From Fidelibacterota bacterium (GTDB taxonomy: Bacteria; Pseudomonadota; Alphaproteobacteria; Rhodospirillales; Rhodospirillaceae), in assembly GCA_947472795.1 (NCBI GenBank), contig CANJBL010000002.1, forward strand, positions 62,001 through 126,000: a DNA stretch of 64,000 nucleotides, read 5' to 3'. This document shows, one piece after another, positions 1-64,000 of the stretch; positions within the stretch are counted from its first letter, which is position 1; every line of letters begins with the position of its first letter. Under the pieces are notes generated by a model. That model had not been told where the DNA came from and made no database searches. It worked only from the letters and a program-made list of their open reading frames with translations. Position numbers and translations under genes: made by a program.

Positions 1-633
1 GATTTGCTGGCTTACGTCCACAAGGTCGGCATGCGCGAGGATGAAGATCTACGCCGCCTGCGCGAGGAAACCGCTTCGCACCCTATGGCGCAAATGCAAA
101 TTTCGCCTGAGCAAGGTCAGTTCATGACCTTGCTGCTCGAACTCATCGGCGCACGTAAGACATTCGAGGTCGGCACTTTTACCGGCTACAGCGCCATGTG
201 CATGGCCAAGGCCATGGGCCCGGCAGGGCGGATTGTGGCTCTGGATGTCAGCGAGGAATACACATCCATCGCGCGGCGTCATTGGGCGAAAGCGGGAGTG
301 AGCCAGCAGATCGATTTACGCCTGAAGCCCGCTGCAGAGAGCCTCGCCGCCATGGTCGCTGCCGGCGAGGAAGGTACCTATGATTTTGTGTTCATCGACG
401 CCGATAAGACCGGCTACGACACGTATTACGAATACGCCTTGAAGCTGTTACGCGCCGGTGGGCTTATCGCGATCGACAATGTGCTCTGGAGCGGGCGGGT
501 CGCCGACGCGGCCGAAAAATCCGATGATACGGTGGCGTTGCGAAATCTGAATGCAAAGATCGTCGCCGACCAGCGCATCACCATGTGCTTGGTTCCGGTG
601 GGTGATGGCCTCACGTTGGCGCGGAAGCGCTAG
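1..633 (+). CDS. Class I SAM-dependent O-methyltransferase (CCoAOMT-like), 5' truncated by window
   Basis: The reading frame is open from base 1, so the true start lies upstream of the window; about ten residues are missing compared with the usual 215-220. It matches the metal-dependent caffeoyl-CoA/catechol O-methyltransferase family: SAM motif I reads VGTFTGYSAM, followed by an acidic residue for ribose binding (LDVSEEY), and the divalent-metal/catechol ligands are visible in FIDADK and AIDNVLWSG. Family members methylate a catechol or similar hydroxyl in the cytoplasm using SAM; the substrate here cannot be told. Its last 23 bases overlap the end of the convergent methyltransferase gene on the minus strand. 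Family assignment is firm, substrate unknown. Confidence 0.88.
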   Translation, partial: DLLAYVHKVGMREDEDLRRLREETASHPMAQMQISPEQGQFMTLLLELIGARKTFEVGTFTGYSAMCMAKAMGPAGRIVALDVSEEYTSIARRHWAKAGVSQQIDLRLKPAAESLAAMVAAGEEGTYDFVFIDADKTGYDTYYEYALKLLRAGGLIAIDNVLWSGRVADAAEKSDDTVALRNLNAKIVADQRITMCLVPVGDGLTLARKR

Positions 634-1378
634 GCATCGTCACGAACGTCACTTTCCCGGCATAGGCCAAGCGCGGCACCGCCCGATGGAAGAAGGGCTG
701 CGCCGTGATATCCAGAGGCCGTGTATCGCCATTGCTGCAGTCTTCATTGACCGCATGATAATCGTTTGTGAAAACCGCAATGCGCGCAGCGCTACTGCGG
801 TCTAAAATCGCACGCACATTTGCATTTGAAAGATGCTGCATAACATCCTTGCAGAGGAGAAGATCGCACGGCGGCACGTTGAAAGAGGTGATATCCGCAA
901 CTTCAAACTTCACACGATCACTACCGAAAGCCGCGCGATTGGCGGCGATCACGGGAGCGACGACATCAATCCCCAGGTAATCGGAGGATTTGAAATCGAG
1001 AAATTTTGTGAAGCGCCAGTCGCCACAGCCCAAATCGACAATGGAGCGAATATCAAAACGGTCGAGCAGATGCTGGATATAAGCCGCATATGGCACGGAA
1101 TTGGAGAGGTCTGATCCTGGGCCGGATCCTCCACCCCAGAGACCCCGCTCATAAATCTTGCTGAAGGTGGACGAGGGGTCTGAAGCATTCTTGAAAAAAT
1201 GCTCTGGTGCCGTCCAAAACATTTCTCGGTCGGAAATCTGGAACGTTTTTACATAGTTGATGGCATCAGCTGCTTGGAAATCTGGCGCCGCATTGAACGC
1301 CTGACGAAAATACTGCAAGGTCGCAATATCATTCGCGGCGGACGTGCCAGGCGAATCACCCGAAGTCGCGAATACCAT
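611..1378 (-). CDS. Class I SAM-dependent methyltransferase
   Basis: A 255-residue protein with a Rossmann-type methyltransferase core: motif I VDLGCGDWRF at about residues 114-123, an acidic post-I residue in YLGIDVVAP, and a motif IV-like segment CDLLLCKDVMQHL. The roughly 100 residues before the core include GLWGGGSGPGS, similar in feel to SAM enzymes found near surface-glycan genes, but no acceptor can be named. The start ATG lies one base past the stop codon of the upstream DUF192 gene, so the two are almost certainly co-transcribed and may be translationally coupled. Its 3' end overlaps the O-methyltransferase gene by 23 bp, tail to tail. Confidence 0.85.
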   Translation of the reverse strand: MVFATSGDSPGTSAANDIATLQYFRQAFNAAPDFQAADAINYVKTFQISDREMFWTAPEHFFKNASDPSSTFSKIYERGLWGGGSGPGSDLSNSVPYAAYIQHLLDRFDIRSIVDLGCGDWRFTKFLDFKSSDYLGIDVVAPVIAANRAAFGSDRVKFEVADITSFNVPPCDLLLCKDVMQHLSNANVRAILDRSSAARIAVFTNDYHAVNEDCSNGDTRPLDITAQPFFHRAVPRLAYAGKVTFVTMPSASAPT

Positions 1379-1379
1379 G

Positions 1380-1934
1380 TTACGGCCCGAGATTACTGAA
1401 TATCTTATGATGCACCGTATCGCCTGTCTTGATTCCTAGCCGGGCCGCCGTGCCGCCGGGCAGTTCGAGCACGGCCTGCACCGGGTCAGCAGGGCCAACG
1501 CCTTCTTCCGAGTGCGGTGTCGTATTTGCCGCGATGTAGATGATCTTACCGCTTGATTTGATGAACACCATGTCTAGCGGAATGAACGTATTACGCATCC
1601 AGAAGAGCTCCTGCCCTTCCGTGTGGAAATTAAAGATCATGCCGCGATCGGGCGCGAGGGAATTCCGGTGCATAAGCCCGATATTTCTCTCCCTCTCCGT
1701 CTCGGCCAGTTCCACAATAAAGGAATGAGTTTGTCCGCCGCTTTCGATCGTCAACGGCGATGTCGGCAGCGACTGAGCCTTCGACGGATCATAAGGTTCG
1801 TGAGGCCGCAGCCCCTGCGCCTGGACCGCCGGAACACTTGCGTCGGGATGTTGGCTGCAGCCTTCTGAACAACCGGCGAAGGTTGCGAGCAATCCAAGAG
1901 CAAGCAGAAAACGGCGACTATAAAGCCAGGTCAT
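1380..1934 (-). CDS. DUF192 family lipoprotein
   Basis: This 184-residue protein starts with a basic stretch and hydrophobic segment ending in a Cys (LLATFAGC, Cys22), an acceptable though imperfect lipobox, so export and lipid anchoring are likely. The rest, from about residue 60, is a DUF192 domain: the conserved VELAETERERNIGLM, RGMIFNF and FWMRNTFIPLDMVFI segments are all present. DUF192 proteins are small beta-rich, usually secreted proteins of unknown function, common in Alphaproteobacteria. It precedes the methyltransferase gene by a single base on the same strand. The family call is confident; no biochemical role is claimed. Confidence 0.88.
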   Translation of the reverse strand: MTWLYSRRFLLALGLLATFAGCSEGCSQHPDASVPAVQAQGLRPHEPYDPSKAQSLPTSPLTIESGGQTHSFIVELAETERERNIGLMHRNSLAPDRGMIFNFHTEGQELFWMRNTFIPLDMVFIKSSGKIIYIAANTTPHSEEGVGPADPVQAVLELPGGTAARLGIKTGDTVHHKIFSNLGP

Positions 1935-1958
1935 ATGGGTATGCTTTCGTGGCGTGGT

Positions 1959-2537
1959 TTAAGGTGCGCGTTTTGGGGTCCAGCGATTTACGGTCACTGG
2001 TTTGCCGTTGTAACTGCGCATGACCTTCGGTCTTAAAACTTTGCCGGCCGCGGGTTCATTGCCCTCCGCCGTCGCGGCGTCCCCGGCAACGGACGGACGA
2101 CGTGACAAACCTTGAGTCCCATAGAAATCCACCATGGATTCGAACAAGATCTCGGCGCCGGGCGAAGAGGCCAAGGCATCGGCATATGGCGGATGGCGCC
2201 TGATGAGTTTGTTGAGGTGTTCTGTGGAATGCGCGCCAAACTGCCGCCAGATGCTATCAAGAATATGACGGGGCGTTTCATCGATGGGCTTCACGTCCAC
2301 CTGCGGGCGGCCGCGCGCGAAGGCGCGGAAAACGTTGGGCTCGATGGGACCCTCGTCCGTGGCAATGAACGTTGCAGGCATCAACTTCGCGCCGTTCTGC
2401 AACACGCCGAAATAACCCTGAGCGAGAAACATCAGCCGGTGTAATTTCTGCGGCTGAAGATATTCCCCATCATTAATGGCGCGATCGAGGAACCAGCACG
2501 CCACCTCGAAACATGACTCAACCGCCGTGGGACGCAT
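1959..2537 (-). CDS. Panacea (DUF4065/SocA-like) domain protein
   Basis: A 192-residue protein with a Panacea-type domain over about residues 8-135: LQPQKLHRLMFLAQGYF, a central LMPATFIATDEGPIEPNVF, and ILDSIWRQFG followed by LNKLIRRHPPY. The family includes SocA of Caulobacter, an antitoxin that acts as a ClpXP adaptor, and many antitoxins of otherwise unrelated toxin pairs. No toxin-like gene lies next to it, so this copy is more likely a stand-alone chromosomal member. The C-terminal 45 residues are low in conservation and basic. It sits 24 bp upstream of the DUF192 gene on the same strand and may head that operon. Confidence 0.75.
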   Translation of the reverse strand: MRPTAVESCFEVACWFLDRAINDGEYLQPQKLHRLMFLAQGYFGVLQNGAKLMPATFIATDEGPIEPNVFRAFARGRPQVDVKPIDETPRHILDSIWRQFGAHSTEHLNKLIRRHPPYADALASSPGAEILFESMVDFYGTQGLSRRPSVAGDAATAEGNEPAAGKVLRPKVMRSYNGKPVTVNRWTPKRAP

Positions 2538-2670
2538 GACAGACCCTGCAGACTAACAACCGCACAAAGGACCGATGGTCAGTGTGCCGCAGTCCCCCAG
2601 AACAAAACAATGGGCGCATGATTGATGCAGGGGCGCAGATTGCCGGAATTATCCGACTTTGACCGCGCGC

Positions 2671-3081
2671 CTAGCGGCTAATGCCAATATCGGTGCTGAT
2701 TTCCGCGGCACCCATGAGCGCCTGATTGAATTCGTAGATAGCAATGCCGCGTTCCGCCTCGGTAGCCAGCGGCGAGGATTTCCGTGCAGCGCTGGCGGCT
2801 TGGGCCTGCATGATGGTGGTTCCCACCTCACGTGAGACCAATACTCCACCGAAACTGACGACACGATCCTGGTAGGGACCTGACTGCCGGCGACGCCGGC
2901 GATGATTCATGAACTGTTCCTGCTCGTCGTCGAACCCGCGAGTCTGATCGCGTGTCGGCGGCGCGTAGGTCCCGGCCAGAGGATCGACGAAGTCCATAGA
3001 CGACGCCACGGCGGTTCGCGGCTGCGCGACGCGCGCTGCCGGCCCGACAATCCCCGTATTGGCAACCTGAGCAGTGCTCAT
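2671..3081 (-). CDS. Hypothetical protein, 136 aa
   Basis: No family is recognised. The product is 136 residues, with an Ala/Thr/Pro-rich N-terminal third, a short basic run (NHRRRRRQ) near residue 60, and a C-terminal helical-looking segment rich in Ala and Glu (AASAARKSS, ATEAERGIAIYEFNQAL). No signal peptide, transmembrane segment or metal motif is visible. Codon use resembles neighbouring real genes and the frame has no convincing competitor, which is why it is kept. An AT-rich stretch of about 170 bp upstream probably holds its promoter. The general look (soluble, coiled C-terminus) resembles small alphaproteobacterial proteins found near flagellar or envelope genes, but this is not evidence of function. 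Confidence 0.6.
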   Translation of the reverse strand: MSTAQVANTGIVGPAARVAQPRTAVASSMDFVDPLAGTYAPPTRDQTRGFDDEQEQFMNHRRRRRQSGPYQDRVVSFGGVLVSREVGTTIMQAQAASAARKSSPLATEAERGIAIYEFNQALMGAAEISTDIGISR

Positions 3082-3253
3082 GGCTGGGGTACTACCTTAC
3101 GCAGAAGCAAAAATTATCGTTATTTGTTACACCATTTATATGGCTTACCTACCTCTGGAGTCAAAGCAGAAGCCCTGTTTTTGGTTCCTTCAAATCGCAA
3201 AAAATGTCGGTTTTTCAAAATATTAAGGAGTCATTAACGATTGTGGCGCCGCG

Positions 3254-3352
3254 CTAGCTTTGCAGCGCCAGTGCCACGAGCGACCAGAGATAAATGGTGA
3301 GGCAAAGGCTGATAAGCGCCGACGTCTCTTTAATAAATGCTGATGCGTTCAT
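3254..3352 (-). CDS. Putative SOS-induced single-TM microprotein, 32 aa
   Basis: A 32-codon frame beginning MNASAFIKETSAL and continuing as one hydrophobic helix (LISLCLTIYLWSLVALAL) ending in QS. A full Shine-Dalgarno GGGAGG (3358-3363) sits 5 bases before the ATG. Upstream, a perfect GAAC-N7-GAAC LexA box (3410-3424) overlaps a TTGTTC -35 element, with an AT-rich -10 (AAAATA) 17 bp further on and a leader of about 30 bases. Size, membrane topology and SOS control parallel SidA of Caulobacter (a 29-residue SOS-induced division inhibitor) and TisB-type peptides; direct sequence homology is not claimed. Function as a damage-induced membrane effector is inference. Confidence 0.65.
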   Translation of the reverse strand: MNASAFIKETSALISLCLTIYLWSLVALALQS

Positions 3353-3387
3353 GAAAACCTCCCGTGAATGAGTGTGTAAGAGTTCAT

Positions 3388-3424
3388 ATTTTGTTCTCAT
3401 TCGTGATAAGAACAAAATAGGAAC
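3388..3424. promoter_or_regulatory. LexA box and symmetric divergent promoter
   Basis: GAAC AAAATAG GAAC at 3410-3424 fits the alphaproteobacterial SOS operator (GTTC-N7-GTTC on the other strand). It lies within an inverted repeat, ATTTTGTTCT (3388-3397) and AGAACAAAAT (3409-3418), that gives each strand a TTGTTC / 17 bp / AAAATA promoter. The minus promoter faces the 32-residue microprotein; the plus promoter faces dusA, about 85 bp away. LexA would cover the -35 of the former and the -10 of the latter. Confidence 0.7.
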
Positions 3425-3509
3425 TTCTTGTCAAGCGGGAGAATTATTCCGGTACCTCACCTCGCTTTGGTCTGTTGTCAAAAGGTCTGGAAATGCATAG
3501 GGAAAGGCC

Positions 3510-4550
3510 ATGGCCATGGCGTCTCCAGCAGTTGCCGCACCCCCCTCTGCCCCACGCTCTCATGGGTTCTGCATCGCGCCCATGATGGACTACACCGACC
3601 GGCATTGCCGCTTCCTCATGCGTCTCTTGAGCCGGCATACGCGGCTCTACACGGAAATGGTGACTTCGGCGGCTATTGTCCGCGGCAAGGACCCACAGCG
3701 TTTCCTGTCCTTTGATCCTTTTGAGCGGCCCGTGGCGCTCCAACTCGGTGGAAGCGATCCGGCGCAATTGGCGCGGGCGGTGCGCCAAGCTGACGCTTGG
3801 GGATATGACGAGATCAATCTCAATGTCGGCTGTCCCAGCGACCGGGTCATCGCGGGGCGCTTTGGCGCCTGCCTCATGGCCGAACCGGATCTCGTGGCAC
3901 GCTGCGTTGACGCCATGCGCCAAGCTTCGTCCGTGCCCGTCACTGTCAAAACCCGCATCGGCATTGACGATATGGACATTGAAGGCCCGCTCGATGCTTT
4001 TGTCTCAATGGTTGCGGCCGCAGGTTGCGACACCTTCATCATCCATGCCCGCAAAGCCTGGCTCCAGGGTTTGAGCCCTAAGGAGAACCGAGAGATCCCG
4101 CCGCTGAATTATGAGCGCGTGTACCGCCTGAAACGGGCGTTTCCGCATTTGAAGATCGTTCTCAACGGCGGTCTGAAATCGCTCGCGGCAGCTCACGCGG
4201 TCATGACGGACGTGGATGGCACGGCCCTCGACGGCGCGATGTTGGGGAGAGCCCCTTATGATGCGCCGTTTATGCTGGCTGAAGTCGATCAACTGTTTTT
4301 TGGCGATGCCGCTTCTTCACGGTCGCGCGCTGCAGTCACCGAGACTTACATCGACTATGCGTTGAAGGCGATTGCAGAGGGCACCCGAGCCCATCAGCTC
4401 CTTCGGCATTTGAGCGGGCTTTTCCACGGCTGCGTCAATGCCAGGGCATGGCGCCAGGCTGTCTCACGGGCCTGTCAGGGTGAGATCACCCCGCAGGAAC
4501 TTGTGCGGATGTCAACGCCGGAGACAAAATGCATCGGTACGCCGGAGTAA
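3510..4550 (+). CDS. dusA: tRNA-dihydrouridine(20/20a) synthase DusA
   Basis: A flavin enzyme that reduces uridines 20/20a of tRNA in the cytoplasm with NADPH. The 346-residue length and sequence fit DusA: the FMN-barrel start CIAPMMDYTDRHCR, LYTEMV, VALQLGGSDP, the catalytic-Cys region INLNVGCPSDRV, VKTRIGIDD, and the phosphate-binding VLNGGLKS and DGAMLGRAPY segments. The C-terminal helical tRNA-binding region is intact. ATG 3510 is preceded by AGGGAAAGG; a second ATG two codons on is possible. The shared upstream region with the LexA box suggests it could be partly damage-regulated. Transcription probably ends at the strong hairpin just downstream. Confidence 0.95.
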   Translation: MAMASPAVAAPPSAPRSHGFCIAPMMDYTDRHCRFLMRLLSRHTRLYTEMVTSAAIVRGKDPQRFLSFDPFERPVALQLGGSDPAQLARAVRQADAWGYDEINLNVGCPSDRVIAGRFGACLMAEPDLVARCVDAMRQASSVPVTVKTRIGIDDMDIEGPLDAFVSMVAAAGCDTFIIHARKAWLQGLSPKENREIPPLNYERVYRLKRAFPHLKIVLNGGLKSLAAAHAVMTDVDGTALDGAMLGRAPYDAPFMLAEVDQLFFGDAASSRSRAAVTETYIDYALKAIAEGTRAHQLLRHLSGLFHGCVNARAWRQAVSRACQGEITPQELVRMSTPETKCIGTPE

Positions 4551-4569
4551 AGATGCATCAGTGAGGCTG

Positions 4570-4604
4570 GCAGGAAGGCCCCCCGCGGGGGGCCTTCCTG
4601 CGTT
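4570..4604 (+). terminator. Rho-independent terminator after dusA
   Basis: A perfect 15-bp inverted repeat, GCAGGAAGGCCCCCC (4570-4584) and its complement (4587-4601) around a GC centre, directly followed by GTTT, starts 20 bp after the dusA stop codon. The T-tract is short but the stem is very strong. Confidence 0.75.
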
Positions 4605-4762
4605 TCGCGATTCTGGGGCTTAGCGAAATTGGCGGCCCGCCGCTGGAAGACTTGAAGCGCCTGCCGCATCGCATCGCGATTATTCACCGCGAAGACTTGC
4701 TCGCGACATAAGCATCCCCAGATGTGTTATACTTTGCGTGTTGATTCTGCTCGGAGGCTTCC

Positions 4763-5125
4763 ATGAGCACGCTCAGACAGGGTTTGGCCGTTATCCCGAC
4801 TTTTCTTTTTTTCGCCGGCGTCACCGTCAACAGCTATGCAGCCGAAGCAACACCAGCCGCGGCTCCCTCGCTGCAATTCAGCGACCTCGGCGGCGTTAAA
4901 AACTGGAAGGCCGGCGGCGATGCGGTAATCTTTGTAAAGAACAAAGCCGACGAATGGTACAAAGCCGAAATGGCTGAAACCTGTATGACGCTTGATACCA
5001 AGAAGGGCGTCAATTTCCAGACCGCGCTCGACCCCGTCACCAATGAAAAGACCAGCGCCATCGTGGTAGACCATCATATCTGCCGCATCACGTCGTTGAC
5101 CAAGGTCAACGGACCGCCGCCTTAA
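4763..5125 (+). CDS. Exported DUF6491-like protein, 120 aa
   Basis: A small secreted protein: residues 1-27 form a Sec-type signal peptide (FLFFAGVTVNSYAAEA, likely cut after AYAA-like SYAA). The mature part carries VKNWKAGGDAVIFVKN, EWYKAEMAETCMTL and a second Cys in DHHICRITS, a pattern resembling the DUF6491 family of proteobacterial periplasmic proteins; that match is by eye. The two mature-region cysteines may form a disulfide. GGAGG lies 5 bases before the ATG and TTATACT about 25 bp upstream is a plausible -10. Its last four bases overlap the convergent glycerophosphotransferase-like gene. Function unknown. Confidence 0.75.
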   Translation: MSTLRQGLAVIPTFLFFAGVTVNSYAAEATPAAAPSLQFSDLGGVKNWKAGGDAVIFVKNKADEWYKAEMAETCMTLDTKKGVNFQTALDPVTNEKTSAIVVDHHICRITSLTKVNGPPP

Positions 5126-6303
5126 GCGCGCTTTAGAAAATCACCAATCGCGACAGCAGCCCGTACCGACGACGGCGTAGGCTGAAGATCGAACGTGCGC
5201 GAAAACGCCTCTCGCTGCACTGGCAAATATCCTTCGTGCGTGCGCGCTGCCTCGCGCAAGGCCACATCGAGGCTTTCCACATCATCAACAACCGGCCCGA
5301 AATGCCAAAAGGCATAGTTGGGATCATCGCGCCAATCCGCCTTATGGGGGTTTAAGAGGATGCAGGGCCTAGGTGCGATCAGGAATTCGTAGACTTGGCT
5401 GCTGACGTCACCGAGATAGATATCGGCCGCCAACGTATAGGTCATATCGACACTGGCCGAACTGCCGGTGTCGATGAGGATATGCGGACAGGTTTTATAC
5501 TTATCGGGAATATCCTGCCGCAGGCGCACCGAAAACCCTTCCAAGGTCGCGTGGAATCGGCGTTTGAACAGCATGACATGGGGGGCGAAAATCAAATTGT
5601 AGTCATTGCTGCGGTAGAAATACTCCAGCACATCCAGCCCCATATCGTACCAGGACGATAGGCGCGGTTCGAGGTGAGGGTTGTAGAGCACGACCGGTTT
5701 ATCATTGTTGAAAAACTTACGCTGACGGCCAGCAGTTACATTCACAGTGTCGAACTTCGGATAACCGGCCACAGCAATCTGTTCTGCTCGGAGATAACCA
5801 AGCTGGAGAAAGCGGTCGCGCAACTTTGGTCCGGCGAGGAGGACCAGATCATTGCCACTGAAGGTCCGCGTGAAACCAATGGAGCGATCGCCCGCGCCGT
5901 GATCGATGCGCAGAATTTTCAGGTGCTCAAGACCACGCAGCTTTTTCAAAAAGAGACTGGTGCCTTCGGTGACGATCAGTGCGTCAAACGCGGCGAACAG
6001 CTTTCGGTTGCTGTAGAGGTTGTCGAGGCGGCTAAAGGGCAGAATAGGACCGAAGAATCGCGCGAGAGGTTTCCGCCAGGCGGGGCTTTCCAGCTTCAAG
6101 AACCGGCAGCGTTGCTCGATATCGGGTCCACAGATAGCCCGAACGGTGCGCAGAAGATCATCGGAGGTCGCAAGGACGGTGATTTCAAAAGAAGGGTAAC
6201 GCTCAGCCAGGGCAGGAATGACAATGGCACTATGCCGGACCTGGTGGCTGGCCTCGTGATTGTAGAGGAAGCCAACGCGCAAAGGCTTGCCGCGCGCGTT
6301 CAT
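5122..6303 (-). CDS. CDP-glycerol glycerophosphotransferase-like protein
   Basis: A 393-residue protein of GT-B-like shape. Features resembling the CDP-glycerol:poly(glycerophosphate) glycerophosphotransferase family include RIDHGAGDRS, VAGYPKFD, VLYNPHLEPRLSSW, NLIFAPHVM, LIDTGSSASVDMTYTLAADIYLGDVSSQVYEFL and CILLNPHKADW; the SS..YEFL donor-binding region is well kept. Such enzymes transfer glycerol-phosphate or related groups from a CDP-activated donor to a surface polymer or glycan at the cytoplasmic face of the membrane. It overlaps the upstream NTP transferase gene by 4 bp (ATGA) and is the last gene of a three-gene operon that begins with a CMP-sugar synthetase fusion. Exact donor and acceptor are unknown. 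Confidence 0.75.
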   Translation of the reverse strand: MNARGKPLRVGFLYNHEASHQVRHSAIVIPALAERYPSFEITVLATSDDLLRTVRAICGPDIEQRCRFLKLESPAWRKPLARFFGPILPFSRLDNLYSNRKLFAAFDALIVTEGTSLFLKKLRGLEHLKILRIDHGAGDRSIGFTRTFSGNDLVLLAGPKLRDRFLQLGYLRAEQIAVAGYPKFDTVNVTAGRQRKFFNNDKPVVLYNPHLEPRLSSWYDMGLDVLEYFYRSNDYNLIFAPHVMLFKRRFHATLEGFSVRLRQDIPDKYKTCPHILIDTGSSASVDMTYTLAADIYLGDVSSQVYEFLIAPRPCILLNPHKADWRDDPNYAFWHFGPVVDDVESLDVALREAARTHEGYLPVQREAFSRTFDLQPTPSSVRAAVAIGDFLKRA

Positions 6304-7109
6304 GGAGACGGCGGAGCCCCGTCTCGCTGCGCCAATATGGATTCAGCCATGGGGATGTGATCGGGCCGGTCCACATCCATCGCCGCCAGCGGATCGCGAA
6401 GTATGATCGCTTTGGCCCGCAAGCCCATTTTTTGGGATACGGCGGACAAAGCACGATCCAGGTCCAGAAAACCCAACAGGGCCTTCACGAGAGTACCCAG
6501 GCCAAAGTGCAGAATGAGCTGCCATGGCTTCTTGCGGCGGCCTTCCACCTCACTCCACGCCCGCGCGGCTTTCGGGCCGGCATTGGGTGCCAGGGCAAAG
6601 AGATTGCAGCCGCTGTAGCCTTCGCGGCCCAGTCTTATATATGTGCGCTTCACGTGGGGGAATGCGGGCCGGATGTCGCTCTCGCGAGCAAGACCGACGG
6701 CAGCGTCGATCTCCTTATCTTCCCGTACAGCCCGGCAGAAGGTGGACAAGGTCGAGGAACTCAAGAGCGCATTGTCGGCGGTGGTGACAAGCACCGACCC
6801 CTTGATCTGCAACTCATCCATCGTTTTCAGAACGCTAGTGGCCGGACTGCCTGCCCCTTCACGAAAGCTGACGCGCGGTGAGACCGCGGCCGCCTTGCGC
6901 ACCTCTGCGTTGTTCTGGATGTCCAGCACACGGTTGGCCACGATGATGATATCGCCGACCTCTTCCGTCGCCAGAAGCGTTTCGAGCACGTAGAGGAGCA
7001 TGGGACGTCCGCGCAGGAGCAACAGCGCCTTGCGCTTGCCGGGCGAAATTTTCGCTAACGCATCGCCGGGCCGATCGCCCGCGAGAAGGATGGTTGTAAA
7101 CGGCAGCAA
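6300..7109 (-). CDS. NTP transferase domain protein (MobA/GT-A-like nucleotidyltransferase)
   Basis: A 269-residue protein with the NTP-transferase signature at its start: TTILLAGDRPGD followed by the lysine-containing KRKALLLLRGRPMLLYVLETL, then VLVTTADNALL, the usual acidic metal-site region. The N-terminal motif deviates from the classical LAGG-x-GxR form, so catalysis on an unusual nucleotide or sugar is possible. Such enzymes activate sugars, polyols or molybdopterin with an NTP. Its position between the CMP-sugar synthetase fusion and the glycerophosphotransferase-like gene points to activation of a surface-polymer building block rather than cofactor synthesis. Co-transcription is supported by a 4-bp overlap downstream and an 83-bp gap upstream. 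Confidence 0.75.
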   Translation of the reverse strand: MLPFTTILLAGDRPGDALAKISPGKRKALLLLRGRPMLLYVLETLLATEEVGDIIIVANRVLDIQNNAEVRKAAAVSPRVSFREGAGSPATSVLKTMDELQIKGSVLVTTADNALLSSSTLSTFCRAVREDKEIDAAVGLARESDIRPAFPHVKRTYIRLGREGYSGCNLFALAPNAGPKAARAWSEVEGRRKKPWQLILHFGLGTLVKALLGFLDLDRALSAVSQKMGLRAKAIILRDPLAAMDVDRPDHIPMAESILAQRDGAPPSP

Positions 7110-7192
7110 GGGTTAACGCCTCTTGTGATCAGGTCCGCCTTCAATAGCGGCCCTTTCGGCGTAAGGCAATTGAAGCCGTCAGAATCGCAACA

Positions 7193-8491
7193 TTAGAACG
7201 CGCCGTGTATGCCCAGAACCTTGCCAACGTCCTCACCCATGATGATGGCGTAACGGATGTCGAATTCCTTCTTCAAGGTCGCCATGGCCTCGTCGCGGAT
7301 ATCCGGCCAAATCTCTTTGGGAATGGCTAGAACACCATCATCATCGGCATAGATATAGTCGCCGTTGTTGATGGTTACGCCGCCGATCTTGATGGAGCGG
7401 TTCATGGCGTGAACGGTGCCTTCGTACTTGATGTCATCGCAGTAAATGCCCTGCGCGAAGACCGAGAATTCGAGCCCGTTCAACTCGGCAGAGTCACGGG
7501 TGTAGCTGTCCACAACGGCGCCGACCGCGCCGGAACGGATGGCGATATTGGCATTGAGATCGCCAAAGTAAGCGGTGTTGCGCACATCGTTCTGAACGAC
7601 AATGACGTCGCCCGGGCGCACAAAGTTGTATGTGCCGAGCGCAGTATAGATCCCCCGCCAATCGTCGCCTTTGCGCAACTTGCGGAGTTCTAGCGTTTTG
7701 GCAATACCGAGAACCGAGCGGCCGCTGACTCGCTTGAAGCCTGGCGGGAAAAGAGCTTTTATGCCGCGCTCCTTGCAGATGTCTGCCAGCAGCGACGAAC
7801 ACAGATGCGGGCGCAGAGTGTCGAGTTTGGCGTTATGTGCCGCGCGGTAGCCGGCGCAGATACGTTCCGCCAAGGCCAGATCGTCCGGCCAGTTGACGTC
7901 GAACGCTTCTTCATCGGTCAATTCAAAGAATTCCACCTTGCTACCGAAGCGGCGCGTTGGTTTGGGTTTACCCTTTTGCCGACGAACCATGTAGAGACCC
8001 ATGGACTCAATAACAGTCGGCGGCAGGTCAACGGAATTGGGAATGCGGTCCTCGCCGTAAGCCGGCCTGTCCTTCTCCCACGTGTACTGCTTCTTCTTTT
8101 GCACCGCGACGAGCGAGTCCGCTGCCTTGTTGGCCTTCAGCGCTTGGATCGCGCGGGTCATGGTTTCAGCAGTCAGGAACGGGCTCGTGCACAGAGCCTG
8201 GATGTAGATGTCCGCCTCCACACGCGCGCATTCATTGGCGAAAAGCTCGTGACCATCGGTCTTGTTGCTCGCGAGCTTGGCATTCCGTTTTAGGATCTTC
8301 ACCGGCAGATCGGAGACCATCTCGATGATGGCATCGGATTCAGTGTCGAGATAGACGTCGTCGATCTCTGGGCACGCGAGAAGCTGCTTCAGCTTGCGCT
8401 TAAACAAATGCTCGCCGTCCAGAATCACGGTGTTCTTGTTGCGGATACGGGTGCTGTCGCCTTTTGCCGGCACAAACGCCACGGTGCGCAT
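7193..8491 (-). CDS. CMP-sugar (acylneuraminate-type) cytidylyltransferase fused to RraA-like domain
   Basis: Two domains in one 432-residue chain. Residues 1-215 are a NeuA/KdsB-type cytidylyltransferase: VAFVPAKGDSTRIRNKN contains the CTP-binding PAKGxSxRxxxKN motif, followed by DVYLDTESDAI and a C-terminal FDVNWPDDLALAE. Residues 225-432 resemble the RraA / HMG-CHA aldolase fold: YNFVRPGDVIVVQND, YFGDLNANIAIRSGAVGAVVD and YTRDSAEL, with the Arg-Asp pair used by the aldolases retained. The first domain would make a CMP-activated keto-sugar acid; the second could be an aldolase or a regulatory subunit. It heads a minus-strand operon with two other nucleotide-sugar type genes. The fusion is seen directly; the role of the second half is inference. 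Confidence 0.82.
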   Translation of the reverse strand: MRTVAFVPAKGDSTRIRNKNTVILDGEHLFKRKLKQLLACPEIDDVYLDTESDAIIEMVSDLPVKILKRNAKLASNKTDGHELFANECARVEADIYIQALCTSPFLTAETMTRAIQALKANKAADSLVAVQKKKQYTWEKDRPAYGEDRIPNSVDLPPTVIESMGLYMVRRQKGKPKPTRRFGSKVEFFELTDEEAFDVNWPDDLALAERICAGYRAAHNAKLDTLRPHLCSSLLADICKERGIKALFPPGFKRVSGRSVLGIAKTLELRKLRKGDDWRGIYTALGTYNFVRPGDVIVVQNDVRNTAYFGDLNANIAIRSGAVGAVVDSYTRDSAELNGLEFSVFAQGIYCDDIKYEGTVHAMNRSIKIGGVTINNGDYIYADDDGVLAIPKEIWPDIRDEAMATLKKEFDIRYAIIMGEDVGKVLGIHGAF

Positions 8492-8544
8492 TGGTAAAAC
8501 CCCTAGTACAAAATTGTCCGTATTTACCGTAACAACGGCAGGTT

Positions 8545-8577
8545 AAAAAAGGGTTCCGCCCGGGAGCGCCCTTTTTG
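8545..8577. other. Terminator-like hairpin in divergent promoter region
   Basis: AAAAAGGG (8546-8553) and CCCTTTTT (8569-8576) form an outer stem with an inner CGC/GCG pairing, giving A- and T-tracts on both sides as in a bidirectional terminator. It lies between the divergent CMP-sugar synthetase fusion and pepN, where no convergent transcript is evident, so it could be an attenuator or insulator rather than a gene end. Confidence 0.45.
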
Positions 8578-8655
8578 GACCTATCGGCTTGAAAGCACAG
8601 AACAAAGCGCTAGGCTGTCCGTTCGCTGGTAGCCCCCTTCTCTTTAGGTCTTTCC

Positions 8656-11316
8656 ATGAAAACCGAACAGCCCCCCAAGGCAGAGCCGACCGCGATCCGC
8701 CTAGCCGACTACACCCCGCCACCGTACCGGATCGAAACCGTAGAACTCACCTTCGACTTGGAACCGGCTGCGACGCGGGTACGGGCAAAACTCAGAATTG
8801 TCAGCGACCATGAGCGTTCCAAGGGTGTGCAGGCCCTTGTGTTGAACGGCGAGCAGCTGAAGCTGCTCAGCATTGCGCTCGACGGCAAACCGCTGCCAAC
8901 CGAAGCATACAGTGTCACAGAGGACACTCTCACGATTCCGGGTGCGCCCAGCGCTTTTACTCTCGAGACCGAAGTGGAAATCGATCCAGAAGCCAATAAA
9001 GCCCTCGAAGGCCTCTATGTCTCGCGAGGGGTATTCTGCACTCAGTGCGAAGCTGAAGGATTCCGGCGCATCACGTACTACCTCGACCGACCCGATGCCA
9101 TGGCGCGCTTTCGCACGACCATACGCGCACCAAAAGCGAGTTGCCCTGTGCTGCTATCCAACGGCAACCCGGTAGAACAAGGCGACCTCGCGGACGGGCG
9201 ACACTACGCCGTCTGGGACGACCCGTTCCTCAAGCCCTGTTACCTCTTCGCACTCGTAGCCGGCGATCTCGCCCACATTGAAGACGGCTTCACGACGATG
9301 TCGGGACGCAAGGTGACGCTGCGCATCTACGTGGAACACGGCAAGACCCCACGCGCGACCTACGCGATGGATGCTCTAAAGCGCTGCATGGCGTGGGACG
9401 AAACTGCCTTCGGGCGCGAATACGACCTGGATATCTTCAATATCGTCGCGGTCAGCGACTTCAACATGGGCGCCATGGAGAACAAGGGGCTCAATATCTT
9501 CAATGACCGCTACATCCTGGCCGACTCCGACACCGCCACAGACATGGACTATTACCTGATCGAGTCCATCGTCGCGCACGAGTATTTTCACAACTGGAGT
9601 GGTGACCGCGTCACCTGCCGCGACTGGTTCCAGTTGAGTTTGAAAGAAGGTCTCACGGTCTTCCGCGACCAGGAATTCACCGCCGACATGCGCAGCCGTG
9701 CCAACAAGCGCATTGATGACGTGGAAGTACTTCGCGTGACGCAGTTTCGTGAAGACGCGAGCCCCCTCGCCCATCCTGTGCGTCCCGAAAGCTATATCGA
9801 GATCAACAATTTCTATACTTCCACCATCTACCAGAAGGGCGCGGAGGTCATCCGCATGATGCAGACCTTGCTGGGCCCCGAGAAATTCCGCGCCGGCATG
9901 GATCTCTACTTTTCGCGTCACGACGGCCAGGCGGTCACTTGCGATGACTTTGCTAAAGCCATGGAGGATGCTTCAGGCATCGATCTGAAGCAGTTCAAGC
10001 TGTGGTACAGCCAGGCAGGAACGCCACAAATCACCGCGGAAGCCAAGTTCGACGAAGCCGCAAGAACCTACACGCTCACGCTCAAGCAGCATTGCCCGTC
10101 GACACCAGGCCAGCCGACCAAGCAGCCTTACCATATCCCCGTTTCGCTCGGCCTCGTGGGTGATGACGGCAAGGACATTCCACTGATGATGGGCGACGAG
10201 AGCACTCTGCCCGTCCGTGTTCTTGAGTTGAAGAATCCTACCGAGACCTTTGTCTTCACGGACGTCACTGCAAAAAAGCCGCGCCTTTCTTTAAACCGCG
10301 CCTTCTCCGCACCGGTCATTGTCAACTTCGCGCAAAGCGATGAGGACAAGGGCTTCCTCATGGCTCACGATCCCGATGGCTTTAACCGTTGGAATGCGGC
10401 CCAGGATTACGGCACCAACGTCATTTTCCGTGCCCTCGCCAATATCCAGAACAACAAAGAAGCCCAGGCGGACAAGGCATTTTTGAATGCCGTTGGCGTC
10501 GCTATCAATGATGAGCGCCTCTCTCCTGCCTTCCGCGCATCCATGCTCGCGCTCCCGGCAGAGGAGTACCTCGCCAACCGCATGGAGCGCGAGGACCCGG
10601 TCAATCTTCATCATGCGCGGGATGCCGTGCGCCGCTCTGTGGCCGAGCATCATAAAGACAGCCTGCGGCGCCTTTACGATTCACTGCGCGTCAATGCGCC
10701 CTACGTACCCGACGCAGCCGGCATGGGCCGGCGTATGTTGAAACGCGCCGCACTCAGCTATCTCTCGGCCCTTGAGACTGCGGAAACCACCGGATTGGTG
10801 AAGCATCAGTTCGATGCTGCCAACAACATGACAGACCGGATGGACGCCCTTTCCATTCTCAATACGCTGGACGTACCTGAACGCCGGCAGGCGCTGGAAG
10901 CGTTCTATACACGCTTCCAGAATGATCACCTCGTGGTGAACAAATGGCTGACAGTGCAAGCGGCTTCACCTCTGCCGGGAGCAATTAACACGGTCCGCCA
11001 ACTCCTCGACCACGCGGCCTTCGACATCAAGAACCCCAACAAGGTCCGCGCTGTGGTGAACACCTTCGCCGCCATGAACCCGGTGAATTTCCACTCTGAC
11101 GATGGTTCGGGATATGCCTTCTTGGCCGACCAGATCCTGGCCATCAACGCTTTCAACCCGTTGACGGCCGCACGGCTTGTGCCGCCGCTCGGGCGCTGGC
11201 GCCGGTTCGATGAGAAGCGTCAGGGGTTGATGAAAGCGCAGCTTGAGCGCCTTGCGGGGACGCAAGGACTCTCGCCGGATGTTACTGAACTGGTGATGAA
11301 AGCTCTGGCCGCCTAG
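8656..11316 (+). CDS. pepN: Aminopeptidase N (M1 metallopeptidase)
   Basis: A cytoplasmic zinc aminopeptidase that removes N-terminal residues from peptides. The 886-residue length is typical of proteobacterial PepN. The substrate-anchoring GAMEN motif is at residues 272-276 and the zinc site HEYFHNW at 308-314, followed 19 residues on by the third ligand in LKEGLTVFRDQEF. The four-domain layout of E. coli PepN, including the C-terminal helical arch (VVNKWLTVQAASPLP, HPF-type repeats), is complete. ATG 8656 is chosen because the preceding sequence does not extend the family match. The stop codon TAG is contributed by the first bases of a 167-bp palindromic repeat, which fills the whole gap to the convergent emrB. 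Confidence 0.96.
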   Translation: MKTEQPPKAEPTAIRLADYTPPPYRIETVELTFDLEPAATRVRAKLRIVSDHERSKGVQALVLNGEQLKLLSIALDGKPLPTEAYSVTEDTLTIPGAPSAFTLETEVEIDPEANKALEGLYVSRGVFCTQCEAEGFRRITYYLDRPDAMARFRTTIRAPKASCPVLLSNGNPVEQGDLADGRHYAVWDDPFLKPCYLFALVAGDLAHIEDGFTTMSGRKVTLRIYVEHGKTPRATYAMDALKRCMAWDETAFGREYDLDIFNIVAVSDFNMGAMENKGLNIFNDRYILADSDTATDMDYYLIESIVAHEYFHNWSGDRVTCRDWFQLSLKEGLTVFRDQEFTADMRSRANKRIDDVEVLRVTQFREDASPLAHPVRPESYIEINNFYTSTIYQKGAEVIRMMQTLLGPEKFRAGMDLYFSRHDGQAVTCDDFAKAMEDASGIDLKQFKLWYSQAGTPQITAEAKFDEAARTYTLTLKQHCPSTPGQPTKQPYHIPVSLGLVGDDGKDIPLMMGDESTLPVRVLELKNPTETFVFTDVTAKKPRLSLNRAFSAPVIVNFAQSDEDKGFLMAHDPDGFNRWNAAQDYGTNVIFRALANIQNNKEAQADKAFLNAVGVAINDERLSPAFRASMLALPAEEYLANRMEREDPVNLHHARDAVRRSVAEHHKDSLRRLYDSLRVNAPYVPDAAGMGRRMLKRAALSYLSALETAETTGLVKHQFDAANNMTDRMDALSILNTLDVPERRQALEAFYTRFQNDHLVVNKWLTVQAASPLPGAINTVRQLLDHAAFDIKNPNKVRAVVNTFAAMNPVNFHSDDGSGYAFLADQILAINAFNPLTAARLVPPLGRWRRFDEKRQGLMKAQLERLAGTQGLSPDVTELVMKALAA

Positions 11317-11479
11317 TGGAGCAGATTTGACATTCGCTATCTGGCTAGCGGAAAAACTGGGCGGCGAATGTCAAATCGTAAGATCCACTAGATTCGTGGA
11401 TTTCTAGTGGTCCTTTGATTCTAACATTCGCAAACTGGTCCATGGAACTGGAATGCGAATGTTAGAATCGGACCACTAG
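11313..11479 (+). repeat. 167-bp double-palindrome intergenic repeat, copy 1
   Basis: Two hairpins in tandem, each bounded by CTAG. Hairpin A (11313-11391): outer arms CTAGTGGA/TCCACTAG, inner arms GATTTGACATTCGC (11324-11337) and complement (11364-11377), 26-nt loop. Hairpin B (11404-11479): outer CTAGTGGTCC/GGACCACTAG, inner GATTCTAACATTCGC (11417-11431) and complement (11455-11469), 23-nt loop. A 12-bp spacer separates them. An inverted copy of identical length lies at 54042-54208; by hand alignment 18 of 167 positions differ, nearly all in loops and spacer, while the arms are identical. It exactly fills the space between the pepN and emrB stop codons. May act as a bidirectional terminator, or be a MITE-like element with TA/CTAG target sites. 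Confidence 0.85.
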
Positions 11480-11482
11480 CGG

Positions 11483-13033
11483 TCAGACTTCCATGGCGTG
11501 TTCTGCGGGATTTGGCGGCGCGACCTGTGCTTTCGGACGGCGCAGCACAAAAACCAAGGGCAGCGTGATCACGGTGATCCACATCATCAGGGTGAAGACG
11601 TCCACATAGGAAATCATCGCGGCCTGACGAGTCACCTCGTGATTGAGTGATCCCACGCCATTGACAGCCATGTTCCATGGCACGTTCGGCGCCAGCATCT
11701 GCAGCGGCTTCTTGAACGGCGTAATGTGCTCGCTAAGCTCGGCATGATTAATCTGCGTATTCTGAGCCAGCAACGTAGAAACAATGGAAATACCAACGCT
11801 GCTGCCGATGCTGCGGATCAAACTGAAGATGGCCGTGCCCTCGGTGCGGAACTGCGGCGGCAACGTCACAAAGGCGCTCGTGCTGAGCGCTGTAAAAAGA
11901 ATGCCGATGCCAAAACCCTGAATGGCGCCCGTGATCATCAATAACGCGGGTGTGACGTTCAGATCGAACGTGGCCATTTTCCACATACAGAAGCCGATCA
12001 GCGATGCGCCGCCGAACATCATGAGGCGCGGATCAACCTTGCGGATCATGCGCCCAGCCACCCACATGGCCATCATAGTCCCGATACCGCGCGGCATCAT
12101 GAGGAGCCCGGTCTCGATAATGGGATACCCCAGCAGGTTCTGCAGCATGCTTGGCAGAAGTGCCATGGTCGAGAGTAAGGTCACGCCCATGCCGAAGCTC
12201 AAGACCGAGCCTGCGACATAGTTACGGTCCTTGAACAGTGCCGGATTTAGGAATGGGCGCTGCGTCGTGAACACATGAACGATGAACAGATAGAAAGCGA
12301 GCACCGCAACAGAAGCTTCAACAATAATCTCGAGTGACGCGAACCAATCTTGTGTTTCCCCGCGGTCGAGGAAGAGCTGGAATGACGACAGCGCCAGAGC
12401 AATGAAGACGAAGCCCTTCATGTCGAATTTGCTGTTAGCGTTACGCTTGGTTTCCGGCAACAGCGCCACAATCCCGATAGCGCAAATAATGCCGATGGGT
12501 AGATTGATGAAGAACACCCAGCGCCAGCTCATGGTGTCGGTAAGGTAACCGCCAAGCGTGGGGCCGAAGATAGGCCCCAGCATGACGCCCATGCCCCAAG
12601 CGGCAAGGGCTGGGCCAAACTTCTCGCGCGGATAAAGGTCCATCAATGTAGCTTGAGAGAGCGGCACCAGCGCCGCTCCGGCGATCCCCTGAATGACGCG
12701 GAAAAGCACGATCTCGGTCAGGGATTGCGCCATGCCGCACAAGGCGGACGCGATCGTGAAGCCAATGATGGAATACAGGAAAACACGCGTGCGCCCGAAC
12801 CGGTCCACCAAGTATCCGGTCAGCGACATCCCGATGGCCGAGGCCACGACATAAGAAGTCAGCACCCACGTGATCTGATCCTGGCTCGCGCTCATGCCGC
12901 TCTGCATATAGGGCAAAGCGACATTGGCGATGGTCATGTCCAGAGTCTGCATGATCGTCGCCAGCACGATAAAGCCCGTGAGGACGATCAGCCGGCCTGA
13001 GACTTTTTTCTCGTCCGCCACAATCACACTCAC
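11483..13033 (-). CDS. emrB: MFS multidrug efflux permease, EmrB/QacA (DHA2, 14-TM) type
   Basis: A 516-residue inner-membrane drug:H+ antiporter of the DHA2 family, with about 14 hydrophobic segments. Marker segments: MQTLDMTIANVALPYM in TM1 (motif D1), GYLVDRFGRTRVFLYS (motif A), RVIQGIAGAALVPLSQA (motif B), and GPIFGPTLGGYLTDTMSWRWVFFINLPIG (motif C and following loop). It works with EmrA and an outer-membrane channel to export hydrophobic compounds. The GTG start abuts the emrA stop codon; a second GTG two codons in has a better-placed AGGTGA. Third gene of emrR-emrA-emrB; ends against the palindromic repeat. Confidence 0.94.
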   Translation of the reverse strand: MSVIVADEKKVSGRLIVLTGFIVLATIMQTLDMTIANVALPYMQSGMSASQDQITWVLTSYVVASAIGMSLTGYLVDRFGRTRVFLYSIIGFTIASALCGMAQSLTEIVLFRVIQGIAGAALVPLSQATLMDLYPREKFGPALAAWGMGVMLGPIFGPTLGGYLTDTMSWRWVFFINLPIGIICAIGIVALLPETKRNANSKFDMKGFVFIALALSSFQLFLDRGETQDWFASLEIIVEASVAVLAFYLFIVHVFTTQRPFLNPALFKDRNYVAGSVLSFGMGVTLLSTMALLPSMLQNLLGYPIIETGLLMMPRGIGTMMAMWVAGRMIRKVDPRLMMFGGASLIGFCMWKMATFDLNVTPALLMITGAIQGFGIGILFTALSTSAFVTLPPQFRTEGTAIFSLIRSIGSSVGISIVSTLLAQNTQINHAELSEHITPFKKPLQMLAPNVPWNMAVNGVGSLNHEVTRQAAMISYVDVFTLMMWITVITLPLVFVLRRPKAQVAPPNPAEHAMEV

Positions 13034-14122
13034 CTAGTCGAGATAGCGCTGAAGTCGCGTGCGCGCGGTATCGACATCAACCACCACGCTCATGCCGGTG
13101 CGCAAGGTGGGGCCGTCCTTCTGATCGTCGATGGATATCCGCACCGGAATGCGTTGCACCACTTTGACCCAATTGCCTGTGGAGTTCTGCGCCGGGAGTA
13201 CGGAAAACTCGGCGCCGCTCGCCTGACTGATGCTGGTCACGTGGCCGTGGAAAGGGTGGCCGGGATAAGTATCGACATGCAGTTCCACGGGCTGACCCAC
13301 CTTCATATTGGTCAGATCCGTTTCCTTGAAGTTGGCTTCAATCCAAGCCCCTTGTGAGGACACAATGCTGAAGCTGGGCGCCGCCGTTCGCGCATAGTCG
13401 CCAACCTTCGGCAGCTGGCTGACGATGCCGTCAAAGGGTGCGCGTACCGTTGTGCGTTCAATGAAGGTCTCGGCGGAGACCTTGGCACTCATGGCCTGCT
13501 GATAGCTCGGCACTTTCTCGGGCGTAACGCTCGGGTCACCGTCCAGGCGTGCAAGAATTTCCGCCTCCTCCTGCTTCAACAGCGTGATGTTCTGGCGCGC
13601 GGAATCAAGGTTGTGCTTGGCCTCATCCAATTTCGCCGCGGCGGCAAAGTTGCTGGCAGCGAGCGTTGATTGCCGCTTGTACTCACGATCCGCAAAGGAA
13701 ACGTTGTTCTGCATAATCGCCAGCGATGCCTCTTTCTGACGGTAACGCGCCTTGTCGCCTTCGATGCCCGACAGGGCTGATCGGAGTTGCGCTTCGGCAC
13801 CGAGCATTGCAATGCGGTAATTGGTATCATCGATTTTCAGGATGGGCTGGCCCTTGGTCACGGCCTGGTTCTCATTAACGAGAACACCCGTGATGTTGCC
13901 CGAGACTTCGGGGCTGACAGCCGCAATATCGGTCTTCACATAGGCGTTGTCGGTGCTGACATAGCGGCCGCCATTCACATACCACGCAACGCCGCCGGCA
14001 ATGGCGAGGATCGGCACGACGCCCATGAGGATGCGGCGCACGACCTGCGTACGTTGAGGCTGTTCTGACGCGCCTTGCGCAGAGGAAGTAGGTACTGACA
14101 ATTTTGATTCTGCGTTCATCAT
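13034..14122 (-). CDS. emrA: HlyD-family membrane fusion protein, EmrA type
   Basis: The periplasmic adaptor of the EmrAB pump. One N-terminal transmembrane helix (ILMGVVPILAIAGGVAWYV) is followed by the first half-lipoyl segment YVSTDNAYVKTDIAAVSPEVSGNI in split form, a coiled-coil hairpin from about residues 110-200 (LRSALSGIEGDK, AAKLDEAKHNLDSARQNI), the second lipoyl half TVRAPFDGIVSQLPKVGDY, and a beta-barrel region ending in GTGxSV-like RTGMSVVVDVDT. A TTG nine bases upstream extends the frame, but the paired ATG codons at 14122/14119 fit better. It overlaps or abuts emrR closely and emrB directly, so the three are one operon. Confidence 0.93.
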   Translation of the reverse strand: MMNAESKLSVPTSSAQGASEQPQRTQVVRRILMGVVPILAIAGGVAWYVNGGRYVSTDNAYVKTDIAAVSPEVSGNITGVLVNENQAVTKGQPILKIDDTNYRIAMLGAEAQLRSALSGIEGDKARYRQKEASLAIMQNNVSFADREYKRQSTLAASNFAAAAKLDEAKHNLDSARQNITLLKQEEAEILARLDGDPSVTPEKVPSYQQAMSAKVSAETFIERTTVRAPFDGIVSQLPKVGDYARTAAPSFSIVSSQGAWIEANFKETDLTNMKVGQPVELHVDTYPGHPFHGHVTSISQASGAEFSVLPAQNSTGNWVKVVQRIPVRISIDDQKDGPTLRTGMSVVVDVDTARTRLQRYLD

Positions 14123-14127
14123 TTTTC

Positions 14128-14613
14128 TCAAAGGTTGAAAGTCTGGGTCGATACAGGTTCCGGCTCAGCGGAAACACCATCAAAGTTTGCACGCATGTGA
14201 CGTAGCAAACCGATGACGTGCGCCTGTTGTTCCGGCGAAATATCTTTCGTTGCGGTGGCGCGGACCTCTTCAGCGATCTTGCGCAGGACTACGAGGATCG
14301 GCCCCGCTTCCGGAGTCAGGAACAACTGCACGGCGCGGCGATCGTTGGGATCGGGCCGGCGTTCGATCAGACCTGCCGTTTCCATCCGGTCGAGGACGCG
14401 TGTGAGCGAGATCGGCTGCATGTCCAGAAGGTCGGCAAGCCCGACCTGACTGATGCCAGCGTTGCTGTTGAGCTTCCAGAGGACACGCCATTGTCCTTGC
14501 GTGAAACCCATAGCGCGCGCGCGACGATCAAAATGGCGGCGCATGGTGCGCGACGTCTCATAGATCTCGATACCAAGGACGAAGGCGGCGGGCTGAGTGT
14601 TTTCGGTGTTCAT
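14128..14613 (-). CDS. emrR: MarR-family repressor of the emrAB operon
   Basis: A 161-residue winged-helix regulator: GFTQGQWRVLWKLNSNAGISQVGLADLLDMQ is the helical and recognition region, and the wing RRPDPNDRRAVQLFLTPEAGP carries the conserved Asp-Arg pair. Members bind palindromes as dimers and let go on binding phenolic or drug-like ligands. The start is placed at ATG 14613; the open frame continues upstream through the operator region but those residues do not look coding. A near-perfect AT-rich palindrome 25 bp upstream fits autoregulation. The operon partner genes emrA and emrB imply control of multidrug efflux. Confidence 0.9.
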   Translation of the reverse strand: MNTENTQPAAFVLGIEIYETSRTMRRHFDRRARAMGFTQGQWRVLWKLNSNAGISQVGLADLLDMQPISLTRVLDRMETAGLIERRPDPNDRRAVQLFLTPEAGPILVVLRKIAEEVRATATKDISPEQQAHVIGLLRHMRANFDGVSAEPEPVSTQTFNL

Positions 14614-14637
14614 GGCGTTTCGTATAGGCCACGCCTG

Positions 14638-14662
14638 ATATAATATACAGTGTATATTATAT
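14638..14662. promoter_or_regulatory. Probable MarR/EmrR operator
   Basis: ATATAATATAC (14638-14648) and GTATATTATAT (14652-14662) form a perfect inverted repeat with a 3-bp centre, 25 bp upstream of the emrR start, in the expected promoter position. A second inverted repeat, CTATGCG/CGCATAG (14681-14687 and 14693-14699), lies just upstream of it and may be a further site. Confidence 0.6.
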
Positions 14663-14723
14663 GCATTGTGTACGACACTCCTATGCGCGAAACGCATAGA
14701 ATATATCATTGATTTTCAGTGCG

Positions 14724-15956
14724 TTACGGAATGAAGCGTTTAGCGAGCGCCGGCACATAGGACGGCGTACAGGATTTTACGGCGATTCCCCGCCTCTCCG
14801 CCGCCTGGCAAATCTCCTCCATATCCCGGCAATAGCTCCAGAACTCTTCCTCATAGTTCCTTTGCCAGAATCCGCCGTGCACCCGGTGCGTGACGGCCAT
14901 CTTGCTCATGTAGTCGCCCTCGCCCGCATGTGACCAGGGTTTGGTCGCCGCGGCAAAAGGCATGCCGTCGCAGCCATAGATATCCACCCGCTTGGACGCG
15001 GAGAAAGCCACCGGCAGCACGAGCATGGTGAAGATATTCGCCGTCGCCGTGGTGATAAATTCTCCCAGCAGATCGATGTTGAAACCGACGCTGCGGTTGT
15101 TGCCGATCCCGATGATGCGGCTGCGCGCTTCCGGCGGAACGAGATCACGGAAATACAGCACGTAACCCAACTGCGTGAAGAGGAAGCGGTTGGGCTCGGC
15201 CATTGCCTTTGCTAAGTCTTGGCGGAACCGGCCGGCATACAGCGATGCGCCGCAGTGTTGCACCGGATCGCCGCAGAACAAGAGTTCCGGCTTCAGGTGT
15301 GCGAGCGCCGCTTCGTCGGCAATGGTGGAATTGCAGACCGCGCGCACGGTGGGCCCCGGATCGAAACGCGACTCAACAACTTTGCCCAGAGATGGGCCGT
15401 TGCCAAAAGCGCTGACGGATTTGCCCTTCCAGCGCGGAAGTGCCGCGCGGAATGCGGCGTAACACTCATTCACCAGCGTCTCGAGTTCGGCATGAGAGAA
15501 AAAATTATAGATGAAACGGATGATGGACAGTGTTTCCTGCTGCACCGCTGTAGGATCGGCCCAGATCAATTCCGCGCCTGTCTGATCGGCGACCTGGCGC
15601 GCGGCCGCAACGGCATTGGCATCGCCCACGTGCCACACAATGACGCCCTTCAGGTGCGGATATTTCGCTTTTGTATAGGCGGCGGGATTCAAGGATGCAT
15701 CCTGAAGCAATTGGATCTTGCCCGCGAATTTTGGTGCATGATCGGCGATGGCTGGATCAAAGTCGCGGCCGAGATAAACCCGCGCCATGGAGAGGATCTG
15801 CTCCACCTCAAGCAGCGGGAAGTCATCGCCCGCGTAGGGGAAGATCAGCTTCGAGACCTTGTTCAAGGCGGGCAAGAAGTGCCAGACGCTGCGGAAAAGC
15901 TGATCGAGCAGGCTTTGCCGGTCGGGAAACGGCGGATAGAAGAGAACATCGTTCAT
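14724..15956 (-). CDS. DUF115/MptE-like protein, 410 aa
   Basis: A 410-residue soluble protein resembling the DUF115 (6-hydroxymethylpterin pyrophosphokinase MptE-like, also Maf-type flagellin glycosylation) families: SVSAFGNGPSLGKVV around residue 190 corresponds to the conserved GxGPSL loop, CNSTIADEAALAHLKPELLFCGDPVQHC to the nucleotide-sugar/acidic segment, and VDIYGCDGMPF to the later Y-G-x-D motif. Such proteins have been linked to transfer of nonulosonic (sialic-like) sugars or to phosphotransfer reactions. The CMP-sugar synthetase fusion at 7.2-8.5 kb could supply a donor, which is inference. The gene stands alone between emrR and a divergent methyltransferase-fold gene. Confidence 0.65.
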   Translation of the reverse strand: MNDVLFYPPFPDRQSLLDQLFRSVWHFLPALNKVSKLIFPYAGDDFPLLEVEQILSMARVYLGRDFDPAIADHAPKFAGKIQLLQDASLNPAAYTKAKYPHLKGVIVWHVGDANAVAAARQVADQTGAELIWADPTAVQQETLSIIRFIYNFFSHAELETLVNECYAAFRAALPRWKGKSVSAFGNGPSLGKVVESRFDPGPTVRAVCNSTIADEAALAHLKPELLFCGDPVQHCGASLYAGRFRQDLAKAMAEPNRFLFTQLGYVLYFRDLVPPEARSRIIGIGNNRSVGFNIDLLGEFITTATANIFTMLVLPVAFSASKRVDIYGCDGMPFAAATKPWSHAGEGDYMSKMAVTHRVHGGFWQRNYEEEFWSYCRDMEEICQAAERRGIAVKSCTPSYVPALAKRFIP

Positions 15957-16052
15957 AACCTGATCCTACCTGTGACCTTGCCTTTGGCAAATGCCGGCTG
16001 AGTTACGGTCCGTTCCGAGATAGGATGTCCCATCGTATCTGGGAGGAATGTC

Positions 16053-16793
16053 ATGACCACTCTATCGCGGCGCCGGCTTGTCGGCGCTTTCGCAACCGCC
16101 GGAACCCTTGCCTTTCGTGGTTTGCCGGCCTTTGCCCAATCCACCATGGACCCAGCCACCGAGGCCAAGCTTAGGACGCTTCTCGCCAACCCGCGCCGTA
16201 ATCCCGAGAACGCGGCCCGCGATCCCTACCGGCATCCCCTGGAGACGTTGAAATTCTTCGGCCTGCGTCAGGACATGAAGGTGCTGGAGGTCTGGCCCGC
16301 TGGGGGTTGGTGGACCGAATTCCTGCGGCCCTTGCTTCAGGAAAAAGGCTACTACGGCGGCAGCGGTTTCTCGACCAAGGAGATACCTGTGCGGCCCGAC
16401 ACCATGGATTTGGTCCTAACCTTCCGCAACATTCACAACTGGATGGGCGACAACTCGGTGCGATACATGTTCGACACCATGTACGCCTCTTTGAAGCCCG
16501 GGGGATATCTGGGTGTCGAGGAGCACCGGGCTCCCGCCAACGTTCCTCAAGACCCCAGGGCGGTCTCAGGTTATGTCCGCGAGGACTACGCTATCAGCCT
16601 GATCGAGCTTTCCGGTTTCAAGTTTCTGGCCAAGTCTGAAATCAATGCCAATCCGAAGGATACGAAGGACTATCCGCAAGGCGTGTGGACCTTACCGCCA
16701 AGCTACGTCGAAGGAGCGAAGGACCGCGACAAATATGCGGCCATCGGCGAAAGCGACCGCTTCACGTTGCTGTTTCAGAAACCGCTGAGCTAA
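16053..16793 (+). CDS. Tat-exported methyltransferase-fold protein (COG4798 type)
   Basis: A 246-residue protein with a twin-arginine signal: LSRRRLVGAFATAGTLAF at residues 4-21, then FAQS as a probable cleavage site near 31. The mature protein resembles the COG4798 predicted methyltransferases: HPLETLKFFGLRQDMKVLEVWPAGGWWTEFL (motif I degenerate, VWPAGGWW instead of DxGxGxG), DLVLTFRNIHNW and LKPGGYLGVEEH. SAM is a cytoplasmic cofactor, so an exported member either binds another ligand or is misnamed as a methyltransferase. Start ATG 16053 is preceded by GGGAGGA. Monocistronic, convergent with the SPOR gene. Confidence 0.8.
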   Translation: MTTLSRRRLVGAFATAGTLAFRGLPAFAQSTMDPATEAKLRTLLANPRRNPENAARDPYRHPLETLKFFGLRQDMKVLEVWPAGGWWTEFLRPLLQEKGYYGGSGFSTKEIPVRPDTMDLVLTFRNIHNWMGDNSVRYMFDTMYASLKPGGYLGVEEHRAPANVPQDPRAVSGYVREDYAISLIELSGFKFLAKSEINANPKDTKDYPQGVWTLPPSYVEGAKDRDKYAAIGESDRFTLLFQKPLS

Positions 16794-16810
16794 GGGACAG
16801 GAGCGAGGTG

Positions 16811-18070
16811 TCAGCTGCCGTCGGCGCTGGCGCGGCAGAACTGATTGTTCTGCTTGAGCTGAATGCACACGGCTTCAGCATCGGCCACCGACTTGAACGT
16901 GCCGGCCATGAGGCGATAGAAAACGCCCTTGCCGGCGCCGAGATCGACGCGGCGAATGATGGGCTTCAAGGATCCGAGCGCCGCCTTATTACGCGTCACG
17001 GACTCATCCCAGCCGGTCTTGGCAGCCTGCTCCGTACGATATGAAGCAATGTGCAGGACCGGGCCGGTGATTTCCGCCGTCAAAGGATCGTAGCTGGCAT
17101 TGGTGGCACCGACCGCAGGCTTGGCGGCTGCCGCCGCGCCACCCTTAGCCGCGGGCCTTTTTGCATTCGCCGCCAGTTCCTGGGACGGCAGCAGGCCGGT
17201 CTTCAGCACATGTTCAATGGCGTCTTTCTCAGCGCCGAATTCGTCAGCCGAGATAAGATTCTTTGCGCGCAACCCATCGAGGTGGCCCACCATTGCGGCA
17301 CCATCCAGCACATCGGACGGCGGTGGCTTACGTTCCGTACGTTCTTCAGGGGTTTCCGGAAGAAGCGCATTCAGGATCATGGTGCGCTCCAGCGCATGCT
17401 GGCTCGCGGTGATGGCGCGCATCTCAAAGGAGCGTCGCAGGGCAGCCAGGCGGGCGATGATCGCGTCACTGCTGGGCACCGAACGTTCCAGGCCGACGGC
17501 GCCCGGGTCGCGGGTATAGGGCAACAAGGCGCCGACATTGGCGTTGCGGCGGCGCGTATATTCGTCCTGCGTGATCAGATCTTCATTTTGCAGGCGGCGA
17601 AGAGTCTCAAAGCGCTGAGCGACGTTTTTCTCGCCGGCCGTCAGCGGGATATCGCCAAGGCCCTGCATGGCCGGCGCAGGTACAGGCGTCAGAGATGCTG
17701 GAATGAACTCGCGGCTTTGGATGACGGGCCGGGCCGTGGCAGATGAAATGATCACTGTATCTTGCGACGAGTCAGCGGCCATTGTGGACGGCGGCGCAGC
17801 GGACGTTCCCACCGGCGGACGCAAAACCGGCGCGCGAGACCGCGTAAGCGGCGTAATGACAGATTGTTCTTCGTCGGACTGAATGACGCGCGGACGAACA
17901 GGTGCCGCTGCCCGGGGTGGGGCAGGTTGCGCGGCCGCAGCGGGTGCGGGAGCCGGCGCAGCTACAATAGGAACAGGCGCGGGTTGTGGCGCGGCGCTCG
18001 GCGTTGGCGCAGTCATTGCGGGCGCGTTGGCCGATGGAGGTGGTGCATTCAAGGGATCAATCGACGCCAC
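16811..18070 (-). CDS. SPOR-domain protein (mature part of an interrupted lipoprotein gene)
   Basis: Frame from GTG 18070, 419 residues: Pro/Ala-rich linker (1-60), two SHOCT-like helical repeats (FETLRRLQNEDLITQDEY near 155 and LDGLRAKNLISADEF near 255), a second linker, and a C-terminal SPOR domain (about 340-415; VLHIASYRTEQAAKTGW, FYRLMAGTFKSVADAEAVC). SPOR domains bind denuded peptidoglycan at the division septum, so the protein should be periplasmic. As it stands this frame lacks a signal peptide. The same frame upstream of an amber codon at 18143-18145 encodes a lipoprotein signal, so the intact gene would span 16811-18256. Either the gene is broken, the codon is read through, or one base is wrong. 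Confidence 0.8.
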   Translation of the reverse strand: MASIDPLNAPPPSANAPAMTAPTPSAAPQPAPVPIVAAPAPAPAAAAQPAPPRAAAPVRPRVIQSDEEQSVITPLTRSRAPVLRPPVGTSAAPPSTMAADSSQDTVIISSATARPVIQSREFIPASLTPVPAPAMQGLGDIPLTAGEKNVAQRFETLRRLQNEDLITQDEYTRRRNANVGALLPYTRDPGAVGLERSVPSSDAIIARLAALRRSFEMRAITASQHALERTMILNALLPETPEERTERKPPPSDVLDGAAMVGHLDGLRAKNLISADEFGAEKDAIEHVLKTGLLPSQELAANAKRPAAKGGAAAAAKPAVGATNASYDPLTAEITGPVLHIASYRTEQAAKTGWDESVTRNKAALGSLKPIIRRVDLGAGKGVFYRLMAGTFKSVADAEAVCIQLKQNNQFCRASADGS

Positions 18071-18142
18071 TTCAACGGCTGCTGCAGGCGCGGCTTGCGG
18101 AGGCGGCGCTTCCGTCGCGACAGTCGGAGCAGCAGCAGGTGC

Positions 18143-18256
18143 CTAGAACGGCGCCCCAAGATGTGCGCACGCACTTAAGCTGGCAGCGAGTGCTACAGCT
18201 GACGCGCAGGTTAATCCCGTTTTATAGAAATGGCGCACAGACACCATCATCCCCAT
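18143..18256 (-). pseudogene. Orphaned lipoprotein signal peptide of the SPOR gene, ended by in-frame TAG
   Basis: Thirty-seven codons from ATG 18256 (in-frame ATGs also at 18250 and 18247, the last with GGGG before it): MVSVRHFYKTGL, hydrophobic CASAVALAASLSAC with a good lipobox (LSAC), then AHLGAPF and TAG (18143-18145). The next codons in the same frame, APAAAPTVATEAPPPQ, run without a further stop into the SPOR protein. One base change in the TAG codon restores a complete exported SPOR lipoprotein of about 480 residues. Confidence 0.75.
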
Positions 18257-18429
18257 TCGCAGCGCTACTGATATGGCTCTTGGCCAAAGCGGCCTCCACC
18301 GACTCAGAGTCCTTGAGCCAACCGTGATCCAGATCGTTTAACAAACCTTTAAGCCGCCGCCTTTCTCAGACAAGAACATCAGGAAAATACGGCCTTTATA
18401 CGTGGGATACCACGATTAATCAGAGCCAC
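18257..18429. other. Leader/intergenic region upstream of the SPOR gene
   Basis: No gene seen. CGTGG-TATC-CCACG at 18401-18414 is a small inverted repeat. The region is the space between the minus-strand terminator at 18430 and the SPOR lipoprotein start; any promoter for the SPOR gene independent of the upstream RNA should lie here, but no convincing -35/-10 pair is visible. Confidence 0.4.
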
Positions 18430-18458
18430 AAAAAAACCCGCCGTCAAAGGACGGCGGG
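18430..18458 (-). terminator. Rho-independent terminator of the small RNA
   Basis: CCCGCCGTC (18437-18445) and GACGGCGGG (18450-18458) form a 9-bp stem with a 4-nt loop; on the minus strand it is followed by seven Ts (18436-18430). Confidence 0.85.
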
Positions 18459-18560
18459 CCAGTTAGAGGAGAGGACCGATAACAATCCGGCGGGCCCGAA
18501 ACCCGCCGTGAAAATGTTGCCCCCAGGAAACCTAAAGCCCCACAAGCATAATTCTCACAT
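18430..18560 (-). ncRNA. Predicted small RNA or attenuated leader RNA, about 130 nt
   Basis: On the minus strand a consensus promoter (TTGACA, 17 bp, TTATCT at 18595-18567) is followed about 130 nt later by a textbook terminator. The predicted RNA has a 5' part with a run of Gs, a first hairpin GGCGGG-TTTCGGG-CCCGCC (18507-18489), a single-stranded pyrimidine stretch TCCTCTCCTCT that could pair with Shine-Dalgarno sequences, and the terminator. The 11-mer ACGGCGGGTTT occurs in both the first hairpin's 5' arm and the terminator's 3' arm, so mutually exclusive folds are possible. No open frame of note lies within. It may be a free small RNA or a 5' leader attenuating the SPOR gene 170 bp downstream. 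Does not match SRP, 6S or tmRNA landmarks. Confidence 0.6.
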
Positions 18561-18566
18561 GCCGAG

Positions 18567-18595
18567 AGATAACAATTAAATATTGCACATGTCAA
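18567..18595 (-). promoter_or_regulatory. Sigma-70 type promoter for the small RNA
   Basis: On the minus strand TTGACA (18595-18590) is separated by exactly 17 bp from TTATCT (18572-18567). Predicted transcription start near 18560. Confidence 0.7.
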
Positions 18596-18729
18596 GCGCT
18601 TTTTTGCTCATATATGCGCATCCGCAAGCGCGTTTTTCCTTATTAGCGCCCCTTATCGAGAGCATTTTTTAATATTTTGCGCGCATTCCTATTGCAGCAT
18701 TGTGCAACTTTTCAGATTCCCGCGTGTTC

Positions 18730-19509
18730 ATGCCTGCCCCCAGCGACAACCACCATCTCTCAGCTCATCAGATGCAAACGCGCCGCTATGTCGCGGCGAT
18801 GATGAAACTGACGGGGCGAAGCGCCACCGCTCTCGCACGCGCGGCGGGCCTCACGCCCTCGACCATCAACCGTTTCATGCACCGCCCCGTGAGCCATACG
18901 TTGAGCCAGCGCACAATGCTGGCGCTCATGACGGAAACTTTTCTCGCCCTTCGCCATGCGCCGAAGCAGTCCCTTGATAGCGAAGCTATGTCGACATTGA
19001 GTTCTGCTGTCGCCATGTATGAACGCGCCATCCTGGAGCGCGCACCGGATGCCGAAGCCGCGCTTGCTCACATCAAATCAGCGGGCGCGTTCGCATCAGC
19101 TCCCAGCACCTCGGCCCCGACAAATGATCTGCCGGTGTTGCTGACCTCGACGCGCGGGGTCGATATCAAGAGCGGCAACTTTGCAACAGCGCCGCTCAAC
19201 GCCAAACGTCCGCCCTTCCTCGACAACGATCCCCATGCTTTTGCCATCTTGATGCACGACGACAGTATGGCGCCACGTTTTGACAGCGGAGATATTCTCT
19301 ATGTCAGCCCAGCACAGAGCCTGGATGGCGAAAAGGTTGATGCCGTCGTGGAGCAGAGCCGTGGTGGATTTGTCGTGGGTTCGCTGATTTCCGCAACGCC
19401 CGACACGATCCGCTTGTCTTTTCTGTCGCCACGTCGCCGCCAGGCCTATGATCGTAGCAAGCTTGTTGGCGTCTATCGTATCGTGGGCGTACAGCGCCTA
19501 GGCGTCTGA
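18730..19509 (+). CDS. HTH / S24-like transcriptional repressor
   Basis: About 259 residues: an N-terminal helix-turn-helix (SATALARAAGLTPSTINRFMHR, near residues 30-52), a helical linker, and a C-terminal LexA/CI-like S24 domain (FAILMHDDSMAPRFDSGDILYV with the Ser nucleophile position in DDSM). The expected catalytic Lys is not evident; GGFVVGSL stands where a VKR-type segment would be, so self-cleavage is doubtful and the domain may serve for dimerisation or ligand binding. The open frame begins at GTG 18700; ATG 18730 is chosen, but no strong ribosome site marks either. Divergent from the small RNA, whose promoter it might control. Confidence 0.75.
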   Translation: MPAPSDNHHLSAHQMQTRRYVAAMMKLTGRSATALARAAGLTPSTINRFMHRPVSHTLSQRTMLALMTETFLALRHAPKQSLDSEAMSTLSSAVAMYERAILERAPDAEAALAHIKSAGAFASAPSTSAPTNDLPVLLTSTRGVDIKSGNFATAPLNAKRPPFLDNDPHAFAILMHDDSMAPRFDSGDILYVSPAQSLDGEKVDAVVEQSRGGFVVGSLISATPDTIRLSFLSPRRRQAYDRSKLVGVYRIVGVQRLGV

Positions 19510-19557
19510 AGAAGAAAACTGTTGGTCGCCGACGACCATGGCACGGGATTCCAGCTG

Positions 19558-19926
19558 ATGGCTCTCATTCTGAACATACTCTGGCTGATTTGCGGCGGCC
19601 TACTCATGGCCTTGGGCTGGCTGATTGCCGCCTTTCTCATGGCCATCACGATTGTGGGTTTGCCGTGGACGCCCGCGGCGCTGCGCATCGCCACCTATAC
19701 GCTTTTACCCTTTGGGCAACGCGTCGAAGAGCGCAATACCGGTGTGATGAGTGCCTTGGGCAATATCATCTGGTTTCTGTTGGCCGGCTGGTGGCTCGCT
19801 TTGTCGCACCTCATCCTAGCGGCACTCCTTGCCATTACCATTGTCGGACTGCCTTTCGCATGGGCACACCTCAAGCTCGCCCGGTTAAGTTTGGCCCCGG
19901 TAGGCACCGCCATCGTGGATGCCTGA
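19558..19926 (+). CDS. YccF-family inner membrane protein
   Basis: A 122-residue membrane protein with two repeats of the YccF motif: LNILWLICGGLLMALGWLIAAFLMAITIVGLPW and, 65 residues later, LGNIIWFLLAGWWLALSHL with AITIVGLPFAWAHLKLA. Each repeat holds two membrane segments, giving four in all. The internal duplication with ITIVGLP is diagnostic of the YccF (DUF307) domain, a proteobacterial membrane family of unknown function. The open frame starts 36 bases earlier, but those codons are polar and unlike the family; ATG 19558 is chosen. It follows the repressor gene by about 50 bp on the same strand. Confidence 0.85.
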   Translation: MALILNILWLICGGLLMALGWLIAAFLMAITIVGLPWTPAALRIATYTLLPFGQRVEERNTGVMSALGNIIWFLLAGWWLALSHLILAALLAITIVGLPFAWAHLKLARLSLAPVGTAIVDA

Positions 19927-20245
19927 CACGGCGCTTCATCAAAGCCACGATGTGCTTGGGCCTTTAATCTTACAGGCCTGTAAACTGCGCCTCAGCTTCA
20001 ATCTGCTGTTACCTGCCGATCATCGAAATATCAGCAACGCCTGTGTCGGTTTAAATAACATTTTAGTCGGCTTAAAACGCTGTTCTCGTCTGAACCGTGA
20101 CTGGAAATGACCTGAAGATTGCGGTATTGGCGCGGTGTTTTTCGGTATTGGATAGGCTCCGCGCGGCACACAGTTGATATCATTCGTTGAAGTGGATTGC
20201 GCTTCCTCGGAACGCGGGGAAAGGAAGCGTAAGGAACGAAGGCAT
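19927..20245. other. Intergenic region with a 14-bp perfect palindrome
   Basis: No gene is seen between the YccF gene and the RND adaptor. TTACAGGCCTGTAA at 19970-19983 is a perfect palindrome; CGGTATTGG occurs twice as a direct repeat around 20122 and 20144. Either could be a regulatory site for the efflux operon, whose own regulator is not in the window. Confidence 0.4.
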
Positions 20246-21469
20246 ATGAGCAGCCAAGCCCCAGAGATGAAAAATCCATCACGCGCATCATCCCCTGCGG
20301 ATGCCTATGCGCGCCTTCCGGCAAAGAAATGGCTGTTGGGTGGCGGAGCTCTTGCTATTGCGGTGTTTGCTTTCTGGCACCTGACGCACAACGAAGACAG
20401 CCGCAATGCCGCGCAACGGCGTGGCGGTGGCGGGGCTCCCGTGCGCGTAGCTGGCGTGACACAGCGCGATATGCCCGTGACCGAACACACGATCGGCAAA
20501 GTTATCGCCAATACGATGGTTCAGGTCACTGCGCGCGTTCAAGGTGTGCTCGACAGCGCACATTTCAAGGAAGGGCAGTTTGTAAAGAAGGGCGACCTCC
20601 TTTTCCAAATCGACCCTCGCGGATACCAGGCGTCCCTCGATCAAGCCAAAGCCATCCTCGCGCGCGATCAAGCGCAGCTGAAAAACGCGCTGCGCGACAA
20701 GCAGCGCTATGAGACCTTGCGCGACAAAGGCAACGTCTCGGCCCAGCAGCTCGATCTTTCTTCGACAAATGCCGAAGTCCTTGTTGCAACCGTGGCCGCG
20801 GATCAGGCTGCATTGCAACTGGCCGAACTCAATCTCGGTTATACCCAAATTCGCTCGCCGGTCGATGGCAAGACTGGCCCACTCCTTATCCAGCCCGGCA
20901 ACCTCATCGCGGCAGGTGGAACGACGCCGCTCGTGATGATTGCGCAGATGCAGCCGATCAAGGTCTCCTTCACGCTGCCTGAAACCGACTTGGCGCGCAT
21001 TCGAGCACGCCAGCGCACCTCAGGATTAAAAGCCAACCTCGACGTCGCTGATGACAAGGGCACGCCGTTACAGGCCGGTGTGGATTTTACCGACAATGCG
21101 GTGAATGCTCAGAGTGGCACTATCGAACTGCGCGCAACTTTCGCCAACGGCGATCTCTCATTGATCCCCGGCCAGCTGGTCAACATCAACGTCGAACTCG
21201 ACAACATCAAGAATGCACTTGTCGTTCCACGCGACGCCATCAGCGATGGCCCAAACGGCAGTTATGTTTATGAAGTTCAGGACGGAAAGGCCGTCCAGCA
21301 CAGTGTCAAAATCCTCTTCGACGACACCAAGAGCGTCGCTGTTGAAGGCGACATCAAGGCTGGCGATAAGGTTGTCATAGAAGGTCAGCTGCGCATTGTT
21401 CCCGGCGGGGCTCTCAACGTCATGCCGGCGCGGAACGACAGTGCAAATGCCGGCGGAGTTCCGCAGTGA
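20246..21469 (+). CDS. RND efflux periplasmic adaptor (MdtA/AcrA-like)
   Basis: A 407-residue membrane fusion protein. One N-terminal hydrophobic anchor (WLLGGGALAIAVFAFWHL, no lipobox) precedes the lipoyl half VTARVQGVLDSAHFKEGQFVKKGDLLFQIDP, a short coiled-coil hairpin (LDQAKAILARDQAQLKNAL), the second half YTQIRSPVDGKTGPLL, and a beta-barrel/membrane-proximal part with VVPRDAIS and GDKVVIEGQLRI. It bridges the inner-membrane pump to an outer-membrane channel (no TolC-like gene nearby). ATG 20246 was chosen because the frame's upstream 24 codons are polar and have no signal, and AAGGAACGAAGG lies before it. It overlaps the pump gene by 4 bp. Confidence 0.93.
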   Translation: MSSQAPEMKNPSRASSPADAYARLPAKKWLLGGGALAIAVFAFWHLTHNEDSRNAAQRRGGGGAPVRVAGVTQRDMPVTEHTIGKVIANTMVQVTARVQGVLDSAHFKEGQFVKKGDLLFQIDPRGYQASLDQAKAILARDQAQLKNALRDKQRYETLRDKGNVSAQQLDLSSTNAEVLVATVAADQAALQLAELNLGYTQIRSPVDGKTGPLLIQPGNLIAAGGTTPLVMIAQMQPIKVSFTLPETDLARIRARQRTSGLKANLDVADDKGTPLQAGVDFTDNAVNAQSGTIELRATFANGDLSLIPGQLVNINVELDNIKNALVVPRDAISDGPNGSYVYEVQDGKAVQHSVKILFDDTKSVAVEGDIKAGDKVVIEGQLRIVPGGALNVMPARNDSANAGGVPQ

Positions 21470-24400
21470 ACCTCTCGCGGCAGTTCATTATGCGCCCCAT
21501 CATGACGACACTCGTCATGATGGCGTTTGTGATCTTCGGCTTGTTCGGCTATTTCAACCTGCCGGTCAGCGAACTGCCGAACATTGATTTCCCGACGATC
21601 AACATCAACGCCAACTTGCCCGGCGCCGATCCGGAAACCATGGCTTCGGCCGTGGCAACACCGCTGGAGAACGCCTTCTCCACCATTCCCGGCATCGACA
21701 CGATGACGTCCACCAGCAGCCAGAGCCAGACCAATATCACGTTGCAATTCCGGCTGGACCGCAACATCGACGCTGCTGCCCAGGACGTTCAGACCGCTAT
21801 CGCTGGCACGCTGCGGCGCTTGCCGCACAACATGCCGACGCCGCCTACATTCCAGAAGAACGACCCTTCGGATTTTCCGATCTTCTTCATTGCATTGACG
21901 TCGGACACACTGCCGATCTCCACCGTTGATCGCTACGCCCGCTCGATGCTCGCCAATCAATTCTCCACCGTGGATGGCGTGGGCCGCGTCATGATCCGCG
22001 GCTCCGCCAAGTACGCCGTACGCATTCAAGCCGATCCCGCCGCCCTCGCCGCGCGGCAGATGGGACTGAATGATCTTGCCAATGCCGCGAACGTCACCAA
22101 TAGCAACCAGGCCAGCGGAACGCTGAATGGCCCATCGCGTAACGCGATCATCCATACGGATGCTCAGTTGCAAAACGCCGAGCAATTCCGTAACCAAATC
22201 ATCGCGTATCGCAATGGCGGAGCTGTGCGGTTTGGGGATGTCGCGACTGTCGTGGACAGTCTCGAGAACGTGCGGTCCATGGACTGGCTCAACAAGGACC
22301 GGGCCATCACGCTTGGAATCCAGCGCCAACCCGGCTCCAACACCATGGAGGTCGTGGAAAACATCCGCAAAATGATCCCGAAACTTCAGGCGCAGCTGCC
22401 GCCGGGAATCAAGATGACGGTGTTCTACGACCGCAGTCAGACGATCCGCTCTGCCATTGATGATGTTCAGTTCACCATGCTGATAGCCGCATTGCTCGTG
22501 GTCGCTGTCATTTTCGTATTCCTGCGCCGGGCAAGCGCTACCCTCATCCCGTCTCTTGCCCTGCCGATCACGGTGATCGGCACCTTCGCCGGCATGTCGC
22601 TTTTTCACTTCAATCTCGACAATCTGTCGCTGATGTCGCTAACGCTCTCGGTTGGGTTCGTGGTGGATGACGCCATCGTCATGCTTGAGAATATCGTGCG
22701 CCACATCGAGAACGGCGAGAACCCGCACGACGCAGCTCTGCGGGGTTCAGAGGAGATCGGTTTCACCATTTTGTCCATGACCGTCTCTCTGGCGGCCGTG
22801 TTCATTCCGCTGGTTTTCATGGGCGGTATCCTGGGCCGGCTTCTCCATGAATTCGCTATCACCATCATCCTGGCCATTGTCATTTCCGGCATTGTGTCGG
22901 TGACGCTCACTCCCATGCTTTGCGACCGTATTCTCAAGAACGAGCACGGCGAGAAACACAACGCTTTCTATCGAATGAGCGAGAATGCCTTCAATTGGAT
23001 GCAGAGCCGGTATGACAGCAGTCTGCGATGGAGCCTTGCTCACCGCCGCGTCATTCTAGGAATCTTTCTTGCGAGCATTGCGGCGACATACATTCTTTTC
23101 AGGATCATGCCGCAAGACTTCCTCCCCGCGGATGATTCCGGCCAGATGCGCGCCAACGTGCAGACTATGACCGGCACATCCTTCGAGCAGAACATCATCT
23201 ATGCCCGTCAGGTGTCCGACATCATCGGCAAAGACCCTAATGTAGCCAATGTCGAGACCGACGAGAGCGGCGGCATAAATATCGCGCTGAAGCCACTCTC
23301 TGAACGCGCACTGTCCGCCCAAGACGTTGCCAATCAGCTGCGCGGCAAGTTGCGCGCCATTCCAGGCACGAACATCACCGTGGTCAACCCGCCCAGCATC
23401 CGCATTGGCGGTCGTCCCTCTCGCTCAAGCTATCAATATACGTTGCAGGGTCTTGATCTGTCCGAGTTGCAAGCGACCTCGGCGAAATTGGTTCAGGCTT
23501 TGCAGGCCGATCCCGCCACGTTCGTGGGCGTGAACAGCGATCAGGACAATGCGTCGCCCTCGGTGCAGGTGCAGATCGACCGCTCCCGCGCCGCAACTTT
23601 GGGCGTCACGCCCGAGCAAATCCAAACCGCGCTGGGAGCAGCCTTCGGTGGTCAGCAGATTTCCCAGATATATGCTTCCGTCGATCAATATCAGGTCATT
23701 TTGGAAGTGCTGCCGGAATATCAGCGCGACGCCTCTGCGCTGTCGCGCATTTACCTTACCGGCACGGGCGGAACGATGGTGCCGTTGAGTGCCGTGACGG
23801 ATATCAGCCGCAGCACGATGCCCCAGAGCATCAACCACGCGGGGCAGATCCCGGCCATTACCGTGTCCTTCGATTTGGCACCGGGTAAAGCGCTGAGCGA
23901 CGCTGTTGATGGCGTGAAGAAAGCCGCCGATGAAATCGGAATGCCCGCCAGCATTCAGGGCAGCTTTGCCGGCACAGTCGCCGCATTCCAAAGCTCGACG
24001 TCCAACATGACGCTCCTCCTGGCAGCGGCTCTTATCGTGGTCTATATCATCCTTGGCATTCTCTACGAGAGCTTCATCCACCCGTTGACCATTTTATCAG
24101 GTCTGCCATCAGCGGCCACGGGCGCGCTCATAACGCTCTATGCCGTGGGCATTCCTCTCACCATTTATGCCTTTGTCGGCATGATCATGCTTGTGGGCAT
24201 CGTGAAGAAGAACGCCATCATGATGGTCGATTTTGCGCTCGAACGCATGCGCTCCGATGACGGCGTCAGCGCGGAGCAAGCGATTTACGAAGCCGCCATT
24301 ATCCGCTTCCGCCCGATCATGATGACCACCATGGCCGCCATCATGGGTACGCTTCCCATCGTATTTGGAACCGGCATGGGAGCTGAATCACGCCGCCCCT

Positions 24401-24549
24401 TAGGCTTGTGCGTGGCGGGCGGCCTGGTGCTTTCGCAACTGCTGACGCTTTATATTACCCCGGTCATCTACATCTATTTAGACCGGTTCCGGGCCCGGGT
24501 CGATTTCCAGCCCAATACGGCATCCCCCGCTGTCGCGCCCGCCGAATAG
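21466..24549 (+). CDS. RND multidrug efflux permease (MdtB/MdtC-like, HAE1)
   Basis: A 1027-residue proton-driven inner-membrane exporter with the RND layout: TM1 at about 12-32 (IMTTLVMMAFVIFGLFGYF), a large periplasmic loop containing the conserved LPNIDFPTI, six clustered TM helices including VGFVVDDAIVMLENI with the paired Asp residues of the proton relay, a second large loop (QDFLPADDSGQMR), and a C-terminal TM set with GIVKKNAIMMVDFALE. The length and the short loop insertions are closer to MdtB/MdtC than to AcrB. It overlaps the adaptor gene by 4 bp, forming a two-gene pump operon. Confidence 0.95.
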   Translation: MNLSRQFIMRPIMTTLVMMAFVIFGLFGYFNLPVSELPNIDFPTININANLPGADPETMASAVATPLENAFSTIPGIDTMTSTSSQSQTNITLQFRLDRNIDAAAQDVQTAIAGTLRRLPHNMPTPPTFQKNDPSDFPIFFIALTSDTLPISTVDRYARSMLANQFSTVDGVGRVMIRGSAKYAVRIQADPAALAARQMGLNDLANAANVTNSNQASGTLNGPSRNAIIHTDAQLQNAEQFRNQIIAYRNGGAVRFGDVATVVDSLENVRSMDWLNKDRAITLGIQRQPGSNTMEVVENIRKMIPKLQAQLPPGIKMTVFYDRSQTIRSAIDDVQFTMLIAALLVVAVIFVFLRRASATLIPSLALPITVIGTFAGMSLFHFNLDNLSLMSLTLSVGFVVDDAIVMLENIVRHIENGENPHDAALRGSEEIGFTILSMTVSLAAVFIPLVFMGGILGRLLHEFAITIILAIVISGIVSVTLTPMLCDRILKNEHGEKHNAFYRMSENAFNWMQSRYDSSLRWSLAHRRVILGIFLASIAATYILFRIMPQDFLPADDSGQMRANVQTMTGTSFEQNIIYARQVSDIIGKDPNVANVETDESGGINIALKPLSERALSAQDVANQLRGKLRAIPGTNITVVNPPSIRIGGRPSRSSYQYTLQGLDLSELQATSAKLVQALQADPATFVGVNSDQDNASPSVQVQIDRSRAATLGVTPEQIQTALGAAFGGQQISQIYASVDQYQVILEVLPEYQRDASALSRIYLTGTGGTMVPLSAVTDISRSTMPQSINHAGQIPAITVSFDLAPGKALSDAVDGVKKAADEIGMPASIQGSFAGTVAAFQSSTSNMTLLLAAALIVVYIILGILYESFIHPLTILSGLPSAATGALITLYAVGIPLTIYAFVGMIMLVGIVKKNAIMMVDFALERMRSDDGVSAEQAIYEAAIIRFRPIMMTTMAAIMGTLPIVFGTGMGAESRRPLGLCVAGGLVLSQLLTLYITPVIYIYLDRFRARVDFQPNTASPAVAPAE

Positions 24550-24627
24550 GCTGGCTGAATATTTTTCTGCCGGATAGGCTCCCGCTCTGGGAGCAGCACA
24601 TGCGTCCCACGACAATAGGAATGGGAC

Positions 24628-24984
24628 ATGCAGCGCTTCTTCATAGCTTTGGGTCTTCTGCTGATCGCCACCATTTTGGAGACCAATGGCGACGCCCGCG
24701 TACGCATTGGCCTTTTCGAGAAAACCGGCCTCGTGCGCGTTTGGACGCTCGCAGGCGGCGCCGTCCTTCTGTTTGGATATGGCATCGCTCTCAACTTGAC
24801 GCCGCTGCCGTTCGAGCGGGTTGTCGGCCTCTATATCGCGACCCTTTTCGTGGTGTGGCAGGTGGTGAGTTTCTTCACATTCCGCACTGTGCCAGGTCTT
24901 CCCATCATCGTGGGTGGAAGCCTAATCGTTCTTGGCGGCCTTATCGTCAGTTTCTGGACAACGAATTCCGACCCGACACCGTGA
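24628..24984 (+). CDS. Small 4-TM membrane protein, 118 aa
   Basis: Four hydrophobic segments are visible (FFIALGLLLIATIL, VWTLAGGAVLLFGYGIAL, VVGLYIATLFVVWQVVSFF, LPIIVGGSLIVLGGLIVSFW) in a chain the size of SMR transporters, but the SMR Glu14-type signature is not clear (a Glu follows TM1 in ILETNG). No family is claimed. It lies 78 bp after the RND pump and overlaps the next gene by 4 bp (GTGA), so it may be co-transcribed with both. Could be a small exporter or a membrane partner of the oxygenase. Confidence 0.65.
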   Translation: MQRFFIALGLLLIATILETNGDARVRIGLFEKTGLVRVWTLAGGAVLLFGYGIALNLTPLPFERVVGLYIATLFVVWQVVSFFTFRTVPGLPIIVGGSLIVLGGLIVSFWTTNSDPTP

Positions 24985-26162
24985 CAACCTCGCCCCCTTC
25001 TCTGGATCCTGGGAAAGTACTTGCCGCCGCCGCTGCGAAATTCGAGGCAGGAGATGGTGCGGGCGCGCAAGACGACCTGATTGCTCTCACGTTGCGCCGA
25101 CCCGATTGCGTAAAGGGACATGCGGCTCTCGCGCAGGTCCGCTGGCAGCTCGGCGACAGCACATCATTTGCGCGCAGCTACGAAGCCGCGCTTGCGGCTG
25201 ATCAAAAAAATGCCGCCTTGTGGTCGTCCTATTTCGATGTGTTGATGCACGCACGACTTTATGCGGACGTGTTGGAGCGTCTCGAACAAGCCAGGGCCGC
25301 AGTCGGCGCGCAGGAATTCCTCGATATCCTTGAAGCGACGGCCGCCACGGAGAACAACGAGATCACGCGTGCGGATCAAGCCTTTTCCCGGTTTGACCGG
25401 CAAGGTCACGGCAGCCTGCAGCGCAGCTACATGCGGCATCTTCTGCGCACACAACGATTCGAAGAAGCGGCCAAACTCGGAGAGGTACTTGTGCGTGAGC
25501 CCGATGGAACCGCCGCATGGCCTTATCTAGCGACAGCATGGCGTGTGCTAGGGGATTCTCGCTGGCACTGGCTTGAGGGCAATGAAGACATCGCCCGGAT
25601 TTTCCAGATCGATGTGAACTTGCCGGCGCTTGCTGAAGTATTGCGGAACCTGCATACGGCCAAACAGGCTCCATATGATCAAACCTTGCGCAACGGTACA
25701 CAAACGTATGGCATTCTCTTGGATCGCCGTGAGCCGGAGATCATGGATCTTCGCCGGGCGTTGGAAGATTCCGTCAGCAGTTACGTTGCACAGCTGCCAC
25801 CGCATGATCCTTCGCATCCGCTCTTGCGCGAACCGCGTGGCGAACTTGGATTCACTGCTTCGTGGTCTGTGCGCCTGACGTCCGCGGGTTACCACGTCAA
25901 CCATACGCACCCCATGGGCTGGATCAGCTCGGTGTTCTATGTGGTTGTGCCAGTTTCAGCGGGGACAAATCTCAACAACCCGGCAGGCTGGTTGGCCCTC
26001 GGTCAACCGCCCGTGGAATTAGGGTTGGACCTGGCGCCCACGCGGCTCGTTCAACCCCAACCGGGACGATTAGTTTTGTTTCCGTCGACGCTGTGGCACG
26101 GCACGCTTCCCTTTCAGGCCGGCGAGCGCCTGACGGTCGCCTTCGACGTTCGTTCCCGCTAA
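24981..26162 (+). CDS. TPR-containing putative 2OG-Fe(II) oxygenase
   Basis: A 393-residue protein: the N-terminal half has TPR-like helices (LAAAAAKFEAGDGAGAQDDL, CVKGHAALAQVRWQLGD, ALWSSYFDVLMHARLYADVL), and the C-terminal half matches the putative 2OG-Fe(II) oxygenase family (2OG-FeII_Oxy_5): iron ligands appear in YHVNHTHPMGWISSVFYV and PSTLWHGTLPF, with the 2-oxoglutarate-binding Arg in GERLTVAFDVRSR. Such enzymes hydroxylate proteins or small molecules. The frame is open far upstream, through the pump gene, but GTG 24981 overlaps the preceding stop and starts where family-like sequence begins. Convergent with the RNA methyltransferase gene, overlapping 4 bp. Confidence 0.8.
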   Translation: MTTSPPSLDPGKVLAAAAAKFEAGDGAGAQDDLIALTLRRPDCVKGHAALAQVRWQLGDSTSFARSYEAALAADQKNAALWSSYFDVLMHARLYADVLERLEQARAAVGAQEFLDILEATAATENNEITRADQAFSRFDRQGHGSLQRSYMRHLLRTQRFEEAAKLGEVLVREPDGTAAWPYLATAWRVLGDSRWHWLEGNEDIARIFQIDVNLPALAEVLRNLHTAKQAPYDQTLRNGTQTYGILLDRREPEIMDLRRALEDSVSSYVAQLPPHDPSHPLLREPRGELGFTASWSVRLTSAGYHVNHTHPMGWISSVFYVVVPVSAGTNLNNPAGWLALGQPPVELGLDLAPTRLVQPQPGRLVLFPSTLWHGTLPFQAGERLTVAFDVRSR

Positions 26163-27424
26163 ATCGTCCGTTTGAAGGCCGCGACCAGCTCCACATGGTG
26201 GGTCCAGGTGAATTGGTCGATAATTTTCACGCTTTCCAGCCGGTAGCCACCTTCTGTCAGAATACGTGCATCACGCGCGAAGGTGATCGGATTGCAGGAC
26301 ACACCAATGATAAGCGGGACCTTACCGCCCGCGAGCGCTTTTGCTTGTTCCTCGGCACCCGCGCGCGGAGGATCAAAGACAATCGCATCATAGCGCGCGG
26401 CTTCATCGGCACGCAGGGGATCGTGGTAAAGATCTCGCCTGAAGACCTGCAAAGGAGCCGCCCCTTTCGCACGATCTAGGGCCGTAACGGCATCGGCTGC
26501 GTTTTCATAAGCATCCACCGAGCCGCGCTTCAGAAACGAGCCGGCAAACGTACCGCAGCCTGAGAACAGATCGGCGGTCCGCCCGGATTGCGGAAGTAAT
26601 TCCAGGACCGCATCGACGAGGGCACGTTCGCCTGCTTCCGTTGGCTGCAAGAACGCCAGCGGGGGCAGCGGCACGTTTAGAACACCGAATGATGCGGTTA
26701 AAGGATATCGCTCCACCATAGTCTCCGGGCGATCATGCGCGCGAGATCGCCACGATATACGTGCGATATTCAGGGTTTGTGCAATGTGGGCAAAAGCCTC
26801 ATGAGCCTGCAGATCGGGAAAGCCCTTTCGGCCAATCGCGCCTGTCATCACTACTTCGCCGTGCCCGTTTACACTCTGTATAAAGATATCGGCGCCTTTT
26901 CCTTCCATCAGGAGCGGCGCAAGATCAGTCCGTAACTTGACGCGCATGGCCAAAATTGCTGGATCGGCGACAAGGCAGTCGGTGATTTCCGTGACGTGAT
27001 GCGAGCGCCGCCGGAAGTACCCTAGCGTGACGACAGCGCGTTTCTTCAACGCCGCAAAGGTCACACGACGCCGCTTGCTCTCCGGAAGAAAGACCGTATC
27101 GCGCCAGGTTTCAGGCGTGACCCCTTGTTTGTGCAAAGCGCGCCGGACCGTTTCGACCTTCCAGTCGCGGTAGAAGCTCTGTTCGGCGTGTTGAAGCGTA
27201 CACCCTCCGCAGACGTCGTAATGAACGCACGGCGCTTTTATGCGATGGGGTGATGCTTCCAGGAGTTCAAGCACGTCTCCGCGCAAAAGTCCGCCTTCGC
27301 GCCGTGTGCGGACGCGCACCACATCGCCCGGAAGCGCGCGATCCACATAGACACGCCCGGTCTCCGATTGATGAATTCCATCGCCCAAAGGCGCGAGGTC
27401 ATGAATATGCAGCGTGTCGGCCAT
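26159..27424 (-). CDS. rlmD: 23S rRNA (uracil-5-)-methyltransferase, RlmD/TrmA family
   Basis: A 421-residue SAM-dependent m5U methyltransferase. The N-terminal TRAM/OB-type region carries DLAPLGDGIHQ and GDVVRVR; a [4Fe-4S] site is set by CVHYDVCGGC (Cys66, Cys72, Cys75) and a later Cys in ITDCLVADP. The catalytic half has the SAM motif LFSGCGTFAGSF, the acidic FDPPRAGAEEQ and the nucleophile in GVSCNPITFARD. These mark the RlmC/RlmD/RumA group; which uridine is modified cannot be told, so the symbol is the most likely of several. Reaction: C5 methylation of a uridine in RNA in the cytoplasm. Confidence 0.85.
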   Translation of the reverse strand: MADTLHIHDLAPLGDGIHQSETGRVYVDRALPGDVVRVRTRREGGLLRGDVLELLEASPHRIKAPCVHYDVCGGCTLQHAEQSFYRDWKVETVRRALHKQGVTPETWRDTVFLPESKRRRVTFAALKKRAVVTLGYFRRRSHHVTEITDCLVADPAILAMRVKLRTDLAPLLMEGKGADIFIQSVNGHGEVVMTGAIGRKGFPDLQAHEAFAHIAQTLNIARISWRSRAHDRPETMVERYPLTASFGVLNVPLPPLAFLQPTEAGERALVDAVLELLPQSGRTADLFSGCGTFAGSFLKRGSVDAYENAADAVTALDRAKGAAPLQVFRRDLYHDPLRADEAARYDAIVFDPPRAGAEEQAKALAGGKVPLIIGVSCNPITFARDARILTEGGYRLESVKIIDQFTWTHHVELVAAFKRTI

Positions 27425-27554
27425 TGTGTGTTTTAGAGCACCAGATACCGCCGGGTCACATATATTTTGTGCGTTATATCAATACATTAGAGAATAGACG
27501 ATTGACCAACACCGCTCCTGCGCACACGATTGCAAAGGCTGCCGGCGTCCGTTG

Positions 27555-27576
27555 TATCGTTTGCCTACAAACGATA
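27555..27576. promoter_or_regulatory. TTTG-N4-CAAA operator, MFS promoter
   Basis: TATCGTTTG-CCTA-CAAACGATA, a perfect 9-bp inverted repeat 42 bp upstream of the MFS start at 27618. Same core as the palindromes at 34077-34101 and 36177-36194, in front of other nicotinate-island genes. Confidence 0.65.
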
Positions 27577-27617
27577 GAGTTGGACAGTGGGGAACGGGCA
27601 TAGCAGGGGGCATATAT

Positions 27618-29006
27618 ATGTCGTTGGCGCAATCGGCCGAAGAAACAAAAGCTGTCATCGCCGAGATCGGCAGGGCCATAGATGAAGCTGCCCTCACCCC
27701 GTTTCAAATTCTTGTTCTGACTCTGATCGGCCTGACCATCGTTCTGGACGGTTTTGACGCGCAGGCCGTGGGTTTGGCAGCGCCGCTGCTCATGAGCGAA
27801 TTCAATCTCACCAAATTACAACTCGCTCCGATATTTGCTGTTGGCCTGGTTGGCATGACCTTAGGCGCCGCGCTCGGAGGCATGGTAGGTGATAAGTGGG
27901 GCCGAAAGACCGCTCTTATCGCCAGCGCGTTTATTTTCGGCAGCTTGACGCTGGCCATGGCTGTTCCCGCTCCCTTCCCGGTTCTTTTGGCGCTTCGTTT
28001 CCTGGCAGGTTTTGGTCTGGGCGGGGCTCTGCCCAATGCCACGGCTTTAACGGGTGAATTCTCGCCGGCGCGCTACCGCAGTTTCGCGATTTCCATCAGC
28101 ATTCTGTGCATTCCCCTGGGCGGCATCCTAGGCGGCACCATCGCCACGACATTGCTGCCTATGGGTGGCTGGCGCGCGCTGTTCATTGCTGCTGGCGCGC
28201 TTCCCCTCTTCATTGCAGGCATCCTGTACATCTTCTTACCTGAATCGCCGAAATTTCTTGCGATCAAACATGGAAGAGGTCCTGCCCTGGAAAAAATCAT
28301 CAGCAGGCTCAAAATCACTGTGGGCGTCTCGGGTGCCGGGCTGGATCGCGGCAATGCGGCGGCCGGTCAGGATGATTCACCTGGTTTTTTCTCTCCTGTT
28401 ATCTTTAAGAAAGACAGCTACGCGCTTTGGGGATCGTTCTTCTTCTGCCTGTTGGCCGTTTACCTTGGTTACAACTGGCTGCCCGCCATGCTGACCGGTG
28501 CGGGTTTTTCGCCTCAGGTTGCAAGCGTCGGGCTCATTTCCTTTAATATGGGCGGCGTCATCGGCGCGTTGATCGGGGCGGCGTTGCTTGCGCGGTTTGG
28601 ATCAAAGATCCTTGGCGTGATTGCCTTGGCCGGCGCCATAGGAGCGGTCATTCCTCTTGTTCATCCGCTCACCCCCGCGTGGAGCTCCTCCAGTTTAATG
28701 TTCTATCTGGGTTTTGAAGGAGGATGCACCTCGGGCTTGCAAGTCGTGTTGTACGCTCTGGCCGCACATCTTTATCCGACCGAAGCCCGCGCACGCGGCG
28801 TTGGCTCTGCCTCCGGCTTGGGACGCGTTGGCGCTATTGTGAGCACTTACGTCGGCGCTGCCGCACTGTCGGAACTTGCCGACAAGGGATTCTTCATTGT
28901 CGTTGTCGGGTGCCTCATAGCAACATCAGTAGCCATATACATTGTGGGAAACCATATCCCCGGCCGTCAAACGAGCGGCCCCGCGTTGAAACCGGAACTC
29001 AGCTAA
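27618..29006 (+). CDS. MFS transporter, AAHS-type (aromatic acid:H+ symporter), probable nicotinate uptake
   Basis: A 462-residue 12-TM carrier. The AAHS hallmark is in TM1 (TIVLDGFDAQAVGLAAPLL, the D-G-x-D motif), with GDKWGRKTALI in the loop 2-3 and RFLAGFGLGGALPNATAL later. Family members import aromatic acids such as benzoate, vanillate and nicotinate with protons. The frame is open from 27552, but ATG 27618 has AGGGGG 8 bases upstream and begins at the usual place. The operator palindrome upstream and the following molybdenum hydroxylase genes make nicotinate or a related pyridine carboxylate the likely substrate. Placed first in the nicotinate island. Confidence 0.85.
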   Translation: MSLAQSAEETKAVIAEIGRAIDEAALTPFQILVLTLIGLTIVLDGFDAQAVGLAAPLLMSEFNLTKLQLAPIFAVGLVGMTLGAALGGMVGDKWGRKTALIASAFIFGSLTLAMAVPAPFPVLLALRFLAGFGLGGALPNATALTGEFSPARYRSFAISISILCIPLGGILGGTIATTLLPMGGWRALFIAAGALPLFIAGILYIFLPESPKFLAIKHGRGPALEKIISRLKITVGVSGAGLDRGNAAAGQDDSPGFFSPVIFKKDSYALWGSFFFCLLAVYLGYNWLPAMLTGAGFSPQVASVGLISFNMGGVIGALIGAALLARFGSKILGVIALAGAIGAVIPLVHPLTPAWSSSSLMFYLGFEGGCTSGLQVVLYALAAHLYPTEARARGVGSASGLGRVGAIVSTYVGAAALSELADKGFFIVVVGCLIATSVAIYIVGNHIPGRQTSGPALKPELS

Positions 29007-29076
29007 AGCCGGAGAGAACCCTTCCCCCGGCATTTCAGCTCGCCCATTCAGTGCGTGCGGGGGGAGGCAAAATACG

Positions 29077-29088
29077 TATGTACACATA
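29077..29088. promoter_or_regulatory. Possible variant of the TTTG-N4-CAAA operator
   Basis: TATG-TACA-CATA, 46 bp upstream of the FAD-subunit gene, keeps the spacing and dyad of the other sites with an A for the second T. Short and AT-rich, so it could be chance. Confidence 0.35.
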
Positions 29089-29134
29089 TAAATATCTGGT
29101 CAGATAGCCAGGCTACCGATACTCTTTATTGGCC

Positions 29135-29986
29135 ATGAACGAAGTTCGATATTTACGCCCAAGATCAATCGCTGAAGTCACCGATGTGCTCGCACGTCGC
29201 GGTGGACGGATACTCGCGGGCGGAACTGACTTCTTTCCGGCCCAAGGCGAAAAACCCGTCACAGACCTCGTTGTTGACCTTTCCGGCATTCGCGATCTTC
29301 GAAAGATCGAAACCCAATCCGACCATTATCGGATAGGTGCGTGCACGACCTGGAGTCAAATTGTTGCCGAACCCTTACCCCGCTGTTTTGACGCGCTCAA
29401 GCTTGCCGCGCGAGAAGTGGGCGCTATTCAGATTCAGAATGCGGGCACGGTCGGCGGTAACTTATGCAACGCCTCGCCCGCGGCCGATGGAGTTCCGCCC
29501 CTCCTTGTTCTCGACGCTGAGGTTGAACTCACGAGCAAGGATGGCGCACGCCGACTTCCTCTCCAGGAATTCATCACAGGCAATCGTAGAACGCTGCTGC
29601 GTCCGAATGAAATTCTAACCGCTGTTATTGTCCCGCGCATTCGAGACAACGCCAGATCGACGTTCTTGAAGTTGGGAAGTCGGCGTTACATGGTGATCTC
29701 TATCGCTATGGTCGCCGTAACCTTAACGACGGATGATGCTGGAATTATAACCGATGCCAGAGTTGCCGTTGGCGCCTGCTCGCCCGTCGCGAAACGCTTG
29801 CCGAGGCTGGAAGCGAAACTTGTTGGGGTCCGCGCCGCTCCGGGGCTTAGCGCCTTGGCGCTGCCGAGCGATATTGATGCGCTAACGCCAATTGATGATG
29901 TACGCGCGACCGCTTCATATCGCATGGACGCGGCATTAACTGTGGTCAGGCGGGCGCTTGATAGCTGTGCTGCAGGAGATTTGTAG
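29135..29986 (+). CDS. Molybdenum hydroxylase FAD-binding subunit (CoxM/NdhF-like)
   Basis: A 283-residue FAD subunit of the xanthine dehydrogenase superfamily: the PCMH-type FAD motifs RILAGGTDFFPAQGE (AGGTD) and QIQNAGTVGGNLCNASPAAD (T-x-GGN) are clear, and the C-terminal CO_deh_flav_C part has GSRRYMVISIAMVAV. It passes electrons from the FeS clusters to an acceptor. ATG 29135 is preferred to a TTG two codons upstream. Its stop codon TAG shares a base with the GTG start of the next gene, so the two subunits are translationally coupled. With enamidase and 6-hydroxynicotinate reductase nearby, this is the likely FAD subunit of nicotinate dehydrogenase. Confidence 0.88.
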   Translation: MNEVRYLRPRSIAEVTDVLARRGGRILAGGTDFFPAQGEKPVTDLVVDLSGIRDLRKIETQSDHYRIGACTTWSQIVAEPLPRCFDALKLAAREVGAIQIQNAGTVGGNLCNASPAADGVPPLLVLDAEVELTSKDGARRLPLQEFITGNRRTLLRPNEILTAVIVPRIRDNARSTFLKLGSRRYMVISIAMVAVTLTTDDAGIITDARVAVGACSPVAKRLPRLEAKLVGVRAAPGLSALALPSDIDALTPIDDVRATASYRMDAALTVVRRALDSCAAGDL

Positions 29987-32739
29987 TGCTCAATAGAACG
30001 GACGAAATAGCTTTTGAGCTCAACGGTCGCGATGTTGCAGCGACGGGGCATCCGGTCACGCGCTTAACAAAAGTCTTGCGCGAGCAACTCGGCTTGACCG
30101 GAACAAAAGTCGGTTGTGACGCCGGAGATTGCGGCGCATGCACCGTGCTCATTGATGGCGAGCCGATGTGTGCATGCCTTGTCGGCATCGCTCAAGTTGA
30201 AGGGCGCTCGGTCACAACGATAGAGGGCTTGTCGCAACACTCCGACGCAGCAAAACGACTCCAATCGGCATTCCTGCGCCACGGCGCCGCTCAGTGCGGT
30301 ATTTGCACACCCGCGATGATTGTCGCGGCGTCAGCGTTGATCGAGCAGGTGCCCTCGCCAAACGAGCAGCAAGTCCTCGACGCGATCGGCGGCGTGCTTT
30401 GCCGGTGTACGGGGTATAGAAAGATTGTCGCGGCTATCCTCGACGCGGGCACTGCCGAACACGTCGAAATACCTCCTGCTGCGGGCGATGCCGTCGGTAG
30501 CCGCATCCAGCGGCTTGACGGCATTCCCAAGGTCAATGGAACGGACATTTTCGGAGCCGATGAGTATCCCAAGGGCGCACTCTTGCTCCGCGCCATTCGC
30601 AGTCCGCACCATCGCGCGCGCTTCACATTTGGTGACATCGAGAGTTACGTAGCTTCAAGCCTTGGGATCGTGAGGGTGTTCACCGCCATGGACGTTCCCG
30701 GTGAGAACCGCTACGGAGTCATCGGCCCATTCGCCGACCAACCCGTCTTCGCCGTAGGAGAAGCGCGCTTTTTGGGCGAAGCCGTAGCGGCCGTTGTCGG
30801 CGATCAGGACGCGATTGAGGCGTTGGATCTCACGAAGTTTCCGATTTCGTGGACAGAGCTGCCGCCCATTACAGATATAGACAGCGCCCTCAAAGAGGGC
30901 GCCGTTTTGGTCCATCAAAACAGGCAGAATAATGTGCTTGTCCGTGGACGCGTCGTTCGTGGAGATGTGGAAGCAGCGTTAGCGCAGGCCGAATTTATCG
31001 TCGAGGGCGAATTTGAAACAGGCTTCGTGGAGCATGCCTATATCGAACCCGAGGCGGGATTCGCGCGGCGCGTTGGTGATCGCATGGAAGTGCAGGCTTG
31101 CACGCAAGCTCCGTACATGGACCGTGACGATGTTGCCAAGATACTTGCAATTGCGCCTGAAGACGTACGGATAATCCCTACTTCGGTTGGCGGCGGTTTT
31201 GGATCGAAGCTCGACCTATCAATTCAGCCTTTTATTGCGGTTGCGGCGTGGCACCTGCGCCGGCCCGTGCGCATGGTGTATTCGCGCATTGAATCGGTGA
31301 GAACAACCACGAAAAGACATCCTTCCCGGATGAGAGCCCGCGCGGGAGCCTCGCGCGACGGCAAGCTCGTGGCACTCGATTTCAGTGCTGACTTTAATAC
31401 CGGCGCCTACTCATCCTGGGGTCCCACGGTAGCGAACCGAGTGCCGGTGCATGCATCGGGCCCGTACCTTGTGCCGCACTACCGCGCACTCACGCGTGCG
31501 ATACATACGCACCTTGTGCCGGCCGGCGCGTTCCGCGGCTTCGGTGTTCCCCAGGCAGCCATCGCGCAAGAACAGCTTTACGATGAACTCGCCGACAAAG
31601 TTGGGATAGATCGCCTCGAATTTCGCATCATAAATGCCTTGCGGAATGGTCAACCGACCGTGACAGGACAAGTCATCAACGAGGGAGTTGGTATCCGCGC
31701 GTGTTTTGAATCCCTCCGTTCTCATTGGGCGCGCGCCCGAGCAGAGGCGGCACAGTTCAACCGCACGACCGTTGGACCGATCCGACGCGGCGTGGGCGTA
31801 GCAGGAATGTGGTACGGGTGCGGGAACACTTCTTTGTCCAATCCCTCGACAATGATGGTGGGCTTGCGACCCGACGGAAGACTTGTGATCCACCAGGGAG
31901 CCGTTGATATTGGTCAGGGGTCAAATACCGTTATCACACAGATATTTGCCGATGCGATCGGAGCGCCGGTCGACGCATTTGATCGTCTTTCGGCAGATAC
32001 TGATATCACTCCGGACTGCGGAAAAACGTCCGCTTCTCGACAAACGTTTGTTTCTGGAAAAGCGGCGGAAATGGCTGGACGTCAGCTGCGCCAAGCCATT
32101 TTGCGTTTAGCCAATGCGGGCGAAAAGTCTCGATTGGCCTTCGAGGATGAAAAGGTTCTGATAACCGACAAGGACCATGTCCACGTTATTAACCTCGGTG
32201 ACCTTTCAGTGGACAATACGGGTTATGTATTGCGTACAGAGGCAACATTTGATCCGCCGACAAGTCCGTTGGATGCGGATGGGCAGGGTATCCCCTATGC
32301 CCTATACGGCTTCGGCGCGCACTTGGCCGAAGTTGAAGTCGATCGCGAACTTGGTTGTGTGCGTGTTCTAAAAATAACCGCCGCGCACGACGTAGGACGG
32401 GCTATCAATCCGACATTAGTCGAAGGACAGATCGAGGGCGGAATTGCCCAGGGTCTTGGCCTCGCGCTGATGGAAGAGTTCTTTCCGGGCAGGAACGAGA
32501 ATCTCCACGACTATCTCATTCCTTCCGCAGGCGACATGCCGCCCGTTGAATCTATTCTTATAGAAGACGCTTCGCCCGAAGGTCCGTTCGGCGCAAAGGG
32601 CATTGGTGAACACGTATTGATTCCCACGGCACCGGCTATCTTGAACGGTATTTACGATGCTGTTGGCGTGCGCATTCGGAAAGTGCCGGCGACGCCCGAT
32701 CGCGTGCGCTCAGCAATACGCGCAGCCGCTGCAGGCTAG
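29986..32739 (+). CDS. Molybdenum hydroxylase, fused [2Fe-2S] and molybdopterin subunits (probable nicotinate dehydrogenase)
   Basis: A 917-residue fusion. Residues 1-165 hold two [2Fe-2S] clusters: plant-type GCDAGDCGACTVLIDGEPMCAC and the helical-domain AQCGICTPAM with LCRCTGYRKI. Residues 180-917 are the Mo-binding part: KVNGTDIFGADEY, GGGFGSKLDLSIQPF, RMVYSRIESV, GAFRGFGVPQA, VDIGQGSNTVI and, near the end, the molybdenum-site Glu in GPFGAKGIGEHVL. It would hydroxylate nicotinate at C6 with water as oxygen source. In Eubacterium barkeri the same activity is spread over separate FeS and two Mo subunits; here all are one chain. Substrate is inferred from the pathway neighbours. Confidence 0.88.
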   Translation: MLNRTDEIAFELNGRDVAATGHPVTRLTKVLREQLGLTGTKVGCDAGDCGACTVLIDGEPMCACLVGIAQVEGRSVTTIEGLSQHSDAAKRLQSAFLRHGAAQCGICTPAMIVAASALIEQVPSPNEQQVLDAIGGVLCRCTGYRKIVAAILDAGTAEHVEIPPAAGDAVGSRIQRLDGIPKVNGTDIFGADEYPKGALLLRAIRSPHHRARFTFGDIESYVASSLGIVRVFTAMDVPGENRYGVIGPFADQPVFAVGEARFLGEAVAAVVGDQDAIEALDLTKFPISWTELPPITDIDSALKEGAVLVHQNRQNNVLVRGRVVRGDVEAALAQAEFIVEGEFETGFVEHAYIEPEAGFARRVGDRMEVQACTQAPYMDRDDVAKILAIAPEDVRIIPTSVGGGFGSKLDLSIQPFIAVAAWHLRRPVRMVYSRIESVRTTTKRHPSRMRARAGASRDGKLVALDFSADFNTGAYSSWGPTVANRVPVHASGPYLVPHYRALTRAIHTHLVPAGAFRGFGVPQAAIAQEQLYDELADKVGIDRLEFRIINALRNGQPTVTGQVINEGVGIRACFESLRSHWARARAEAAQFNRTTVGPIRRGVGVAGMWYGCGNTSLSNPSTMMVGLRPDGRLVIHQGAVDIGQGSNTVITQIFADAIGAPVDAFDRLSADTDITPDCGKTSASRQTFVSGKAAEMAGRQLRQAILRLANAGEKSRLAFEDEKVLITDKDHVHVINLGDLSVDNTGYVLRTEATFDPPTSPLDADGQGIPYALYGFGAHLAEVEVDRELGCVRVLKITAAHDVGRAINPTLVEGQIEGGIAQGLGLALMEEFFPGRNENLHDYLIPSAGDMPPVESILIEDASPEGPFGAKGIGEHVLIPTAPAILNGIYDAVGVRIRKVPATPDRVRSAIRAAAAG

Positions 32740-32770
32740 AGACTATTCCGAAGTCCTGCTTAAAGCAGAA

Positions 32771-32803
32771 CTGGCCGCCGGAGACACTGTCGCCGGCGGC
32801 CAG
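32771..32803. terminator. Hairpin between convergent genes
   Basis: CTGGCCGCCGG (32771-32781) and CCGGCGGCCAG (32793-32803) form a perfect 11-bp stem with an 11-nt loop, between the ends of the Mo-hydroxylase and enamidase genes. No T-tract on either strand, so termination may need Rho. Confidence 0.5.
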
Positions 32804-32850
32804 ATATTGCTCTGGTCAGGGTGAGGTGGATGACCAGGGCAAAACCGATT

Positions 32851-34053
32851 TCAATGTCCGCCGCTTGCCGCTGCAGGCGCATTCTTTAGGATGATCGGGA
32901 AAGTCGTTGCGGGCGGTGTGTTTCGGCTGCGCTCGGTACGGATCACGCCGTCGATAATCATCATACCGATCCCCGGCAGGTCGCCCAGTTGAACACTTTC
33001 CAACAGCGTTTTACCCGCTGAATGCTGCGCCCGATCCATGATGACGAAGTCGGCTGCTTTGCCCACTTCAATCAGGCCGCAGTCCAATTTTCTCATGCGC
33101 GCGGTGTTGCCGGTTGCAAAACAGAAAGCACGCTCGGCCGGCACATCGCCCAGGCTGGAAAGCATGGAGATCATGCGCAGAATACCGAGAGGCTGAACGC
33201 CGGAACCAGCCGGGCCATCCGTACCCAAGATAACGCGATAGCTTTCATTCAGTTCGATAGCGGTGCGGAGCGCAAAAAGCCCGGAGCGTTCATTGCCATT
33301 GTGTACGATCTCGATGGCGCGCTTGCAGCCTTCGCACAGGCACCTGATCTGCACATCGGGCAATGCAGTGTGACCCCCATTGATGTGCCCGATGATGTCG
33401 GCATCGGCCGCGAGGACCACGTCCTTATCGATGAAGCCTGACCCCGGCACCGAGGGGCCGCCAGTGTGGATGGTGCTCTGAATGCCGTACTTGCGTGCCC
33501 AGGCGACCATACGTTGCGCTTCATCACCGGCCTTGACCGAGCCTAAGCCCACTTCACCGAGCAGCGTCACCCCGGCTTCGGCAAGCTGACGGAAATCCTC
33601 TTCCTCCATGCCCTTTTCGATCACCGGCGCGCCGCCGTGAATCTTGACGCCGCTGGGGCGCATGTTCTGGAACCACCGCTGCGACGCGATCGCCATGGCT
33701 TTAAGTCCGACGATGTCTCTGGGGCGGCCCGGCATATGGACTTCGCCGGCCGAGATCATCGTCGTAACGCCGCCGTGGAGACTGCTGTCGATCCAGCCCA
33801 TTTGGTTCTGACGCGGTGTCCAGTCGCCAGCAACCGGATGAACGTGGCTATCGATGAGGCCCGGCGACAGAGCCGTTCCATTGGCATCGACCACAGCAGT
33901 TGCACCGTCGAGATCCAGCTCACGCTCGCGGCCGACGGCCGAAATCTTGCCGTCGACGGCAACCACAGTGTCGGCGTCGAGGATCGGCCGGTCGAGATCG
34001 CCGCTGAGCAACAACCCGATATTTTTGACAACAAGCTTTTGATTGGCCGCCAT
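32851..34053 (-). CDS. ena: Enamidase (1,4,5,6-tetrahydro-6-oxonicotinate amidohydrolase)
   Basis: A 400-residue amidohydrolase-superfamily enzyme that closely recalls Eubacterium barkeri enamidase, which opens the ring of tetrahydro-6-oxonicotinate to 2-formylglutarate and ammonia. Visible: metal pair in GLIDSHVHP (His70, His72), SSLHGGVTTMISAGEVHMPGRP, VKIHGGAPVIEKGMEEEDF, GEVGLGSVK, IHTGG, ADIIGHINGGHTA, GTDGPAGSGVQPLGILR and the very characteristic ending LPGIGMMIIDG with SRNTPPA. The match of the C-terminal SRNTPPA segment is by memory of the family. A GGGGGACGGG run precedes the ATG. It is divergent from a second MFS gene, and the shared promoter region carries two or three copies of the island's palindrome. 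Confidence 0.85.
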   Translation of the reverse strand: MAANQKLVVKNIGLLLSGDLDRPILDADTVVAVDGKISAVGRERELDLDGATAVVDANGTALSPGLIDSHVHPVAGDWTPRQNQMGWIDSSLHGGVTTMISAGEVHMPGRPRDIVGLKAMAIASQRWFQNMRPSGVKIHGGAPVIEKGMEEEDFRQLAEAGVTLLGEVGLGSVKAGDEAQRMVAWARKYGIQSTIHTGGPSVPGSGFIDKDVVLAADADIIGHINGGHTALPDVQIRCLCEGCKRAIEIVHNGNERSGLFALRTAIELNESYRVILGTDGPAGSGVQPLGILRMISMLSSLGDVPAERAFCFATGNTARMRKLDCGLIEVGKAADFVIMDRAQHSAGKTLLESVQLGDLPGIGMMIIDGVIRTERSRNTPPATTFPIILKNAPAAASGGH

Positions 34054-34076
34054 ATTTACCCGTCCCCCGGGAATTC

Positions 34077-34101
34077 ATTTGTATGCAAATTTGTATACAA
34101 A
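34077..34101. promoter_or_regulatory. Tandem TTTG-N4-CAAA operators in the ena/MFS divergent region
   Basis: Two overlapping sites: ATTTG-TATG-CAAAT (34077-34090) and TTTG-TATA-CAAA (34090-34101), 24 bp upstream of the ena start. A decayed third copy, ATTTG-TACA-CGCAT, lies at 34165-34178 towards the MFS gene. Confidence 0.65.
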
Positions 34102-34272
34102 CAATCCATATGCTGTCTAGCCACCAATGACGGGGCTTCACGTCATTTGCGCTCAGAAAAATCCATTTGTACACGCATGTATCTATTTATGCCTGAACAA
34201 CAATGTGAGATGCTTCCCGCTCGTGTCGCGATTCCAAAGCTCGCATGGTTTCCACTTCCAGGATGATGCGCC

Positions 34273-35532
34273 GTGACGCCGCAGCCTTCAACCGCACAAT
34301 CCGCCTTTGATGTTTATATGTGGCCTTCTTCGGCCCGTCGGGTTGTGGGTACGTGCGTGGCGATCAACATGCTCGATGGCCTGGACGTTCTGGTGCTGTC
34401 CTATGTTGCGCCGGCGCTCTCCAAGGAATGGGGGTTGAGCGGCAGCGCCCTGGGCAGTGTGTTCTCCGTTGGGCTCTTTGGCATGATGCTGGGCAGCGTG
34501 GTGCTCGGCTCGCTCGCCGATAGATTTGGCCGGCGCTTGATTATTTTGGCGGCGCTTATTCTTGCGGCGGCCGCCATGACAGTCTCTGCTTTTGCAGAGA
34601 CATTGCCCCAACTCCTTCTTGTGCGCTTTATAGCCGGCCTTGGCATCGGCACACTAATCCCGACGGTATCCGTGCTCGCCGCACAGCACGCGCCCGCAGG
34701 CAAGGCAGGGCAAGCCATTGCCGCCGTGCAAAGCGGCTATCCGTTGGGTTCGATCATCGCCGGATTGGCGACGGCTCCCTTGATTCAAGTGATCGGATGG
34801 CGCGGCTGCCTCGCAGGGGCCGGCCTCGTCACGCTTCTCCTCGTTCCGGTTGCCATGCGTTTTGCCCATGACAAAGAATATGGCAAAGAATACGACAAAG
34901 AAGGTGCGCGCCAGGATGCGGAACGCCGGGGCATTGCCCAACTCTATAAGCCGGAAACATTGATCCAAACGGTCATTTTATGGTGCGCCATCTTCCTGAC
35001 GTTCGGCGTGCTCTATTTCCTGATCAGCTGGATTCCAAAACTCGCTGTCGATGCGGGCTTGCCCCAAACTCAGGCCATCATCGCCGCCACCGTCTATAAC
35101 ATTGGCGCTTTTTCCGGAACCGTGACGCTTCCACGCTTCAAAGGCAGATATCGCACGGCGCAGGTCGTTGCGGTGTTCCTTTCCGCCGGCGCCATCTTTC
35201 TCCTCATTTATGGGCTGGCTTCGTTGGCAATCCTACCGCTTCTGGCCGTGGCATTCCTGCTCGGGTTCACGGTACAGGGCGGCTTCAATGGATTTTACGG
35301 ACTAGCGTCTGAGATCTACGCCGAATCTGTTCGCGCAACGGGGATGGGGTGGGCCGCAGGGGTGGGCCGGGCCGGCGCGGTTTTAGGTCCCCTCGCCGCT
35401 GGATGGATTCTCGATATGCATGCTGACATGTGGGTGTTATTCGTGGCTTTCGCGACACCTCTGGGATGCGCGGCCATTCTTTCGGTGTTTTTGGGGCGTG
35501 CTCAATACAGAGGGACGGCCGAAAAGGCCTAA
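34273..35532 (+). CDS. MFS transporter, AAHS-type, second copy in the nicotinate island
   Basis: A 419-residue 12-TM carrier with the AAHS TM1 motif NMLDGLDVLVLSYVAPAL, loop motif ADRFGRRLIILAAL, and RFIAGLGIGTLIPTVSVLAAQHAP. A charged cytoplasmic loop (EYGKEYDKEGARQDAERRG) lies between the two halves. Related to but distinct from the carrier at 27.6 kb; the two might serve different pathway compounds (nicotinate and 6-hydroxynicotinate, for example) or uptake and release. GTG 34273 follows AGGATG; no in-frame ATG precedes it. The divergent control region it shares with ena carries the island's operator motif. Confidence 0.85.
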   Translation: MTPQPSTAQSAFDVYMWPSSARRVVGTCVAINMLDGLDVLVLSYVAPALSKEWGLSGSALGSVFSVGLFGMMLGSVVLGSLADRFGRRLIILAALILAAAAMTVSAFAETLPQLLLVRFIAGLGIGTLIPTVSVLAAQHAPAGKAGQAIAAVQSGYPLGSIIAGLATAPLIQVIGWRGCLAGAGLVTLLLVPVAMRFAHDKEYGKEYDKEGARQDAERRGIAQLYKPETLIQTVILWCAIFLTFGVLYFLISWIPKLAVDAGLPQTQAIIAATVYNIGAFSGTVTLPRFKGRYRTAQVVAVFLSAGAIFLLIYGLASLAILPLLAVAFLLGFTVQGGFNGFYGLASEIYAESVRATGMGWAAGVGRAGAVLGPLAAGWILDMHADMWVLFVAFATPLGCAAILSVFLGRAQYRGTAEKA

Positions 35533-35557
35533 CCCGCACGTTGTCCCGACGCCGCGC

Positions 35558-36037
35558 CTACTCTGCGGTTACATCGAACCGGCGCAGCAATTCGATGAGC
35601 GTCTTTTGTTCTTCTTTTGAAAGCGGATCCAGCGTTTGCTCCGAGACTTTGAGCGCAACGGGCTCGAGCTGCTCCAGCAATTCTAAGCCTGATGAATTCA
35701 GCATCAGCAGAGTCCGGCGCTTATCGTTGGCATCCGCCAATACGCGGATCAGCCCACGCGTCCGGAGCCTGCCCACAACCCCCATAACAGTCGCGGGGTC
35801 CATATAGGCCAGGCGGCCCAATTGGTTTTGTGACACCCGCCCCTCGTCCCGGATTTTGACCAAGGCAGCGAACTGCAGGGGGGTGATATCCCACTCGCCC
35901 ATCAGCCGTTGAAAAACGCTGGTCGCCCGCTGGTGGGCGCGGCGCAGAACAAAGCCGACTTGCTCTTCCAGAGCATACCCAACTTCGCCATAGGCCTTCT
36001 GCTTATGGATTTTTTTTGCCGTCATAGAATTTTTCAT
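35558..36037 (-). CDS. MarR-family regulator, probable repressor of the nicotinate island
   Basis: A 159-residue winged-helix protein: DITPLQFAALVKIRDEGRVSQNQLGRLAYMDPATVMGVVGRLRTRGLI covers the recognition region and ADANDKRRTLLMLNSSG the wing. It recalls NicR of Pseudomonas, which represses nicotinate genes and senses 6-hydroxynicotinate, in family and in context only. A palindrome of the island's TTTG-N4-CAAA type lies 140 bp upstream of its start, between it and hnr. It is convergent with the MFS gene (25-bp gap). The only regulator gene inside the island, so the best candidate to bind those palindromes. Confidence 0.82.
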   Translation of the reverse strand: MKNSMTAKKIHKQKAYGEVGYALEEQVGFVLRRAHQRATSVFQRLMGEWDITPLQFAALVKIRDEGRVSQNQLGRLAYMDPATVMGVVGRLRTRGLIRVLADANDKRRTLLMLNSSGLELLEQLEPVALKVSEQTLDPLSKEEQKTLIELLRRFDVTAE

Positions 36038-36486
36038 GAGCTCCCGGGGTCCCCGTCAGCCCTATACCCTATCGCAATTGGCTTTGCGGCACATATGGAA
36101 CTTCTGGTCTTTTCCGATAGTTATCGAAAAATATGAGAGAAATGGGCTGTTTGCACCCAAGCCCTTCTTCCCTAACTCATTTGTCTACAAATGATGCGGA
36201 AGGATGTGACAGATAAATGGCGCTCTGCGGAGCGGGCCAGGATACCTCCCATCAAAAGCTAGTGGGAGACATGAAAAAGATGCGTATCGCGCCGCCCTGG
36301 AGTGGGCTTTCAAGGATATAATACCATATTCTGGTGGTGACTTTTTCATTTGTGTAACTATGATATTGCCGTGACATATGGCGCACGACCCAGGGCAGAA
36401 TTGACGCTCGCCCACTGTCGGCGTCAGATCACAGGACTGCGCCAGAATTAAAGCGATGGATATGAAAAACCGGCGGGACTTCACAC
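36038..36486. other. Long divergent control region between marR and hnr
   Basis: No convincing gene. It contains the palindrome at 36177-36194 and is otherwise of mixed composition. The distance from the palindrome to the hnr start is nearly 300 bp, so hnr has either a long leader or a closer promoter that is not obvious. An open frame on the minus strand across 36185-36508 has no family resemblance and no ribosome site, and is not annotated. Confidence 0.5.
36177..36194. promoter_or_regulatory. TTTG-N4-CAAA operator, marR/hnr control region
   Basis: TCATTTG-TCTA-CAAATGA, a perfect 7-bp inverted repeat with the same core and spacing as the sites at 27555 and 34077. Confidence 0.65.
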
Positions 36487-37929
36487 GTGAATAAGCAATC
36501 CACCGCAAAAATACGCTGCAATGCCTGCCCGGTTCTTTGCTACATCGCCGATGGCCAATCCGGTGCGTGCGACCGGTACGGCAATCGCGCTGGGAATTTG
36601 GTCCGCCTGGATCCCCTCGTCATTCTCGAGCAGTCGGCGGAAAAGGGCGGCAATGCCGTTCCCTTCATGAGCAAAGAGGAATGGAGCGGCGAGCTGCTGC
36701 GCCCGGATCGCAAATTCGTCACCGCCATTGGGGCCGGCACCACCTATCCCGATTACAAGCCCGCTCCATTTATTGTCTCCAGCAAACACGGTGACGTGGA
36801 TGTCATCACGGTCGTGACCGAAGGCATTTTCAGCTATTGCGGCGTGAAGCTGAAGATCGATACCGACCGGCACCTGGGCCCCGAACGCAATCTGGTGCGC
36901 GCTGGCGGCGAACCCATTGGGCACGTCACCACCGGCGAGTATGGCTCGCAGATGCTCTCGCTGGGCGGCGTCAACCATTTAACCCATGGGTCAAAGACGG
37001 AAGGGCGTGCGACCTGCAAGGCTTTGCTCGACTTGTGCAACCGCAATCCCGTCGAGCTGACGGTTGATGACGGCGCGACCGTCATCGTCGAGGCCGGAAA
37101 GCCGCCTATCATCAATGGGCGCGTCGAGGAACGCATGCGCGTCGGTTGCGGCTCGGCGACAATTGGTATGTTCGCCAAGCAATGGCATAAGTTGGTCGAT
37201 GATGTTGTCGTCGTTGACGATCACATCACGGGCGTTATGTCGGAGCACCAGGCCGGCAAGGTGCTGAATGTGCTGCCTTCGGGCATCAAGATCAAAGGGC
37301 GCAAGTCTACACCCGGCCGCTATTTCCATGTGGCCGAACCCGGCGCCGGTTGGGGCGGCACGAACGTCAACGACCCCCTCAAGATTCTCGGCGACTTTGA
37401 CAAGGTACACGCAAAGCCCGGCCAGACCCTGCTGATGGTCAGCACGACCGGTGAGCAGGCCGCGTATTTTATCCTTGATGAGCAACTGAAGCCCGTTGAG
37501 CACGAGCCGCCGGCTGAGATTAAAGCGACTATCGACCGCATTCAGGAAAATTGCGAACCAGCCTTTTGCTCCGTGCTGTTCATCGGCGGCGCGGGCGGCT
37601 CCTTGCGGGCCGGCGTGACGGAAAACCCCGTGATGCTGACCCGTTCCATCAAATCTTTGCTGACGCGTGTCACCTGTGGCGGCGCACCGGTTTTCGTCTG
37701 GCCCGGCGGCGGGATCACTTTCATGGTGGACGTAACCCAGATGCCAAAGAATTCCTTCGGCTACGTGCCCACCCCGGCCATTGTGGCGCCAATCGAGTTT
37801 ACACTGCGGCGCTCCGATTATGAAGCCCTTGGTGGTCATATCGGTTCCGCCATCCCCTTGGAGCAAGCCATTCTGCTCGCGGGACATCAGAACAAGATGA
37901 CGATCGACACTTTTCAGATCGACGGCTAA
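36487..37929 (+). CDS. hnr: 6-hydroxynicotinate reductase
   Basis: A 480-residue protein recognised as 6-hydroxynicotinate reductase, an FeS/flavin enzyme that reduces 6-hydroxynicotinate with ferredoxin to 1,4,5,6-tetrahydro-6-oxonicotinate. The N-terminal CNACPVLCYIADGQSGACD gives a ferredoxin-like Cys set (Cys11, 14, 18 and 28). Later landmarks: VVTEGIFSYCGVKLKIDTD, HLTHGSKTEGRATC, GCGSATIGMFAKQW, the closely spaced MSEHQAGKVLNVLPSGIK, and TRVTCGGAPVFVWPGGGITFMVDV. GTG 36487 starts the frame. Followed immediately by UPF0280 and two AA_synth genes on the same strand, the usual company of this enzyme in aerobic Proteobacteria as far as I recall. Confidence 0.82.
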   Translation: MNKQSTAKIRCNACPVLCYIADGQSGACDRYGNRAGNLVRLDPLVILEQSAEKGGNAVPFMSKEEWSGELLRPDRKFVTAIGAGTTYPDYKPAPFIVSSKHGDVDVITVVTEGIFSYCGVKLKIDTDRHLGPERNLVRAGGEPIGHVTTGEYGSQMLSLGGVNHLTHGSKTEGRATCKALLDLCNRNPVELTVDDGATVIVEAGKPPIINGRVEERMRVGCGSATIGMFAKQWHKLVDDVVVVDDHITGVMSEHQAGKVLNVLPSGIKIKGRKSTPGRYFHVAEPGAGWGGTNVNDPLKILGDFDKVHAKPGQTLLMVSTTGEQAAYFILDEQLKPVEHEPPAEIKATIDRIQENCEPAFCSVLFIGGAGGSLRAGVTENPVMLTRSIKSLLTRVTCGGAPVFVWPGGGITFMVDVTQMPKNSFGYVPTPAIVAPIEFTLRRSDYEALGGHIGSAIPLEQAILLAGHQNKMTIDTFQIDG

Positions 37930-37947
37930 GGGCCGATAGAGGGTCGC

Positions 37948-38811
37948 ATGTCCGCCCAGTTCACAGTTCTGGCCAACGGCAACCTTCACATGAATCACGG
38001 CCCGATCGATCTGATTCTTCAGATCGACGGAGCCTGGGCCGCCGTCGAGAGCGGCCGCCAACGCGCCTGGGAGCGGTTTGAGACGATTCTGGATGAACTG
38101 GTCGGTGAGCTGCCTGTATTACGCTCGGGCAATCCTGCGCACTGGGGAAAGCTCCAAGGCTCCATTGCGCGACGCATGGCCGCTGCGGTGTCCGGCGCGG
38201 TCTCCAGCGCCGATGTCTTTATCACCCCCATGGCGGCGGTGGCGGGCTCTGTGGCGGACGAAATCGTGCAGGTTTTTGCCGGCAAGTCGGGCATCAAACG
38301 CGCGATCATCAATAACGGCGGCGACATCGCGATATATCTGGCCGCCGGCGAAATTTGCCGTGTCGGCATCGTCTCCAATCCGGTGAGTGGTGAGGCCGCA
38401 GGCAGCTTCTGGATTACCGCGGACGAGAACATCCGGGGTGTGGCCACAAGCGGATGGCGCGGACGCAGCCAATCTCTGGGCATTGCCGACGCGGTCACTA
38501 TTCTGGGTGCGACCGCAGCCGAAGCCGATGCTATGGCCACGCTGGTCGCCAATGCCGTTGATCTGCCCGGCCACGGGCAAGTCGTGCGGCAACCAGCCAC
38601 CGCGGTAAAAGCTGATAGCGATCTCGGGGAGCGTTTGGTGACCGTGGACGTGGGCGCGTTATCGCGGCAAGACATCGCCAACGCTCTCGACCGCGGAGCG
38701 CAGGAAGCACACCGTTTAAAAGCCGCGGGTCGCCTGACAGCTGCCGTGCTTTGTCTGGCGGGTGAGGTTCGCGTGATCGAAGATGGAAACCGTTTGAAAC
38801 TCTCGGCCTAG
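37948..38811 (+). CDS. UPF0280 family protein
   Basis: A 287-residue protein of the UPF0280 family, distantly related in fold to ApbE flavin transferases: ARRMAAAVSGAVSSADVFITPMAAVAGSVADEIVQVF, RAIINNGGDIAIYLAAG, VGIVSNPV and ATSGWRGRSQSLGIADAVTILGATAAEADAMATLVAN with NAVDLPGH. These mirror the ApbE-type NNGGDI, T-S-G and DAVTV blocks. Function is not established; context suggests a maturation (flavinylation) or partner role for 6-hydroxynicotinate reductase, which is inference. GAGGG lies 5 bases before ATG 37948. Starts 18 bp after hnr and is followed 13 bp later by the AA_synth pair. Confidence 0.82.
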   Translation: MSAQFTVLANGNLHMNHGPIDLILQIDGAWAAVESGRQRAWERFETILDELVGELPVLRSGNPAHWGKLQGSIARRMAAAVSGAVSSADVFITPMAAVAGSVADEIVQVFAGKSGIKRAIINNGGDIAIYLAAGEICRVGIVSNPVSGEAAGSFWITADENIRGVATSGWRGRSQSLGIADAVTILGATAAEADAMATLVANAVDLPGHGQVVRQPATAVKADSDLGERLVTVDVGALSRQDIANALDRGAQEAHRLKAAGRLTAAVLCLAGEVRVIEDGNRLKLSA

Positions 38812-38824
38812 AAGATGAACAAAA

Positions 38825-39409
38825 ATGCACAAAGTTGAAATCCGCAAGATTGTCTTGGTTGTTGAAGAGATCTTTCACGAAGGCGGACCGCGCGCTGAGA
38901 AGCCGGCCCTGCGCGGCGCCGCGTTAGCCATCATCCGCAATCCTTTTGCAGGACGGTATGTGGAAGACATCCGTCCGTTCATGGACGATCTCAACCCACT
39001 TGGTTTAGATCTTGCGGGACGCCTCATTGAACGTTTAGGCGGCGATCCCTCGCGCGTGGAAGGTTACGGCAAAGGCGCGATCATCGGGGCCGCCGGCGAA
39101 CTGGAACACGGCGCGCTGTGGCATGCGCCCGGCGGTTACGGCATGCGCGAGAAACTGGGTGATACAAAGGCCATTGTTCCTTCCACAAAAAAAGTCGGCG
39201 GCCCCGGCACCCGCCTTGACGTGCCCGTAACGCATATCAATGCGTCTTATGTCCGTAGTCACTTCGATGCTATGGAGGTTGGCGTCAATGATGGCCCGCG
39301 TGCCGACGAGATGCTGTTGGCCCTGGTGATGACAACCGGCCCACGCATTCATGAGCGCGCCGGTGGGTTCAAGGTTTCGGAAATCTCGAAGTGGGACGGT
39401 TTGAAGTGA
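38825..39409 (+). CDS. AA_synth (DUF1185) family protein, first of tandem pair
   Basis: A 194-residue protein of the family labelled amino acid synthesis (DUF1185, PF06684): the conserved AIIRNPFAGRYVEDIRPFMDDL, VEGYGKGAIIGAAGELEHGALWH, AIVPSTKKVGGPGTRLDVPVTHINASYVRSHFDAMEV and NDGPRADEMLLALVM blocks are all present. Despite the name, no enzymatic role is proven. It overlaps its paralogue by 4 bp and follows UPF0280 closely. Tandem duplication and tight coupling suggest the two chains form a hetero-oligomer. Confidence 0.85.
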   Translation: MHKVEIRKIVLVVEEIFHEGGPRAEKPALRGAALAIIRNPFAGRYVEDIRPFMDDLNPLGLDLAGRLIERLGGDPSRVEGYGKGAIIGAAGELEHGALWHAPGGYGMREKLGDTKAIVPSTKKVGGPGTRLDVPVTHINASYVRSHFDAMEVGVNDGPRADEMLLALVMTTGPRIHERAGGFKVSEISKWDGLK

Positions 39410-39993
39410 GCCAGGCAAAAATTCGAAAGCTCGTGACCATTCTCGAGGAAGTCCACAGCGAGGCCGGACGGCCCATTTCCCCGCCAACGCGCCGGGCTGC
39501 CGCAGTCGCCGTCATCGAGAACCCCTTTGCGGGACAATACGTCGAAGATCTTGAAGTCCTCATGGCCATCGGCGCCGAGCTTGGCGGCCTGTTGGGCAAA
39601 CGCTGCATCGAAGCGCTGGGCATCAAGGGCAGTGAGGCCCAGAGCTACGGCAAAGCGGCCCTTGTCGGCGAGAATGGCGAACTGGAGCACGCCGCGGCCA
39701 TTCTTCACCCCAAGTTGGGTGCGCCTTTACGTGAAGTGGTGGTGAAAGGTGCCGCGCTCGTACCATCCTCGAAGAAGCGCGGCGGTATGGGAACGCCGTT
39801 GGATATCCCACTGGGTCACAAGGATGCCGCTTTTGTTCGCAGCCACTTCGACGGCATGGAGGTGCGTATCAACGATGCGCCACGCGCCAATGAGATCATG
39901 GTTGCCGTTGCCGTGACCGACAGCGGCCGGCCTCTCGCCCGTGTCGGCGGCCTCAAAGTATCGGAAGTCCGCGGCGAAGATGGCTTACGCTAA
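39406..39993 (+). CDS. AA_synth (DUF1185) family protein, second of tandem pair
   Basis: A 195-residue paralogue of the preceding gene with the same blocks in the same order: AVIENPFAGQYVEDLEVLM, AQSYGKAALVGENGELEHAAAILH, ALVPSSKKRGGMGTPLDIPLGHKDAAFVRSHFDGMEV and NDAPRANEIMVAVAV. GTG 39406 overlaps the upstream stop codon (GTGA) and is preferred over the GTG 15 bases earlier. Both paralogues keep the S-K-K and RSHFD motifs. Function unknown; last gene of the hnr operon. Confidence 0.85.
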   Translation: MSQAKIRKLVTILEEVHSEAGRPISPPTRRAAAVAVIENPFAGQYVEDLEVLMAIGAELGGLLGKRCIEALGIKGSEAQSYGKAALVGENGELEHAAAILHPKLGAPLREVVVKGAALVPSSKKRGGMGTPLDIPLGHKDAAFVRSHFDGMEVRINDAPRANEIMVAVAVTDSGRPLARVGGLKVSEVRGEDGLR

Positions 39994-40081
39994 AGCGGAC
40001 GCTGTCGTCTGAAACAGCCGGTGTCCCTGCTGCCCCTAAGCCTAAGAGGGAGCGGCGATCGATACCAATGAACTTTTGCAT
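39953..40081 (-). pseudogene. Relic or micro-ORF with Tat-type start, 42 aa
   Basis: Downstream of the FAD oxidoreductase gene, a GGAGG 8 bases before ATG 40081 begins a 42-codon frame with a twin-arginine signal start (GIDRRSLLGLGAAG) that then loses protein-like character and stops inside the convergent AA_synth gene. Strong ribosome site plus truncated export signal suggest the remnant of an exported protein, cut by a deletion. Confidence 0.5.
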
Positions 40082-40115
40082 GGGATCATCCTCCGTGAAC
40101 GGGGTTGGGTAAAAG

Positions 40116-41387
40116 TCACTCGCGTTGCGGCGTCCCTGTGCTGACGGCGTGGTGTGCGCTGAGTGCGAACAGCCCCTTCTCCTCAGCGGGGTCGGCGATT
40201 CCAAGCACGCGATCAGCGATGTATTCGCCGGACTGCGGGCCCATCTTGAAGGCATGTCCCGATCCACCGCCCGCGACCCAGACATTCGACATCGCCGGAT
40301 GCGTATCGATGATGAAATGGCTGTTGTCCGAGTTTTCGAGATTGCAGACCCGGCTTGCGACGATCGGCTGCCCAACAAGACCGGGCGTCCTCTGCGCCAC
40401 AAAACGGCGCGCGAGATCCCACATGATGGGAGAAACAATCCGTTCATCGGTGTCCGGGTCGATAGCGAGGTTGCCCCGGCCGCCGGGCGCGACCTTATAG
40501 CCATAGTCCACGTCGCTAAGCGAGTAGCCGCCTCTCTCACTCCAGATATTCGGGAAACGCTCCCAATGGTAACTTAAGTCCCCTGGAGGCGAGCCGACGT
40601 AAAAAACCTCCGACCGGATCGGGCGCACAAAACCGGTGAGGATGTCAGGCAGCACTTTCGGCAACCACGGTCCGCACGCGAAAATCGCAACGCCCGTCGA
40701 CAGCGTCGTGCCGTCCGCCAATTTCAGATTGGCCATCTTGCCGCCCGCGGCACTGCCGGGAACGGCCATGCCGACCTTGTACAACCCGCCCTTTTGCGTG
40801 AACACCTCGGTGGCGGCGATCAGTGATTCGCGGGCTTTCACAATGCCGGCGCGTGGTTCGAAGAGCGCCCGCTCGTCGCCTTCGAAGCCGCCCTGCGGCC
40901 AGCGCTTCTTGCATTCATCAGCACTCAGCACTTCAAACGGGATGTTCAGTTTTGTGAAGATGCGTTTCTCGGCTTCGAACTGCGTCAGGGGCTCGTTGGG
41001 CGACAGCACGCCGTTGTCGAAGATCAGCCGGCGTTTGAATTCTTCCTGCCGCTCGTGCCACCGCGTAAAAGCCGCCATGGCCCAGCGTGAATAGATTTCT
41101 CGGTCTCCATAAGCAGCCCGAATCTGGCGGGTCTCATCCCCGGAAGCCTGGCGTGCATTTCCAGCCCCGAAGCTGTCGAGCAGCGTTACCTTCGCACCGC
41201 GTTCGCGCAAGCAAAGCGCGGTCCAAGCTCCGAAAGCGCCTGCGCCAACGACAGTGACATCGGGAAGATTATGGAGGATCGCGGGCGCCCGCTTTCGATT
41301 TTCCGCAGCCTTGGACGGTGCGCTGACCATACCCACGCCCGCGCTAGCCATCCCGACAAGAACAGAGCGGCGATCGAGTTCGGTCAT
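40116..41387 (-). CDS. Tat-type FAD-dependent oxidoreductase (DAO/sarcosine oxidase-like)
   Basis: A 423-residue protein with a twin-arginine start (TELDRRSVLVGMASAGVGM) and a D-amino-acid-oxidase fold: dinucleotide motif VTVVGAGAFGAWTALCLRERGAKVTLLD at about 45-72, RQASGDETRQIRAAYGD as in the monomeric sarcosine oxidase/MTOX group, and a late WVAGGGSGHAFKMGPQSGEYIAD closing the FAD site. It would oxidise an amine or amino acid to an imine, possibly giving glyoxylate or an aldehyde. The Tat-like signal implies periplasmic location or an uncleaved anchor. Start ATG 41387 follows GGGGG. It lies 75 bp after the malate synthase gene on the same strand, so glyoxylate may be the shared product; that is inference. 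Confidence 0.8.
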   Translation of the reverse strand: MTELDRRSVLVGMASAGVGMVSAPSKAAENRKRAPAILHNLPDVTVVGAGAFGAWTALCLRERGAKVTLLDSFGAGNARQASGDETRQIRAAYGDREIYSRWAMAAFTRWHERQEEFKRRLIFDNGVLSPNEPLTQFEAEKRIFTKLNIPFEVLSADECKKRWPQGGFEGDERALFEPRAGIVKARESLIAATEVFTQKGGLYKVGMAVPGSAAGGKMANLKLADGTTLSTGVAIFACGPWLPKVLPDILTGFVRPIRSEVFYVGSPPGDLSYHWERFPNIWSERGGYSLSDVDYGYKVAPGGRGNLAIDPDTDERIVSPIMWDLARRFVAQRTPGLVGQPIVASRVCNLENSDNSHFIIDTHPAMSNVWVAGGGSGHAFKMGPQSGEYIADRVLGIADPAEEKGLFALSAHHAVSTGTPQRE

Positions 41388-41462
41388 TTTGCGGTCCCCC
41401 CAAAGTCGCGTTTCGAGAGTATTGATCTTGGCCTTTAGAACGGTCAAACGACCGAATAAACT

Positions 41463-43637
41463 TTATGATTTTCCCACAGAGCCCGTGCTGCGCTTAAAAG
41501 CCCGCCGGTAAGCGTGCAGCACCGGCTCGGTATAACCATTGGGCTGTTCGACTCCCCGGAAGACCAGGTCGAGCGCGGCCTGAAAAGCCAGCCCTTTCTC
41601 GAAATCCGGCGCGAGAGAAATATAGCCCGCCACACCGCGGTTCTGTTCGTCGACGACTTTGGCCATGCGGCGCATAGCGTCCCGTACTTCATCCGCCGTG
41701 CAAACACCGTGCCTCAGCCAGTTGGCCAGATGTTGGCTGGAGATGCGCACCGTGGCGCGGTCCTCCATAAGGCCGACATTGTGAATATCGAGCACTTTGG
41801 AACAGCCCACACCCGCATTGATCCAATGGACGACATAACCAAGCAGTCCCTGAACATTGTTTTCGATTTCGGCACGCACCTCTTCGGGCGACCAGTTGTG
41901 CGGGCCAGCCAGCGGCAATGTCAGAATATCGGCAAGCTTGGCATGGGGACGGCTGGCTAACTCGGTCTGTCGACGACGCACATCCACTTCGTGATAGTGC
42001 AAGGCGTGTAACGTTGCCGCTGTGGGCGACGGTACCCAGGCGGTATTCGCACCGGCATTGGGGTGCGCTGCCTTGGTTGCCAGCATTTCAGCCATGCGGT
42101 CGGGCATGGCCCACATGCCCTTGCCGATCTGGGCGCGCCCCGGGAAACCCGCGGCAAGACCCGTATCGACGTTGGCATTCTCATAAGCCGTAAGCCACGC
42201 CGACTTCTTCATATCGGCTTTGCGCACCATGGCGCCGGCCTGCATGGATGTATGGATTTCATCGCCGGTCCGATCGAGGAAGCCCGTATTGATGAAGAAG
42301 ATGCGGGCTTTGAGCGCACGGATGCATTCTTTTAAGTTGACCGTCGTGCGACGCTCTTCGTCCATCAGCCCAATTTTGATGGTGTTGCGCGCCAAGCCAA
42401 GCAGCTCTTCGACCCGCGTGCAGAGAATGTCTGTGAAGGCGGCTTCTGCCGGACCATGCATCTTGGGTTTCACGACGTACACAGAACCCGTCCGGCTATT
42501 CCGGAACCGGCTCTGACCACGCAAGTCGTGAAGTGCGATCAGTCCTGTGACAAAAGCATCAAGCATTCCTTCCGGCAGTTCCGTTCCGTCCTTCAGGCGC
42601 ACGGCGTCGGTTGTCATGAGGTGGCCGACGTTGCGCACGAGCATAAGGCTTCGGCCCGGCAGGCTTAAGAGTGCGCCGTCGCTGCCAGTGTAAGCGCGAT
42701 CCGGAGCAAGTCCACGCTCCATCATGCGGCCTCCCTTCGAGAAGGTGGCCTTAAGATCGCCGCGCATCAGACCCAACCAGCTGCGATAGATGGCCACCTT
42801 GTCGCCCGCGTCAACGGCGGCGACACTATCCTCGCAGTCCATGATCGTCGTCAGAGCTGCTTCAATCAGAATATCCGCAACGCCAGCTTTGTCGCCTTTT
42901 CCATTCACGTGATTGCGGTCGATGGTGATCTCGAAATGCAGTCCGTGGTGACGCAACAGGAGAGCTTCGGGCGCGGATTCCGACCCGCGATAACCGCGGA
43001 AGCATTTTGGGTCTTTGAGCGGATAGACTTTCCCCGCCACGCTGGCTGCGAGCGCGCCATCCTTCACGCTATAAGCGTCCACGTCGGCATGTATCGCGCC
43101 CGCAAGCGGGACCGTTTCATCAAGCCACAGCCGCGCCTTCGCGATGACGGCCGCGCCACGCACCGGGTCATAAGCAGGGCCTGGTAGCGAGCCCAAAACG
43201 TCCGTGCCGTAAAAGGCGTCATATAAACTACCCCACCGCGCATTGGCGGCGTTGAGGGCAAAGCGGGTATTCATCACCGGCACAACCAACTGCGGTCCGG
43301 CTATGTCCGCGACCTCGGCATCAACATTGGCGGTACCGATGGTGAAATCGGCACCTTCCGTCTGAAGGTAGCCGATCTGACGAAGAAAGGCTTCATAGGC
43401 GGCCGGTTCGTGAGGTTTACCCGCACGCGCTTTATGCCACGCGTCAATTTCACTCTGGAGACGGTCGCGCTCGGCGAGAAGCGCGCGATTGCGGGGCGCC
43501 AAGTCCTCTGCCCCGGCGGCGAAGCCCCGCCAAAAATGCTCCGCGCTTATTCCAGTTCCAGGAAGAACTTCGTCAACGACAAACTTGTGCAGTTCGCCAT
43601 CGACGGTCAAACCATATTCAGAAATAAAAGACGACAT
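41463..43637 (-). CDS. glcB: Malate synthase G
   Basis: A 724-residue cytoplasmic enzyme that condenses glyoxylate with acetyl-CoA to malate. Length and sequence match isoform [23 protein letters not shown] at the start, DGSLVVPVMN-type segment ([32 protein letters not shown]), the catalytic-core [17 protein letters not shown] and [32 protein letters not shown], and [16 protein letters not shown]. All domains are present. It gives the block a route for glyoxylate made from oxalate (or from the FAD oxidase) into central metabolism. Second gene of a minus-strand operon FAH - glcB - FAD oxidoreductase. Confidence 0.96.
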
Positions 43638-43682
43638 AAGATCCCCAGTTTCGCCGCTAAGCCAGTGCGATTATCGCAAACG

Positions 43683-44456
43683 TCATGGCGCGGTCCCGTA
43701 CGTGTTTTGCAAAACGGCGACGCCGTCGATGACAACGTCCACCGTCGTTCCCGCCTTCATGGGAAGCGCGCCCAAAGATGTACCGCAGGCGATAACGTCG
43801 CCCGGCAGCAGAGTCATATCTTGTGAAATCAAGCTCACCAGTTGCGCCGGACTAAAAATCATGTCGGCGACGGGATAGTTCTGGCGTTCGCGGCCGTTGA
43901 CCAGCGTGCGCACGGCAAGCTTGCCGGCATCTACATTAGTTGCGATCAGCGGACCGAAAGCGCCGAAACCGTCGAAGTTCTTCGCGCGCGTCCATTGCGT
44001 GAAGCTCGCGTCACGATGCAGAAGTTCCAGAGCCGTAACATCGTTTACGCAGGTGTAGCCAAAGATATACGAACCCGCTTCCTCCATCGATACCGCCCGC
44101 GCTTCTCGGCCAATGACCACGCCCAGTTCCCCTTCGTAGATCACGCGTCCTTCGTAACTCTTTGGGGCCGGAATCACCGTGCCGCTGGCAGTAAAGCTAT
44201 TCGCGGTTTTGACAAAATAGAGGGGCTCCGGCGGCTTGGCCAAAGCGTTCTTTTCGGCGGCCGCATGGAAGTTATTCCACAACGCCAGCATCTTGCTCGG
44301 CACGCACGGAGTGAGCCATTGAGAATTGGCCACATCAATCACCTCGCCTGTCGGCTTCGCGGCGGCGAACATATCGCCTTCGTATACGCGCAACTCTTTG
44401 CCTTCCACGGTGCCGAAGACAACACGGCCTTCTACTGCGACGCGACCCCAAAACAT
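43683..44456 (-). CDS. Fumarylacetoacetate hydrolase (FAH) family protein
   Basis: A 257-residue FAH-fold protein: YEGRVIYEGELGVVIGREARAVSMEEA and IFGYTCVNDVTALELL supply the metal-binding Glu/Asp residues, with WTRAKNFDGFGAFGPLI and MTLLPGDVIACGTSLG in the C-terminal half. Members hydrolyse C-C bonds of beta-diketones or decarboxylate oxaloacetate and related acids. First gene of the operon with malate synthase G, 45 bp upstream of it. The local substrate is unknown; an acylpyruvate or oxaloacetate-type compound is plausible. ATG 44456 is chosen from the full family-length frame. Confidence 0.88.
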   Translation of the reverse strand: MFWGRVAVEGRVVFGTVEGKELRVYEGDMFAAAKPTGEVIDVANSQWLTPCVPSKMLALWNNFHAAAEKNALAKPPEPLYFVKTANSFTASGTVIPAPKSYEGRVIYEGELGVVIGREARAVSMEEAGSYIFGYTCVNDVTALELLHRDASFTQWTRAKNFDGFGAFGPLIATNVDAGKLAVRTLVNGRERQNYPVADMIFSPAQLVSLISQDMTLLPGDVIACGTSLGALPMKAGTTVDVVIDGVAVLQNTYGTAP

Positions 44457-44839
44457 GAATAATCCCTAGGCAACCATCAGTCATCTTGCTCAAGCCGTGC
44501 AAGCTTTATGCGCTCCACAGCGGGACCGCTTATCTATCATGACTGATGTGAACATCCAACCCTCGCACCCGCGCGGTGTAAGACCGCGCGGCGGGTCTTT
44601 CTATAAGCGCATTGCTTATTTGCGAGCGCGACCTTCGGCGCTTTTGCGGGCCGGTTTGACGCCAAAAAGTCCCCGCCTTCCGACCTTGTCAGCAAGAACT
44701 CGGCTGGCTACTGTGTAATTGGGCGTTGGGAGGCTCGTTATGCTTTTGCCTTCGCGGGTTGCTAAACTGCACCGCCTTTTCTGAGAGTATCTCTGCGTTC
44801 ATCGATGCCCTGCGTGACGAAATCAAATAGGAGCGCGTA
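44457..44839. other. Divergent intergenic region with a strong hairpin
   Basis: No gene is supported. CCGCGCGGT-GTAAG-ACCGCGCGG (44569-44591) is a perfect 9-bp stem-loop followed by CGGGTCTTTCT, possibly the terminator or leader of an unseen short transcript. The 222-bp open frame here has no family resemblance or ribosome site. Confidence 0.5.
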
Positions 44840-45841
44840 ATGAAGATTGCCGTGATCGGCGCGGGATCAATCGGCGGCTACCTCGGCGCCAAGCTGGCAC
44901 TGAGTGGGGAAGACGTCACGTTTCTCGCGCGCGGCGCCACGCTCGAAGCTATCCGCGCCAAGGGCTTTACGCTGATCGATGAAAACAACGTCACCGAAGT
45001 CGCGCCGGCGAAAGCAGCGGAGATAAATTGCGGCCAGAAATTCGACGTGGTTTTTCTCGGCGTCAAAGCACACCAGATGACCGCCATCGCGCATCAAGTC
45101 ACGCCGTTGCTGGGTCCGGACGCGCCCGTTGTGACCCTGCAAAACGGCATTCCGTGGTGGTATTTCTATAAGGTCGGCGGCGAGTTCGAAGGCCGTACGG
45201 TCGAAGCCGCTGATCCTGGCGGTGTCATCGCTGCGAATATTCCCAACGAGCGCATTATTGGAACGGTGGTTTACCCCGCCTCCGAAATTGTCTCCCCCGG
45301 TGTCGTGAAAATTATTGAAGGCAACCGCTTCTCTCTGGGCGAGCCTGACAACAGCAAATCCGAACGCGCGGAAAAAATATCCGAAGCGCTCAAAAAAGCC
45401 GGCTTCAAGGCGCCCGTTGTCTCTGACATTAGAGCCGAGATATGGCTTAAATTGTGGGGCAATCTCACGTTCAATCCCATCAGCGCGCTGACCCACGCAA
45501 CCCTCGCCGGCATCTGCCGGTTCCCGCAAACCCGTGCCCTTGCTGCCGCCGTGATGGCCGAGGCGCAGGCGGTCGCTGAACGGCTTGGCGTAAGATTCCG
45601 CATAACGATCGACAAACGCATTGCGGGCGCCGAGGCCGTGGGCGAGCATAAGACATCCATGCTGCAGGATATCGAGGCTGGCCGGCCGCTCGAGCTGGAA
45701 GGTCTCGTCGGCGGTGTGATCGAGCTGGCCCGGTTGACTGGCGTGCCTACTCCGTCTCTCGACGCCGTGTACGCTTGCACGGCGCTTCTGGGCAAGACCG
45801 CCAACGACGCGAAATCAAAATTACACCTCCAACCTATTTAA
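44840..45841 (+). CDS. Ketopantoate reductase (PanE/ApbA) family oxidoreductase, candidate oxalyl-CoA reductase
   Basis: A 333-residue NADP(H)-dependent reductase: IAVIGAGSIGGYLGAKLALSG at the start is the Rossmann dinucleotide site, VVTLQNGIPWWYFY the middle motif, and LKLWGNLTFNPISALTHAT the catalytic Lys/Asn region. True PanE makes pantoate for CoA. Here it is followed 15 bp later by an oxalate-CoA ligase, and in Methylobacterium extorquens a PanE paralogue (PanE2) is the oxalyl-CoA reductase giving glyoxylate; with malate synthase G nearby, this role is the better guess. TAGGAG precedes the ATG. Family firm, substrate inferred. Confidence 0.82.
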   Translation: MKIAVIGAGSIGGYLGAKLALSGEDVTFLARGATLEAIRAKGFTLIDENNVTEVAPAKAAEINCGQKFDVVFLGVKAHQMTAIAHQVTPLLGPDAPVVTLQNGIPWWYFYKVGGEFEGRTVEAADPGGVIAANIPNERIIGTVVYPASEIVSPGVVKIIEGNRFSLGEPDNSKSERAEKISEALKKAGFKAPVVSDIRAEIWLKLWGNLTFNPISALTHATLAGICRFPQTRALAAAVMAEAQAVAERLGVRFRITIDKRIAGAEAVGEHKTSMLQDIEAGRPLELEGLVGGVIELARLTGVPTPSLDAVYACTALLGKTANDAKSKLHLQPI

Positions 45842-45856
45842 GAGTGGGCAGGACAT

Positions 45857-47377
45857 ATGACCATGACACTGATGAAAGTACTTGCAACTGGCCGCGATGA
45901 TGCCGTTGCTCTTATTGCGCCTGCGACGCCTGCGCTTACGTTCGCCGGCTTGCGCGCGTTGGTCACCGAAACCGTTCAAACACTGAACCGCGCCGGTGTC
46001 GGCCGGAACGACCGCGTGGCCATCGTGCTGCCCAATGGTCCGGTCATGGTGGCCGCATTCCTGGGCGTTGCGGCGGGCACCGCATCGGCGCCGCTCAATC
46101 CGGGCTATCGCGCGGACGAGTTTGAATTCTACCTCTCGGACCTCAATGCCAAGGCGCTGATCGCGCAGGCGGGCGTGGATTCCCCCGCCATCGCGGTGGC
46201 CGAAAAACTCAAAATCCCCATCATCTGGCTGACACCGACACCGGAGCGCGGTGCGGGCAGCTTTACCCTCGATACCGGCGCGATGCCGCTGTCATCTGCC
46301 GGTCCCACGTTCGCCGAACCTGACGACATCGCCCTCGTTCTGCACACCTCGGGTACAACCTCACGGCCCAAGATCGTGCCGCTTGCGCAGAAGAACATTT
46401 GCGCCACCGCACGCAACGTCAGCACGACGCTACGCCTCACACCGGAAGACCGCGGGCTGGCGATCATGCCGCTCTTTCATATTCATGGGCTTATGGCGGC
46501 GACATTGGCGCCGCTCAGTGTCGGCAGCAGCGTATTCTGTTCGCCTGGCTTCAATGCCTTGAAATTCTTTTCGTGGCTCGAAGAGTCGCGCGCCAATTGG
46601 TACACGGCGGTGCCGACCATGCACCAAGCGATATTGTCCCGCGCCGGACACAACGCCGCGATCATCGCGGCTCATAAACTGCGTTTGATCCGCTCGTCGT
46701 CGTCCTCTCTGCCGCCGCAAGTTTTCGCGGAACTTGAGAAAACGTTCGGAGCGCCGGTCATTGAATCCTACGGCATGACCGAAGCTGCCCACCAAATGGC
46801 CAGCAATCTTCTTCCGCCTGGCGCGCGTAAACCCGGCACTGTCGGCGTCGCTGCTGGCCCTGATGTCGAGATCATGAGCGACGACGGAAAGATTCTGCCG
46901 CGCGGCGCCACTGGCGAAATCGTTATTCGCGGCGACAACGTCACCAGCGGGTACGAAAGCAATCCGAAGGCCAATGCCGAAGCTTTTACCAACGGATGGT
47001 TTCGTACGGGCGATCAGGGCGCGATGGACTCTGATGGCTACCTCTCGATCACGGGGCGCCTGAAAGAAATCATCAATCGCGGCGGTGAGAAGATTTCGCC
47101 GCGCGAGGTCGACGAAGTGCTCATGGATCATCCGGCGGTGGCTCAGGTTGTTACATTTGGGATCCCGCACGAGAAGCTCGGCGAGGAAGTCGGCGCTATT
47201 GTGGTGAAACGCGAAGGCACGGCGCCGACTGAGCGCGAGTTGCGTGACTTCGTCGCGACGCGGCTTGCCGATTTCAAGGTGCCCAAGAAAGTCATCTTCA
47301 TGGACGAGATTCCGAAAGGCGCCACAGGCAAACTCCAACGCATTGGCCTTGCGCAGAAGCTGGGCATCACCGCCTAG
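45857..47377 (+). CDS. Oxalate-CoA ligase (AAE3-type AMP-dependent synthetase)
   Basis: A 506-residue acyl-CoA synthetase of the adenylate-forming class: VLHTSGTTSRPKIVPLAQKN (P-loop), IESYGMTEAAHQMASN, NGWFRTGDQGAMD, GRLKEIINRGGEKISPREV and the catalytic Lys in IPKGATGKLQRI. The IRSSSSSLPPQV and MTEAAHQMASNLLPP stretches recall plant and fungal AAE3 oxalyl-CoA synthetases. It would activate oxalate with ATP and CoA to oxalyl-CoA. It sits between the PanE-type reductase and an OxlT-type transporter on the same strand, which fits an oxalate uptake and activation operon. Substrate by family resemblance and context. Confidence 0.85.
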   Translation: MTMTLMKVLATGRDDAVALIAPATPALTFAGLRALVTETVQTLNRAGVGRNDRVAIVLPNGPVMVAAFLGVAAGTASAPLNPGYRADEFEFYLSDLNAKALIAQAGVDSPAIAVAEKLKIPIIWLTPTPERGAGSFTLDTGAMPLSSAGPTFAEPDDIALVLHTSGTTSRPKIVPLAQKNICATARNVSTTLRLTPEDRGLAIMPLFHIHGLMAATLAPLSVGSSVFCSPGFNALKFFSWLEESRANWYTAVPTMHQAILSRAGHNAAIIAAHKLRLIRSSSSSLPPQVFAELEKTFGAPVIESYGMTEAAHQMASNLLPPGARKPGTVGVAAGPDVEIMSDDGKILPRGATGEIVIRGDNVTSGYESNPKANAEAFTNGWFRTGDQGAMDSDGYLSITGRLKEIINRGGEKISPREVDEVLMDHPAVAQVVTFGIPHEKLGEEVGAIVVKREGTAPTERELRDFVATRLADFKVPKKVIFMDEIPKGATGKLQRIGLAQKLGITA

Positions 47378-47553
47378 AACGGCACGGCCAGCCGGAAAGA
47401 TTGGGGTGATTTGTCAAGCATGAAGGGCAGCACGAATAATCTATTGGCAGCCATTCATGGAACGGTATTCTGAAAGCAATATGATGTAGTCTGCACGTCG
47501 GGCATGCGTGGGGGCGCTGCCCGGTATTACGCTTGAAACCATGGGGATGGACA

Positions 47554-48789
47554 ATGGTATCGAAGCCTTGGATACAACTCGTCGCTGGCATTGTGTGCAT
47601 GGCGATGATCGCCAACCTGCAATATGGCTGGACGCTGTTTGTTGACCCGATCGATGCCAAATACCACTGGGGCCGATCCGCCATTCAGTTGGCGTTCACC
47701 ATCTTCGTCATCGCCGAGACCTGGCTGGTGCCGATCAAATCATGGTTTGTGGATCGCCATAGCCCGCGTCTCGTAGCCATGTCCGGCGGCGTTTTTGTCG
47801 GCCTTGCCTGGATCATCAATGCTTACGCTGATTCGCTCACGCTGCTTTACACCGGCGCGATCGTCGGCGGTGCCGGCGCGGCGGCTGTTTACGGGACATG
47901 TATCGGCAACGCGCTCAAATGGTTCCCGAAAAATCGCGGCCTCGCCACAGGATTTACAGCTGCGGGCTTCGGCATCGGCGCCGCGCTGACCGTGGTCCCT
48001 ATCGCACACATGATCAAGGATAGCGGTTACGAATCAGCCTTTCTCTATTTTGGCATCGGACAGGCGGTTGTTATCTTCATCGTCGCGTCGATCATGCGCA
48101 AACCCCCGCCGGCCGCAAATACAGGTGCTGCCGCGGCTAAGAAAGCGCGCGACCACGCGCCGCTCGAAACACTGCGTACGCCGGTGTTCTGGGTGATGTA
48201 CGTCATGTTTGTGATGGTTGCTGCCGGCGGATTGACCGCGGCCGCGCAGATCGCCCCCATTGCCCACGACTTCATGATCGCCGATGTGCCCGTGAATCTG
48301 CTCGGCTTAGCCTTCCCTGCCCTCACCTTCGCCATATCGCTCAATCGTATTTTCGACGGCATCGGCCGGCCGGTGTTCGGCCTTATCTCGGACAAGATCG
48401 GCCGCGAGGTGACCATGGCGATCGGCTTCGTCACTCAGGCGATTTCTCTGGCGCTGCTGAGCTTCGCAGGCTCTGACCCCGTGGTCTTTGTCCTGGTGAC
48501 GACGTTATTCTTCTTCGTCTTCGGCAATATCTACAGCTTGTTCCCGGCCACCTGCGGCGACACCTTCGGCACCAAGTTCGCCACGACTAACGCGGGCCTG
48601 CTGTATACCGCCAAGGGAACCGCCTCGTTCCTAGTTCCCATTGCATCGGCCATGGCGGCGACGGCACAAGGTTGGCACACGGTGTTTATGATCTCGATGA
48701 CGTTCAGCCTCATCGCGGCCGCTCTTGCGCTATTCGTATTGCGACCGATGCGCGCCAAACTCATAGCCGAGCGTGAGCGCACCGCCTGA
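47554..48789 (+). CDS. oxlT: OxlT-type MFS transporter (oxalate/formate antiporter family)
   Basis: A 411-residue 12-TM carrier. The start WIQLVAGIVCMAMIANLQYGWTLFV is the hallmark of the oxalate/formate antiporter family, followed by the adapted loop FVDRHSPRLVAMSGGVFVGLAW and YGTCIGNALKWFPKNRGLATGFTAAGFGIGAAL. The second half has RPVFGLISDKIGREVTM. Members exchange or import oxalate and other small carboxylates. The frame opens at TTG 47533, but ATG 47554 with GGGGA 7 bases before is the better start. Probably imports the substrate of the adjacent CoA ligase. Confidence 0.85.
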   Translation: MVSKPWIQLVAGIVCMAMIANLQYGWTLFVDPIDAKYHWGRSAIQLAFTIFVIAETWLVPIKSWFVDRHSPRLVAMSGGVFVGLAWIINAYADSLTLLYTGAIVGGAGAAAVYGTCIGNALKWFPKNRGLATGFTAAGFGIGAALTVVPIAHMIKDSGYESAFLYFGIGQAVVIFIVASIMRKPPPAANTGAAAAKKARDHAPLETLRTPVFWVMYVMFVMVAAGGLTAAAQIAPIAHDFMIADVPVNLLGLAFPALTFAISLNRIFDGIGRPVFGLISDKIGREVTMAIGFVTQAISLALLSFAGSDPVVFVLVTTLFFFVFGNIYSLFPATCGDTFGTKFATTNAGLLYTAKGTASFLVPIASAMAATAQGWHTVFMISMTFSLIAAALALFVLRPMRAKLIAERERTA

Positions 48790-48840
48790 ACATCACGAGT
48801 GAAGCCCCTCACCCGCGTCGCGCCATTATGTATAAAAGTC

Positions 48841-50802
48841 ATGACATCGCTTGATGGAATCGCCGCACTTGATACCAGGGGACGTGTCGGCGTTCTGACC
48901 ATCAACTCTCCGCCCGTCAATGCTTTGGGACACGCAGTGCGCTTGGCGGTGCTTAATGCCGTCCAGGCGTTTGAAGCTAACGAGACTCTGGATGCCTTGG
49001 TGATTGCGTGCGCCGGCCGCACTTTTTTTGCCGGCGGCGATATTCGGGAATTTGGCAAACCTCCGCTCAGCCCGAACCTGCCGCAAGTCGTCAATGTAAT
49101 CGAGAAATCCGCAAAACCCGTCGTGGCCGCTATTCACGGCACCGCGCTCGGCGGCGGTCTTGAACTTGCCATGGGGTGCCACTTCCGCGTCGCCGCGCAA
49201 TCGGCGGCCTGCGGCTTACCGGAAGTAAAACTTGGTTTGCTTCCGGGAGCGGGTGGCACACAGCGGCTTCCAAGACTTGTGGGTGTCTCCAAAGCCCTGG
49301 ATATGATGACAAGCGGAGAGTCTATCGGCGCTGCGGAAGCCATGAATCTCGGCCTCTTTGATGAAATCGTCCCAGATCACGTGTTGCTTGATCGTGCCGT
49401 CGCTCTCGCAGGGGAAAAAGCAAAGACCCAGGCGACCCGGCGCACGCGAGATATCGTGCCCGAGATCCCGCCGGCAGACGACTTTGATCGCTATCTCACC
49501 ACGCATGCGAAGAAGTTCGGCAAACTGCCGGCTCCAAGAACCATCGTTCAAGCCGTCCGGGAAGGCCTTCCGCTCGCGTTTGAGGCCGCCACCGATTTCG
49601 AGAGAACTCTTTTTCTCGATCTCATGAACAGCGATGAGTCGATGGCTCTTCGGCATGTTTTTTTTGCAGAGCGTGACGTGCTAAAAGTCCCGGGGATTGG
49701 GTCCGAAACCGTGCCCCTCCCTGTCTCGCGCATCGGCGTTATCGGTGCTGGAACAATGGGCGCCGGCATTGCGGTAAGTGCGTTGCAAGCGGGCTTTTCA
49801 GTAATTCTCGTCGAGCAGACCGAGGGCGCTCTGGAAAAAGGGCGCAACACCGTCGCCAAAATTCTGGATCGCGGCGTATCCTCAGGCCGCCTCACCCGCA
49901 GCGCGGCAGATGCCGCGCTCGGCAATCTTCAACCGAGCCTCCAGTATCACGACTTGGCATCGGCCGATCTCATCATCGAAGCAGCTTTCGAAGACCCGGA
50001 CGTCAAGAAATCGATATTTTCCGCCATCGACAAAATTGCAAAACCCGAAGCCATTCTAGCAACCAATACTTCGTATTTAGATGTCGATGTCTTCGCCGGT
50101 GCCACCACCCGGTCGGAGAAGGTTGTTGGCCTGCATTTCTTCTCGCCGGCAAATATCATGAAGCTTCTTGAGATCGTGAGGGGCAAGCAGACCGCACCGG
50201 AGGTTTTGGCTACCGCACAAATCCTGGCGAAGAAACTGGGAAAAATACCCGTCGTTGCCGGTAATGCTTACGGCTTTATCGGCAACCGCATGCTGGCCGT
50301 GCGCCGGCGAGAAGCGGATCAAATGATCCTCGCCGGAGCCGATCCATACGCTATCGACCGCATCGCCGAGGATTTTGGATTTCCAATGGGCCCCTTCCGC
50401 GTGAGCGATCTCGCCGGGCTGGATTTGGGCTGGACAGCCAGCACCTCAAAAAGCGCGACCATCCGCGAATGCCTCTGCGAACTGGACCGGCGCGGTCAGA
50501 AGACGAAGGCGGGATTCTATGACTATGACCATAATCTGAACCCCGCACCTTCACCTCTCGTGAGGAAACTTATCGAGGATTTCTCTGCACGCGAACACGT
50601 GAAACGGCGCACCTGGTCGGATCAGGAAATTCTTGAAGGTCTGCTGCGCCCCATGATCGAAGAGGGGCAAAAAATTCTTGATGAGGGCATAGCCTTGCGC
50701 GCCTCCGATATCGATGTCGTATGGATTCACGGCTACGGCTGGCCGCGGTGGCGCGGAGGTCCCATGTATTATGGAGCCAAGATGAACTGGCTGCCGGCGT
50801 AA
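48841..50802 (+). CDS. Bifunctional enoyl-CoA hydratase / 3-hydroxyacyl-CoA dehydrogenase (FadB/FadJ-like)
   Basis: A 653-residue two-enzyme protein. Residues 1-190 are a crotonase domain (NSPPVNALGHAV, GTALGGGLELAMGCHFRVA, EVKLGLLPGAGGTQRLPRL); from about 300 the dehydrogenase NAD site IGVIGAGTMGAGIAVSALQAG, FEDPDVKKSIF, TSYLDV and GLHFFSPANIMKLLEIV are followed by two 3HCDH_C segments ending in GYGWPRWRGGPMYYG. It converts enoyl-CoA to 3-ketoacyl-CoA. ATG 48841 is taken because the crotonase match starts a few residues on. Last gene of the plus-strand catabolic run; it may process glutaryl/crotonyl-type CoA esters from nicotinate breakdown, which is inference. Confidence 0.92.
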   Translation: MTSLDGIAALDTRGRVGVLTINSPPVNALGHAVRLAVLNAVQAFEANETLDALVIACAGRTFFAGGDIREFGKPPLSPNLPQVVNVIEKSAKPVVAAIHGTALGGGLELAMGCHFRVAAQSAACGLPEVKLGLLPGAGGTQRLPRLVGVSKALDMMTSGESIGAAEAMNLGLFDEIVPDHVLLDRAVALAGEKAKTQATRRTRDIVPEIPPADDFDRYLTTHAKKFGKLPAPRTIVQAVREGLPLAFEAATDFERTLFLDLMNSDESMALRHVFFAERDVLKVPGIGSETVPLPVSRIGVIGAGTMGAGIAVSALQAGFSVILVEQTEGALEKGRNTVAKILDRGVSSGRLTRSAADAALGNLQPSLQYHDLASADLIIEAAFEDPDVKKSIFSAIDKIAKPEAILATNTSYLDVDVFAGATTRSEKVVGLHFFSPANIMKLLEIVRGKQTAPEVLATAQILAKKLGKIPVVAGNAYGFIGNRMLAVRRREADQMILAGADPYAIDRIAEDFGFPMGPFRVSDLAGLDLGWTASTSKSATIRECLCELDRRGQKTKAGFYDYDHNLNPAPSPLVRKLIEDFSAREHVKRRTWSDQEILEGLLRPMIEEGQKILDEGIALRASDIDVVWIHGYGWPRWRGGPMYYGAKMNWLPA

Positions 50803-50891
50803 GATCAGGCGCTCTATCGAAATTTATACAGCCGCGCCGGATTCTCGACAATTCTTGCCCTGCGCACGACAAGAAGCTTTGGGCGACAATA

Positions 50892-52037
50892 TTACGCCTT
50901 GGTCGCGACTTCTAAAGACGGGTTCATTCCCAGATCCCGCAATATCCGAAAATGACTTTTGATCGTATCCAGGTATGTGGCGTGCTGATGATACGGCAAG
51001 CCGAATTCATGGGCGGTCGACCGCACGATGCTGCTGATCTCCGAGTAATGCGTGTGGCTTATGTTGGGAAACAGATGGTGCTCTATCTGGAAATTCAAAC
51101 CACCGGAATACCAATTTAGTATCCGATTGCTTGGGGCGAAGTTGGCGGTCGTGTGCATTTGATGTGCCGCCCACTCAGTTCCCATTGTGGACGCGTTCTC
51201 GCCAAGCTCTGGGAAGTCGGCCTTGCCGCTGCCGTGAGCCAGATTAAATACGAACGTGAGCGTCAAACTGAGAACCACATGAAACAGCAGGAGACCTGCG
51301 ATAGCCCTGCCCATCGGCATGACAGCGAACGGCAAAAAAACAAACGCTATAAAGTAAAAGGCTTTGCAGACCCAGAACTCGCTCTTTTCCCGCGACGACA
51401 TCGCCGGGATACGCTTATAGGGGTTCATGCGCAACGTGAAATACTGGACAAAGTCCTTCACGAAGAGCCACTCGAGTGAAGCCGCGCAATATAGGAAATA
51501 GAACCAGCGATGCTGGTTCTTGAATCGGGGTTGCCAAGGCTGATGCGGGCTAAGCCTCAGGCTGCCACGTGTTTCGATGTCATCATCCCACTCGAAGATA
51601 TTGGTGTAGCGATGGTGCAGGATGTTGTGCTTGTAGCGCCAGAGGTATCGTCCCATGCCCAGCGTCGCGCAGGTCAGACGGCTAACAGCTCCGTTGACTT
51701 CGGCATTGGGAGAAAAGGATCCATGCGTAGCGTCGTGAAAGACATTGAATCCTAAAGCGGCCGCGGCCAATGCATAGGAGATGCATAACAAAATCTGCAG
51801 CGCCATGTTGCCACTCATGAGCAGCGCAATGTATGACCCTGCGAACCAAGCGACGATGATGGCCGTCTTGCGGTAAAGTCTGGGATCGCCGCACCGCTGC
51901 CGGCCCGCGAAATACAAATCAATTCGTTCACGCAGCGTGGTGATGAATAAACTACCGCCTGTAAAAGCGATATTTGTCGGTGCTGGGAGCCCCTCTATGA
52001 AAGCAGGCGGCTCCAATGATCTTTTTAGAACCGCCAT
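50892..52037 (-). CDS. Acyl-lipid (front-end type) fatty acid desaturase
   Basis: A 381-residue membrane di-iron desaturase with the three His boxes: HDATHGSF (HxxxH), HNILHHRYTN (HxxHH) and QIEHHLFPNISH (QxxHH). The Q in the third box and the spacing fit front-end or acyl-lipid desaturases; there is no fused cytochrome b5 domain. Hydrophobic pairs near 65-105 and 225-265 are the membrane segments. It introduces a double bond in membrane-lipid acyl chains with O2 and an external electron donor. Monocistronic, convergent with the FadB-like gene. Confidence 0.92.
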   Translation of the reverse strand: MAVLKRSLEPPAFIEGLPAPTNIAFTGGSLFITTLRERIDLYFAGRQRCGDPRLYRKTAIIVAWFAGSYIALLMSGNMALQILLCISYALAAAALGFNVFHDATHGSFSPNAEVNGAVSRLTCATLGMGRYLWRYKHNILHHRYTNIFEWDDDIETRGSLRLSPHQPWQPRFKNQHRWFYFLYCAASLEWLFVKDFVQYFTLRMNPYKRIPAMSSREKSEFWVCKAFYFIAFVFLPFAVMPMGRAIAGLLLFHVVLSLTLTFVFNLAHGSGKADFPELGENASTMGTEWAAHQMHTTANFAPSNRILNWYSGGLNFQIEHHLFPNISHTHYSEISSIVRSTAHEFGLPYHQHATYLDTIKSHFRILRDLGMNPSLEVATKA

Positions 52038-52295
52038 GAGCTCGTCCCCGCGCCGATGCTGTGAGGCACCTTAGCATCACTATCCCGCTGGTCAAAATGT
52101 TAGACGCGGCGCCAGGCCGAATGCGTTGTTCCTTACAATTTCATATAGTTTCGCCGCGCTTCTATGATGCGCGCCGGGTATTCAACGCCTTGTAAGGATG
52201 CGCCTTAAGCCAATGATCGGGTAAAGAGAAGCCGCGCCGCTTTCGATGCGCTGCATGGCCCGCGCTATGATTTGTGCTTCTCGATAGGCTTGGAA
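52038..52295. other. Intergenic region between desaturase and tRNA-Met
   Basis: No gene is seen. CCTTACAA (52131-52138) and TTGTAAGG (52190-52197) are inverted copies 51 bp apart, upstream of the desaturase gene; the significance is doubtful. Confidence 0.4.
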
Positions 52296-52372
52296 TGGTA
52301 GCGGGAGAGGGACTTGAACCCCCGACCCCAGGATTATGATTCCCGTGCTCTAGCCAGCTGAGCTATCCCGCC
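52296..52372 (-). tRNA. tRNA-Met (CAT), elongator
   Basis: A 77-nt cloverleaf with CCA encoded: acceptor GGCGGGA/TCCCGCT (G1-U72 wobble), D-arm GCTC/GAGC, anticodon stem CGGGA/TCCTG with loop ATCATAA (anticodon CAT), and T-arm GGGGG-TTCAAGT-CCCTC. The body matches alphaproteobacterial elongator tRNA-Met rather than the initiator (no CGCGGGG start) or the lysidine-modified Ile-CAT. Confidence 0.93.
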
Positions 52373-52482
52373 CCACGCGGCAACGGGAAGCCCGGACCGC
52401 TAAGGAGGTGGGTTTTAAGTCCCTCACGCGCAATTGTCAAACCGCGAATGGGCGACCTAACTTATTGAACATGCTTATATAT

Positions 52483-53679
52483 TCAGACTGAAACTTGGCC
52501 AGCCGCCGCGCTCTGGCGGCGAAGGTTATGCGGTTGATGGGTCACATTCGTCTCGCGCGCGATCCAGCCACCGCCCAAAACGCGCAAGCCATCGTAAAAC
52601 ACGCAAGCTTGGCCGGGCGTAACGGCCGCCTCTGGCTCGGCTAGGACCACCCGCGCGCCTGTGCGGTCCGTGGCCTCGCCGAAGATCGTCGCAGCAATAG
52701 GCTTGTGCGTGTTGCGCAGCTTCACATGAACAGCAATGCCCTCTTCCGGCGGCTTCGTTCCAGCACCTAACCAGTTCACGCCGTGCAAACGGAACGACTG
52801 GCGCAGTAGCGCCTCCTTCGGGCCGGCGATGATGCGAGCAGCTTCCGGTTCAATACGAACCACATAAAGCGGTTCGGCTTCGCCGCCAACGCCAAGACCT
52901 TTGCGTTGGCCGACAGTAAAATGAATCACCCCTTCGTGCCGGCCCAGCACGCGTCCATCCACATGGACAATCTCACCGCCAATGGCCGCATCGGGTCTTA
53001 AACGGCGAATGACACTGGCGTAGTCGCCATTCGGCACAAAACAAATGTCCTGGCTGTCGGGCTTGGCCGCGACATGAAGTCCGAACTTTTCGCCAAGCTC
53101 ACGTGTTTCGCGCTTGCCCATGCCGCCCAGCGGAAAGCGCACAAAATCCAGTTGGTCGCGCGTGGTCGTGAAAAGGAAATAACTTTGATCGCGGTCATCC
53201 TCGTAAGCCCGATGCAATTCGGGCCCCGCCTCACCTTCCAGGCGCTGAACATAATGACCCGTCGCCAGCGCGTCGGCACCGAGATCCTTCGCTGCCTTTA
53301 AAAGGTCGCGGAATTTCACTGTTTGATTGCAGAGAACGCACGGCACTGGCGTTTCGCCGTGAATGTAGCCGTCGGCAAAACGGTCCATGACATCGGCTTT
53401 GAAGGTCGTTTCATAATCGACGACATAGTGCGGAATGCCAATGAGATCTGACACCCTGCGCGCATCATAAATATCCTGGCCAGCGCAGCAGGTCTTGCTC
53501 TTGGCCGTGGCGGCGCCATGATCGTAAAGCTGCATGGTCAGGCCGACGACATCGTATCCTTGCGACTTCAGCAGAGCCGCGACGACGGAACTATCCACGC
53601 CGCCCGACATGGCAACGACAACGCGCGTCTCTTGCGGCGTTTTTTCCAGCCCCAGTGAATTTGGCGATACGTTACTCAT
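52483..53679 (-). CDS. mnmA: tRNA-specific 2-thiouridylase MnmA
   Basis: A 398-residue ATP-dependent thiolase that installs 2-thiouridine at the wobble position of Lys, Glu and Gln tRNAs. Motifs: PP-loop [15 protein letters not shown] at about residues 20-34, [10 protein letters not shown], the catalytic Cys in [16 protein letters not shown] and the second Cys in [24 protein letters not shown] and the C-terminal [13 protein letters not shown]. Start ATG 53679 follows the ferredoxin stop codon directly. It receives sulfur ultimately from a cysteine desulfurase; the NifS-like gene two genes upstream is the likely source. Confidence 0.96.
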
Positions 53680-54009
53680 TCAATCCATCATGTTGCGGGT
53701 TGCGGACGGCAGACGCACGGTTAGTCCATCCAAAGCATCCGTGAGCACGATCTGGCAGCCAAGGCGCGACGTACGGGCCACACCGTAAGTCAAATCCAGC
53801 ATGTCCTCTTCCGTGGCATGGGCCGCCGGCAATTTAGCAAACCACTCGTCGGCCACGATCACGTGGCATGTGGAACACGCCATGGAGCCTTCGCAAGCGC
53901 CTTCCATGTCGATACCGTTGGCATGTGCCACCTGCAACAGCGTCACGTTGCTTGCGGCAGTCACTTCCTTGCGGTTTCCGTTCCGCTCGATAAAAACAAC
54001 TTTCGGCAT
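53680..54009 (-). CDS. fdx: [2Fe-2S] ferredoxin, adrenodoxin/Isc type
   Basis: A 109-residue electron carrier: the four cluster Cys residues are in CEGSMACSTCHVIV and LGCQIVLTD, and the acidic EEDMLDLTYGVARTSRLGCQ segment marks the adrenodoxin/IscFdx class. It supplies electrons for FeS cluster assembly and other reactions. It directly precedes mnmA (no gap) and follows the cysteine desulfurase, from which it is separated by the inverted copy of the 167-bp repeat. The 32 bp between that repeat and the ATG must hold its ribosome site and possibly a promoter. Confidence 0.93.
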   Translation of the reverse strand: MPKVVFIERNGNRKEVTAASNVTLLQVAHANGIDMEGACEGSMACSTCHVIVADEWFAKLPAAHATEEDMLDLTYGVARTSRLGCQIVLTDALDGLTVRLPSATRNMMD

Positions 54010-54041
54010 GGGGATTATGTATTACGCCGCGGCGCTCGCCG

Positions 54042-54208
54042 CTAGTGGTCCGATTCTAACATTCGCATTCCGGTTCTAGGGACTGGCTTGCGAATGTTAG
54101 AATCAAAGGACCACTAGGAATCTATGAATCTAGTGGAGCTTACGATTTGACATTCGCCATCCAATTTCTCCACCAGCCAAGTAGCGAATGTCAAATCTGC
54201 TCCACTAG
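54042..54208 (-). repeat. 167-bp double-palindrome intergenic repeat, copy 2 (inverted)
   Basis: Same length and architecture as the copy at 11313-11479 in opposite orientation: hairpin B 54042-54117, 12-bp spacer, hairpin A 54130-54208, each bounded by CTAG. All stem arms are identical to copy 1; differences (18 by hand count, 16 of them transitions) fall in the loops, spacer and one bulge. The nifS-like reading frame ends five codons inside hairpin A (VEQI then TGA), so this copy lies within the sulfur operon between the desulfurase and ferredoxin genes. Confidence 0.85.
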
Positions 54209-55318
54209 AGGCCGCCAAGCTTTCAAAAAGGCGGAAATGTCGTCGGCGGTGGTTTCCCAGCCCAAACTCACGCGAATAGCCGAGGTGGCATCCGCGGCCG
54301 GCATACCCATCGCCAGCAGGACATGCGACGGCGCGATCTTTCCGGACGAACATGCCGAACCCGCGCTCACAGCCACGCCCGCCAGATCGAGGCGCATGAC
54401 TTGCGTCTCGCTGGAAACGCCTTTCAGGGCAAAACATGATGTGTTTCCCAGCCGCGCAACAGTGCTGGAAAAGATCTGCACAGCCGGGGTCTGCAATACG
54501 GCGTCTTCCAGGGACTTCCGCAAATCCGCAATGCGCCCAGCTTGTGCGAGCAGGGTTTTGGTTTCCCGCGCCGCTGCTCCAAACCCGATAATGCCGAGCA
54601 CATTTTCCGTGCCCGCGCGGCGCCGGCGCTCTTGTCCACCGCCTGACAGGTCGGCGGCAATCTCAAGCCCGGCGCGCAGGACCAATGCGCCCACGCCTTT
54701 GAGACCGCCGATCTTGTGCGCCGACAAACTGACGCTATCCACACCGAGTGCTTTCAGATCGACAGGGATTTTTCCAGCGGCCTGCACGGCATCGCAATGG
54801 ACCAGCGCGCCATACGCCCGCGCCAGGGCCACAACTTTGTCGATAGGCTGGATGACGCCGGTTTCGTTATTGGCCAGCATGACAGTGATCAGCACTGGTT
54901 TCGCGCGGTGCTTCAACTCGGCCTCTAAAGCCTGGATATCGATACGCCCATCCTGATCGACCGCAAGGCGCGCACTTTCGGGAATTTCGGCCAGTACAGA
55001 CGCATGTTCCACACCGGAGGCCAGAACGGCCGAGCATCTGGCTGCGGCAGCAAGGCCGCGCAACGCCAGGACATTGGCTTCCGTCCCACCCGAAGTGAAA
55101 ATCACTTGCTGCACGGGTGCGCCCGACATTTCCGCCACCGCCTCGCGCGCCCCTTCAACAGCCGCGCGCGCTTTGCGGCCCGCAGTATGCACGGACGACG
55201 GGTTGCCAAAGTCCCCGAGCGCCGCGGTCACGGCTGCGGCCACGGACGGCAGCACCGGCGTCGTGGCGTTGTAATCGAGGTAGGTGAGCGAACGCGGTGG
55301 TGGCGAAGAAGGTGTCAT
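54191..55318 (-). CDS. Cysteine desulfurase (NifS/IscS class)
   Basis: A 375-residue PLP enzyme that takes sulfur from cysteine. Landmarks: LDYNATTPVLPSV, FTSGGTEANVLALRGL, VHCDAVQAAGKIPVD, the PLP lysine in SLSAHKIGGLKGVGALVLR, and the sulfur-carrying Cys in GSACSSGKIAPSHVL, with a loop typical of the NifS/IscS (class I) group. Sulfur is likely passed to FeS assembly and to MnmA. The coding end VEQI is formed by bases of the 167-bp repeat, so the native C-terminus may have been replaced. Located between the Rrf2 regulator and ferredoxin genes; a single operon is likely. Confidence 0.93.
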   Translation of the reverse strand: MTPSSPPPRSLTYLDYNATTPVLPSVAAAVTAALGDFGNPSSVHTAGRKARAAVEGAREAVAEMSGAPVQQVIFTSGGTEANVLALRGLAAAARCSAVLASGVEHASVLAEIPESARLAVDQDGRIDIQALEAELKHRAKPVLITVMLANNETGVIQPIDKVVALARAYGALVHCDAVQAAGKIPVDLKALGVDSVSLSAHKIGGLKGVGALVLRAGLEIAADLSGGGQERRRRAGTENVLGIIGFGAAARETKTLLAQAGRIADLRKSLEDAVLQTPAVQIFSSTVARLGNTSCFALKGVSSETQVMRLDLAGVAVSAGSACSSGKIAPSHVLLAMGMPAADATSAIRVSLGWETTADDISAFLKAWRPLVEQI

Positions 55319-55356
55319 GGGGCCCTTTTACCATCCGTAAAGGCCCGAAGAAGCGC

Positions 55357-55779
55357 TTATTCAGCCGGAGCGCGTCCTGCGGCCAGCTTGCCAGACAGAA
55401 CGTCTTGAACCGTCACGCTTTTCAGGAATCGCGCCACTTCCCGTTCCATGGCGTCCCACAGCAGTTCCATCTGACGCTGGACGGATGCCCCCTCTGCCGA
55501 CGCTGCAGCCAACACACCAGCGCCGTCGAATACCGCCGTATAGATGTCGGCGATGGTAATATCATGGCTGGGGCGGGCCAGAACGTAACCGCCGCCCGGC
55601 CCCCGCACGCTTTTGATCAGCCCATTGGCTCTGAGCCGGGCAAAAAGCTGCTCTAAATAGGACACCGAGATATCTTGGCGCTTGGCGATGACGGCCAAGG
55701 TGGTGGGCTGCTGCGGAGACTGACAGGCCAGATCAACCAGCGCGGCCACGGCATAACGGGCCTTCGAGGAATCTTTCAA
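55357..55779 (-). CDS. Rrf2-family transcriptional regulator (IscR-like, no cluster cysteines)
   Basis: A 140-residue winged-helix regulator: KARYAVAALVDLA, VIAKRQDISVSYLEQLFARLRANGLIKSVRGPGGGYVLARP is the Rrf2 DNA-binding core, and TIADIYTAVFDG starts the dimer part. The region where IscR and RirA have three Cys ligands (after the YTAVFDG segment) contains none, so it should not bind an FeS cluster there; another signal is likely. TTG 55779 with AAAGGAG six bases upstream is the best start; the 21 extra codons of the longer frame lack family likeness. It heads the sulfur operon. Confidence 0.85.
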   Translation of the reverse strand: MKDSSKARYAVAALVDLACQSPQQPTTLAVIAKRQDISVSYLEQLFARLRANGLIKSVRGPGGGYVLARPSHDITIADIYTAVFDGAGVLAAASAEGASVQRQMELLWDAMEREVARFLKSVTVQDVLSGKLAAGRAPAE

Positions 55780-55789
55780 CGGCGGCTCC

Positions 55790-55826
55790 TTTTCTCTAAA
55801 CCATTGATATAGAGCAATTTTCTCTA
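55790..55826. promoter_or_regulatory. Direct repeat upstream of the Rrf2 gene, possible operator
   Basis: TTTTCTCTA occurs at 55790-55798 and again at 55818-55826, 28 bp apart, with an inverted TAGAG copy between them. The position in the promoter region suggests binding by the encoded regulator; only a candidate. Confidence 0.4.
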
Positions 55827-56062
55827 TGATCTGGTTCAACACTATGCCCTCGGTTGGCGCGGCCTTGAGCCCACGCTTAAAGAGAGACTTTCAGTGTGGC
55901 TATACGGCCTTTGAGTAAGCCTGGATCACTCAAAACATCTTAGAATTGAATCTGCTTGTCCCGATTTCACATTTGCACGGGGCACCTGCATCCCCTAAAT
56001 AAACGTGCCCAGCCACATCCCTGCGACAGGCGTTTACTGGGAGTGGTCACAAAGGATCGTTT

Positions 56063-56743
56063 ATGCCCGAAGTTATTTTCACCGGCCCCGAAGGGCGTTT
56101 AGAGGGCCGGTATCACCACAGCGAGATTCCCCGGGCACCGATTGCGGTTATTCTGCATCCGCATCCCCAGCACGGCGGCACCATGAACAATAAGGTTGTT
56201 TACAACCTTTATTATGTCTTTGTGCGTAAAGGCTTTTCCGTCGTGCGCTTCAATTTCCGCGGTGTCGGGCGTTCGCAGGGCGATTTCGACAATGGCCAGG
56301 GTGAACTGTCCGATGCAGCTTCGGCGCTCGACTGGCTGCAGTCGGTCAATCCCAATGCCGCATCCTGCTGGGTGGCGGGCTTTTCCTTTGGTGCCTGGAT
56401 CGGCATGCAGTTGCTGATGCGCCGGCCGGAGATCGAGGGTTTCATTTCCATCGCGCCGCCGGCCAATATGTACGACTTCTCCTTCCTCGCCCCGTGCCCT
56501 TCTTCCGGTCTCATTCTGCAGGGCACGGAAGATGATGTGGTTCCCGAACCCTCAGTCGAGAAGCTGGCAAACAAGCTCAAGATGCAGAAGAACATCATCA
56601 TCGACTATCAGCTGGTGAAGGGTGCGAACCACTTCTTCAAGGACCATATGGATCATCTGGTCAATTCCGTCAGCACCTATGTCGATGCGCGCATGGGCGC
56701 GGGCAACACGACCGGCAAGCGCAAAGCTGCCGCGCAGAGCTGA
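56063..56743 (+). CDS. Alpha/beta hydrolase (COG2945 type)
   Basis: A 226-residue serine hydrolase-fold protein: AVILHPHPQHGGTMNNKVV (oxyanion HPHP.GG motif), NFRGVGRSQG, the nucleophile elbow VAGFSFGAWIGMQLL, the acid in GTEDDVVP and the base in VKGANHFFKDHM. The HPHPxxGGxMxNKVV block marks the COG2945 subgroup found beside suf/isc genes in many Alphaproteobacteria. Substrate unknown. Divergent from the Rrf2-nifS operon. Confidence 0.9.
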   Translation: MPEVIFTGPEGRLEGRYHHSEIPRAPIAVILHPHPQHGGTMNNKVVYNLYYVFVRKGFSVVRFNFRGVGRSQGDFDNGQGELSDAASALDWLQSVNPNAASCWVAGFSFGAWIGMQLLMRRPEIEGFISIAPPANMYDFSFLAPCPSSGLILQGTEDDVVPEPSVEKLANKLKMQKNIIIDYQLVKGANHFFKDHMDHLVNSVSTYVDARMGAGNTTGKRKAAAQS

Positions 56744-56759
56744 TCCCGTTCCCTCACGC

Positions 56760-57941
56760 CTAAGCTGATTTTGCCTGAACGGATGTTGCCTGAACTGACC
56801 TGGTCTGGGCAGCGGGTTGGACCAGACGTCCGCCCGTGAGTGGCATGGGCGTTCCCGTCGTCGTCGGAAACGTCAGCGGTAGTCCGCGCAGGCACCGCAC
56901 AGCGAGATAAGCGAAAGCCTGCGCCTCGAGCGCATCACCGTCCCATCCCAATCCATCGACCGGCGCCACGGGAATTCCCACCGCGCGTTCGATCTCCCGC
57001 ATAAGACTGGGATTGTGACGCCCACCGCCCGCGACGAGCAGACGCTGCGGCTTGATCGGACAATGCTTCAAGGCGCGCGCCACGGCGGCGGCAGTGAAAG
57101 CCGTCAATGTCGCGGCGCCATCTTCGGGACTGAAGTGCGCGAAGTGGGTCCCCACAAAATTGGCCGTGCTGAATTCAAAGCGGTCGAGAGATTTAGGCGG
57201 ATGTTTGCTAAAAAACGGATGCTCCAGCAGGCGCGCCACGAGGGCCTGATCGGCTTTCCCTTTGGCGGCCATTTCGCCGTCCTTGTCCATGGCTTGGCCG
57301 TTGTGGCTCTCGACCCAATCATTGATCAGGCCGTTGCCGGGCCCGGTATCGAAGGCCAGAAGTTCGCCGGCTGTCCCTACCCAGGTGATGTTGGCAACAC
57401 CACCAATGTTGAGGATGGCCGTCGGCAAACCTTGCGCGCGCGCAAGCGCTGCGTGATAGACCGGCACCAATGGCGCACCCTGCCCGCCGGCCGCGACATC
57501 CGCCGTGCGGAAGTCAAAGGCAACAGGCACGCCTAAAATATCGGCGAGACGCCCACCGTCGCCCATCTGCCAGGTGGCCCGGCGCGCCGGCCGGTGCCAG
57601 ATGGTCTGGCCATGAAACCCGATGAGATCCACGGCTGACGGCGTGACACCCATGGCTTTCAGCAGATGGAACACCGCTGCCGCGTGCAGGTCTGTAAGTT
57701 CCGTCTCAATCGCACCTTCGTGCGAAGCAGCACCCCGGTCTGGGGCGGCCTTGATGAAAGCCGCGAGGCGTTGGCGAAATGCACCGTCGTAGGGCACCGT
57801 GACGGCGGCTTCGCAGCGCACGATGTCTTCCCCATCGGTCTCCATATAGGCAGCGTCGATCCCATCCATCGACGTGCCACTCATGAGACCAATGACACGA
57901 AGGGGCTTAAAGGCGGCGGAAAGGCTCGCGCTGGTGTTCAT
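56760..57941 (-). CDS. anmK: Anhydro-N-acetylmuramic acid kinase
   Basis: A 393-residue sugar kinase of the peptidoglycan recycling pathway: cleaves and phosphorylates 1,6-anhydro-MurNAc to MurNAc-6-phosphate with ATP. Motifs: IGLMSGTSMDGIDAAY at about 14-30, DLIGFHGQTIWHRP, LNIGGVANITWVG, FDTGPGNGLINDWVE and LVAGGGRHNPSLM. ATG 57941 (MNTSASLS) is preferred over the upstream ATG 58106 because the extra 55 residues are unrelated and run into the tyrS promoter region. Divergent from tyrS, as in many Proteobacteria. Confidence 0.94.
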   Translation of the reverse strand: MNTSASLSAAFKPLRVIGLMSGTSMDGIDAAYMETDGEDIVRCEAAVTVPYDGAFRQRLAAFIKAAPDRGAASHEGAIETELTDLHAAAVFHLLKAMGVTPSAVDLIGFHGQTIWHRPARRATWQMGDGGRLADILGVPVAFDFRTADVAAGGQGAPLVPVYHAALARAQGLPTAILNIGGVANITWVGTAGELLAFDTGPGNGLINDWVESHNGQAMDKDGEMAAKGKADQALVARLLEHPFFSKHPPKSLDRFEFSTANFVGTHFAHFSPEDGAATLTAFTAAAVARALKHCPIKPQRLLVAGGGRHNPSLMREIERAVGIPVAPVDGLGWDGDALEAQAFAYLAVRCLRGLPLTFPTTTGTPMPLTGGRLVQPAAQTRSVQATSVQAKSA

Positions 57942-58063
57942 GTGGCTGACATTGTCCGAATATGGCGGGTATGGTAAGCACCCCCCGCGCCCGTACAGGC
58001 ACGGCTTTATTATTATGCCAGCCTGCCACAGGGTCCAGCATCTTCGGCGAAGAAGTGACGGCC

Positions 58064-59311
58064 ATGGCTCAATTCCGCTCAGATCTTGTTCAGACACTCG
58101 TTTCACGCGGGTTCCTGCATCAGTGCACCAATCTGGAAGCGCTGGATGCCAAGACCGCCGCCGGTCCCATAACGGGCTACATCGGCTTTGATGCCACCGC
58201 CGACAGCCTGCACGTCGGCAGCCTCGTGCAGATCATGATGCTGCGCTGGATGCAAAAGACTGGCCACCGTCCCATCGCCCTCATGGGCGGCGGCACGACG
58301 AAAATTGGCGACCCTTCAGGTAAAGATGAGTCTCGGAGCTTGCTGGACGACGCCACGATCGCAGCCAACATTGCTTCCATTCAAAAAGTCTTCAATCGAT
58401 TCCTGACGTTCGGATCCAAGGATGCCATCCTGGCCAACAACGCCGAATGGTTGGATGGATTGCAGTACATTCCTTTCCTGCGCGACGTCGGCAAACACTT
58501 CACGATCAACCGTATGCTGACGATGGATAGCGTCAAACTGCGGCTGGAGCGTGAACAACCGCTCACGTTCCTTGAATTCAATTACATGATTCTGCAAGGC
58601 TACGATTTCGTCGAACTCTTCAAGCGCTATGGCTGCACTTTGCAACTCGGTGGCTCTGACCAGTGGGGCAATATCATCCAAGGCGTGGACTTGGGTCGCC
58701 GTATCGTCGAGGCCGAACTCTTTGGCTTCACGTGCCCGCTCATCACCACCGCATCGGGCGCGAAGATGGGCAAAACAGCCGCCGGCGCCGTTTGGCTGAA
58801 AGCCGAGCGCCTTGCTCCTTATGATTACTACCAGTTCTGGCGCAACACCGAGGATGGCGACGTTGGTCGCTTCCTGAAGCTGTTCACCGATTTCTCGCTC
58901 GACGAGATCACGCGGCTGGAAGCTTTGCAGGGCGCGGACATCAACGAGGCAAAAAAGGTCCTGGCGCTGGCGGCAACGACCTTGCTGCATGGCGAGGCCG
59001 CAGCCAACGACGCCGCCGAAACCGCGCGCCGCACCTTCGAGCAGGGCGGCATAGGTGATGATCTGCCAACCGTTAATATCAATGCCTCTGACTTGAAGAC
59101 CGGTATCGCTGCCTGGGACTTGTTCGTCCGCGCCGGCCTCGCCCCCAGCAACGGTGAATCGCGCCGCCTCATCCGTGGCGGCGGCGCCAAGATCAACGAT
59201 CAGAAATGCGACGATGAAAACGCGGTCGTGACGACGGCGGCTGTCACCGACGGCGTCATCAAACTTAGCGCCGGCAAGAAGCGCCACGCGATTGTGAAAA
59301 TCAGTTCCTAG
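58064..59311 (+). CDS. tyrS: Tyrosyl-tRNA synthetase
   Basis: A 415-residue class I synthetase that charges tRNA-Tyr. HIGH-type motif is [13 protein letters not shown], the tyrosine pocket lies in [14 protein letters not shown] and [22 protein letters not shown] follows, and the KMSKS loop reads KMGKT, as in the TyrZ-like subset. A C-terminal S4 RNA-binding domain ([26 protein letters not shown]) is intact. ATG 58064 is chosen; the longer frame from 57962 overlaps the anmK leader and lacks family match. Its stop overlaps the convergent AsmA-like gene by 11 bp. Confidence 0.96.
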
Positions 59312-62300
59312 GTACGGCTGGCGTTTCCGGCGGCAGCGCAATGGCCGGCGGCGGCGGCTGTGGCGGGCGCGGCGACGAGCGGAAGATATCAAAAATGTGG
59401 CGCAAGAAGCCCGGCGCAAGCGCGGCCAACGCATTGACCGAAGGTTGTGCGGTCGCGACCTCGCCGCGATAGGTGTAGGTCGCAGCGAAGATTCCCCCAC
59501 CTTTGGCCCCACCGCTCAAGATCGAACCAATCAGCGGTATCGAATTCAAGGCAGAGTTCACCGAATAGGCGGGGATCAGCGTGCCTTCGAAATCCATATA
59601 CGACGTGGGGAATGTATAGGCCCCGTGCCCCGTCAGGCCGAAGGAGCTCCCGTACATTTCACCGTCTCTCACGCGCAGCGTGGAATCTGCATATGAGAAC
59701 GGCACATGCAGGGTCTTGAATGAAATTCCCTGCCCACGCAGCTCGTCAACAATACCCGTGAGTGTCGCAACAGACAGGAGGCGCGCCAGCAGCGGGGCCT
59801 GAATTAGCTTGAAGTCTTTCACCTCTGCGACGCCTCGGATGGTGCCGTCCGGCGCGAATTCCCCATCGATGTCCAAGTTGCCGCCCATGATGTCGCCGAA
59901 TAACCCAATGGCGCGGATGACGCTGCCGCCGTCGGCACTCCTGCCTTTGAACGTGCGTTTACCGTTATCGCTGCTCAGCTGAAAGGTAACCGGCACCGTT
60001 CCATTGATCTTGCTGGTGAAGTCGATGGCTTGAATACCGGTGTAGTCCCGCTCGAATCTTAGCAGGACATCACGGAAATCGCCGCCATTGTTCATCCACA
60101 TGCGATCGAAGGAGGCTTGAATACGCAGCGGCGTCGAGAATTGGGTGTTGCCGTTTTCCGCGCGCCCGCGCGCATCATCCCGGCCCAGGTCCTTCCAGAA
60201 GTAACTGGAATTGAACGCAGGGCCCGAAACATTGATGTTATAGCCGCCGGCATCGTCGACGTTCACTTCCGCCGCCAGATGGGTGTCGCTCACCATACTG
60301 GGCTTGATGGACAGAACACGCATCTTGCCTTCGGATGTAAAACTCAAATCCCCGCTCACATCCAGATCCGTTCCAGCCATGACATGGAACGTCGGCACTG
60401 ATTCAAGATGGTCCTTCGCGAAGACGGCGGTGACCGTGGCGGACGCGGGCTTACCCTCTTCTTTCCTCCAACCCAGTTGCGGCAAGGACATGGCCGAGGC
60501 CGTCAGGTCCGCGCGCGCCTCCAACGTACGTGTGTCGTTGCGGTTGATGGTATAGATGACGTGCGCGGGAACGGGCCCATCCAGGTACGGCGGCACAAAC
60601 GGAATAACGCTCAGGCCAACGAGCGGACGCTGGGCATTGTTGACGATGGGATCCAGTTCATAGCGGCTGCGGAATTCTCCACCGCCGAAGTTCTCGCGCC
60701 AGGTGATCGTCGAATGGATGCCGCCCAGCACGATGCTGCCGGAAACATCCATGCCGGCGCGGTCAAGTGTCAGGCCCAATTGCCCATCGGTGAGAGGCAG
60801 CCCGAAGGCAAGCTGAGGGATTCCGACTTTGTCCGCTTTAGCCTTCACATCGATCTTCAGTTGGTCGAGTTTCAGATCTTTGATCAGGGGAAAATTGAGC
60901 GCGAGATCGATGTTCGCGTCGCCCGCTGCGCTTTTGGCATCAAGGCCGACGAGACTGGCGTAACCTAGCGGCTGATAGTCGATGAGCCGCATGACCTCGC
61001 CAAATCCACCCTGGATCTTGAGCGCTATGTTAGCGCGCTCAGATCCGCTGCCCAGGTCATAAAGTCTGATCTTGCCCGAGGGAATGGAAAGGCCCTTCCC
61101 GGAAATGGTATCGGGCACATGCCCATTGGTGATGTCGATCACCACCTCTGTCCCGGCGATGGTCATGATGCCGTTGGTCTCTTGCACATGTGGCAAGCTG
61201 CCAAGGTACTTCACGTCAACGCCGCGCAGCTCCGATGTCAGCACGGCCTCTGTTGCATCGAGCGCGTTGATATTGGGCCCGGTCAAACGCAACTTGAAGC
61301 GCGTGTCGTAAAGCCCGCCTTCATTGAGGTTGGCATCGATCCACGAGCGCGTGTTCGGCTTGACGCTTGTGGGCCAGTATTGTTTCAACGCCACCAGCGG
61401 CAACTCGGCCATGCTGGCTTTGAGGTCTACCGCCGGGGCGCTATTGAGGTTCTGGCCTTCGCCCGAGACCACAATCGTAGGAGCTTTTTCTCGCCCGCGA
61501 TTGAGTTCCACGCGTAAGGAGTCGATGACGATGCGATCCAAGTCTGGTCCTGCGCTGCCCTTCAGCAACAAGGCCTTCACGGGAAAGCTTTGCGAGACCG
61601 GATCGGGCAGACGCAACTGGCCATCTTGCCCCTTCACATCGAATTGCAGGTCACGCAAACGTGCGCCGGCATTGGTCAGCGCCAGGGTGACGGCCGCCGT
61701 CCCACTCAAACGCAGGTCAACGGCATCGAGAGGAGCCAACTGCGGCGCGAGGCTCGCCACGCGTGATGGACGAAACCCGTCCACATTCAAATTCACTTTG
61801 AGGTCGCCGCTCACCGACGAATATCCACCTTTCGCGGTCAGATTCCAGCGCTTGCCCTCCTCAAACACGGGAAAATTGGCATCAATCGCCACATCACCTG
61901 CCGCACGCGTGAAGTTGAGCACCGCATCGGGCACTAGCCACCTTTGGCCGGAGACTTCGTCCACGAGAACGATCGTGGCGTTTTCAATGGCAACACGATC
62001 GAGATAGCCCGCGGGGTTGTCGCCTCCTGGTGCTCGCGTCAATGCTCCAATCAACGAGACCGCGAGCGCGTTACCGCTGGTGGCATCTGTGGTTGATACC
62101 GTTGGCGCTTGCGCCGGGGCCACCCCCACCGCCGGAACACCGACCACCGCTGATCCAGGTGTCTCCACGCCCAAGCCCAGCGACCCATCCGCACGGTGCA
62201 CAAAACGCATGATGGGATTCGTGAGCCGCACCAGCTCTGGCGCCGCAATGCCGCGCTTCAACGCTGGCGTGCTCAGGCGGATCACCATGCTCGGCAGGCC

Positions 62301-62627
62301 GGCGATCACTGCGCCGCTGCTATCGAGCACACGCACGTCGCGCACCGTCAACTCGGGCGAACCGGACAAGCCCGCCCAACGGAATTGAGCCCCATCGATA
62401 CGGAAATGATACCCCGGCGCCAAATCTGAGAAGGCATTCGAGATGTAGGGAGCTACAGCATTGAGGGTAAGAGGGCCCTGACTCAAACGCCACGCCATCA
62501 CCGCCGCACCCAGAAGGATGAGGATGATGGTCGCTTCCAGCGCTCGAATCAAAAATCTCACTGCGCCGTGTGTCAACGCCGCGGGCTCCAATGCTCTGGC
62601 CCCAACCAAATACTGATCATGGGGCAA
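59301..62627 (-). CDS. AsmA-like/DUF3971 (YhdP-TamB group) envelope protein, 1108 aa
   Basis: A very long exported protein: a cytoplasmic N-terminus, one transmembrane helix ([17 protein letters not shown], about 31-47), then some 1,050 residues of beta-rich repeats. [30 protein letters not shown], a DUF3971-type middle, and a C-terminal AsmA_2-like part ([69 protein letters not shown]) are visible. These proteins bridge the membranes and are implicated in phospholipid transport to the outer membrane. The start is uncertain: TTG 62627 opens the frame, but GTG 62561 (residue 23) just before the membrane helix is also possible. Confidence 0.85.
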
Positions 62628-62750
62628 ATGGTCATTGACGGTGGGCCGGCGAAGCGGTTTTCGTACGCTCTTGTCCGCAGCTTGACCGTCTCCTTTCTAT
62701 ATCCCACTGTCCTCTGAAACGGTAGAGAATACGTAAATCCCGCGAGTCGC

Positions 62751-64000
62751 ATGATAACCCTGCCCCATATCCAACTCCCTATCCCCGCGGATCACGGTCG
62801 CCTCACGCGTCTGCACAACGATTGGTTGGCCGCCGCGGAGTCACAGGCCCCCGATCTTGCGTCTTTCATGCGCGATATCGTCGCAAATATCCAATGGCGA
62901 GCCGTATTGGACGCTGTCTTCAGTAACAGCCCGTTCCTCAGCGGGTTGCTTCTCGACAATCCGGCGGCGTTCCAGCGGTTCACGACGGAAGGACCGGACG
63001 CCGGCGTTGCGCACCTCTTAAAAGCCGTTGACGGTGGAAGTGCCGACGTCGCCACCGCCATGATCAATTTGCGGAAGGCGAAATCTGAAGCCGCCCTTAT
63101 CATCGCGCTTGCCGATATCACGGGCCTCTGGAGCGTCGATCAGGTCACTTCTGCGCTGTCCGATTTTGCCGACACAACCGTCCGCGAAGCTCTGCGCGTT
63201 CTTTTGTTACAAGCTCAAGAGCGCGGTCACATCACCTTGGCGGATCTGAGTGCTCCGGCAACCGATTGTGGCTACGCAATTCTGGCCTTGGGCAAACATG
63301 GTGGCCGCGAACTCAACTATTCTTCAGATATTGACCTCTTTGTTTTCTTCGATGCTCAGCACTTGCCCTATATCGGCAAGAAGAGCGCTCCGGAGTTCGC
63401 TGTCCAGCTCACCAAGGATTTGATGCGCCTTCTGCAAGAACGCACGGCGCAGGGATATGTCTTCCGCACCGATCTGCGGCTGCGCCCGGATCCCGGCTCG
63501 ACGTCCGTCGCGGTCTCGCGTGAAGCAGCGCAGATTTATTACGAAAGCTACGGCCAGAACTGGGAACGGGCGGCCATGATCAAGGCGCGCGCGATAGCCG
63601 GCGACATGAAAGCCGCCGCCGCGTTCATCCGCGACCTTCAGCCCTTCATCTGGCGCAAATCGCTCGACTTCTATGCGATCCAAGATATCCACTCTATTAA
63701 GCGCCAGATTTACGCCCACAAGGGCGGCGGTACAGTCGAGGTCGCTGGCCATAACATCAAGTTAGGGCGCGGCGGTATCCGCGAGATCGAGTTCTTCGCG
63801 CAGATCCAGCAGCTCATCTGGGGCGGCCGCTTCACCGAAGCCCGCTCGTCGCAGACTCTGTCTGCTCTGGATGCGCTTGTAACCTTGGGCTTTGTCACGC
63901 CCTCCGTACGCGACGACCTCGCAGCGGCCTATCGCTATTTACGCAAACTTGAGCATCGCCTGCAGATGATCGCCGATGAACAGACGCAGACCTTGCCGGA
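62751..64000 (+). CDS. glnE: Bifunctional glutamine-synthetase adenylyltransferase/deadenylase GlnE, 3' truncated by window
   Basis: The first 416 codons of GlnE, which adds or removes AMP on glutamine synthetase in response to PII. The N-terminal adenylyl-removase nucleotidyltransferase domain is present: AILALGKHGGRELNYSSDIDLFVFFD with the G-S-D-x-D catalytic signature, GYVFRTDLRLRPDPGS, YYESYGQNWERAAMIKARAIAGD, and LGRGGIREIEFFAQIQQLIWGG. The frame stays open to base 64000; the adenylyl-transferase half lies beyond. ATG 62751 is the first in-frame start after the stop-containing 5' region. Divergent from the AsmA-like gene. Confidence 0.95.
   Translation, partial: MITLPHIQLPIPADHGRLTRLHNDWLAAAESQAPDLASFMRDIVANIQWRAVLDAVFSNSPFLSGLLLDNPAAFQRFTTEGPDAGVAHLLKAVDGGSADVATAMINLRKAKSEAALIIALADITGLWSVDQVTSALSDFADTTVREALRVLLLQAQERGHITLADLSAPATDCGYAILALGKHGGRELNYSSDIDLFVFFDAQHLPYIGKKSAPEFAVQLTKDLMRLLQERTAQGYVFRTDLRLRPDPGSTSVAVSREAAQIYYESYGQNWERAAMIKARAIAGDMKAAAAFIRDLQPFIWRKSLDFYAIQDIHSIKRQIYAHKGGGTVEVAGHNIKLGRGGIREIEFFAQIQQLIWGGRFTEARSSQTLSALDALVTLGFVTPSVRDDLAAAYRYLRKLEHRLQMIADEQTQTLP

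Follow-up and report, generated by a model that had tools for sequence, protein, structure and literature searches.

A 167-bp repeat of two hairpins in Alphaproteobacteria, probably a non-autonomous MITE-like mobile element

The repeat described here is most probably a non-autonomous, MITE-like mobile element of Alphaproteobacteria. It integrates as a unit at CTAG-like targets, and its architecture of two hairpins is maintained by compensatory change. The element is ordinary in kind, with an architecture that is strongly conserved. Two copies lie in the window, the whole stretch of 64,000 nucleotides that was analysed, and each is 167 bp long. An earlier note on this DNA had described them as equal in length and inverted, with 18 differences of which 16 are transitions, and the gapless alignment of the two copies agrees. 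Both contain two hairpins joined by a 12-bp spacer with CTAG at either end, also as described. The differences are spread over loop 1 (8), loop 2 (6), the spacer (3) and an arm (1). The claim that all arms are identical between the copies is therefore nearly right, with a single base in disagreement at position 71 of copy 1 (window 11383). The features of the two copies (copy 1, 11313-11479, plus strand; copy 2, 54042-54208, minus strand) and of their neighbouring genes are as follows.

8656-11316, plus strand: aminopeptidase N-like gene (open reading frame; Pfam Peptidase_M1)
11313-11316, plus strand: left CTAG of copy 1, its TAG being the stop codon of the aminopeptidase N-like gene (open reading frame; Pfam Peptidase_M1)
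11316-11476, plus strand: element core of copy 1, GTGG...CCAC, 161 bp, between putatively duplicated TA (13-copy alignment; ends from per-base conservation in 101 copies; exact cut presumed)
11313-11391, plus strand: hairpin 1 of copy 1, arms 11313-11337 and 11364-11391, loop 11338-11363 (predicted fold; covariation)
11392-11403, plus strand: spacer of copy 1, 12 bp (alignment)
11404-11479, plus strand: hairpin 2 of copy 1, arms 11404-11431 and 11455-11479, loop 11432-11454 (predicted fold; covariation)
11476-11479, plus strand: right CTAG of copy 1 (sequence)
54191-55318, minus strand: cysteine desulfurase-like gene, whose last codons hold copy 2 and whose frame now ends inside the element (open reading frame; Pfam Aminotran_5)
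54130-54208, minus strand: hairpin 1 of copy 2 (13-copy alignment)
54118-54129, minus strand: spacer of copy 2 (13-copy alignment)
54042-54117, minus strand: hairpin 2 of copy 2 (13-copy alignment)
54045-54205, minus strand: element core of copy 2 between putatively duplicated TA (sequence, open reading frames, empty sites and C-termini)

Folded as single-stranded DNA, copy 1 is predicted to form the two long hairpins at -48.7 kcal/mol, while 200 shuffles gave -15.75 (sd 2.87; z -11.5). In the predicted fold of hairpin 1, one unpaired base (11323) stands opposite four (11380-11383), and hairpin 2 carries a TTT bulge (11414-11416) in its inner arm only. The window contains the motif CTAGTGG 10 times, where 2.4 occurrences are expected, and eight of the 10 are arms of the two copies. 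That the repeat in the window is not due to chance follows from the genome that holds it (G000; 3.2 Mb, 51 contigs), in which 13 full copies were found, 79-100% identical to copy 1.

The earlier note had proposed a count of copies in the genome and its relatives, and beyond G000 the family is dispersed and patchy. At E 1e-5, 16 of the 73 genomes in the family matched, leaving 57 without a match, some of which are incomplete. Matches were also seen in 19 of 317 genomes of the order and in 3 of 385 in a sample of the class, each of these counts including G000 itself. Copy numbers in the relatives are lower bounds, since scoring took in only some of the candidates in each genome. With up to two mismatches, the pattern of the outer ends gave 86 forward and 86 reverse matches in the relative G041, while the reversed control pattern gave none in any of the five genomes of this search (G000, G006, G041, G051 and G055). 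Plasmids of Aminobacter, Ochrobactrum and Bradyrhizobium carry matches at E 1e-5, and at E 0.5 there were further plasmid matches in Martelella, Agrobacterium, Rhizobium, Sphingobium, Roseibium, Labrenzia and Jiella. The plasmid copies read from Agrobacterium, Martelella, Rhizobium, Sphingobium and Roseibium have the same architecture. No match was obtained in the phage collection at E 1e-5, and 26-bp matches on a cyanobacterial plasmid (Gloeothece) were discarded as chance. Altogether, 107 distinct full copies were gathered from genomes and plasmids. Of 100 copies, 69 have their closest relative by sequence within their own genome, showing that genome-specific types exist, albeit not strictly.

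Both window copies follow one plan: CTAG, hairpin 1, the 12-bp spacer, hairpin 2 and CTAG. All four arms have CTAGTGG...ACATTCGC in common, and in the alignment of the 13 copies the outer arms form terminal inverted repeats, CTAGTGGAGC... and CTAGTGGTCC.... The inner arms hold approximately three extra bases that are absent from the outer arms. The two hairpins thus share a single plan in opposite orientations, each with a one-sided bulge facing the spacer; the bulge of hairpin 2 is missing from 3 of the 107 copies. Covariation was assessed in an alignment of 24 of the 107 copies, picked across lineages, in which 96.7% of cells pair. Changes on both sides were seen in 30 of 50 pairs compared with 10.6 in shuffles, and there were 96 compensatory cells compared with 25.8. 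The shuffles ignore relatedness; slid controls, which retain it, reached at most 8 pairs and 13 cells. The earlier note's proposal of conserved arms and free loops is upheld.

The insertion of the element can be read from loci that lack it, the empty target sites that the earlier note had suggested looking for. Copy 2 occupies the junction of a ferredoxin gene and the cysteine desulfurase gene. The search of the genus covered 18 relatives, 16 of which had a match to the left flank, and none of these 16 loci contains the exact arm sequence. At the junction, six relatives (G058, G049, G060, G055, G046 and G057) have the tetranucleotide CTAG, another six have CCAG, three have CAAG and one has TCAA, with a doubtful alignment for two of the CCAG loci (G052 and G044, the latter having approximately 1.2 kb of other sequence there). 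The cysteine desulfurase ends in ...EAWRPLAASAAA in G058 and in ...KAWRPLVEQI here, where the last four residues are derived from the element. On our reading, the old 3′ end of the gene appears to persist beyond copy 2. Copies of the element can therefore rewrite the ends of genes. At the site of copy 1, G049 has CTAG at the aminopeptidase stop.

Element-free loci were also aligned for copies L310, L313, L166, L309 and L007; L013 (junction), L141, L005 and L011 (one-sided or weak matches) are left out of the readable empty sites. Copy L310 (G006) lies at a stop codon, where the filled site reads GGGTAG and the relatives read GGCTAG, GGGTAA or GGATAA. Copy L313 lies at TTAG, and G010, aligned there, still has TTAG. 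The site of L007 is TTCG here, with TTGG in three of ten aligned relatives and other letters in the rest, so the original target may have been something other than CTAG. When the flanks of all 107 copies were compared (E 1e-8), three pairs of loci were found, and only L009 (G000) and L036 (G044) matched on both sides. Close to the element the flanks of these two diverge, and each copy is similar to the type of its own genome, a pattern in which independent insertion and homogenisation look alike. Recent movement is indicated by copies L144 and L147 of G041, which occupy different sites, both without the bulge of hairpin 2, and differ by 4% in the loops and 0% in the arms.

The ends of the element, GTGG...CCAC as first proposed, are placed there by the conservation of single bases. 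In 101 copies, the innermost boundary base departs from CTAG in only 2 (left) and 3 (right), while the outer three depart in 14, 14 and 26 on the left and in 15, 13 and 9 on the right. These counts take 101 of the 107 copies, the others being out of register (L296, L043, L156, L161, L167 and L163). The simplest reading of the letters would be an element GTGG...CCAC flanked by copies of TA in a CTAG-like target. A duplication of TA (or of CTAG), anticipated in the earlier note, remains the best reading; copy 2 has CTAG on both sides and at the empty site. It fits the family less evenly: the left and right tetranucleotides are equal in 50 of the 101 copies (47 with CTAG on both sides, three with other letters) and unequal in 51. 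The three with identical boundaries other than CTAG are L049, L148 and L309, where 1.1 would be expected by chance. In a permutation test over 103 copies, the two boundaries agreed at 331 positions compared with 320 (p 0.004), with agreement beyond permutation at the second base only (p 0.003; others 0.12 to 1).

A second regularity is not predicted by simple duplication of TA, and together with the unequal boundaries it counts against a MITE. Between the left boundary and the inner foot of hairpin 1, 346 positions match as base pairs, compared with 311 when permuted (103 copies). The pairing is found mainly at the third base (A-T in 65 and C-G in 15 of 101 copies) and also at the first, where the observed value was reached by 0 of 5000 permutations; the second (p 0.53) and fourth bases do not go beyond permutation. 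These permutations take copies regardless of relatedness, and within single genomes the signal is weaker (G041, p 0.03; G000, p 0.0015). Copies with the foot CGAG sit at a site with C as the third base (NTCG or CCCG) in 8 of 13 cases, compared with 2 of 54 for the foot CTAG, and GTAG and TTAG are among the sites of copies whose foot is CTAC or CTAA. The pattern could stem from repair inside the hairpin, from the shared ancestry of a C-G subfamily or from a choice of target guided by pairing. The last of these, whereby the inner foot of hairpin 1 would pair with the flanking target tetranucleotide, is considered very doubtful. Were it real, it would be like the target choice by base pairing described for IS608 (PMC5934647), in this case by a gene-less element of two hairpins.

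The enzyme that moves the element was sought in G000 and in several relatives. The IS630 partner suggested by the earlier note was not borne out, as no DDE_3 match (IS630-type, PF13358) was found in G000 at E 0.001; the same family is present in 3 of 14 control genomes. The preference for CTAG and a TA duplication would suit an IS630 derivative, but unequal boundaries are common among the copies. A single Y1_Tnp gene (RAYT-type, PF01797) exists in G000, but it is flanked by different repeats and was rejected as a partner. The outer-end pattern, with up to two mismatches, gave 13 forward and 12 reverse matches in G000 (counts only), where approximately 26 are expected from its 13 copies, so there is no surplus of element ends. 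Pairs of outer ends 0.3-6 kb apart in G006 were confined to one contig with clustered copies. A tyrosine recombinase gene between pieces of the element in G006 was taken as resident rather than as the mobiliser, since the alignment of element-free relatives runs through its 3′ end and on into the following gene. Half copies were also considered as the ends of a long autonomous element, and no transposase was seen at the several loci inspected, L180 and L181 among them (reading-frame letters judged by eye). The assembly of G000 has a completeness of 96.86. The enzyme thus acts in trans with other ends, was lost, or lies in the unassembled part of this genome.

The dispersed family that the earlier note had suspected is best accounted for as a MITE-like element: its copies are short, gene-less and dispersed, they bear terminal inverted repeats, and the orthologous sites of relatives are empty. 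A transposase supplied in trans would recognise the outer arms (GTGG...CCAC) as terminal inverted repeats, cut beside TA and duplicate it. The inner arms, the spacer and the one-sided bulges may aid assembly or the choice of strand, leaving the loops free. Copies would persist mainly between genes because insertions elsewhere are lost, and no open reading frame longer than 200 amino acids spans any of the 107 copies (crude caller, fetched stretches). The copies can be explained without a host function.

It is unlikely that the element is instead an inverted pair of REP-type hairpins resembling a BIME, spread as single-stranded DNA by an HUH transposase (TnpA-REP or IS200/IS605-like) for which the foot tetranucleotide and the bulge would serve as signals. 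The two inverted hairpins, the linker, the foot tetranucleotide and the one-sided bulge of each stem would suit such an enzyme; the tetranucleotide and the bulge both matter for TnpA-REP in E. coli, in the account consulted (PMC8266576). The covariation of the left boundary with the inner foot of hairpin 1 points the same way, as does the asymmetry within G000, where all 13 copies have CTAG at the right boundary but 8 of them have it at the left, as if the right alone belonged to the element. The genome also has its one Y1_Tnp gene, although the different repeats around that gene speak against a partnership. Described REPs are 20-50 nt long, mostly with GTAG (PMC8266576), whereas the hairpins here are 76-79 nt. 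The agreement of left and right boundaries also argues against this explanation, as do the three copies with identical boundaries other than CTAG, though about one is expected by chance. The REP-like origin that the earlier note had offered keeps some probability, although the one RAYT-type gene of G000 has other repeats around it.

The contrast between arms and loops bears on a further alternative, namely that the element is a structure used by the host (an RNA stabiliser, a terminator or a protein-binding site) with arms under selection and only occasional spread. Among the 13 copies of this genome, the mean pairwise divergence is 0.34 in the loops and 0.04 in the arms. In G000 the loops exceed the arms 8.1-fold when all pairs are taken and 11.4-fold in the nearest fifth; the all-pairs ratio is 10.3 in G055, 7.5 in G051, 3.6 in G041, 3.5 in G006 and 2.7 in G044. 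In the nearest fifth of copy pairs, loops are 5 to 11 times more divergent than arms in G000, G055 and G051, whereas the ratio falls to 1.4 in G044 (two of ten pairs, five copies). If the arms were needed for movement only, even decay would be expected where the element is inactive, as is nearly the case in G044, and contrast where it is active. High ratios would also be explained by selection on the arms in place, and the arms of G000 and G055, approximately eight to ten times less divergent than the loops, favour use by the host to that extent, while those of G044, decaying nearly with the loops, do not.

Other evidence on a host role is similarly divided. The motif GANTC, a CcrM-type site, is carried by 91 of 107 copies in the inner arm of hairpin 2 and by 82 in its other arm, with 47 having it in the spacer and 5 in the loops. 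On plasmids, two copies are situated between genes within transporter operons. In contrast, the element is missing from most genomes of the family at the threshold given above. Neighbouring genes, called on both sides of 99 copies, are in tandem in 50 cases, divergent in 29 and convergent in 20; the element therefore has no fixed place relative to transcription, which counts against explaining the family by a role as a terminator or in 3′-UTRs. The Rfam scan gave no above-threshold family match on the element, the only such match in the whole window being one tRNA. Eight RNA matches below threshold, located on the element or at its edges, were taken as chance; seven hit microRNA models (best E 0.009, well short of the gathering scores of those models), and the eighth hit an Enterococcus sRNA. 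Use by the host is judged quite unlikely. The chance that the two copies are just terminators or simple duplicated hairpins without mobility is negligible: copy 1 does sit between convergent genes, but no T-run directly follows the hairpins at either window copy, 13 copies are dispersed in the genome, and the empty sites refute it.

The earlier note had also proposed that deamination in the loops of extruded cruciforms could explain the excess of transitions. This is unnecessary, since transitions outnumber transversions in the arms as well as in the loops (all pairs of the 13 copies; loops 777:513, arms 189:102). The pooled ratios indicate that 16 transitions among 18 differences are a peculiarity of one pair of copies.

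Short forms of the element accompany the full copies. The survey covered 20 loci, most of them picked for two outer-end matches approximately 45 bp apart, and three met before. In 21 of these 23 loci the form is 72-76 bp long, with the outer-left and the outer-right arm around one loop; the presence of both outer arms is a condition of the selection and not a finding. By eye, 12 forms of 72-73 bp have the letters of loop 2, and 9 of 75-76 bp have those of loop 1. All 61 outer-end matches of G006 include 9 pairs at short-form spacing and 10 at full-form spacing. Recombination between direct repeats, of two left arms or of two right arms, would give rise to such forms.

The significance of the element lies in a structure-conserved repeat shared by at least two named orders of one class, in which the conserved one-sided bulges and foot pairs allow a testable prediction on the kind of transposase that reads it. 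A literature search, which included pieces of the arm sequence, returned no description of the element among the titles listed. RIME is likewise a palindrome-bearing intergenic repeat of Alphaproteobacteria. A scan of 100 kb of pSymB and another 100 kb of an Ochrobactrum replicon turned up no repeat identifiable as RIME or CIR. RIME is named as a repeat of rhizobia in PMC2573895. Br-REP1 and Br-REP2 of Bradyrhizobium are palindromic intergenic repeats, the former with flanking palindromes, and their consensus as printed in PMC5082802 is, by eye, unlike the arms described here. REPs and BIMEs resemble the element in joining two inverted hairpins by a linker and in having a foot tetranucleotide and a bulge; the element differs in the size of each hairpin, in a CTAG rather than a GTAG foot and in that no linked RAYT was found in G000.

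Among the TA-ended bacterial MITEs covered by the review PMC2229807 are RUP, for which IS630-Spn1 is the proposed partner, Correia/NEMIS and ERIC. These resemble the element in length (approximately 100-200 bp), terminal inverted repeats, TA ends and long stem-loops. Unlike the element, which like CIR folds half by half, they fold from the 5′ end to the 3′ end, and the partner proposed for RUP has no counterpart found in G000. By description alone and not by sequence, the nearest described kind is CIR, the CcrM-associated intergenic repeats of Caulobacter (Chen and Shapiro 2003, via PMC2229807). In the review's account, the CIR of Caulobacter and Brucella are approximately 110 bp long, with two arms and a linker, TA termini and GANTC at the terminal loop; they are not found inside genes and are conserved between species. 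The likeness extends to the Alphaproteobacteria, the intergenic position, two long hairpin arms with a linker, TA termini and GANTC, while the element is longer (167 bp) and carries GANTC in the arms of hairpin 2. The same account marks the target duplication of CIR as unknown and leaves its mechanism of mobility open, whereas here element-free loci and targets can be read, and the element joins the few of bacteria that fold half by half.

The tetranucleotide CTAG occurs 47 times in the window (1-64000), as against 237 sites expected from base composition and 58 from trinucleotide frequencies, and 10 of the 47 fall within the two copies of the double-hairpin element. Genes that adjoin or overlap element copies include:

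54191-55318, minus strand (window): cysteine desulfurase-like gene, its C-terminal end inside the element
within locus L309 (G006:C34:24297-25456, another genome): tyrosine recombinase gene (Phage_integrase)

The final four residues of the window cysteine desulfurase-like protein, VEQI, are encoded by the element; in the relative G058 the C-terminal end is AASAAA. Comparison with relatives suggests that the recombinase gene is a resident one. Its locus is curiously arranged, with one outer element arm at the gene start and a full copy at the gene end.

Two species, represented by L009 (the window's genome, G000) and L036 (G044), carry copies in the same intergenic interval and orientation, each resembling the type of its own genome. 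This pattern could reflect either an insertion hotspot or homogenisation.

The divergent relatives L362 (a Roseibium algicola plasmid) and L224 (G382) keep the element plan with other stem letters (CTAGTGTGG... and CTAGTCACCC...), which suggests a larger superfamily around the element. The exact 15-mer GATTCTAACATTCGC is present in 30 IMG/VR stretches (L193-L222). The sole Y1_Tnp (RAYT-type) match in G000, L031 (G000:C2:163376-163702), is flanked by an inverted repeat with GTCCCTGG/CCAGGGAC that differs from the double-hairpin element.
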